Shown: piece after piece, positions 1 to 30,520 of the stretch
How the letters are laid out: each line of letters begins with the position of its first letter
How positions within the stretch are numbered: position 1 is the stretch's first letter
Source: a virus
Length of the DNA stretch: 30,520 nucleotides
Virus record (IMG/VR): IMGVR_UViG_3300030099_006396
Coordinates: 1-30,520 of that record
Strand: one strand, 5' to 3'
Translations under genes and position numbers: made by a program
Notes under the pieces: model-generated
Database searches by the model: none
Told to the model about the DNA's origin: nothing
The model's input: only the letters and a program-made list of their open reading frames with translations

Positions 1-100
1 AACAAGTTGATGATAACATAGGTCGATTAGAAAGAACCACAAAAGGTGCGTTTGGTAATGTTGCATCTAGTCAGCTTATTATTGCTGACCAGTTGTTGGA
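1..100. repeat. Left copy of a 100-base end overlap
   Basis: Bases 3-100 are identical to 30423-30520. Base 1 also matches, and base 2 differs (A here, G at 30422). The repeat lies inside a coding frame that is continuous across the join, because 30420 is a multiple of three. An assembly overlap of a circular or permuted molecule fits better than a biological terminal repeat, which would usually lie outside genes. Confidence 0.95.
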
Positions 101-2780
101 TGTTCTACCAGTTTTTGCTAGAAGAATGATTGATAAAGGCACAAGGGTGTCAGCTACACACGAAATAATTCTTCAGTTACAAGCTGCTGGTAAAACAATG
201 GATGACATCAGTATCATGACTGCAAAAGAAATAAAAGATACAATAAGATTCCCACCCGGTGGCACACCCTATCTTACAAACATGAGAGAATTTGAAAACA
301 TAGTTGGTCAGTTTTTTGATGACCCTGACATTATAAAAAGAGCAAGTGCTGCCAGCCGAGAAACACAGCAAGGCATTGCAGCATTAGACTACACCACCAG
401 CTGGAGTATGGAAAAGGTTGGAACAGCAATTGAGTTAATCAGAAAAAATAATCCAGCACTGGTTATGAGGCAAGCAAAGAACTTGGAAGATGTTGTTGCA
501 TCATTTATAATTCAGAAAGAAGCAAACAGAATCGTCAATCGCGCAATAAAAGAAAACTTTGCAACAGACGCATTAGCATTCAGACTTGATGAGGGTATAA
601 GAATTCTTGATAGAGATTTTCCTCTGCCACCAAAAGTAGATGCTGATGGAAACATAATTGTCAGACAGCCAAGTTATGGTGACATACAAGGTTTCAGAGA
701 TTCTTATCGTGATTATCTACAAGCTGAAGTATCTGACCGTGTTGTAGGTAGTGGGTTTGGTTTGAGAACTATGGCCGGTGGACCAGGTGTTATGAACACT
801 CTTGTTAGAATGCCTCAACTCGACCCATTTCAAGCGCAAGTTTTTGCTTTCTTATCTAGAGCCTCTTCCTCGATGGGTCCTAAACCAGTTTTATTTGATG
901 CGTTTTTGGATGCAGCAGAAGGTGGATACGTAAATACTTTGGCATCTTATGTTGATACACTTTCATCACGCTTCAAGAATCTTGACCCTGCTGGTGAGAT
1001 GGGTTTGAAACTTAGAACGATTGGTGACACAGATGTCGTGCGTCCTTTATCACAGTTTGAACTAGATGCAATCAATAGTTACCTCAGAAAATTTGAGGCT
1101 GGTGATAAGACAATCAGTGATAACTTTGCAAAATTACAAAGACAACAAGCAAAAGGACAAGATGCCATCGACATGATGAATTATTATGCCAACGGTTTGA
1201 GAAGAACCTTTGTATCTGGACAGTTAGGTGGTAAGTATTTACCTAACATTGCTTATCAAACGGAAAACTTACTTACTGCTCCGATAATCGCTTACGTAAC
1301 AAATCCAAAGTATGTTGCAATGGCACTGAGACAGATACCAGAAACACTACTCGGACTTACTCCTTACCGTAAACTCAGATACATGGCTGCTGCAAAACCA
1401 GATTCGATACTACCTGGCACATCATTTACATACAGTCAGATTTACACAGAATTTACAAGAAGAAACTTAGGTGTCAGTAATGCTGGTCTCAACCTTGGTG
1501 ACTCATTCTATCGTGACTTACAGAAAGAAGCAGCTGGTTGGAATCGATTTACCAGAGGTGTTCCAGGTTATCAAGGATTCATCAAGTCTGTTACTGATAA
1601 GAATTTTTACCTTGGGTTTGCTGATTACGTTAGAAGAGGTATTATGGACGTTGCAGATGGTGCTGCAGAGGTTGGTCGACCATTCAGTCCGACAATGTCA
1701 CCATTTATGAAGTGGGCTGATGAAACAGATAGAGCATTTAGAGAAGCAACATTTATCAGAGCACTACAAAATGGTGAATCACTAGAATCTGCTGCAAAGA
1801 GTGCAAGAGAAGTTTTCTTAGATTACGGTATGCTTCCACCTCAGGCCAAACAAGGATTTATGAAAGCAACATTGTATCTGTCATTTACATACGCATCTTC
1901 AGCAGAAATGTTACGTGCGATGGGTAGTATCGGTGGTGCACAAAGAGTTGCAGCAATGGCTAACTTCCACAGACAATTGGCAAGAAATGCAGGTGTTTGG
2001 TATCACCAAGGTGACACATCTGCACAGGCGTTGTGGTTAGAAACAGGAGTAGGTGAAGCACAAGGTAAAGAATTTGATTATGTCAATACATACATGAGGT
2101 CACCTTTCATGGGTAACCTTGTCAACATGGGTAGCTTAATTGGTTTTGGAACAGCAATCGCAACAGGTAGACAAGAAGATGCAGCAGAAAGAGCCAAAGA
2201 AGGTATCTCACAGTTTGTATACATTCCACTTCTAGACTTCTTGAAAGAACTAGATACTGATTATAAGAAAGGTGTTCCAGCAAAACAAATCTTCAGAATG
2301 AATGAAGGTATTTATGACAGTCAGTTTCTATCATTACAACCTGTCAACATGTTTATGGCTATGATGGCAGATGGTGCTGATGCAAACTACTGGTTTGATA
2401 GGTATGACATTGAGGTTCGACCTACAGATAGACGAGTTCCTGGTTCACCAACATTCAATGATTATCAATTCAGATTTAGAAGTTCTGCTGGATACAATAC
2501 TTATTTGTTTGACCAACTGATGATGGCCAAAGGTGGAACACAAAGAGGTTTCAATGATTACTACAATGCATTGGTTCTAGCAGGTGTGATTGACATACCA
2601 GATGGCTTTGAATTATACTATCAAGGACCACAAGGACAACCGTCACTTTATCAGGGATTTGAATACTTATTCTTAAAGAAGCGTCCTATTCGTGTTCCAA
2701 AAGAGATAGAGATAGAGTATCGCGCTTTGAAAGAATCTCAACGACGTTCTGAAGAGCAACTAAGGAAATTTAAGAAATGA
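1..2780 (+). CDS. Giant ejection-type virion protein, C-terminal part
   Basis: This frame is open from the first base (codons in phase from position 3) and stops at 2780, giving about 925 residues. A TTG at 93 could be read as a start, but it has no ribosome site and the frame is open upstream. Joined in frame to 27426-30520, the whole protein is 1,924 residues. The part here is rich in short helices and aromatic, amphipathic stretches, for example around LPNIAYQTENLLTAPIIAYV and the segment after AKQGFMKATLYLSF. I see no protease, lysozyme or transglycosylase motif. It is the third of three consecutive ejection-like genes, matching the place of T7 gp16 (about 1,300 residues) in podoviruses. 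The role in DNA ejection or inner core is inferred from position and size only. Its stop overlaps the next ATG (ATGA at 2777). Confidence 0.85.
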   Translation, partial: QVDDNIGRLERTTKGAFGNVASSQLIIADQLLDVLPVFARRMIDKGTRVSATHEIILQLQAAGKTMDDISIMTAKEIKDTIRFPPGGTPYLTNMREFENIVGQFFDDPDIIKRASAASRETQQGIAALDYTTSWSMEKVGTAIELIRKNNPALVMRQAKNLEDVVASFIIQKEANRIVNRAIKENFATDALAFRLDEGIRILDRDFPLPPKVDADGNIIVRQPSYGDIQGFRDSYRDYLQAEVSDRVVGSGFGLRTMAGGPGVMNTLVRMPQLDPFQAQVFAFLSRASSSMGPKPVLFDAFLDAAEGGYVNTLASYVDTLSSRFKNLDPAGEMGLKLRTIGDTDVVRPLSQFELDAINSYLRKFEAGDKTISDNFAKLQRQQAKGQDAIDMMNYYANGLRRTFVSGQLGGKYLPNIAYQTENLLTAPIIAYVTNPKYVAMALRQIPETLLGLTPYRKLRYMAAAKPDSILPGTSFTYSQIYTEFTRRNLGVSNAGLNLGDSFYRDLQKEAAGWNRFTRGVPGYQGFIKSVTDKNFYLGFADYVRRGIMDVADGAAEVGRPFSPTMSPFMKWADETDRAFREATFIRALQNGESLESAAKSAREVFLDYGMLPPQAKQGFMKATLYLSFTYASSAEMLRAMGSIGGAQRVAAMANFHRQLARNAGVWYHQGDTSAQALWLETGVGEAQGKEFDYVNTYMRSPFMGNLVNMGSLIGFGTAIATGRQEDAAERAKEGISQFVYIPLLDFLKELDTDYKKGVPAKQIFRMNEGIYDSQFLSLQPVNMFMAMMADGADANYWFDRYDIEVRPTDRRVPGSPTFNDYQFRFRSSAGYNTYLFDQLMMAKGGTQRGFNDYYNALVLAGVIDIPDGFELYYQGPQGQPSLYQGFEYLFLKKRPIRVPKEIEIEYRALKESQRRSEEQLRKFKK

Positions 2781-3115
2781 GCAAAAAAGCAAAAGACGCC
2801 AAGAAAAGATTGAAGGTTAACAAACCCACACGTTCTTACAAGAAAGGTAAGAAGAAGATGGTTGTTGTTATCGACCCGAAAACAGGCAAAAAGAAGTTGA
2901 TACATTATGGAGCCAAAGGTTTTGGTCACAACATCAGTAAAGCTGCACGTAAATCCTTCAGAGCACGTCATAAGTGTGACAAGCAGAAAGATAAAACAAC
3001 AGCAGTTTACTGGGCGTGTAAAGATTTATGGTCCGCATCATCACCAAAAAAGACTACAGGAACGAAAGGACGTGTAGCAAAAAAGAAACGTAGAACTCGG
3101 AGGAAAAAGAAATGA
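2777..3115 (+). CDS. Small basic Lys/Arg-rich protein with RxSFRARHxC / YWACKDLW motif
   Basis: 112 residues. The start ATG overlaps the stop of the giant gene, so translation is probably coupled. The two ends are strings of Lys and Arg. The middle (about residues 40-85) holds a compact conserved-looking domain: HYGAKGFGHN, then KSFRARHKCDKQKDKTTAVY followed by WACKDLW. I recognise this signature from small proteins of tailed phages, where it is usually of unknown function. Two Cys and two His in the core could bind a metal, but this is not shown. It opens a cassette of five very basic small genes at the end of the late region. A role in binding the packaged DNA or in lysis would be speculation. 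Confidence 0.85.
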   Translation: MSKKAKDAKKRLKVNKPTRSYKKGKKKMVVVIDPKTGKKKLIHYGAKGFGHNISKAARKSFRARHKCDKQKDKTTAVYWACKDLWSASSPKKTTGTKGRVAKKKRRTRRKKK

Positions 3116-3171
3116 AAGATTGTCAATGTCAATGTGAATGTTGTAAGGAGTGTCCTAAATGCAACGGATAA
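3112..3171 (+). CDS. 19-residue Cys-rich micropeptide
   Basis: A tiny frame starting ATG at 3112 inside the stop of the preceding gene (ATGA), reading MKDCQCQCECCKECPKCNG. Seven of 19 residues are Cys, in CxCxCxCC-xx-C-xx-C spacing, like a miniature metallothionein or zinc knuckle. A strong ribosome site (GGAGG, 3099-3103) sits 8 bases upstream, and the next gene starts inside its end with its own AAGGAG. These features argue for real translation, but such a short frame could also be only a coupling leader for the next gene. The function is unknown and metal binding is an inference from the Cys content. Confidence 0.55.
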   Translation: MKDCQCQCECCKECPKCNG

Positions 3172-3314
3172 AAGAATGGATGTCCGCCAATAAGGTTTCT
3201 GTGACCTTTATGGGTGGAGTAATAGTAATTAGCACAATGTATGGAACATGTTCATACGACCCAACGTCGTCAACGCCAGAGCCACAAGAAGAACAAGGCG
3301 AGGAGTTACCATAA
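3159..3314 (+). CDS. 51-residue membrane-anchored or lipoprotein-like peptide
   Basis: It starts ATG at 3159, 8 bases after AAGGAG (3145-3150), and ends TAA at 3314, sharing one base with the next ATG. Layout: short charged start (MQRIKEWMSANK), hydrophobic segment of about 18 residues (VSVTFMGGVIVISTMYGT), Cys31, then a Pro/Glu-rich tail ending EEQGEELP. This resembles a small lipoprotein such as an Rz1-type outer spanin (short, one Cys, Pro-rich tail). However, the residues before Cys (Tyr-Gly-Thr) are a poor lipobox, so a simple single-span membrane peptide is equally possible. No second spanin partner is evident next to it. The unbroken start/stop coupling supports it as a real gene. Confidence 0.65.
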   Translation: MQRIKEWMSANKVSVTFMGGVIVISTMYGTCSYDPTSSTPEPQEEQGEELP

Positions 3315-3478
3315 TGCCATACTCAGAATACAGTCCAAAACAAAAGAAGTTAGCAGCTATCAGACCACCTCGTAAGAAAATTACAAGAGCTGATTTGAAT
3401 GCACTAAGAAGAAGAAGAAAAAACAAGAAAGGAGCGGTTGTCAAACATGCCACGTCGAAGAAAGTCAAGAAAGCGTAA
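3314..3478 (+). CDS. 54-residue basic protein
   Basis: The frame is open further upstream, but the start is set by AGGAG at 3301-3305, 8 bases before ATG 3314, which also shares its A with the previous stop. The N-terminal half reads MPYSEYSPKQKKLAAIRPPR and the C-terminal half is nearly all Lys and Arg with an RADLNALRRRRKNKK helix. No known domain is recognised. The high charge suggests nucleic-acid or membrane contact. It is the second basic gene of the 2777-4166 cassette and is tightly linked to both neighbours. Confidence 0.75.
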   Translation: MPYSEYSPKQKKLAAIRPPRKKITRADLNALRRRRKNKKGAVVKHATSKKVKKA

Positions 3479-3680
3479 GTCGCTACCAAAAGGTTATTCT
3501 GCACCACGTGGTTCAAGCCGTGAACGACTGATTCGTAGAGCAGCAGCACTCTACAAAGCAGGTAACAAGAAAGCTGCACAAAGATTACGAGAACAAATGG
3601 AGGAACGGGAACGTGCCAAAGAAAAAAAGAAAAAAGACAAACGTCGCCGAAGCACTAAGAAAAAAAGCCGCAAAAAGTAA
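3447..3680 (+). CDS. 77-residue strongly basic helical protein
   Basis: ATG at 3447 gives MPRRRKSRKRKSLPKGYSAP and a central helix (about residues 20-52) with RLIRRAAALYKAGNKKAAQR, followed by a Glu/Lys coiled stretch and a poly-Lys/Arg tail. AAGGAG ends 12 bases before this ATG, which is long; a TTG at 3438 is the alternative start. It overlaps the previous gene by 32 bases and the next by 68 bases in another frame. The composition is protamine-like. No family is recognised. Confidence 0.7.
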   Translation: MPRRRKSRKRKSLPKGYSAPRGSSRERLIRRAAALYKAGNKKAAQRLREQMEERERAKEKKKKDKRRRSTKKKSRKK

Positions 3681-3897
3681 ATTCACTCCAGCGCAACTGC
3701 GTAGAGTTTATAATCGTGGTTTGGGTGCCTATACTTCTAGTGGTTCTAGAAAAGGTATGACACCTCATCAGTGGGCTATGGCTCGTGTCAACAGTTTTCT
3801 GAGAGGAGGCCCTGCCAGAAAGGTAGACATGCCAATGTTCAGAAAGAAAAAGAAATCAACAACTAAAAAAACAAAATCTAAGAGCAGGAGGAAATAA
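3613..3897 (+). CDS. 94-residue basic protein with SGSRxGMTPHQWAMARVNSF motif
   Basis: It starts at GTG 3613 with GGAGG (3599-3603) 9 bases upstream; no ATG is available before the conserved part. Poly-Lys ends flank a compact domain at about residues 23-70: FTPAQLRRVYNRGLGAYTSS, then GSRKGMTPHQWAMARVNSF, then an Asp-containing tail. This VYxRGLxAY...GSRxGxxxxQWAxARVxSF pattern recurs in phage and large-virus proteins of unknown function (I believe the Pfam family DUF5824; to be confirmed). It overlaps the previous gene by 68 bases across A-rich runs, where ribosomes could slip. Confidence 0.85.
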   Translation: MPKKKRKKTNVAEALRKKAAKSKFTPAQLRRVYNRGLGAYTSSGSRKGMTPHQWAMARVNSFLRGGPARKVDMPMFRKKKKSTTKKTKSKSRRK

Positions 3898-4166
3898 TGC
3901 CAGGATACTCAGTAGGAAAACCAGTTAAGCGAAAGCCAATGAAGAAGAAGAAAAAGCCGATGAAGCGTAAGCCGATTCGTAGAAAGAAGACTAAAAAAAA
4001 AGCAAAAAGTAAAGAGGTCAAATTGACCAAGGCGCAAAAGGCTAGGTTAGCCAAACACGCTGCACACCACTCTGGAAAACACATGACTATGATGCGTCGT
4101 ATGATGAGGAGTGGAAAGTCTTTTGCTGCTGCACACCGAGCAGCGATGAAAGAAGTAGGAAAGTAA
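3897..4166 (+). CDS. 89-residue Lys-rich protein with His/Met-rich helical C-terminus
   Basis: AGGAGG (3886-3891) lies 5 bases before ATG 3897, which shares one base with the previous stop. The N-terminal 45 residues are mostly Lys, Arg and Pro in a repeated KPMKxKxxP pattern. The C-terminal half contains HHSGKHMTMMRRMMRSGKSF followed by AAAHRAAMKEVGK, a short motif I associate with small phage and large-virus proteins of unknown function. The composition resembles DNA-condensing proteins. It closes the basic cassette; a 41-base gap with a new ribosome site separates it from the tail-fibre genes. Confidence 0.82.
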   Translation: MPGYSVGKPVKRKPMKKKKKPMKRKPIRRKKTKKKAKSKEVKLTKAQKARLAKHAAHHSGKHMTMMRRMMRSGKSFAAAHRAAMKEVGK

Positions 4167-4207
4167 AAAAAAGAGGTATTATTAGAATAACCCTGCGGAG
4201 GTAGAAG

Positions 4208-4636
4208 ATGGGTAAATCAGGACATTTTGTTCATAGAGTAGTCGATAGCACACTCAACGTCACATTTGGAACATCGTATGATTCAACTAAAAACATTTTT
4301 GTGGAGCTTAATAAGGTTACCGATGGTAATCAGAAGGCCTTGTTACGAAACAAAAAAGTATACAGCGGAAACATACAACTTATCAGACTCAAAGGAACCG
4401 TATCAGGTGCTCCAACTCAAATTACACTCAAAGGTTATGAAGACAGTGGAGGAACTAAGATGCTTATTCCACCGTCTACAGGACTTCTTGAAGATGCAGT
4501 TTCAGGAGCCACAAAATCCGTCGCTTTCAAAGTTGACGTGTTCCATTCATCCAAAGTTGACGACCTCTTTTTCTTTGCTAAAACCGACACTGGAAGTTTT
4601 ACAGTTACAGAGGTTCAGGTCAGCTGGTTCGAGTAG
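4208..4636 (+). CDS. Small beta-rich virion or tail-appendage protein
   Basis: 142 residues, ATG 4208 with GGAGG (4197-4201) 6 bases upstream. The sequence alternates short polar and hydrophobic strands (for example TQITLKGYEDSGGTKMLIPP and DTGSFTVTEVQVSWF), typical of a beta-sandwich. No signal peptide or membrane segment is seen. It heads a three-gene group of beta-rich proteins ending in a repeat-containing fibre, so a role in the tail fibre or the capsid surface is likely. That role is inferred from context, and no specific family is recognised. Confidence 0.75.
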   Translation: MGKSGHFVHRVVDSTLNVTFGTSYDSTKNIFVELNKVTDGNQKALLRNKKVYSGNIQLIRLKGTVSGAPTQITLKGYEDSGGTKMLIPPSTGLLEDAVSGATKSVAFKVDVFHSSKVDDLFFFAKTDTGSFTVTEVQVSWFE

Positions 4637-4647
4637 GGGAGGTCACA

Positions 4648-4929
4648 ATGTCAGAGATAGCATTTGGTGGACCGTTCATTCCCATACAAGGGTCAGACCT
4701 AGAATCAGAAGATTTGTCGAGTCAAATCGGCGCAAACAATCAAACTTTTACAGTTTCAAAACCCTTTCAAGAGATACGTATCTTTGTATTCCTAAATGGC
4801 CTGTTTCAAGGTCCTGCTGGGGGTTCTGAAATAACAATCAATTCAACAACAACTTTTACTATTGCCACGGTGCCGCAGACGGGCGATAATTTATCGGTGA
4901 TTTTTTCACCACTAGTCAAAATAACATAG
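4648..4929 (+). CDS. Small beta-domain protein related to the next gene's C-terminus
   Basis: 93 residues, ATG 4648 behind GGGGAGG. Its central and C-terminal part (IRIFVFLNGLFQGP, then TTFTIATVPQTGDNLSVIF) has the same pattern as the last 60 residues of the next gene (FVMVFRNGLLQ, YTVSTSGGTTSVTF, SASDKLEIRYL). The pattern is a strand with V-F-x-N-G-L, then two strands with T-x-T-F and a final D-x-L-x-I-x-[FY] strand. Such a domain is common at the tips of fibres and appendages of tailed phages. The gene probably encodes a free-standing copy of that domain and may sit at the fibre tip or be a paralogue. Confidence 0.78.
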   Translation: MSEIAFGGPFIPIQGSDLESEDLSSQIGANNQTFTVSKPFQEIRIFVFLNGLFQGPAGGSEITINSTTTFTIATVPQTGDNLSVIFSPLVKIT

Positions 4930-4939
4930 GAGACAAATT

Positions 4940-5845
4940 ATGGCTATTCAAATTAGAGGCGTCCAGATTCAGGACGGCAGTATCGCGAGTGGTAAACTTG
5001 CAATTTCTGGACAAACATTCGACTTCAGTTCAGGAACTCTTCGTGCTGGAACACCATCCGGCACCACAGACGTAGCAAACAAAGCTTACGTTGACGCACA
5101 ATTACCAGATTCATTTGCTGGTGGAGATGGTATCTCTATCACTGATGGTGCAGGAACAGATACTATTGCTGTTGACCTTGCAACCAATCCTGGTTTACAA
5201 TTCACTTCCAACAAATTGGACTTGAAAGTAAAATCAGAAACTGGTGGTAGCATTACCAAAGATGGTGATGGTATCTACATTGGTGATAACGCTATCGGAA
5301 ACGCTAAGCTTGCAGGTTCTATTGCTAATGCTAAGTTGGCTAACTCAACCATCTCTGGTAAGGCACTTGGTGGAAACCTTGATAACTTAGTTGATGGAAA
5401 CGGTATCGCTGACTTTACATACAATGGTTCTGCTGGTGTATCAATCGCACTTGACCTTGATGGTTCAACACTTGCATTGAGTGCTGATGGTATCAAGATT
5501 AATAACGATGGTGTTGGAAATGCACAAATTGCAGATAATGCAGTTCAAAATGCGCAAATCCAAAACGGTGCGGTTTCTATCGCTAAGTTGGCGTTCCAAG
5601 CACGTGTTGACCAACCTTCAACTTCTGGTGGTTCTACCGCAGTATTTGCTTTGTCAAATCAAGTAGCACCTGAATTTGAATCATTTGTAATGGTATTCCG
5701 AAACGGTTTGTTACAACAGTTGAAAGCTTCATCACCTGCTGATGATTCTGAATACACAGTATCAACCTCTGGTGGAACTACATCTGTTACTTTCGGTGCT
5801 AACATCAGTGCTTCTGACAAGTTAGAAATCAGATACTTAGCGTAG
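4940..5845 (+). CDS. Tail-fibre-like protein with NAKLA-type repeats
   Basis: 301 residues, ATG 4940 with AGGAGA upstream. The N-terminal 50 residues (MAIQIRGVQIQDGSIASGKL...ANKAYVD) look like the attachment and oligomerisation start seen in many phage fibres. Residues about 55-215 repeat Gly/Asn/Asp-rich units such as IGNAKLAGSIANAKLANSTI and VGNAQIADNAVQNAQIQNGA, typical of trimeric beta-helical fibre shafts. The last 60 residues form a beta-domain shared with the preceding gene. Host-receptor contact is the likely role. No chaperone or peptidase domain is visible. Confidence 0.85.
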   Translation: MAIQIRGVQIQDGSIASGKLAISGQTFDFSSGTLRAGTPSGTTDVANKAYVDAQLPDSFAGGDGISITDGAGTDTIAVDLATNPGLQFTSNKLDLKVKSETGGSITKDGDGIYIGDNAIGNAKLAGSIANAKLANSTISGKALGGNLDNLVDGNGIADFTYNGSAGVSIALDLDGSTLALSADGIKINNDGVGNAQIADNAVQNAQIQNGAVSIAKLAFQARVDQPSTSGGSTAVFALSNQVAPEFESFVMVFRNGLLQQLKASSPADDSEYTVSTSGGTTSVTFGANISASDKLEIRYLA

Positions 5846-5854
5846 AGGTGAATC

Positions 5855-6070
5855 ATGGACCCAATGGCTATCCTTGAGGTTTTAGGACCAAGTGGTATAG
5901 CTGTTGCGGTCTGTCTCTACCTTCATCGTTCTTTTGTTTCTTACTCAACCATTATGGTCGATAAACTTTTGCAGGAGCAAAAAGAAGATAGAAAAGTATT
6001 TGAACAGGCCGTTGACAAGTTAGACCGAAGGCTTGAGTATCTAGAAATTCTTTTACGAGAGAAGAAGTAA
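5855..6070 (+). CDS. Putative holin (small membrane protein with coiled coil)
   Basis: 71 residues, ATG 5855 with GAGGTG upstream. A hydrophobic N-terminal segment (about residues 8-28, LGPSGIAVAVCLYLHRSFVS) is followed by a charged coiled coil (KLLQEQKEDRKVFEQAVDKL and on). Size and topology resemble BhlA/UviB-type holins. The position as the last gene before the late terminator fits a lysis role. No endolysin gene is adjacent or recognised elsewhere. An inner-membrane spanin-like protein is an alternative. Confidence 0.62.
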   Translation: MDPMAILEVLGPSGIAVAVCLYLHRSFVSYSTIMVDKLLQEQKEDRKVFEQAVDKLDRRLEYLEILLREKK

Positions 6071-6131
6071 TCGTTATAGTTTAGATGTCTGGTTATACAG
6101 ACTCTCCAAAATGAATGAACGAAAAATCTGA

Positions 6132-6162
6132 GGCGGACAATGTATTTTGTCCGTCTTTTTTT
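6132..6162 (+). terminator. Rho-independent terminator of the late operon
   Basis: A 9-bp stem (6132-6140 with 6147-6155, one G-U pair, core CGGACAA/TTGTCCG) with a six-base loop is followed at once by seven T (6156-6162). It lies 62 bases after the holin-like gene and ends the late transcript. Confidence 0.9.
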
Positions 6163-6297
6163 GTGTAAGTTTTCTGAGAGAAAGATACTTATACCAGTGC
6201 TTCGGCACGTTTTCGTTTCGTTCAGTTGAGTTTTTCGTTCATCACCAAGTAGGAAAAAAGTCCCGCTATAGGTGAAGCTGTGCTCATGGAGGAGACA
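6163..6297. other. Intergenic stretch before the nuclease gene
   Basis: No gene is seen here. It contains a short GTGC-TTCG-GCAC hairpin (6197-6208) with a stable UUCG tetraloop followed by T-rich sequence, possibly a second weak terminator or an RNA 5' cap. GTTCAT/GAATGAAC-type short repeats occur here and just upstream (6111-6120, 6229-6243). A promoter for the nuclease gene should lie here, but no convincing box pair was found. Confidence 0.5.
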
Positions 6298-6807
6298 ATG
6301 TATAACTGGAAAGAGACATTCGAGTGGGGTGTCAATGAAGAACATAGAGTATTGAAGGCTCTAGCAGAAAGAAAACCTAATCTCAACATTCATCCTTTGG
6401 GTGGAAAGGACGAACCAGATGGATGGTCTGATGTGGGAGGTATTGAGATTAAGTCTTATTCAACTTGGTATTATTACCCTTCAATAGAAACCAAATGTAT
6501 GACCTCTGGTAAACCATCCTGTTGGGTTTCTGATGACCGCTATAGGTTACTGGTAGTAAACCACGAAGGGTGGCTCCATTTGTATTCTGTTCAACGTCTG
6601 AGGTATAACTTAGAGGAAGCTAATTTTCCATTCTACTACTCAAATGTTAGTCAAGGAAATGGTTCATACAAGAAGATGAAGTTTATTAGAATACATGAAG
6701 TATCAACACTGAATGTTAAGCATACTGAGAAGGAGAAAGATTATCTTAGATGGGACTGTTCTAAGTTAAAAAATAATCCTTACATTGGTAGTTATTACAT
6801 ACTGTAA
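6298..6807 (+). CDS. PD-(D/E)XK-family nuclease
   Basis: 169 residues from ATG 6298. GGAGGAG (6288-6294) just upstream decides this start over the in-frame GTG at 6280 and ATG at 6286. The catalytic pattern is clear: Glu14 in an N-terminal helix, PD at 40-41, Asp45, then IEIK at 49-52 (D-x4-E-x-K), with a following aromatic helix. This is the core of restriction-endonuclease-like folds, which include Holliday-junction resolvases, phage recombination nucleases and host-DNA-degrading enzymes. The exact substrate cannot be told. It is a single-gene unit between two strong hairpins. A role in genome resolution, nucleotide scavenging or host-DNA attack is inferred. Confidence 0.8.
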   Translation: MYNWKETFEWGVNEEHRVLKALAERKPNLNIHPLGGKDEPDGWSDVGGIEIKSYSTWYYYPSIETKCMTSGKPSCWVSDDRYRLLVVNHEGWLHLYSVQRLRYNLEEANFPFYYSNVSQGNGSYKKMKFIRIHEVSTLNVKHTEKEKDYLRWDCSKLKNNPYIGSYYIL

Positions 6808-6813
6808 TAAAGA

Positions 6814-6837
6814 GCGCCGGGTATTAGAACCCGGCGC
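6814..6837 (+). terminator. Strong GC hairpin after the nuclease gene
   Basis: A perfect 9-bp stem (GCGCCGGGT, 6814-6822, with 6829-6837) and six-base loop start 7 bases after the nuclease stop. There is no T-run on either strand, so it may stabilise the mRNA end or act as a factor-assisted terminator. Confidence 0.7.
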
Positions 6838-6882
6838 ATAGCATAAACTTAACTGTTCATTCATTAAGGAGAAGACTGAGGA

Positions 6883-6951
6883 ATGTCTAGTAACCTCAGT
6901 CACTTAATAACTATGCTAAATCTTATAATAATTTCAAAGAACTGTAGATAA
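6883..6951 (+). CDS. Possible 22-residue leader peptide with its start in a hairpin loop
   Basis: ATG 6883 reads MSSNLSHLITMLNLIIISKN and two more residues to TAA 6951. AAGGAG (6866-6871) lies 11 bases upstream. The ATG sits in the loop of a perfect 8-bp hairpin (GACTGAGG 6874-6881 with CCTCAGTC 6894-6901), so translation could depend on the RNA fold. The peptide is hydrophobic and resembles nothing known. It may be only a chance frame; the hairpin itself is certain. Confidence 0.3.
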   Translation: MSSNLSHLITMLNLIIISKNCR

Positions 6952-7215
6952 TAATCTATAGAGTAATAATAATAATTAGAATAATAATACTAATAATCTA
7001 AGAAATGTATAATTATTATTTAGATTATTTATGTATTAGTATTATTCTACAGAATTAATTATACATTTACAAGAGAAAGTTCTAAAAATAATCTAAAAAA
7101 AATAAAATAAAAAATAATTGAAAATTTATTTAACATTTCTGTATTATGTGTATAATTAATACTAAGAGATAATAATAATAAATAATAAATACTATACAGA
7201 ATACAGAGATACAGA
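6905..7215. other. AT-rich palindromic control region, candidate replication origin
   Basis: About 310 bases without a convincing gene, composed almost wholly of A and T with TAATAA runs. A perfect 13-bp inverted repeat (AAATGTATAATTA, 7003-7015, with 7056-7068) crosses a second, imperfect one (6978-7000 with 7021-7048), so the two folds exclude each other. GTATAATTA occurs three times: 7007-7015 and 7150-7158 direct, 7056-7064 inverted. An ATACAGA-type short tandem repeat (7193-7215) abuts the next start. AT-rich DNA with iteron-like repeats is typical of replication origins, but no initiator gene is recognised, so a pure regulatory role is possible. Confidence 0.55.
7118..7156 (+). promoter_or_regulatory. 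Promoter-like elements for the small-gene operon
   Basis: TTGAAA (7118-7123) with an 18-base spacer to TATTAT (7142-7147), and a perfect TATAAT at 7151-7156 that lies inside one of the GTATAATTA repeats. Either could start the transcript of the 7216-8958 gene run. A protein bound to the repeat would cover the second box. Confidence 0.5.
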
Positions 7216-7659
7216 ATGGCAGATACTAATACTAACATAAACTTCAGTTTCAAAGAAGGTGATTTACTTCTAATAGAAACCTTTCAGTTTACTCAATACT
7301 CTGATAAGGGTGATGAAGAACCAAGTTATCATTCAGCACTAGTTCTTAGAGTAGAAGTTGATGAAGTTAATGATAATTGGATTCACTATCATGTTCATAC
7401 AGGACCTGATTCTCAAATCACTACAGTGCACTTTGATGAGGGTTATGATGAATGGTATCTCAACTATGAGTTTGATGTATGTGTAACCACCTCAGTTCAG
7501 AAAATAAACGAGGATGAACTTTCTAGACGTCGCCTTATGGAAACCTATACAGGACAACAAAGTGTTCCCAGATACATTCTCGGCCACTCTATAAACCCAT
7601 ACAAACCGTTACCTAGCGTCCTCACTTTTGAAACAAAACAGGGGCAGACAAATGAGTAA
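7216..7659 (+). CDS. Unknown acidic protein, first gene of the early operon
   Basis: 147 residues starting ATG 7216; the ribosome site is weak (only GAGA-like purines), unlike its neighbours. The N-terminal part (FKEGDLLLIETF, then SALVLRVEVDEV and WIHYHVHTGPDSQITTVHF) reads as a small beta-barrel of alternating strands. The C-terminal 45 residues are polar with a predicted helix (NEDELSRRRLMETYTGQQ). I do not recognise a family. It is the first gene after the AT-rich control region and overlaps the next gene by 8 bases, so it is likely expressed early. Confidence 0.75.
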   Translation: MADTNTNINFSFKEGDLLLIETFQFTQYSDKGDEEPSYHSALVLRVEVDEVNDNWIHYHVHTGPDSQITTVHFDEGYDEWYLNYEFDVCVTTSVQKINEDELSRRRLMETYTGQQSVPRYILGHSINPYKPLPSVLTFETKQGQTNE

Positions 7660-8050
7660 AGAAAAGAAAGACTTACCTTCAGTCAATCAGAAGGAAAAAA
7701 ATCTGGTATCTAATGAGGGGTTGAGCATCGAAAAAACATCTGATGTTTCTGCCATTACGTTAGCTGCCAACGGTGCTCCCCCTCTTTTACAGGGTTTTGA
7801 AGCACTGCGTAATGCACTATCCACAGAAGACATAACTGAAGTAGATGTAGGGGACGACATCATCATTGATTGTGTTGGAGGTGGTCACATTACAGGTTCA
7901 ATAACATTCTACGAACCAGTGGATGAGGGATGTAGAATTCAACTAAATACAGGTTGGTCATGGGTGGAGACTGAAACTGGTATGAGAAACGCAGTCAGTG
8001 GTTCTCAGTCATACATAATCGAAAGGATAGTTAAGGTGGTTTATGAGTAA
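7652..8050 (+). CDS. Unknown protein with a small beta-barrel-like C-terminus
   Basis: 132 residues from ATG 7652; AGGGG (7640-7644) 7 bases upstream supports this start over an in-frame TTG at 7628. The first 45 residues are polar and probably disordered. The rest (ITEVDVGDDIIIDCVGGGHI, then a strand-rich stretch with WSWVETETG) suggests a barrel like that of the preceding gene (x-x-GD-hydrophobic entry). The two may be distant relatives. No function is recognised. It overlaps both neighbours by 8 bases. Confidence 0.75.
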   Translation: MSKEKKDLPSVNQKEKNLVSNEGLSIEKTSDVSAITLAANGAPPLLQGFEALRNALSTEDITEVDVGDDIIIDCVGGGHITGSITFYEPVDEGCRIQLNTGWSWVETETGMRNAVSGSQSYIIERIVKVVYE

Positions 8051-8339
8051 AGCTACACGCAATCATTGGAAATCAATCAAAAAACACGCTGATGATAAGA
8101 TTAGTAACATCACACTTCTTCAGATGAAGTTATCAGAGGTGATGTATTTTCTAGAATCAGACAAAATTAGAAAGTTTCCTTGTCCACACGCTGATGCTTG
8201 TATTGCAGACTTGAAGAAGGTGCAAGCGAGGTTTCGTAAATGGGCACAAAGAGAAGAAAGAAGGAGTCGTGAAGCAGAAGTAAAGATAAATCTTATCATA
8301 CAATCTGTCAACGAATTGAGTGGTAGTAAGGATGGCTAA
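8043..8339 (+). CDS. Unknown 98-residue helical basic protein
   Basis: ATG 8043 lies inside the end of the previous gene, after AAGGTGG. It is almost entirely helical and charged, with a FPCPHADACIADLKK element in the middle (about residues 45-60) whose two Cys and one His might bind a metal or form a disulphide. Then follows a very basic helix (RFRKWAQREERRSREAEVKI). It could be a nucleic-acid-binding or inhibitor-type early protein; no family is recognised. Confidence 0.72.
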   Translation: MSKATRNHWKSIKKHADDKISNITLLQMKLSEVMYFLESDKIRKFPCPHADACIADLKKVQARFRKWAQREERRSREAEVKINLIIQSVNELSGSKDG

Positions 8340-8529
8340 ACAAGGTGTAGATACCATTGACAAACTGTTGTATGTGTTGGAACATCGTAGGCGACAGATG
8401 AAAAACACCTCAGACAAACAAAAACTACAACAGGTTATTGACTTTGTTGAGAGACAGAAAGCAATGGGACGAACACTGGTAGACATCATTTACTGGGTGA
8501 ATAATGAATTAGAGGAAGAAGTAAAGTGA
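8332..8529 (+). CDS. Unknown 65-residue helical protein
   Basis: It starts ATG 8332, overlapping the previous gene by 8 bases; an in-frame GTG at 8320 is less likely. The protein is two or three amphipathic helices (VDTIDKLLYVLEHRRRQMKN, then KLQQVIDFVERQKAMGRTLV) with an acidic end. Nothing recognisable. The tight coupling to both neighbours (4-base overlap with the next) shows it belongs to the early operon. Confidence 0.7.
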   Translation: MAKQGVDTIDKLLYVLEHRRRQMKNTSDKQKLQQVIDFVERQKAMGRTLVDIIYWVNNELEEEVK

Positions 8530-8822
8530 ATACAGACATTACAACTTGGAAGAGGCTGACAAAGAAAAGAAAAGAGTATTTGTTTCAGAAACACATCAAA
8601 GAAATCAACAATCTGTTTAATGAACTAGCACCAGAACTGATAGCCAAGTGCACAGAAATGGATGGCACCTGTGTCGGTGTAATCGTTCATGAATACACAG
8701 ATTCTAACATCATACCCCACCACCATCTAAAACTAGCGTTCACTGGTGATGTGACAACAAAGAAAATCGAAGTCACACATTACAAAATTTGGAGGAAGAG
8801 GGATGAAGAAAAGATGTCCTAA
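8526..8822 (+). CDS. Unknown 98-residue protein, GTG start
   Basis: GTG 8526 overlaps the previous stop (GTGA) and follows GAGGAAG. A basic N-terminal helix (TTWKRLTKKRKEYLFQKHIK) precedes an alpha/beta part with a His cluster (NIIPHHHLKLAFTGDV). The His run could bind a metal but there is no recognisable fold. Its last 20 bases overlap the zinc-ribbon gene. Confidence 0.7.
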   Translation: MNTDITTWKRLTKKRKEYLFQKHIKEINNLFNELAPELIAKCTEMDGTCVGVIVHEYTDSNIIPHHHLKLAFTGDVTTKKIEVTHYKIWRKRDEEKMS

Positions 8823-8958
8823 ATGTGGAAGAACACTTAAACTGTTTCACTTCGGTATGAGAAAATACAGAAAGATACTGAAGGATGGAACAGAACGAAC
8901 ATACTGGTATTATCAATCGTATTGTTATGAATGTAGGAAAGGGAAACTCTTGGAATAA
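8803..8958 (+). CDS. 51-residue zinc-ribbon protein
   Basis: A short gene with GGAGG (8791-8795) 7 bases before ATG 8803. The sequence holds two CxxC knuckles: CPKC at residues 5-8 and CYEC at 41-44, separated by a basic, aromatic loop (GRTLKLFHFGMRKYRKILKD and on to TYWYYQSY). This is a four-Cys zinc ribbon, similar to the zinc-binding part found alone or before HNH domains in phage proteins; the HNH residues are absent here. It may bind nucleic acid or a host protein. It is the last gene of the operon before a new promoter. Confidence 0.8.
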   Translation: MKKRCPKCGRTLKLFHFGMRKYRKILKDGTERTYWYYQSYCYECRKGKLLE

Positions 8959-9003
8959 TCGTTTCTTTTTTTTATACATTTTAGTTTTGTGTTGTATACT
9001 TAC

Positions 9004-9009
9004 TATAAT
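9004..9009 (+). promoter_or_regulatory. TATAAT box before the methyltransferase gene
   Basis: A perfect TATAAT in the context TATAATAATAGGAG. No good -35 box is seen (TTAGTT at 17 bases). It shares TATAATAATA with three other promoter-like sites in the window. The ATG is only 14 bases after the box, so the 5' leader would be very short. Confidence 0.55.
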
Positions 9010-9023
9010 AATAGGAGAAAATT

Positions 9024-10025
9024 ATGGAAGTATCAACGTGGGAAAACCCGGGAAGAAAACAAAAGAAATACTTTGATTATCAGAAACTACCTCCAACAGG
9101 TAGAATAAGAACGAAGAAGGGAAAGGGTAAATACGAACATCCAGTATGGGGAAAGGTGGTTCATCACACGGATGGTAGATACTATAAAACGTTAGATTAT
9201 TCGTATCAGATTCCTCTTCATAACTTCAAATCACAACTACTCAGGTGGTATAAAGATGAATTGAAGAGTGAATTCACACAATCAGATTTGGAGTGGTTAG
9301 GAAAGAAAGAATCACCCATACTAGATGAATTACTGAAGGATTGGAAAACACACGGGTGTATCAACATCTATGATAACCGATACTACATCTTTGAAACTGT
9401 AACGTGTGGATTGAATGTAACACAACAAGTTACAGATAGTTATCAGAACCAACTCCGTATCTCATCCCCACCTTTACATACCATGATGTGGTTCAACCAT
9501 CTTGGTTACAAACCTCGAACACTTATCGATGTAGGATGTGGTATAGGTTTGAGTTCTATCTGGTTCGCTTACAACTTCCCTGATTGTGAGGTGTATGTTG
9601 ATGAACACAATGAACTTTCGGTGAGGTTAATAGAAAGAGTAAAGAAAGAATTACAACTATTCAATCTTCACATCGGTGATAAGAGAAACGAATACGATTG
9701 TGGAACGTTTTATGAGGTGGTAGAACACATTGAAGGAGAACCAGGAGTAGGACAACCATTTCCGTGGTTAGATAACTACCTTCACAGAATCAATCATAAC
9801 TTCACCTACTCAACTTACTGGAGTAAGAACGAATCGAGTATCGGACATTTCAATCAATACGAATTCGATGGAGTAAAAATCGGGGAGGAAAAGAAAAGTA
9901 GATGGAGTAAAACATTTCACAAATCACTAGAAAACAGAGATTGGATACACGATAAACGATGTGACTTTCATGGAACACTACCTAATGTATTTTGGAAGGA
10001 TAAACTGAAAACACGTGTAATCTAA
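9024..10025 (+). CDS. Class I SAM-dependent methyltransferase
   Basis: 333 residues, ATG 9024 with AGGAG upstream. The Rossmann SAM-binding motif is clear: TLIDVGCGIGLSS at residues 167-178, an acidic position after the second strand (VYVDE, 191-194) and EVVEHIEGEP at 231-240, the xxxEHI motif of the Methyltransf_11/23 type. DPPY/NPPY motifs of DNA adenine or cytosine-N4 methylases and the PCQ motif of C5 methylases are not seen, so a small-molecule, glycan or protein target is more likely than DNA. The first 150 residues (basic, aromatic) are specific to this protein and may select the substrate. It stands alone behind its own promoter. Confidence 0.85.
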   Translation: MEVSTWENPGRKQKKYFDYQKLPPTGRIRTKKGKGKYEHPVWGKVVHHTDGRYYKTLDYSYQIPLHNFKSQLLRWYKDELKSEFTQSDLEWLGKKESPILDELLKDWKTHGCINIYDNRYYIFETVTCGLNVTQQVTDSYQNQLRISSPPLHTMMWFNHLGYKPRTLIDVGCGIGLSSIWFAYNFPDCEVYVDEHNELSVRLIERVKKELQLFNLHIGDKRNEYDCGTFYEVVEHIEGEPGVGQPFPWLDNYLHRINHNFTYSTYWSKNESSIGHFNQYEFDGVKIGEEKKSRWSKTFHKSLENRDWIHDKRCDFHGTLPNVFWKDKLKTRVI

Positions 10026-10043
10026 TAAAAGGTGTGGTATAAT
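10015..10043 (+). promoter_or_regulatory. Promoter, GTGTAA-N17-TATAAT with extended -10
   Basis: GTGTAA (10015-10020), exactly 17 bases, then TATAAT (10038-10043) preceded by TGG (extended -10). The -35-like box overlaps the palindrome ACACGTGT (10011-10018). The leader starts AATGTTCATTCAAA, closely matching the minus-strand promoter near 11694. It drives the 10074 gene. Confidence 0.7.
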
Positions 10044-10073
10044 AATAATGTTCATTCAAACGTAGGAGAAACT

Positions 10074-10451
10074 ATGAATACATTCAAACTAGATGTTCAA
10101 TCATCTTCAATAAACAAAGTAACCTCAGTATGGGAGGTAGATAGTAACGGAAACCCGATGGATGGTATGGGATACGAAGGTGTTATCCGATTTGATTTTA
10201 CCCATCTACCTGGATTATCATTCGTATGGGAACCTGAATCGGGTATGGGATACTTTTACTCTCAACAACAACGTGTATCAGAACCACAGTTTATGGAAAT
10301 ACGTAGAGAACTATGGGAAGATACAAACTACCAATACGAAATCAATGGTGAAAACATCAGATTCAGTGGTGAAGCACTGGTAAGAGATGATGTAGATTTA
10401 TCAGATACCTGTTACCAATCTATCGAATGTAATGTTGATTTCAGTATCTGA
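10074..10451 (+). CDS. Unknown 125-residue beta-rich protein
   Basis: ATG 10074 behind AGGAG (10064-10068); the frame is open to 10032 but the promoter lies there. The protein (MNTFKLDVQSSSINKVTSVW, then GYEGVIRFDFTHLPGLSFVW and MGYFYSQQQRVSEP) is acidic, aromatic and strand-rich, without Cys motifs or membrane segments. No family is recognised. It is a monocistronic unit between a promoter and a tandem hairpin, typical of phage early or host-takeover genes, but the role is unknown. Confidence 0.75.
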   Translation: MNTFKLDVQSSSINKVTSVWEVDSNGNPMDGMGYEGVIRFDFTHLPGLSFVWEPESGMGYFYSQQQRVSEPQFMEIRRELWEDTNYQYEINGENIRFSGEALVRDDVDLSDTCYQSIECNVDFSI

Positions 10452-10466
10452 TTCTGTTCACTTCTG

Positions 10467-10508
10467 GTGTGACGGCTTGTCCGTCACACGGGGTTACTTC
10501 ACTAACCC
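10467..10508 (+). terminator. Tandem hairpins after the 10074 gene
   Basis: A perfect 9-bp stem (GTGTGACGG 10467-10475 with 10481-10489, loop CTTGT) is followed two bases later by a 6-bp stem (GGGTTA 10491-10496 with TAACCC 10503-10508). No T-run follows, but an A8 run lies at about 10526-10533. It probably ends transcription or stabilises the mRNA. Confidence 0.6.
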
Positions 10509-10650
10509 GACCCTACTCGAATTTACAAAAAAAAGTTTGACGTGACGGGTTGGATAGCGCTTAACAGTCAGACTTCACGTCCATCAACTCTTTTGAATCG
10601 GTGACAGACAGAGTTCGGGGGTTCGGGAGGTGGCAGTCTGCTGGTTTTGT
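10509..10650. other. Non-coding stretch with repeats, possible small RNA
   Basis: No gene is found. It holds GACGTGA at about 10538 with its inverse TCACGTC downstream near 10575, a direct repeat GTTCGGG/GTTCGGG (about 10613-10627), and CAGAC (10605-10609) paired with GTCTG (10636-10640). It is more G-rich than its surroundings. It could encode a structured RNA or a leader; there is no direct proof. Confidence 0.35.
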
Positions 10651-10681
10651 GTGTGTAAGTTAGATACACACTTGTTATAAT
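10651..10681 (+). promoter_or_regulatory. Promoter with palindromic operator-like repeat
   Basis: GTGTAA (10653-10658), 17 bases, TATAAT (10676-10681) with TGT before it (extended -10). A perfect inverted repeat GTGTGTA (10651-10657)/TACACAC (10665-10671) covers the -35-like box and spacer, a common repressor-site placement. It serves the 10722 gene. Confidence 0.65.
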
Positions 10682-10721
10682 AATAAGGCCAACAGGCATC
10701 AACCCCAACCAAGGATAAATC

Positions 10722-11153
10722 ATGGGACCAAAGACAAAAATCACAAATGTAAATCTGGCTATCGGCGAAAAAGACGGCAACCTCTGTGTTCATGAAGTCC
10801 ACATGCAGACTACAGAACTGAGTGAATACTACAAGCTATCGATGAAAGAATTGAAGGGCCTCTCTAAAGCCCACAGTATGCTGATAAGAGACAGATTGGA
10901 ATCTGATGGATACACACTTCTCTTCTTAGTTGCTGCCGTCGGTCTCGCCAATAAGCCGTTACACAGATACGCATTCACCACTGTCTTCAATCCACACATG
11001 GATACACTACTCAACGGTGACATTCGGTGTCTGCTTGTCCGCGAATACATGAATCAGACAAGGATAGCAGCTAAGTCTGACCTTCAAGCTTATACCATCT
11101 ATGAAGATTATCAAGCAATCACCAACTACATCAAGGATAATAACATCGCCTGA
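10722..11153 (+). CDS. Unknown 143-residue protein
   Basis: ATG 10722 with AAGGAT upstream. The sequence is mixed alpha/beta: a strand-rich start (KTKITNVNLAIGEKDGNLCV), a helical middle (LKGLSKAHSMLIRDRLESDG), a hydrophobic patch (YTLLFLVAAVGLANKP) that is too short and interrupted for a sure membrane span, and an acidic helical end. No family is recognised. It is an independent transcription unit between two promoter-like elements. An early or regulatory role is inferred only from position. Confidence 0.75.
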   Translation: MGPKTKITNVNLAIGEKDGNLCVHEVHMQTTELSEYYKLSMKELKGLSKAHSMLIRDRLESDGYTLLFLVAAVGLANKPLHRYAFTTVFNPHMDTLLNGDIRCLLVREYMNQTRIAAKSDLQAYTIYEDYQAITNYIKDNNIA

Positions 11154-11170
11154 TAATGACAGAAAAAAAG

Positions 11171-11247
11171 TGTAGTGGTCTGGTTGTAAATCTATCAGTA
11201 TCTGTGGTATAATAGTATTACAGACGTAGACCAGCCCTACCACTACA
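11171..11247 (+). promoter_or_regulatory. Promoter flanked by an 8-bp inverted repeat
   Basis: TTGTAA (11184-11189), 18-base spacer, TATAAT (11208-11213) preceded by TGG. TGTAGTGG (11171-11178) and CCACTACA (11240-11247) flank the promoter as a perfect inverted repeat. CAGACGTAGA follows at 11221-11230 and again at 11281-11290. The repeats suggest a regulator site or an RNA structure. Confidence 0.6.
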
Positions 11248-11267
11248 CACCCTACCCAGGGCCCAAA

Positions 11268-11420
11268 ATGACTTTCGTGTCAGACGTAGATTGCATAGAA
11301 GAAAATACGCCCGACAGAAAACGCCAAAAAAAATTACTCGGGCTTAGAAAAAACAGGGCTGAAAACCGACTCACCATCATTATTCAATTTGTAAGTAAAA
11401 TCGATAACTGCACAACGTAA
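11268..11420 (+). CDS. Possible 50-residue small protein, convergent with the minus-strand gene
   Basis: ATG 11268 follows AGGG and a clear promoter. The protein begins MTFVSDVDCIEENTPDRKRQ and continues with a basic helix and an ILE-rich strand. The last 87 bases overlap, in antisense, the 3' end of the gene at 11334-11663. The strong promoter with no other plus-strand gene before 11796 supports it, but the transcript could instead be a leader or an antisense RNA. Confidence 0.4.
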   Translation: MTFVSDVDCIEENTPDRKRQKKLLGLRKNRAENRLTIIIQFVSKIDNCTT

Positions 11421-11663
11421 TAATCCTAGTGATTCAATCGCTCTATCAATGTCATTAACTAGACGTGCTGCAACCTCTTCATCTTCAGGATTCGCTGTAT
11501 AATCATCATAGTGTTCCGGAACCACAATTTGCCAGATAGCATTTCCTTCACAACCAAGCGGATTACCAAACGGGTCACGACAAGTATTGTATGGGTGATT
11601 TTTGAAAATGTCCTCAGTTGCATGAACTGGGTTTGAGTAGTAGTGTTGTTTTTGATTAGACAT
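11334..11663 (-). CDS. Unknown 109-residue protein, the only minus-strand gene
   Basis: The start ATG is at 11663 on the minus strand with AAAGGAG (11670-11676) and a well-formed promoter. The protein is acidic and His/Asn-rich (MSNQKQHYYSNPVHATEDIF), with three Cys (residues about 28, 38 and 83) and a C-terminal helical part (VAARLVNDIDRAIESLGLLR). No known domain is recognised. Divergent orientation between the early and packaging blocks is the usual place of regulators in phages, but it has no visible helix-turn-helix. Confidence 0.72.
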   Translation of the reverse strand: MSNQKQHYYSNPVHATEDIFKNHPYNTCRDPFGNPLGCEGNAIWQIVVPEHYDDYTANPEDEEVAARLVNDIDRAIESLGLLRCAVIDFTYKLNNDGESVFSPVFSKPE

Positions 11664-11693
11664 AATGTTCTCCTTTATTTAATGAACACTATT

Positions 11694-11722
11694 ATTATAC
11701 CATAATTCTAAGTATTTTACAC
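11694..11722 (-). promoter_or_regulatory. Minus-strand promoter, GTGTAA-N17-TATAAT
   Basis: On the minus strand, GTGTAA (11717-11722), exactly 17 bases, TATAAT (11694-11699) with TGG before it. The following leader AATAGTGTTCATTAAA matches that of the promoter at 10038 almost base for base. Confidence 0.72.
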
Positions 11723-11795
11723 GAATAGTTTTACTTTTTGTCGTAACTGGATACCTATAGTAGTGGCAGAACATTTTGTTTCACAAAGGATGATA

Positions 11796-12173
11796 ATGGT
11801 AGCGTATTTTATGAAGATGGATAGAGATACCCGTCGATACTACAGAAAACACTGGGGATGTTCTGACCCTCAGTTGTTTGATTATGTCGCCTGTCAAAAC
11901 GGTTACACCTGTCTACCGCAAGACGAAGAAGATGAACAGCAAGAGTTGAGGTGGAAGACAATGGATTGGATACACACTGCGTTGACGAGGTTGTCATCTG
12001 ATGAATCTTTCGTGTTGGAAAGGTATTATTTAGAAGGTGACACATTACAATGCATTGCAGATAAACAGGGAACATCCGTATCAACGGCGTTCAAGCGTAG
12101 AGATAGGGCCCTGAAAAAAATGCGTATTATTATGGAGGAAATAAAAGATGAAGTTTTCGAAGAGTGCCACTGA
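11796..12173 (+). CDS. Sigma region 4-like helix-turn-helix protein, candidate late regulator
   Basis: 125 residues from ATG 11796, chosen because AAAGG lies 6 bases upstream; the frame is open to a GTG at 11763 without a ribosome site. Residues about 66-112 follow the sigma-70 region 4 pattern: LTRLSSDESFVLERYYLEGD, then TLQCIADKQGTSVSTAFKRR, then a basic helix DRALKKMR. That is L-x-x-L, then E-x-x-V-L-x-x-[RY]-Y, a turn, I-A-x-x-x-G-x-S-x-S recognition helix and R-x-x-x-A-L-x-x-[LM]-R. Phage proteins of this kind (sigma-like or ArpU/RinA-like) often switch on late genes. It lies directly before the terminase genes. Small terminase subunit is the main alternative. Confidence 0.75.
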   Translation: MVAYFMKMDRDTRRYYRKHWGCSDPQLFDYVACQNGYTCLPQDEEDEQQELRWKTMDWIHTALTRLSSDESFVLERYYLEGDTLQCIADKQGTSVSTAFKRRDRALKKMRIIMEEIKDEVFEECH

Positions 12174-12438
12174 AAAGCAGAAAAAAGCAATCAAACGCAG
12201 AAGCACCAACTACGGAGCAGCTCTTAAAAAGGCTATTCATGATGGTGACTTTGAAGGTGTGATAAAATCAGTCATGTTGTTAGCAGTCAAACACAATGAA
12301 GCCGCAGATTGGAAAGCATCACCCAGAACATTTATGGAATTGTTGCAAGTCCTTGCCAAATACAGAGCTGAGTTCGGTTCTGAAGGTGATGATTATGGTG
12401 AGATTCTACGTGTGTTAGAGGGTGGTGGCGACGAATGA
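12148..12438 (+). CDS. Putative terminase small subunit
   Basis: 96 residues, ATG 12148 with GGAGG upstream, overlapping the previous gene by 26 bases and the large terminase by 4 (ATGA at 12435). The N-terminus is basic (MKFSKSATEKQKKAIKRRST) and the rest is helical with an acidic end. Position immediately before the large subunit and size are the only support for the call. No clear helix-turn-helix is visible, so it may instead be an accessory protein of the packaging motor. Confidence 0.55.
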   Translation: MKFSKSATEKQKKAIKRRSTNYGAALKKAIHDGDFEGVIKSVMLLAVKHNEAADWKASPRTFMELLQVLAKYRAEFGSEGDDYGEILRVLEGGGDE

Positions 12439-13976
12439 AAATACCGGCTCCCTTACTACTTAAATTCAAGGAGGACCCGCGTAGTTTCTTCAAGTTTCTC
12501 AAAGTATTTGATAAGGCACAAAACAAATTAGTGCCATTCAGAATGAATCAAGAACAAGAAGAATTACTCGATGCACTACTTGAACACAATCGAATCGTGG
12601 TATGCAAAGCACGCCAGATAGGTTGTTCTACGTTAATCAGAGCCTATTTTTTATGGAAGTCCTATGTCCAAACAGAACCAACCCGACACGCAATCATCAG
12701 TTACACCCGAGACAGTGCAGACCACTTGCACTCCATCGACAAACAATTCTACTTTGAATTACCAAAGCCACTGCAAAGAAAGCTTAGTAAATCCTCAGCA
12801 AGAACTCTCAAGTTCTCAGATACAGGAGCCGAGTTGCGAAGCTTTACTGGAGGCGGTAAAGGTGGAGCCACACGCTCGTTTACATTTTCAAGTGCTCACA
12901 TTAGTGAGTTTGCTTTCTTTGACAATCAAGATGACCTGCTTGCAAACACAATTGCTTCGGTTGGAGATGGCCAAGTTATCATAGAAACCACAACTAACGG
13001 TCCAGGTGATACCTACCACAGATTATGTGTTGAAGCACAGCATAGTGGTTCCGATTGGCACATCTGTTTCTTTCCTTGGTTTACCCACAAGAATTACAAA
13101 AAGAAGTCGATGTTCGGTCAGAATGGTGTGCCTCCAATGACTGATGATGAAGAGTGGTTGATGGAAGAGTATGGGTTACAGAAACAGCAGCTCTACTGGC
13201 GAAGAACACAGATTTCTACAATGGGTTTGGAAAAATTTACACGAGAGTTTCCAGCCACCATTGATGAAGCGTTTATGACCAACTCAAACGTCTTCTTTCC
13301 TACCGACATTGTTGATTCAATCGAACTGATGAACATTGGCACAGAAGATAAATGGTATTGTGAACCACACAAAGGTGACCGATTCTGTATGGGTGTTGAT
13401 GTGGCACACGGTGGTGGAAATGATTATTCTACGATTAGTATTGTGTCAGCAACTACTTTACAGCCTATTTACCATTATCGTTGTAACACAATTCTACCTG
13501 CAGATTTTGCTGATAAGGTATGGGAAGTTTATTGGGAGTTCAATGAGCCCTATACTATTATCGAAGCAAACGGGCCAGGTGCATTAGTGTTGTATCGATG
13601 TAGAGAATACGGTATGCGAAACTTATACAAATCAAAGAACGGTAAAGACTGGAATACAAGAAAGGAAAATAAATTGGCTATCTATGACCACCTACGTGAA
13701 TTGTTGTGTAATGACCACATCTCAGTTCTCGAATCTACATTATGGTCGGAAATCAGGAATACAGTATGCAACGAAGGTGGAGCACCCAGTCATCCAAAGG
13801 GGCAATGCGACGATTTACTTATCTCATTCTTGCTGGCTCAATGGGCAGCAAAACTAAAACCCGCACCCAGTATTATGGAAGTGCGTCGGGTTCTTATGGA
13901 AGAATTTATACAGAAAACGAAGGTTCGGAGGATACACGCCCGTGGTCCTCTCCCTTTCAGACGTAAAGGACAATAA
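12435..13976 (+). CDS. terL: Terminase large subunit
   Basis: 513 residues. The ATPase part has the phage-type Walker A CKARQIGCST at residues 57-66, Walker B HISEFA at 155-160 with the catalytic Glu158, and coupling motif TTT at 185-187. The C-terminal RNase H-like nuclease has Asp322 (GVDVAHGGGNDY), Glu378 (IIEANGPG) and Asp459/460 (KGQCDDLLISF). All expected residues are present and length is normal, so it should cut and package DNA into the prohead. It starts in the stop of the previous gene and is followed two bases later by the portal gene. Confidence 0.96.
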   Translation: MKIPAPLLLKFKEDPRSFFKFLKVFDKAQNKLVPFRMNQEQEELLDALLEHNRIVVCKARQIGCSTLIRAYFLWKSYVQTEPTRHAIISYTRDSADHLHSIDKQFYFELPKPLQRKLSKSSARTLKFSDTGAELRSFTGGGKGGATRSFTFSSAHISEFAFFDNQDDLLANTIASVGDGQVIIETTTNGPGDTYHRLCVEAQHSGSDWHICFFPWFTHKNYKKKSMFGQNGVPPMTDDEEWLMEEYGLQKQQLYWRRTQISTMGLEKFTREFPATIDEAFMTNSNVFFPTDIVDSIELMNIGTEDKWYCEPHKGDRFCMGVDVAHGGGNDYSTISIVSATTLQPIYHYRCNTILPADFADKVWEVYWEFNEPYTIIEANGPGALVLYRCREYGMRNLYKSKNGKDWNTRKENKLAIYDHLRELLCNDHISVLESTLWSEIRNTVCNEGGAPSHPKGQCDDLLISFLLAQWAAKLKPAPSIMEVRRVLMEEFIQKTKVRRIHARGPLPFRRKGQ

Positions 13977-13978
13977 CT

Positions 13979-15637
13979 ATGGCTTACAACATCAAAGCAA
14001 AGGACGTGCGTGAGATTCTAAACAAGCACGATAGCTTTTGGGAAAAGAAACAACAAGAATTATTTCAATTCAAAATGTGTTATGAAACAAACTTCTGGGA
14101 CAAAGACCAGTTAGAACCTATGCAAATGACAGTGCAAACCTCAGACGGTTATGCTTACATCGAATCATACATTGCATCACTCTTCAGTCGTAACCCAGGT
14201 ATTATCGTAAAATCAGGACTCAGAGGTGCTGGTAGTGCAGAAAAGGCACAAGCCCTCGCAAATGATTTCTTAATAAGCCACAGAGGGACGATAGAGGACG
14301 CTTCTCGACTTGCCCTTATTTACCCTATGAGTTTCATAAAACTAATCCCTGTGGACAATCCTGACATTTACAAACGTGTTGACATGATGGCTTGCTCACC
14401 TTGGGATGTTATCCTAGATAGAGATGTAAGTCGTATTCAGGACATGAGATTTATTGCACATCGATACTATTTACCTCAGAACGAAGTAATTGCAAAGTAT
14501 GGTAACAAACAATCATACTCATTTACCACAAAGAAAGATTACTTTGACGACTACATGGGTGGTATCTCAGAGGACGAAACCTATGGTGGTTCAGAATCAA
14601 TGTTTTCTTTCTTGGAAATCGTTGAGTTCTACGACCTAGTGGCAGACAGATTATACATCTACAGTCCTGGTTTTGCACGTGGTGAGAGATTTTTGATGGA
14701 TGAAGAGATACCATTTAGAGATAATGATGGTATGCCAGTCTATCCAATCATACCATTTTACTTCAATAGAAAACCTGATGTTCCACTAGAAGGTTACAGC
14801 GCGATGAAACGTGTGTATGACCAACTATTTGAGATAAATACTATCAGAACATTCCAAGCCAATGCAGTTCGTAAGGCATCTCGTCAATACATTGTAAAAC
14901 GTGGCTTGTTAGATGAAGAATCAATGGCACAGGTAACGAGCGGTATTGATGGATTATTTGTAGAGGTGGACGCTGATGACATCAATAATGTAATTCGTAA
15001 CGTTCCTCAGATACAAACACCACCGGAGATACAATTTTATTATGACCAAGTGCAAAAAGATAAAGATAAGGGAAGTATACTTGCCCCGTTCACGAGGGGA
15101 GAGTCAACAAGAAGTTCTGCTACTGAAATCGCTGCTCTGGCTGCATACACAAGTTCAGAAGTTGGAAGACTTGCGAGAGAAAGAGACGCAACAATCGAAC
15201 AAGTAGCCAAGGTTTACATTGACATTATGTGTATGTATCTTATGGAAGATGACACACGTGATGTAATAGTTATAAACAACCGTGACGAAGTAGTCAAAGC
15301 GGGAGACCTGAAAGGTAACTGGGTGATTTTTGCACAAGACCAAGCATCAACACCTATCTCAGAATCTGTGAGGAAACGTGAATTTTTACAAAGCATTCCA
15401 TTGCTTCAGTCACTTGGTGTTCCAGCTGACACCCTCTTATCAGAAGTGGTTCGGTCACTTGGATTACCTGAATCGTTTATTGAAGAAGCTCGGAAAGAAC
15501 AGCAAGCACAGGTTTCTGCAGCCAAGGGTCGGTCAGCTGGTGAAGCAATACAACCCGATGCTGTTGAATTACAACAAGCCAGTCAACCGACTGGACCAAA
15601 TAATCTACAAGCCATCCTCAATCAAGGGGAAGGGTAA
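13979..15637 (+). CDS. Portal protein
   Basis: 552 residues, ATG 13979, AAGGA upstream. Position after the large terminase, length and helix-rich composition fit a podovirus portal ring subunit. Recognisable portal-like stretches are SDGYAYIESYIASLFSRNPG near residue 50, the wing region with DVILDRDVSRIQDMRFIAHR, and the stem and crown helices near residues 260-400 (AMKRVYDQLFEINTIRTFQA; TRSSATEIAALAAYTSSEVG). The last 60 residues are Gln/Ala-rich. It forms the DNA channel at one capsid vertex. Confidence 0.9.
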   Translation: MAYNIKAKDVREILNKHDSFWEKKQQELFQFKMCYETNFWDKDQLEPMQMTVQTSDGYAYIESYIASLFSRNPGIIVKSGLRGAGSAEKAQALANDFLISHRGTIEDASRLALIYPMSFIKLIPVDNPDIYKRVDMMACSPWDVILDRDVSRIQDMRFIAHRYYLPQNEVIAKYGNKQSYSFTTKKDYFDDYMGGISEDETYGGSESMFSFLEIVEFYDLVADRLYIYSPGFARGERFLMDEEIPFRDNDGMPVYPIIPFYFNRKPDVPLEGYSAMKRVYDQLFEINTIRTFQANAVRKASRQYIVKRGLLDEESMAQVTSGIDGLFVEVDADDINNVIRNVPQIQTPPEIQFYYDQVQKDKDKGSILAPFTRGESTRSSATEIAALAAYTSSEVGRLARERDATIEQVAKVYIDIMCMYLMEDDTRDVIVINNRDEVVKAGDLKGNWVIFAQDQASTPISESVRKREFLQSIPLLQSLGVPADTLLSEVVRSLGLPESFIEEARKEQQAQVSAAKGRSAGEAIQPDAVELQQASQPTGPNNLQAILNQGEG

Positions 15638-15665
15638 AAAAATTAGTATACTTTAGGAGACTATT

Positions 15666-16214
15666 ATGGATGAAATGAACAAAATGGACATGATGGCTTT
15701 GGATGACGTCGGTATGATGGAGAAAAAAGCTATGAAACTGGCCAAACAATTAGATGAAAAAGAAAATCAAGCAAAGATAGAAGGTGATTACAGTAAGATT
15801 GCAGTCAACAAGATGATTGACTCACTCAATCGTGTAAACATGTTGTTTGATGCACCACCTTTTCCAAAGGTTGAAGCAGACTTGGATGCAATGCCACCTG
15901 CACTTATCAGAAACTTACTGATGATTGCAAACGCGGCAAAAGATGCAGGAATGGATGAGTATGTTTTTGACCTTGACACTATTACAGATGATAAAGGCAT
16001 CAAGATGCTTGCAGGTAAATTAGATGCAGCAGCTGGTGATAAATCATTCAAAGCATTTTTAGCGAAACCAGACGGTATGGCTGAGATGAATCAAGCAGAG
16101 CAAGGTATGCCAACTATGCAAATGGAAGGTATGGAAGTTGCTTCGCCTGGTCGTCAAGGAACCGCACCAATGGAAGACGAAGAAGAACTTTTCATGGCTC
16201 GTATGAGAACATAA
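15666..16214 (+). CDS. Met-rich acidic protein between portal and scaffold
   Basis: 182 residues, ATG 15666 with AGGAG. More than a tenth of the residues are Met (MDEMNKMDMMALDDVGMMEK at the start, and MPTMQMEGMEV near the end). The central part (about 45-135) is helical and amphipathic. No catalytic motif of a capsid protease is visible. Proteins at this position in podoviruses are often capsid-assembly helpers or of unknown role. The acidic, disordered ends suit a scaffold-like partner. Confidence 0.75.
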   Translation: MDEMNKMDMMALDDVGMMEKKAMKLAKQLDEKENQAKIEGDYSKIAVNKMIDSLNRVNMLFDAPPFPKVEADLDAMPPALIRNLLMIANAAKDAGMDEYVFDLDTITDDKGIKMLAGKLDAAAGDKSFKAFLAKPDGMAEMNQAEQGMPTMQMEGMEVASPGRQGTAPMEDEEELFMARMRT

Positions 16215-16236
16215 ACATAACACAGGAGATAATTTT

Positions 16237-17121
16237 ATGAGTGAAGAAATCAGCACCCCTGCAGTAGAAGTAGCAGACGCCGGGACTGATGTTGCAACAG
16301 AAACAGTAACAACAGAAGTCAGTAAGGATGTAACGCCAGCAGATGTCTTGAAGCAAATGAAGCACAAGAAGAAAGCACACGGCGGTAGAGATAGAGTAGC
16401 AGAAGCGCTAGCCGAAGCGAAAGCCGGGCCAGCACCAGCTACACCAGATAACATAAGCTTGGATACTCTTGCAGAATCTGATGCTTTGGATGACGGGGGA
16501 CATAAAGGTATCGATTTCAACCGAGTAATCGGTGATTTACCAGAAGATGCCAAGAAAATGTTATCAAACATACGTAGTGACTATACTCGCAAAACACAAG
16601 AGTTAGCAGCACAACGTAAAGAACTCGAAAGTATGCGTCAAACTTTACTTGATTCTCAGGTAAACGAAAATGTGCAGAAGTTAGCAGCCGAAGAAAATGT
16701 TGCATTGGACCCATACGATACACAATCCTTTGAAAAACGAATTGAACAAGAAGTGGCAAGACGACTAAATGACATGTTACAACCGATGAGGGAGGAACAA
16801 GAAGTAATTAAGCGTCGTGCATCTTTGGAAAAATTCAAGCAAGAAAATCCTGACTTAATGGATTACAAACTTGAAGTCGCAACACTTCTTAAATCTAATG
16901 AAAACTTATCTCTTGAAGATGCTTATCACATCGCCAAGGGAAGAGCCGTATCAGATGAAAACGCCAAGTTGAAAGCAGAGCTTCAACAGCGTCAGACTCG
17001 GATGCGCGAGGTGGGACTAAAACTTGGAAATGGAACCGTAAGGGGAAATAAAAAAGTGCCGAAACACCTCAAAAAAGCACATGAAATCTATGCTTGGTTG
17101 GAATCCAACAAGGGTAGGTGA
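16237..17121 (+). CDS. Capsid scaffolding protein
   Basis: 294 residues, ATG 16237 with AGGAGAT. The N-terminal 90 residues are Ala/Thr/Glu-rich and disordered. Residues about 95-265 are a long charged coiled coil (RSDYTRKTQELAAQRKELES, NEN..., RIEQEVARRLNDMLQPMREE). The last 30 are basic (GNKKVPKHLKKAHEIYAWLE), as in scaffolds that bind the capsid protein through a basic C-terminal helix. The place just before the major capsid gene supports the call. Nothing suggests a fused protease. Confidence 0.85.
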   Translation: MSEEISTPAVEVADAGTDVATETVTTEVSKDVTPADVLKQMKHKKKAHGGRDRVAEALAEAKAGPAPATPDNISLDTLAESDALDDGGHKGIDFNRVIGDLPEDAKKMLSNIRSDYTRKTQELAAQRKELESMRQTLLDSQVNENVQKLAAEENVALDPYDTQSFEKRIEQEVARRLNDMLQPMREEQEVIKRRASLEKFKQENPDLMDYKLEVATLLKSNENLSLEDAYHIAKGRAVSDENAKLKAELQQRQTRMREVGLKLGNGTVRGNKKVPKHLKKAHEIYAWLESNKGR

Positions 17122-17126
17122 AAAAA

Positions 17127-17246
17127 ATGTGTATTACTATAGAACGCCCCAGTTTAATGCATCGTAATCTGGATAAGCTTGAAGACTCCACAGGAATAAC
17201 TTCGACGAAAGATGTGAAACAATTAACTTATTATAAGCCTATTTAA
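17127..17246 (+). CDS. Possible 39-residue protein between scaffold and capsid genes
   Basis: ATG 17127, six bases after AGGTG, reads MCITIERPSLMHRNLDKLED, then a Thr/Lys-rich end to TAA 17246. It fills nearly the whole gap before the capsid ribosome site (GCGGAGG). The exact fit to the gap supports it, but the length is too small to be sure, and the stretch might instead be an mRNA leader for the capsid gene. Confidence 0.42.
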   Translation: MCITIERPSLMHRNLDKLEDSTGITSTKDVKQLTYYKPI

Positions 17247-17267
17247 TTTTAGCGGAGGACTATACAC

Positions 17268-18323
17268 ATGGCTATTTCAAATGACGTATTGTCGTCAACA
17301 CTCCGTATTCTTCTCGACGAAGAGGTCGACCAGCTTTATCAAGCTACTCCTCTTTTAGACAAGATGCGTGAACGAGGCGGCGTAGAAACTTATGATGGTG
17401 GACAAAAACTTGACGTTCCACTTATCTTAGAAGAACATTCTTCTATTACACAATTAGATTCAGGGTATGAACCTGTAAACCTTGCAGTTAAGGATTCACT
17501 TAGAACTGCTTCTTTCACCTGGTGTGACTTTGTTGCTCCAATCGTTATTACACGTTCTGAAGAACTTAGTAACAAAGGTGAACGTGCTATCATCGACATC
17601 GCTGAAGCTCGTATGAAGTCAGTAATGGGTGCTCTTAAACGAGAAGTAGAAAAGCAAATTCTTGCTAACGCTTCTTCTGTATTGACAAACCTAAACACCT
17701 TCAACGGTCTTTCAGCCGCTGACGGGGGTGCTGGTTCTGGTGGTAACTCTACTCAAGGATTCTTTGATAACGTGGCTTTCGGCTCTCAAACAGCTGGAAC
17801 TAACGTTGGTAGTCTTTCTAAGGCAACCTTCGCACGTCTTCAAAATCAATTCGTAGATGATGCTGGAACTCTTGACCTTAGTTCAATGACTGACCTTTAC
17901 ATCAACTGTCAGCTTAACACTCCTGATGGAAGTGCTCCTGACCTTATTATCTGTTCTCCACAGTTCTACAAATCTTACAAAGCTAAGTTGCAGGCTCAAG
18001 AACGATACATTGATGAAAAGGTTCTTGATGGTGGACGATTGGCATTGGCCTTCAATGGTGCAATGGTTGTTGCTTCTCCATTCTTAGGAAGTGATGTTCA
18101 GAATCCTGCTGGAACTCCAGCTGGTAAAGAGATTATCTCAGCATACTACTTGAACACACGTTACATTAAGCTAGCATTCGATAGTGCTGCACAATTCGAG
18201 ATGGATGACTTCGAACATGTTTCTGGTTATGCTTCACGTAGTGCAAACATCTACACTCGTATGCAAGTTTATTTCTCACATTTAGCTTCACAGGGATTAC
18301 ACTGTGACGCAGAAGCAGTATAG
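17268..18323 (+). CDS. Major capsid protein (HK97 fold)
   Basis: 351 residues, ATG 17268 behind GCGGAGG. The N-arm (residues 1-35) and a long spine-helix region (EARMKSVMGALKREVEKQIL, near 115-135) are followed by a Gly/Ser-rich loop, then the peripheral and axial domains (PDLIICSPQFYKSYKAKLQA, NGAMVVASPF). The final strands (YIKLAFDSAAQFEMDDFEHV, SANIYTRMQVYFSHL) are typical of podovirus HK97-fold capsid proteins. Codons are noticeably different from neighbours (more CTT and GCT), as expected for a highly expressed gene. Order scaffold-capsid-decoration supports the call. Confidence 0.92.
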   Translation: MAISNDVLSSTLRILLDEEVDQLYQATPLLDKMRERGGVETYDGGQKLDVPLILEEHSSITQLDSGYEPVNLAVKDSLRTASFTWCDFVAPIVITRSEELSNKGERAIIDIAEARMKSVMGALKREVEKQILANASSVLTNLNTFNGLSAADGGAGSGGNSTQGFFDNVAFGSQTAGTNVGSLSKATFARLQNQFVDDAGTLDLSSMTDLYINCQLNTPDGSAPDLIICSPQFYKSYKAKLQAQERYIDEKVLDGGRLALAFNGAMVVASPFLGSDVQNPAGTPAGKEIISAYYLNTRYIKLAFDSAAQFEMDDFEHVSGYASRSANIYTRMQVYFSHLASQGLHCDAEAV

Positions 18324-18332
18324 GGGTAAATC

Positions 18333-18797
18333 ATGGCTACAAATACATTAATTCAAAAGTTATTCGCTAGCGACGAAAGTGGAGTTGGTGAAGATTCAAT
18401 CAAAGTCTCAAACAGACAAGAACTTGAAACATTCTTCGCATCAGAAGCAATTGCTGATGGTGACCTTGTATGTCTTGACATTTCTAAAACCAGTGATGGT
18501 GATAAGATGTCATACGTCAAGAAGTTGAAGACTGATGCTGGTTTGACTGCTGTTGCAATCGGTATTGCTGACCAAGCTGCTATTGAAGCTGGTGACCAAA
18601 TCCGTGTCGTTATCAAAGGCTTCAAAGCTAATGCTAACGTTGCAACTGGTGCTGCTGTTGGTGAACGTATTGTAGGAACTGCGACTGCCGGTCGTGGAGA
18701 TGTTTTGGCGAACTCGTCAACTCTTCCTGCTCTTGCTTATGTTATTACAGAAGCAGCTGCTAACGTTGCTGATGTAATGGTCATCAAGCAGTTCTAG
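18333..18797 (+). CDS. Capsid decoration-like protein
   Basis: 154 residues, ATG 18333, ten bases after the capsid gene. The Gly/Ala-rich beta pattern (LTAVAIGIADQAAIEAGDQI, RVVIKGFKANANVATGAAVG, then RIVGTATAGRGDVLANSS) is the small barrel of DUF2190- or gpD-like decoration proteins that bind capsid hexamers. It shares the CTT/GCT-rich codon bias of the capsid gene. It is followed by a strong terminator, as is common after capsid and decoration genes. A cement role is inferred. Confidence 0.82.
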   Translation: MATNTLIQKLFASDESGVGEDSIKVSNRQELETFFASEAIADGDLVCLDISKTSDGDKMSYVKKLKTDAGLTAVAIGIADQAAIEAGDQIRVVIKGFKANANVATGAAVGERIVGTATAGRGDVLANSSTLPALAYVITEAAANVADVMVIKQF

Positions 18798-18824
18798 TCT
18801 AAGTTATACGTAGACACAACAAAT

Positions 18825-18857
18825 TGGCCCGCTCGGCAACGGGCGGGCCATTATTTT
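18825..18857 (+). terminator. Hairpin terminator after the capsid genes
   Basis: A GC-rich perfect 8-bp stem (TGGCCCGC 18825-18832, GCGGGCCA 18843-18850) with a ten-base loop is followed by TTATTTTA. It is probably a partial terminator that lets most transcripts end after the capsid genes, giving these higher expression than the tail genes. Confidence 0.8.
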
Positions 18858-18871
18858 AACTGAGGCAGAAC

Positions 18872-20374
18872 ATGAATCTAAAAGAAATGAGAGACTTTGT
18901 TGGAAACATCTTGGACTATACACCAGATGTAAATGCATACAATGAAGAATTGAATCGCATTATCAATGAAGTATACCTTGAGTTTGTTGTATCACAACCC
19001 TGGTATTTCTCACAAAAAACACTTGATACATACACAATTCCAGATGCTACAGCACCTGGAGTTATAACGCCTGCTCCATCAGCAAACAGTTTCTTTATAC
19101 AATCCATAAGTTGCGCAACATTAGGCACAACCATCGGATTAAGATACAATGGCGGACAGATGAGCCATGAAGGTTCCATCTTACAAATTACAGGGGCATC
19201 AACTGCTGCAAATAACGGGTTGTATGTCATAGACAAAATAGATTTAGCAACTGATAAAATCTTTGTTAGTAAACTATCAAACCGTTCTGATAACAGACAA
19301 CTAGTAACTTGGGAAGGACCAGCTGGTGTCGACCAGAACGTAACACTTACAGTTCAATCTAGATTTTTACGATTACCAAAAGATTGTGTGCAACTTCTTG
19401 ATGTTGGTATAAGAAACATTCCAGAAGGCGGAACTGGTGGTATAGGTGAGATTTTTAATCTTACACGTCGCAATGATGAAAGACTATCACTCAGAATGGA
19501 TGTCACTGGAACACCAACAGAATACGTTATGTATGACCAAATGCCAAACGGTATGCAAGACCACACACATTTTATACCTAGAGCCAATCAAGACTTTTTT
19601 GTAGATACAGTATCTTCTACACCAGGTTGGCCACAAGGAACCTATCAGTTTGCAATGGCATTTCAATGGCAAGGTGTTGAAGGACCACTAAGTGACCCAG
19701 TCGAGATAACAATCAATGAAGCAAACACAATACCACGTTTCAATACACGCGACACAGCAAAGTATGGATTCAGAGGTTTGAATAAAAGAATGTATGTAAA
19801 GTGTGTATCACTAACTGGTTACAATGCACAACTCTTCAGTGAAACATACTTCCGTGACTTGGCAATGATACCATTCAATAAACTTACAAATGCAGGTTCT
19901 GCAAATACTGATGGATTCATAATTAACGATAGTGAAACAGTTACACCTTGGCCGCAAGCAAACATACAAATCACAACGATTGATGATTGGAAAGCGATAC
20001 CAAGACACAAGGCACCTATCAATACCAGGGGACGTATCAGATTACATCCAAGGACAACAAGCGAGTTACCTATTAGGTTACGGTATGTAGGTTATCCAAT
20101 GCTTCTGGCTGATGACCACGATTCACCAGAGTGTCCTATTGATACACATCGTTACATAGTCTACAAATCAACAGCTGAAGCACTATTCAAACACAACAAT
20201 GATGCTCAGTCAGCATTCTATTTACAAAAAGCGGAAAAGGAACTGCAGAAGATTGAAGAACGTTACCTTACCCAACGCTCTGCCTTTTATGTCAAACAGT
20301 CATTCCGTTCAGGACCTCTACGCCTGAAGCCATTCAGAACACTGACTAAGACAACAGGGGCGGACGGTTCATAA
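18872..20374 (+). CDS. Head-tail adaptor (tail tubular protein A-like)
   Basis: 500 residues, ATG 18872 with a weak GAGGC site. The N-terminus (EMRDFVGNILDYTPDVNAYN, then NRIINEVYLEFVVSQPWYFS) and the C-terminal helix (HRYIVYKSTAEALFKHNNDA, then FYLQKAEKELQKIEERYL) match the adaptor pattern of T7 gp11-like proteins, in which the first and last helices form the ring. The long central insert of beta strands (about 60-400, including a fibronectin-like TYQFAMAFQWQGVEGPLSDP) makes it much longer than T7 gp11 (about 196 residues). It overlaps the next ATG by one base. Confidence 0.82.
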   Translation: MNLKEMRDFVGNILDYTPDVNAYNEELNRIINEVYLEFVVSQPWYFSQKTLDTYTIPDATAPGVITPAPSANSFFIQSISCATLGTTIGLRYNGGQMSHEGSILQITGASTAANNGLYVIDKIDLATDKIFVSKLSNRSDNRQLVTWEGPAGVDQNVTLTVQSRFLRLPKDCVQLLDVGIRNIPEGGTGGIGEIFNLTRRNDERLSLRMDVTGTPTEYVMYDQMPNGMQDHTHFIPRANQDFFVDTVSSTPGWPQGTYQFAMAFQWQGVEGPLSDPVEITINEANTIPRFNTRDTAKYGFRGLNKRMYVKCVSLTGYNAQLFSETYFRDLAMIPFNKLTNAGSANTDGFIINDSETVTPWPQANIQITTIDDWKAIPRHKAPINTRGRIRLHPRTTSELPIRLRYVGYPMLLADDHDSPECPIDTHRYIVYKSTAEALFKHNNDAQSAFYLQKAEKELQKIEERYLTQRSAFYVKQSFRSGPLRLKPFRTLTKTTGADGS

Positions 20375-22533
20375 TGAAAACAAATGGAAGAGCAGAATAC
20401 AAAAGAATAAAAGGTATTTTCATCGGTTATCCGTCTCCACCAGATTCGGCAAACAGATTAGAAAATTTTAAGTATGACCCAAAGACTACTGCTTGGTCAA
20501 ACATGTTGGGTTATGAAAAGTTTTTTAGTTCAAACAACAACTTCAATCCGTTCCAAGGTATACTGCAACGTGCTGTTGATAGTTTGTATTGTTTTCAGCA
20601 ACACAACGGTGCAAGACAATCATTCTTGTTTGAGTCAAACGGCACTCTGTTTGGATTGAATACATCAACAAAAACTTTGGTAACACTCAAACAAAACAGA
20701 TTGGTTCCAACACCAAATCAACCTCATACAAGTTACGAACCTTTTGGTCGATACTGTATTATTACAAATGGTTTTGATGGACCTATCAAGTTTCGTGGTG
20801 CACTAAAATCAGATAGAATCTTTGACTTGGGTTGGCGACAACAACCTGGAACACCAATTATCAGAAGTGTTGGACCACAAGATGGAGCACCAGCAACTTT
20901 CTTAGATGCAAGTTCTACCTTTTTCAATGACCAGTTATGGAATAATAATGACTCAACATTTACAGGTATGGGAAGCACAACTGCAGATGAAGAATTTAGT
21001 TACTCATACCGTGTAAGTTTTGTAAACGAATCAGGTTCAGAATCACCACTCAGCCAAGAATCAAATACAATGGTTGTAAAGATGAAATCTGTAACAAGAG
21101 GTGGTTCATCAGGTGTATCACGTTTTGGTTTGATTCTTGACATTCCAGTCGGTCCACCAGGCACAATAGCACGTAGAATTTATCGCACAAAAGGTGATGG
21201 TTCAAAGACTTATTTCTTTAATTCACAGTTGAACGAGAATGCATCTGTAACCATTACAGACTTCTTAGCTGATAATCAACTAGGGGCACAGGCTCCGGAT
21301 TCATCAGATTCAATTCTGTTCCCTGCACCAGGTGCACGTTTTTCGGCTGCATTTAAGAATTGTTTGTTTGTAGATGGTGGTGAAATGGACCCAACGCGTC
21401 TGTATCACTCAACACCACTACAACCTGACACTTACAAATCAGATAGTTTCTTTGAAGTAGGAACAAGAGAAGGTGGTGACATTACAGGTTTGATGCCTTA
21501 TTACAATCAATTACTTGTATTCAGACAAACAGCGATTGACTTGGTTCGTGGTGACCCTGTCAATGGTTTCTTCTTGGTGCCTTTCATACAAGGTGTTGGA
21601 ACATTATCACCACATACAATTGTGCCGATTCCAAACTTAGGAATCATGTTTGCTTCTGACGACGGCATCTACCTGATTGCGGGAGGACTGGACGGCGGGA
21701 GTTCTTTGAAAATGGAGAAGATTTCAGTTGGATTACAGGAGTTCTTTGACCGTTTCAATCCTGACATGTTACCTTCAGCAGTTGGTGTTTATAGTCACAA
21801 AGAAAGAGAAGCACACTTTTACTTTGCAATCGATGGTTCTACAGACTTGAAGAAAGGTATTGTGTATCACGTAGATGCTGGAACATTTAGCACAAGAGGT
21901 ATTGAGTTTGATGTAATTAACTGTTTGACAACAGATAAAGATGGCAACATACTCTTTGGTTTCAATGATAATACTGTCAGAGCAGGAGCGAGCGGCCTTA
22001 CAGGTAGAACTGCAAAAGGTGGGATTGGTGTAATCAGTGGTATCAGAACACTTGGTGAACGACACGGTGATACAGGTAACGATACATTCGCAATCGGACC
22101 AAAAACACCTGGTAGATTTAGAAGTGCTTGGTTAGATTTGGGTAGACCACAAGTAAAGAAACATGTCAAGTATCTGTATCTTTATGTTTTCACAACTGGT
22201 AATTCAGTAATCACACCACGTGCTTGTAAAGATAGAGATTGGCAAGAGTTTGTTGAGTTAGATGGTCAAAGAATGCAGAGGCCAGACCACAAAGATAGTA
22301 TAGTTTATGGTGACATTTCTGCTATTGAGTTATCAGGTGGTGCAGTTCAAGCAAAATACGATACAAACCAATTGTGGGAAGATAAGAAGTTTACATGTAT
22401 CCGTTATGATGTGGGTATGAATGCAGTTCAAGACTTTGCTTTTGAGTTCGATACATTTGATTACATTGAGTTCATTGGTTTCGCGGTAGAATTTACAGCA
22501 GACGGAACGAAAACAATACGAGGAAAACAGTAA
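20374..22533 (+). CDS. Tail nozzle protein (tail tubular protein B-like)
   Basis: 719 residues. The order after the adaptor and the length fit the podovirus nozzle (T7 gp12-like). The sequence is built of repeating beta blades (GILQRAVDSLYCFQQHNGAR; YEPFGRYCIITNGFDGPIKF; LGIMFASDDGIYLIAGG) with an inserted fibronectin-like segment (FSYSYRVSFVNESGSESPLS). Such propeller-like nozzle proteins extend the short tail. It overlaps the adaptor and the next gene by single bases (TAATG). No enzyme motif is seen. Confidence 0.85.
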   Translation: MKTNGRAEYKRIKGIFIGYPSPPDSANRLENFKYDPKTTAWSNMLGYEKFFSSNNNFNPFQGILQRAVDSLYCFQQHNGARQSFLFESNGTLFGLNTSTKTLVTLKQNRLVPTPNQPHTSYEPFGRYCIITNGFDGPIKFRGALKSDRIFDLGWRQQPGTPIIRSVGPQDGAPATFLDASSTFFNDQLWNNNDSTFTGMGSTTADEEFSYSYRVSFVNESGSESPLSQESNTMVVKMKSVTRGGSSGVSRFGLILDIPVGPPGTIARRIYRTKGDGSKTYFFNSQLNENASVTITDFLADNQLGAQAPDSSDSILFPAPGARFSAAFKNCLFVDGGEMDPTRLYHSTPLQPDTYKSDSFFEVGTREGGDITGLMPYYNQLLVFRQTAIDLVRGDPVNGFFLVPFIQGVGTLSPHTIVPIPNLGIMFASDDGIYLIAGGLDGGSSLKMEKISVGLQEFFDRFNPDMLPSAVGVYSHKEREAHFYFAIDGSTDLKKGIVYHVDAGTFSTRGIEFDVINCLTTDKDGNILFGFNDNTVRAGASGLTGRTAKGGIGVISGIRTLGERHGDTGNDTFAIGPKTPGRFRSAWLDLGRPQVKKHVKYLYLYVFTTGNSVITPRACKDRDWQEFVELDGQRMQRPDHKDSIVYGDISAIELSGGAVQAKYDTNQLWEDKKFTCIRYDVGMNAVQDFAFEFDTFDYIEFIGFAVEFTADGTKTIRGKQ

Positions 22534-23213
22534 TGCCGTATAGATGGACAAAAGAAGAAATAGAAAATGGACAAGTAGTTCAATCAAGACAGTTTGACAT
22601 TGCATACTCAAACTACGTATCAGTCATCAATGGTGGTATTGATAGAGATAATTTACCAGCACAGTGTATCGACCCTGAAGTAAACTTAGTTGCAAACAGT
22701 CTAGGTAAAAGTGCAGTAGCAAATAACATACACAATCCATTCAGTCAAAACAATCAAGACTCAAACTATGGTGCACCATTCAGCACACAAAATACAAGAG
22801 GCAACAGAATTACAGGTTTAACTTATGGTAGTGCACCAGCACAAGAAGGTGACAACTTCTTCCAAGTCGGCTCAGTTAACGTTGAGTGTGAAGAGGGTAT
22901 GTTAGAATGTAGCTGGAAATGCAATGCATACATTCCATTGTATTACGCATACTATAAAGGTTTTACAACAACAACACTAACTAGAAAGAGGTATCAATGG
23001 CAGATAAGAGTAAATGGAATTATTGTTTATGAATCACCTGCCATTTGTGAAGCCTTCTTTACTACAAACATCTCAACGCAGATACCTATTAGTAAGGGCA
23101 CGCAACGTGTCGAAGTTCACGTCAAGCTACCTGGTAGAAGCAATGAGGACAACGGACAAGTTGTTCTTCAGTATTGGGGTGGGCAAATTTTTGCTTATAA
23201 CACATTCAGGTAG
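22533..23213 (+). CDS. Tail appendage protein 1
   Basis: 226 residues, starting in the previous stop. The N-terminal 50 residues (MPYRWTKEEIENGQVVQSRQ, then NGGIDRDNLP) look like an attachment domain to the tail: such INGGIDxDNL segments occur at the head of the appendages of this phage type. The rest is a beta-sandwich with Cys (VECEEGMLECSWKCNAYIPL). It is the first of three consecutive structural proteins that begin with related N-terminal patterns. A fibre- or adaptor-like role is inferred. Confidence 0.75.
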   Translation: MPYRWTKEEIENGQVVQSRQFDIAYSNYVSVINGGIDRDNLPAQCIDPEVNLVANSLGKSAVANNIHNPFSQNNQDSNYGAPFSTQNTRGNRITGLTYGSAPAQEGDNFFQVGSVNVECEEGMLECSWKCNAYIPLYYAYYKGFTTTTLTRKRYQWQIRVNGIIVYESPAICEAFFTTNISTQIPISKGTQRVEVHVKLPGRSNEDNGQVVLQYWGGQIFAYNTFR

Positions 23214-23219
23214 GTATAA

Positions 23220-24368
23220 ATGGGAAACGTAAAATTAGAAACATTCTATCCAAAGAACGAAGCAGTAAGTGCTGCGAAGATTAATAATAATAATGGTGCA
23301 ATCGAAGGTTCTACTGCAGGATACAATCAAGAAAACGTAAGTCGTGAAGGTATTGACTTCAGACAGTTTGATAAGTCACCAATGCTTCTAGCAAGAAATG
23401 TTGTAGATTCTGGACAAGAACTTACAACAGGAACGACTGTAGGCACCGGTGCTAGATACAAAAGTTATGCACAATTCAACATTACACAACAACCAATCGC
23501 ACATAATTCTACAGGTGCAACAGATACATCAGCTGGTAACGGCACAAAGGTTCCAATCCCAGGTGTATCATCATCAGTAGATGCGAGTGGTGTGCAACTT
23601 ACAGGTGGTGAACTAATCAGAGTAAACTGGTCACTAGTTATCTGGGCAAACATACCAGCAAACGGTTCTCTAGCAGACCATGTTACAGGACTAATTGATG
23701 CAACAACAAAAGATGGTGGAACAGGTGCATCTCATCCGTATGGTAGTGGTATTGGTGAATGGTGTTGGTTAGTTTGGCCTCGTTTCAATACAACATCTTC
23801 AGCACTTAACAACAACGATTTTACAGATGCAAAAACTGCAGGGTTAGACCCAAACAGCACAAAACCTTATTTCGAACCAGGTATCGCACCATCGATTACA
23901 AATACAGGTATTGGTGACTTTGTTGATTTTGAAGAAAGACGGTGGGACCACATAATGGTTATTCCTAGTATGTTTCTGGCAGCAGGTAACACACCTACTG
24001 GACCAGCTTTACAACTCTACCATACAAATACTGTTGGATACTCTGCTCGGTCAAGCCCGGCTGCACTTGGTGGACCACAACTACGAAGCAGTAGTTTTTA
24101 CATCAGAGTTCCAGATTTAGGTGGCTCACCAAAAACATTACATGGTGTCCAACTATACATCTCAGGTTATTGGAGAATGCACGGTAATTCTGCTGGAACT
24201 GGTATGGGTGGTGCACCAGATGCAGGTATGTTTTTAGAAAACGACCCTTGTAATCCATCAAGAGTAAATTCAGGTGGCGACCCAATACCACAATACGGTG
24301 TCGCTGGTGAACTACACATTGAAAGAACACACATCAATGTATCAGTTCATAGAGATAGTAACGGATAG
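23220..24368 (+). CDS. Tail appendage protein 2
   Basis: 382 residues, ATG 23220 behind AGGTAGG. The N-terminal part (AVSAAKINNNNGAIEGSTAG, followed by a GIDFRQFD element) has the same attachment style as the previous gene. The bulk is Gly/Thr/Asn-rich beta structure (GELIRVNWSLVIWANIPANG; SFYIRVPDLGGSPKTLHGVQ). No catalytic motif of a depolymerase or peptidase is visible. It is probably a tail fibre or spike component. Confidence 0.75.
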   Translation: MGNVKLETFYPKNEAVSAAKINNNNGAIEGSTAGYNQENVSREGIDFRQFDKSPMLLARNVVDSGQELTTGTTVGTGARYKSYAQFNITQQPIAHNSTGATDTSAGNGTKVPIPGVSSSVDASGVQLTGGELIRVNWSLVIWANIPANGSLADHVTGLIDATTKDGGTGASHPYGSGIGEWCWLVWPRFNTTSSALNNNDFTDAKTAGLDPNSTKPYFEPGIAPSITNTGIGDFVDFEERRWDHIMVIPSMFLAAGNTPTGPALQLYHTNTVGYSARSSPAALGGPQLRSSSFYIRVPDLGGSPKTLHGVQLYISGYWRMHGNSAGTGMGGAPDAGMFLENDPCNPSRVNSGGDPIPQYGVAGELHIERTHINVSVHRDSNG

Positions 24369-24376
24369 GAGACAGA

Positions 24377-25045
24377 ATGCCATACGTTAGAGCACATACA
24401 TTTTCACCAGGCGGAAACATTAGTGGGACACAAAACAACGAAAACATTGTGAAACTAAAGAAACACATCAATGGTGGTATCGTTGCAGGTGACATTAGTG
24501 ATGTAACACGCTGGGGTGAAGCAAAGCACATTATGAAAGGTATGTATTTTGGAACAGATAATACACACGAAATGACAACTGGTTTGTATGCAGGACCAGC
24601 TCTGGCTGATTTACCAACATTCAATCCTGGTTACATGGGTAGATTCTTAGGTGACATTACTGAGGATAGAGAACCTATCCCTGGTGCTGGTGTAAGTTTC
24701 TATCTAGAACACGAAGCTGACATACTAATTGACATGATGATTAGTCCACGTGGTGCACCACTATTAGCTACTGCAATCGTTGATGCTGGACGTTTAGAAT
24801 TTAGATTGGATGGTTTTGCAAACAATACATCATCATCGTTTTTTATGAAAGAAATAGACATTGATACTACCGGAACTTCAGTTGACATTGTAGGATTCTA
24901 TCGTCGACGTTTCTATCAGCACAAACACATGTTTAGAAATGTAGGTGCTGGTTATCACATCTTTCAATTGTTTGGCAACACGAGTTTACGTGCTGTCCCA
25001 CTTAAATTTTTCACTTACAAACTACAGGCCTTTTACAAGGTGTAA
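24377..25045 (+). CDS. Tail appendage protein 3
   Basis: 222 residues, ATG 24377 behind AGGAG. It starts MPYVRAHTFSPGGNISGTQN and holds KLKKHINGGIVAGDISD, the same INGGIxxxxI attachment element as in the gene at 22533. The C-terminal part is a beta-sandwich (PIPGAGVSFYLEHEADILID; LEFRLDGFANNTSSSFFMKE) ending in a basic, aromatic strand pair. The three genes may form one hetero-oligomeric appendage or alternative fibres. Confidence 0.75.
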   Translation: MPYVRAHTFSPGGNISGTQNNENIVKLKKHINGGIVAGDISDVTRWGEAKHIMKGMYFGTDNTHEMTTGLYAGPALADLPTFNPGYMGRFLGDITEDREPIPGAGVSFYLEHEADILIDMMISPRGAPLLATAIVDAGRLEFRLDGFANNTSSSFFMKEIDIDTTGTSVDIVGFYRRRFYQHKHMFRNVGAGYHIFQLFGNTSLRAVPLKFFTYKLQAFYKV

Positions 25046-25072
25046 AAAAATGGTATCTATAGGAGGACTAAA

Positions 25073-25660
25073 ATGGACCCTTTAACAATCGCACTCATTG
25101 CTGGTGGAGGACTTGCTCGAGGAATCGGTGGAGCGATTTCTCAAGGTGCACAGTCGAAAGCATTGTTTGGCGAACAACAACAAGCAAGACTTGCAGAATT
25201 AAGAAGATTAGAAGAAATGAATGCACTAGGTCTGACAGGCGCAGAAAGACAAGCACTAGAACAAGCATTACTCAATCCAGCACAAGCAGCACAAAGAGAA
25301 CAGAATCAACGTAATCAAGCATTACTCAGTTCTTTCAATCTAGGTGCAAGTAAAGGAATAAGAGACATCTTGGCAGCACAAGAAGGACAACAAGCTCTGG
25401 CTGGAAAAGCAGCAGAAAAGGTAGCAGCGGCTCAACTCAAAGCACAACAGGCAGATGAAAAAGAAATGCGCGCTTTGGAAGCAAGACAAGATGCTGCAGC
25501 AGGTGCACAACAGGCTGCAATCGGTGCTTTTGTTGGTGGACTTGGTGGTGCAGCAGATACCGCACTTCGTGCACAAGCATTATCAGAAATGACAGCTTTA
25601 CGTGCTGGAAGCGATGTAGGTCTGGATGCAACTACAATAAAATTATTGGAGGAGTTCTAA
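25073..25660 (+). CDS. Probable ejection protein 1 (small, Ala/Gln-rich)
   Basis: 195 residues, ATG 25073 with AGGAGG. It is Ala/Gln/Leu-rich and helical, with two Gly-zipper-like hydrophobic segments: residues 4-24 (LTIALIAGGGLARGIGGAIS) and 143-161 (GAQQAAIGAFVGGLGGAA). Small proteins of this composition, first of a three-gene block before very large ones, are typical of podovirus ejection proteins (T7 gp14 or P22 gp7-like) that enter the host envelope. The inference is from composition and order. Confidence 0.75.
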   Translation: MDPLTIALIAGGGLARGIGGAISQGAQSKALFGEQQQARLAELRRLEEMNALGLTGAERQALEQALLNPAQAAQREQNQRNQALLSSFNLGASKGIRDILAAQEGQQALAGKAAEKVAAAQLKAQQADEKEMRALEARQDAAAGAQQAAIGAFVGGLGGAADTALRAQALSEMTALRAGSDVGLDATTIKLLEEF

Positions 25661-25661
25661 G

Positions 25662-27425
25662 ATGGCTGAAGGAACGATTGGTAATCTTTACAACCAAGCT
25701 TATCTGCAAACACACGAGCAACGAATGGCGATGGCTATCAAAATGGCTGAGTCTGAGTTTACCACTCTTGCAGATAGAATTACATTATTAGAAAAGAAAG
25801 TAGCTGATTATGAAAGAGCGATAGCTGGTGACTTTAGTTCACCTGGTTCTTCAGCTGATAATGCAGCCACAGCTCGATTGAGATTGATGCATACAGTTCA
25901 GGCTGAAGTAAACAAAAGAACTGACAAAGCTATTCAGGAAGCAGAAAGAAGTTTTGACATCGCACGTTTTAATGTTCCAGGTGCACAAGAAACAATGGCT
26001 GCAAAGATGCGTGCTGGTTCTACAGTATCATCTGCTGTTGATGCAGGATTGGCCAACTTAGGTGGTAAAGGTGCAGGTAAGAATAATTTACAAAGAATCA
26101 TAATCGCAAAAGCATTGTTACAGGCTGCAGAAAATGCGGCAACAACTGCTGGTAAAGCTTCATCATTCAATCGCAACCAACAAAGAACACGTATCGCGGC
26201 TGCTTATGGTATTGATGCAAACGACATGATTGCAAATGAGGAAACTCTAAAAAGACGATTTATAGAAACTCGAAAGAAAGAAATCAAAGCTACAGTTGGT
26301 GCAACAGAACTTTCAGATGCAGACAAAACAAAGCTCGAAGCAGAAAAAACACAAACTCAAGAGCAACTAGATAAGTTACGTCAGCAGATGGCAGACAGGT
26401 ATGGTGATGATGTAGACTTTGGTGAGTTGATAGAACGTGGTCGACAGATTTACAATGAAAGACTTGGACCTATTTCTCGTGAAGATAAGAAGATACAAAG
26501 ACAAATACAAAGAATGACCAAAGTATCACCTCGTGCCAGACAAAATCTTGCTGCACTAGAAATGGTTGCAGTTGATGATAGAAGAATCGATTTGATTGGA
26601 CGTCTTGATGCTGCTGGTGTAGAAGACAAAGACAACGTTCTTGCAGCTGCAAATGCCATACTCGAGGCAAAGAAAGCAGGTAGAGATACAGTGCCATTTG
26701 ACTTAGCACTTGAATTAACAAAAGACGAAGACAAAGCTTATGAAGCACTAGGACTCGCTTTCAGAAAATTTGCAGCTGACCAAGCACAAGGTGATGCTCT
26801 TGCTCGAGAAAAAGAAAAACAGAAACAACTCAAGCCACAAGAAACAGATGCAAAAGAAGCAATCAATGTTGCACTTGCAGAACAAGGACAGAGTGGTGAT
26901 GAATTCTTAGATAGTATTAACATAGACTTTGACCTTTCAGATTTGTTTGCAAAAAGAGTAAAGACAGAATCAGCAGAAGAATCCAAAGAAAAAACAGATA
27001 ACTTCTTAGATGGTTTACTTAACATCTTCAAAGGACGTAAAGATGTAACTAGACGACCTTTTACAGCAACAGAGAAAGCTGCACAATCTGGCTCCAAGAT
27101 TACAAAAGTTACTCCAATCAAAGAAATGAGACCAAGCAATAGACCAGAGGAACCAGAAATGCCAGTAGGTGACCCAGTCAAAGAAGCAGCTAAAGGTCCA
27201 AAACAGCCGTTTGACCCGAAAATTTACACCAAAGATAATCCATTCGTTCAGCTCAATTATGATGATGGAAAGAGAAAAGGAACATACTCATACTTCATTA
27301 AACCTGATGGTGGCTATGGTATGATTGGACTCTCAGGAAAAGAAGTAGACATTTCAGGAAACCAAAAGGCTCTTGATGAGGCACAAGCAGAGTTTGACAA
27401 ACTAAAAGAAAAGATGGAGAAGTAG
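25662..27425 (+). CDS. Probable ejection protein 2 (coiled-coil)
   Basis: 587 residues, ATG 25662 behind GGAGGAG. Long charged helices and coiled coils dominate (FTTLADRITLLEKKVADYER; LEAEKTQTQEQLDKLRQQMA), with a disordered Pro/Lys-rich linker (about 470-520) and a small beta end (PFVQLNYDDGKRKGTYSYFI). No enzyme motif. The place between ejection-like protein 1 and the giant protein fits T7 gp15 or P22 gp20-like proteins of the inner core. It ends directly at the ATG of the giant gene. Confidence 0.75.
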   Translation: MAEGTIGNLYNQAYLQTHEQRMAMAIKMAESEFTTLADRITLLEKKVADYERAIAGDFSSPGSSADNAATARLRLMHTVQAEVNKRTDKAIQEAERSFDIARFNVPGAQETMAAKMRAGSTVSSAVDAGLANLGGKGAGKNNLQRIIIAKALLQAAENAATTAGKASSFNRNQQRTRIAAAYGIDANDMIANEETLKRRFIETRKKEIKATVGATELSDADKTKLEAEKTQTQEQLDKLRQQMADRYGDDVDFGELIERGRQIYNERLGPISREDKKIQRQIQRMTKVSPRARQNLAALEMVAVDDRRIDLIGRLDAAGVEDKDNVLAAANAILEAKKAGRDTVPFDLALELTKDEDKAYEALGLAFRKFAADQAQGDALAREKEKQKQLKPQETDAKEAINVALAEQGQSGDEFLDSINIDFDLSDLFAKRVKTESAEESKEKTDNFLDGLLNIFKGRKDVTRRPFTATEKAAQSGSKITKVTPIKEMRPSNRPEEPEMPVGDPVKEAAKGPKQPFDPKIYTKDNPFVQLNYDDGKRKGTYSYFIKPDGGYGMIGLSGKEVDISGNQKALDEAQAEFDKLKEKMEK

Positions 27426-30400
27426 ATGCCAAATCCAGATGGTTCACCAACGGCTGATGAACTAAACAAACTTAGTGAAAGCCAGAAACGATACTACCAG
27501 ATGTTACTTGATGAAGAGGACATTACTGGTGCAAATAGCTTTGTTAGTTCTATAATTTTTGAATTACCAGAAGCAGAAGGTGGTTCTTCGTCACCTCAAG
27601 GAAACATAGAAGTTTTGCCATCATTGACACCGAAACGTGTAATACCAGGTTTGTCAGACCCAGGCACATTTGTTCCTGCTCCTGAAATGACAGCAGAAGA
27701 AGCAAGTAAAGATGAGTTTATGGCAGGTCCGCTTATCATACCTTCACTGCTTGATGATGCATCACAGGCTTCATACAATGCTGCTGTAGAACGATACAAA
27801 GCAGAAGGCTTTCCATCAGAAGAAGATTTTGGTCGTGTATTCGAAGCAGAATTCAACATGATTTTTGAGAATGAAGGTAAAACAGTTCCAGTCGGTCTTG
27901 ATTTAACTAATCCAGATTATGGTGAATACCAACTACGTTTACTAGAATACTCAGACCAAAGAATGCCAAAGGTTACTGCAGAATCCAAAGCAAAAGAAGA
28001 AGTGTTCGGTGTTAAGTCACCAAGAAAACCACGTGCTGTTGGACCATTTGCTGTAGAACCAACACCAGTTACTCCAGGTCTTTTACAAACGCAACCAGAA
28101 TTACAAGCAGAAATGACACTAGGTCAGGTTGCAAAAGATGCGTTATCACCTCAGACTCTTGTATCAGGTGCTGCAGAAAGAAGAAGAAAAGCAATCCGAC
28201 AGATACAGAAAGAAAACTACTTCGAAACTGTTGATGAAGTGCGAAGCATGATTGAGTTAGAAAACATTCAGTTTGATGATGACTTGATGGCTGAATACAA
28301 TGAAGCACTAAAGAAAGGTGAAGAAAGTGCCAAACAATACTTACGAGAAAACGTAAATGCTGATGTCGAAGAAGCAGAGATGCGATACTTCGAAGAATAC
28401 TACAAAGCACAAGCAATTGCAATCATAGTTGCAGAATCAGGACAAGACCCATCAATGGTTGCAATGACGTATGATACTGATTCACTTGACTTAATAATTC
28501 CAGATGAAGATGAAAGAGCTGCAATAAAGAAAAAAGCAGATGTAGGTGCAACAAGACTTACAAGACGTCACATTCATGACATGACAGGTTATAATGAAGA
28601 CGATAAACGGTATGGAAAGGATACTCCAAAAGAAGCTACACTAAAAGAAAGGTTTCCTCGTGCAGAAGAAGATACCGGTATACTCGAAGATTTGAAAAGG
28701 ACAGGTGTATTTGCACTAGAAAACCTTACAACAACTCGCTATGATGCAAATGCTAGACAAAGATTCTTTGACATGGGTATCACAAATGACCCTGATGCTA
28801 TTACAGAAACTTCAGGTATGGCACTAGTAAGAGACATAAACCTACCACTCAGAGCTGTTGTCAATCCTGCAATTAGTGGTTTAGAAAACTTAGGTGTTAT
28901 TGATAGACTGGATGCAGAAGAAGAAGTAGACACAATGCTTCCAGCAAAAAGAGTAGAACTTACAGAAGATGCTGAAGGTTTGGATGTTGTTGATGCTTAT
29001 CTACGTGAGATACTGGTAGAAACTGCGACAATGAGAACATTAGGTAATGACCTTGGACAATTGACAAACATTGCTGGTGTAGAGATTGATGATGGTGCAC
29101 GTGATTATCTTGTTGGTGCTGGAACGATTGCAGAATTCTTTATTCCTCTTGTTCCAGGTAGTAAAATACTTTCAGTGCCATCAAGAACTGCTGGCTCGCT
29201 GCTACAAAAAGGGACAGTAAAACTAGGAACGAAACTACAGAAACCTGCATTAGTAAAAGCAGCACCAGTAATCAGAGAAGGAACAGAATTTTTGGTTGAT
29301 ACAATCGGTTCTGGTGGTAATCTAGTCTTTCCAGTTGCTCGAGGTGCAAAAAAGTTAACATCAAAAGCAGCAAGAACCACACCACTGACAAACACAAAAC
29401 TACGTTCAGCAGGTGTAGCAGGTAAGTTAGACAATGGTGACGTTGTTGCTGATGCTATTTCAACTAGTCGACTTGAGGACTTAGTTACAGATACAGCAAC
29501 TGTAAGAGCAAGAATAGCTGATGAGATTGCAGACCAAACAGTAGCACTAGAAGCAAGAGCAAGTGGTGCAACAGGTAGAGAGATGCAAGACTTAGTATCT
29601 GATGGTTTGGTAAGTCAAAGAAGTGTGAATCGTGCAATGATTATTGAACCGCAAGAAGCTGGTAAATTAATCGATGACATGATAAAAAGTGGTGATTCTT
29701 TACTTGTTCCAGCAGCAACATCAGCATCCAAAAGAAGTAAGTCAGCTTTCAAAGCAACTGAAGATTTGGCTGAAGATTTGTTTGATAATCCAGCACGTTC
29801 TAGAACTTTTCAATCCAGCGAATCAGTTACAGCTGCAAAACAAGCAACAAGAAGTGTTGTAATAGAAAAATTATTAGATTACGGTCTTGGTGATTATGTT
29901 CTTGTTACAGATAGAATCATAGCTTCAAACGAAAAATTTAGACAGATACTACCAGAACTTAAAAAATACATGACAACTGATGGTAAGTCTGCATTCTTCA
30001 ACGCAACAGATGATGGTTTTATAATCAACACAAACGGTTATAATAACATGGTAGATGCTGCCGAAAGATTACGAGACCCATACCTTACAGAACTATCAAG
30101 AGCACACACAAGAGGTGAATTACTTACAACTGGTGAAATGTCGTATGCAACTAACAGACTTATGGATGATTTTATTCTTCGTTCTGACCCCAGTTCTTTT
30201 GTTGCAACAGATGCAAAGATAGCAAAAAGAGCTGCTGAACCACTAGAAAGAAGAACAGGACCTGTTAGAACTGTAGAAGATGCGATAGCTAAGATGAGAG
30301 GAACATTTAAGTTTATCGACGACCTTGCTGAAAAAGCAGCAAACAGATTCTACAATAAAGCACCAGATAATCTAGTTGTTCAAACACAAGAAAACGCAGT

Positions 30401-30520
30401 AGCTACATCACGATTCAAACAGCAAGTTGATGATAACATAGGTCGATTAGAAAGAACCACAAAAGGTGCGTTTGGTAATGTTGCATCTAGTCAGCTTATT
30501 ATTGCTGACCAGTTGTTGGA
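27426..30520 (+). CDS. Giant ejection-type virion protein, N-terminal part
   Basis: ATG 27426 follows the previous stop with no gap, with GGAG 5 bases upstream. The frame is open to the last base (1,031 codons and two bases) and continues in frame at position 101 on the circular genome, for a total of 1,924 residues. The N-terminal 400 residues are acidic and helical (AAERRRKAIRQIQKENYFET). Near residue 560-580 there is an amphipathic or membrane-active stretch (LVGAGTIAEFFIPLVPGSKI). After it come Ala-rich helices. No lytic transglycosylase pattern is visible, unlike T7 gp16. Size and place as the last gene of the ejection block suggest it is released into the host during DNA entry. Confidence 0.88.
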   Translation, partial: MPNPDGSPTADELNKLSESQKRYYQMLLDEEDITGANSFVSSIIFELPEAEGGSSSPQGNIEVLPSLTPKRVIPGLSDPGTFVPAPEMTAEEASKDEFMAGPLIIPSLLDDASQASYNAAVERYKAEGFPSEEDFGRVFEAEFNMIFENEGKTVPVGLDLTNPDYGEYQLRLLEYSDQRMPKVTAESKAKEEVFGVKSPRKPRAVGPFAVEPTPVTPGLLQTQPELQAEMTLGQVAKDALSPQTLVSGAAERRRKAIRQIQKENYFETVDEVRSMIELENIQFDDDLMAEYNEALKKGEESAKQYLRENVNADVEEAEMRYFEEYYKAQAIAIIVAESGQDPSMVAMTYDTDSLDLIIPDEDERAAIKKKADVGATRLTRRHIHDMTGYNEDDKRYGKDTPKEATLKERFPRAEEDTGILEDLKRTGVFALENLTTTRYDANARQRFFDMGITNDPDAITETSGMALVRDINLPLRAVVNPAISGLENLGVIDRLDAEEEVDTMLPAKRVELTEDAEGLDVVDAYLREILVETATMRTLGNDLGQLTNIAGVEIDDGARDYLVGAGTIAEFFIPLVPGSKILSVPSRTAGSLLQKGTVKLGTKLQKPALVKAAPVIREGTEFLVDTIGSGGNLVFPVARGAKKLTSKAARTTPLTNTKLRSAGVAGKLDNGDVVADAISTSRLEDLVTDTATVRARIADEIADQTVALEARASGATGREMQDLVSDGLVSQRSVNRAMIIEPQEAGKLIDDMIKSGDSLLVPAATSASKRSKSAFKATEDLAEDLFDNPARSRTFQSSESVTAAKQATRSVVIEKLLDYGLGDYVLVTDRIIASNEKFRQILPELKKYMTTDGKSAFFNATDDGFIINTNGYNNMVDAAERLRDPYLTELSRAHTRGELLTTGEMSYATNRLMDDFILRSDPSSFVATDAKIAKRAAEPLERRTGPVRTVEDAIAKMRGTFKFIDDLAEKAANRFYNKAPDNLVVQTQENAVATSRFKQQVDDNIGRLERTTKGAFGNVASSQLIIADQLL
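30421..30520. repeat. Right copy of the 100-base end overlap
   Basis: The copy matches positions 1-100 except for the second base. The mismatch falls on the third codon position of a Gln codon (CAG here; the left copy, with only AA visible, would be CAA), so it is silent. Confidence 0.95.

What the first reader, a model, noticed from the sequence alone, without database searches (positions are those of the whole stretch)
2777..4166. Cassette of tiny, extremely basic genes after the ejection block
Five overlapping genes (112, 54, 77, 94 and 89 residues) are each roughly a third Lys and Arg or more. Three carry compact motifs (FRARHKC...YWACKDLW; GSRxGMTPHQWAMARVNSF; HHSGKHMxMMRRMM) of types I associate with phages and large viruses without known function. 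Co-location suggests a joint job: protamine-like DNA condensation in the head, co-packaged host-chromatin or RNA binders, or membrane-lytic peptides replacing a missing lysin.
Basis: partly seen in the sequence, partly recalled or inferred. Interest (0 to 1): 0.75.

Follow-up and report, generated by a model that had tools for sequence, protein, structure and literature searches.

The report
Phage cassette of tiny basic proteins
A small aquatic phage carries a run of tiny, strongly positively charged proteins that many unrelated aquatic phages also keep together, most likely to be packed with the DNA inside the virus head, which matters because phages are generally thought not to use such DNA-coating proteins.

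Summary
Five ORFs at 2777-4166 (112, 54, 77, 94, 89 aa) are 34-47% Lys+Arg, net charge +18 to +38, and under purifying selection. All seven form one overlapping chain directly behind a 1,924-aa ejection-type gene. Domains A and E also occur fused to head or virion proteins (portal-MuF, XkdF-type protease, cytidylyltransferase). In large phages about a third of these proteins start with T4-type capsid-targeting-like peptides. Nearby genes are mostly head genes. Best reading: capsid-internal, DNA-bound proteins, a small adaptor domain plus a polycationic tail, working like T4 internal proteins or protamines. Packaging in this phage and DNA binding are inferred, not shown. The lytic-peptide idea is not supported: relatives carry the cassette beside ordinary lysins. 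E is Pfam DUF5824; no description of the cassette was found in the literature searched.

The parts
2777..3115 (+). Family A, 112 aa, net +38; FRARHKC...YWACKDLW domain with basic N- and C-terminal stretches
   Evidence: dN/dS 0.04; phrog_7595 1e-12 and phrog_220 'minor head protein and DNA pilot' 9.8e-12; AF2 model pLDDT 82, about 90 in residues 11-90: beta hairpin plus two helices
3112..3171 (+).
   Evidence: similar peptides in L002, L003, L005, L006, L130, L175, L263, placed behind A or behind E
3159..3314 (+). 51-aa membrane-anchor type protein with acidic tail (net -4)
   Evidence: counterparts at the same place in L002, L005, L258
3314..3478 (+). Family C, 54 aa, net +18; MPYSxYSPKQKKLAAxxPPRKKITxADL head plus basic tail
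   Evidence: 571 of 600 scanned stretches in viral contigs confirmed as relatives; dN/dS 0.32
3447..3680 (+). Family D, 77 aa, net +29; LPxGYxAPxGSxRE...LYKxGNxxAAxxLRExMEE plus basic tail; overlaps C and E
   Evidence: in every D locus fetched (22 of 22) family E is present; five contigs (four of them near-identical) carry D-E fusions
3613..3897 (+). Family E, 94 aa, net +30; Pfam DUF5824 (GSRxGMTPHQWAMARVNSF) with basic ends
   Evidence: PF19141 43.4 bits, cut-off 25; dN/dS 0.12 and 0.03; AF2 four helices, pLDDT 78
3897..4166 (+). Family F, 89 aa, net +32; MPGYxVGKPxKRKPMKKKKK polycation joined to a HHSGKHMxMMRRMMxxGKSFxxAHRxAMKxVGK domain
   Evidence: phrog_31838 3.8e-8; the two halves are separate genes in some relatives such as L175
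3..2780 (+). Context: 3' part of the 1,924-aa ejection-type gene (5' part at 27426-30520 of the circular record); its stop overlaps the start of A by 4 nt
   Evidence: 98-bp end repeat; continuous ORF across the junction
4208..5845 (+). Context: next genes (142, 93, 301 aa), the last tail-fibre-like
   Evidence: phrog_892 tail fiber protein 4.1e-6 for 4940-5845; the 142-aa gene is conserved in L002 and L005

Best explanation
The cassette makes a set of late, stoichiometric proteins that go into the phage head with the DNA. Each is a small conserved domain joined to Lys/Arg-rich stretches. I propose that the small domains tie the proteins to the prohead interior (portal, scaffold or protease side) or to one another, while the polycationic stretches bind and partly neutralise packaged DNA, and perhaps accompany it into the cell with the ejection proteins. 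Shown here: real genes, one coupled chain behind an ejection gene, repeated co-occurrence, fusion to head or virion proteins, head-gene neighbourhood. Shown by others: an A-containing portal-MuF protein (phage CL131) is in virions; cytidylyltransferases with CTS-like starts, related to the A/E-carrying ones, are in cyanophage virions. Inferred: packaging of the stand-alone proteins, DNA binding, adaptor role.
For: Co-occurrence far above decoys, all on one strand. Fusions: A inside portal-InPase proteins (CL131, with MuF, and L294), E at the C-terminus of XkdF-type Peptidase_S78_2 proteins (591 confirmed stretches), E and A on cytidylyltransferases in Melnitz and L090/L091, E on that of HTVC008M. 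CL131 portal ORF012 is among the structural proteins found by LC-MS/MS (PMC6293099); cytidylyltransferases are in S-SM1 and S-CREM2 virions (PMC3037559, PMC10665884), and those of S-ShM2 (same gene cluster as S-SM1) and S-CREM2 begin MKKFSTFISEA and MKNFSSFLTEA. CTS-like N-termini in 10 of 32 cassette proteins of large phages, against 39 of 10,993 other ORFs (pattern chosen after seeing examples). Neighbours within 1.5 kb: portal, minor head, head morphogenesis, maturation protease, scaffold; at 3.5-7 kb replication genes appear too. Net charge +147 for one copy of each: about 41 copies of each would match 10% of the phosphates. T4 internal-protein lysines contact packaged DNA (PMC3012670).
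Against: No virion proteomics was found for a phage with the stand-alone cassette. The window proteins have no CTS and no prohead protease was recognised. The virion-detected cyanophage cytidylyltransferases lack A and E themselves. AF2 models of A and E match no solved fold significantly; the best for A, Cren7, has E 0.65. In some phages cassette members lie beside lysis genes. Late genes lie near head genes in general. PMC3281028 notes no evidence that basic proteins contribute much to neutralising phage DNA.
Confidence: 0.55

Rival explanations
1. They are packaged or early-acting proteins whose target is in the host (RNA, ribosome, nucleoid, restriction enzymes), as T4 IPI and Alt are; the basic tails hold them on DNA or carry them through the tail.
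For: T4 internal proteins are basic, carry a CTS, and at least IPI is an anti-restriction protein. The cassette sits directly behind the ejection gene.
Against: The same families occur in phages of Pelagibacter, Prochlorococcus, Methylophilales, Roseobacter, Flavobacterium and Actinomycetia, which argues against one narrow host target; T4 IPs differ greatly between relatives.
Confidence: 0.2
2. They are assembly factors: adaptor domains that recruit partners during prohead building, with basic tails binding acidic scaffold, not DNA; they may leave the mature head.
For: Fusion of A to the portal and of E to a protease; scaffold, minor-head and protease genes nearby.
Against: Purely polycationic 31-41-aa members with KKPAKKP-like repeats are hard to explain without nucleic-acid binding.
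Confidence: 0.15
3. They are membrane-lytic cationic peptides that replace a lysin.
For: No lysin was recognised among the window ORFs scanned with PHROGs; some relatives have cassette members in the lysis region.
Against: Those relatives have lysins as well (HTVC111P lysozyme, L004 Amidase_2 2.1e-20, HTVC106P peptidase M15A), so the cassette does not replace one; A and E are predicted compact domains, not amphipathic peptides.
Confidence: 0.04

Closest known systems
T4 internal head proteins IPI, IPII, IPIII
   Same: Small basic proteins, several different ones per phage; cassette relatives in large phages carry CTS-like N-termini
   Different: No recognisable sequence relation found; window members have no CTS; T4 IPs are poorly conserved while A and E are shared across many phages
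Protamine-like and basic core proteins of eukaryotic DNA viruses (baculovirus P6.9, adenovirus core proteins)
   Same: Very high Lys/Arg, small size, proposed charge neutralisation of the genome
   Different: Here a compact conserved domain is joined to the basic part, in a motor-packaged tailed phage
Ascovirus P64 (2-cysteine adaptor plus basic repeats) and PBCV-1 A278L/A282L basic adaptor proteins
   Same: Architecture: short virus-specific adaptor domain next to a polycationic tract, found on virion DNA (PMC6163548, PMC3281028)
   Different: Different domains; PF08793 was not reported for any protein scanned
Pfam DUF5824 (PF19141); PHROGs 7595, 28338, 31838, 220, 3041
   Same: E belongs to DUF5824; A, E and F match the unnamed PHROGs; phrog_220 and phrog_3041 contain A and E within larger proteins
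   Different: Function of these families is not described; none describes the cassette
Cyanophage virion cytidylyltransferase (T4-GC190)
   Same: Homologous N-terminal domain to the A/E-carrying enzymes of Melnitz and HTVC008M, with a CTS-like start
   Different: Cyanophage versions examined lack A and E

Membership tests
Pfam DUF5824 (protein E only) | Score over the curated cut-off | tested here: met
   43.4 bits against 25
Pfam DUF5754 (protein A relatives) | Score over the curated cut-off | tested here: inconclusive
   best 20.7 bits against 27.4, E 0.00043 in L047; the window protein itself not reported
T4-type internal head proteins | N-terminal capsid-targeting sequence removed by a prohead protease | tested here: not met
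   window proteins and 0 of 377 small-phage members carry the pattern; 10 of 32 large-phage members do
T4-type internal head proteins | Basic, small, inside the virion with the DNA | not testable with these tools
   basic and small: yes; presence in virions needs proteomics
Protamine-like DNA-condensing proteins | Very high Lys/Arg content, small size | tested here: met
   34-47% Lys+Arg, 54-112 aa
Protamine-like DNA-condensing proteins | Binds and condenses the genome in the particle | not testable with these tools
   experiment needed
Virus 2-cysteine adaptor basic proteins (P64 type) | PF08793 adaptor motif | tested here: not met
   no such match in the Pfam scans
Lysin-replacing lytic peptides | Present where a lysin is absent | tested here: not met
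   HTVC111P, L004 and HTVC106P have both

The most novel reading that the evidence does not exclude
A widespread, modular set of phage chromatin-like proteins: small tailed phages of aquatic bacteria carry their genome as a nucleoprotein built from several dedicated adaptor-plus-polycation proteins and a metal-binding Cys-rich peptide, and larger phages reuse the same adaptor domains to bring enzymes into the head.
Probability: 0.25. Interest if true: 0.85.

Novelty: new variant of a known kind. Interest (0 to 1): 0.62.

Why it matters
Dense phage DNA is thought to be neutralised mainly by cations and polyamines; PMC3281028 states that there is no evidence that basic proteins contribute much. 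A conserved module of highly basic proteins in several phage types would make that directly testable. If the small domains are capsid-entry adaptors, they would also offer a marker for which uncharacterised phage proteins travel in the virion, beyond T4-type targeting sequences.

Tried and rejected
Pfam gives nothing for A, C, D or F in the window. Foldseek of the A and E models against the PDB gave no match at E <= 0.001; the Cren7 hits to A (E 0.65) cover about 35 residues and are not used as evidence. Literature search for DUF5824: no paper. P-SS2, a siphovirus with a published virion proteome, has none of the five families in the 102 kb scanned, so it could not serve as a test. S-CREM2 ORF155 and ORF156, virion proteins beside the cytidylyltransferase, do not contain A or E. 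A search for a proteomics paper on Flavobacterium phage immuto found none in the library. The 84,980-genome scan for E gave four contigs from MAGs and a single-cell genome; three of them also carry other cassette families, so they look like phage contigs. Lysin replacement rejected as stated. No Rfam or tRNA features in the window.

Full report
What is there. The window is a circular virus record of about 30.4 kb (98-bp end repeat) with a large terminase, a T7-type head-tail adaptor/portal, a scaffold-like and a major head protein. The gene before the finding is a 1,924-aa ejection-type ORF running across the record's ends. Its stop codon overlaps the start of the first basic gene by 4 nt. From 2777 to 4166 follow seven overlapping genes: A (112 aa), a 19-aa Cys-rich peptide, a 51-aa membrane-type protein, C (54), D (77), E (94) and F (89). 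Purine-rich Shine-Dalgarno-like stretches precede most starts.

Is it more than chance? A, C, D, E and F are 34-47% Lys+Arg, while other ORFs of 130 aa or more in the window are 6-18%. dN/dS against the nearest relative is 0.04-0.32.

Co-occurrence. I built HMMs from the cassette genes and scanned all ORFs of the fetched contigs. Of 80 E loci 50 have A, 14 have F, 13 have C; of 80 C loci 43 have A; of 22 D loci 22 have E and 19 have A. All 210 neighbouring pairs are on the same strand and nearly all within 1.5 kb. Reversed-sequence decoys gave no hit. In the 80 best A loci the figure is lower (10 with C, 6 with E), so A also lives alone. Gene order varies (ADE, ADEC, ACDEF, EFA, ECFA and others), so the set is kept while the order is shuffled. 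Named carriers of one or more families include T4-like phages HTVC008M, Melnitz, C48C1 and immuto, the siphovirus Kolga, MED4-184, and the podoviruses HTVC106P, HTVC111P and HTVC202P.

Fusions and neighbours. In Melnitz, E and A are two domains of one cytidylyltransferase protein that begins MKKFSEIIEAR; in HTVC008M they are on adjacent genes. In Aphanizomenon phage CL131 and contig L294, A lies inside a portal-pyrophosphatase protein, with MuF in CL131. E is the C-terminal part of XkdF-type proteins (Peptidase_S78_2 8.7e-16 in L009) in a family with 591 confirmed stretches. Genes within 1.5 kb of the cassette match mainly portal, head morphogenesis, minor head, maturation protease and scaffold families; at 3.5-7 kb primase, polymerase and helicase families appear among the commonest. 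Large-phage members often start with peptides shaped like T4 capsid-targeting sequences (10 of 32, against 39 of 10,993 other ORFs; 0 of 377 small-phage members). The pattern was defined after seeing examples, so this is supportive rather than a clean test.

Published virion data. The CL131 portal (ORF012, with the A domain) is among the structural proteins found by LC-MS/MS (PMC6293099). Cytidylyltransferases homologous to the N-terminal part of the A/E-carrying ones are found in virions of S-SM1 and S-CREM2 (PMC3037559, PMC10665884), though the cyanophage versions examined lack A and E, and the S-CREM2 authors note possible co-purification. No proteome of a phage with the stand-alone cassette was found.

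Structure. AF2 gives A a confident beta-hairpin plus two helices with a looser basic C-terminal end, and E four helices with loose ends. Neither matches a solved structure significantly. The picture is a compact domain with cationic extensions. Some relatives also carry separate 31-41-aa polycations such as MPKHYGKPMKKKPAKKPMPKKPVKKPVKKKKKKK, similar in style to histone H1 tails (my own reading).

Mechanism. The simplest account is a set of capsid-internal proteins whose small domains give attachment and whose tails bind DNA. The charge is enough to matter: about 41 copies of each would balance a tenth of the phosphates. In T4 the lysines of internal proteins contact packaged DNA (PMC3012670). 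Eukaryotic parallels with adaptor plus basic tract are ascovirus P64 and PBCV-1 A278L/A282L. Packaging and DNA binding here remain inference. A lysis role is unlikely because carriers such as HTVC111P and L004 have normal lysins beside the cassette.

Novelty. E is Pfam DUF5824 and A, E and F have unnamed PHROG families; no paper in the library names DUF5824. The kind of thing, basic internal proteins, is known from T4 and eukaryotic viruses. The conserved multi-gene cassette in small tailed phages appears undescribed in what I could search; most subscription-journal papers were not searchable.

Noticed in passing
window 3112-3171; L002:5473, L003:6249, L005:5494, L006:2167, L130:6830, L263:7460: A 16-21-aa Cys-rich peptide (for example MKDCQCQCECCKECPKCNG, MKNQCDCECPCCKDGQCQK) recurs in the cassette at different positions; possibly a metal-binding mini-protein below usual gene-calling size.
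   Followed up: partly
window 3159-3314: 51-aa protein with one hydrophobic stretch and an acidic tail, conserved between A and C in L002, and in L005 and L258; could be a small spanin or holin-type protein.
   Followed up: partly
L003:5701-5817, L006:1604-1714, L130:6273-6377, L258:6882-6989: Pure polycations of 34-38 aa (53-55% Lys+Arg) with KKPAKKP-like repeats beside the cassette; equivalent to the N-terminal half of F.
   Followed up: partly
L013:2411-6592 and L294:3504-7019: Portal proteins with family A and an inorganic pyrophosphatase domain built in (plus MuF in CL131): an enzyme in the portal protein.
   Followed up: no
L449:5842-6588: E domain joined to a second small phage module (GFTDVGRARMAQLARGGSVSREVVGKMRSFFARH...GYPSPGRVAWDAWGG), suggesting a wider repertoire of such adaptor modules; DUF5872 on an A protein in L017 is another.
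   Followed up: no
L282:5446-5577 and L448:875-1024: MPLRKGKSQKIISANIRKLMREGKTLKQAQAIALTTAKKRKRK-type basic mini-protein near the cassette, weakly similar to family F.
   Followed up: no
window 5855-6070: 71-aa protein with one hydrophobic stretch followed by a charged helix, holin-like by eye; no lysin recognised among the window ORFs scanned.
   Followed up: no
window 11763-12173: 136-aa sigma-factor-like protein (phrog_36 8e-8, phrog_351 2.9e-7) just upstream of the terminase gene.
   Followed up: no
window 1-30520: 98-bp direct repeat at the two ends (3-100 and 30423-30520): a complete circular or terminally redundant genome of about 30.4 kb; no DNA polymerase was recognised among the large ORFs scanned.
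   Followed up: partly
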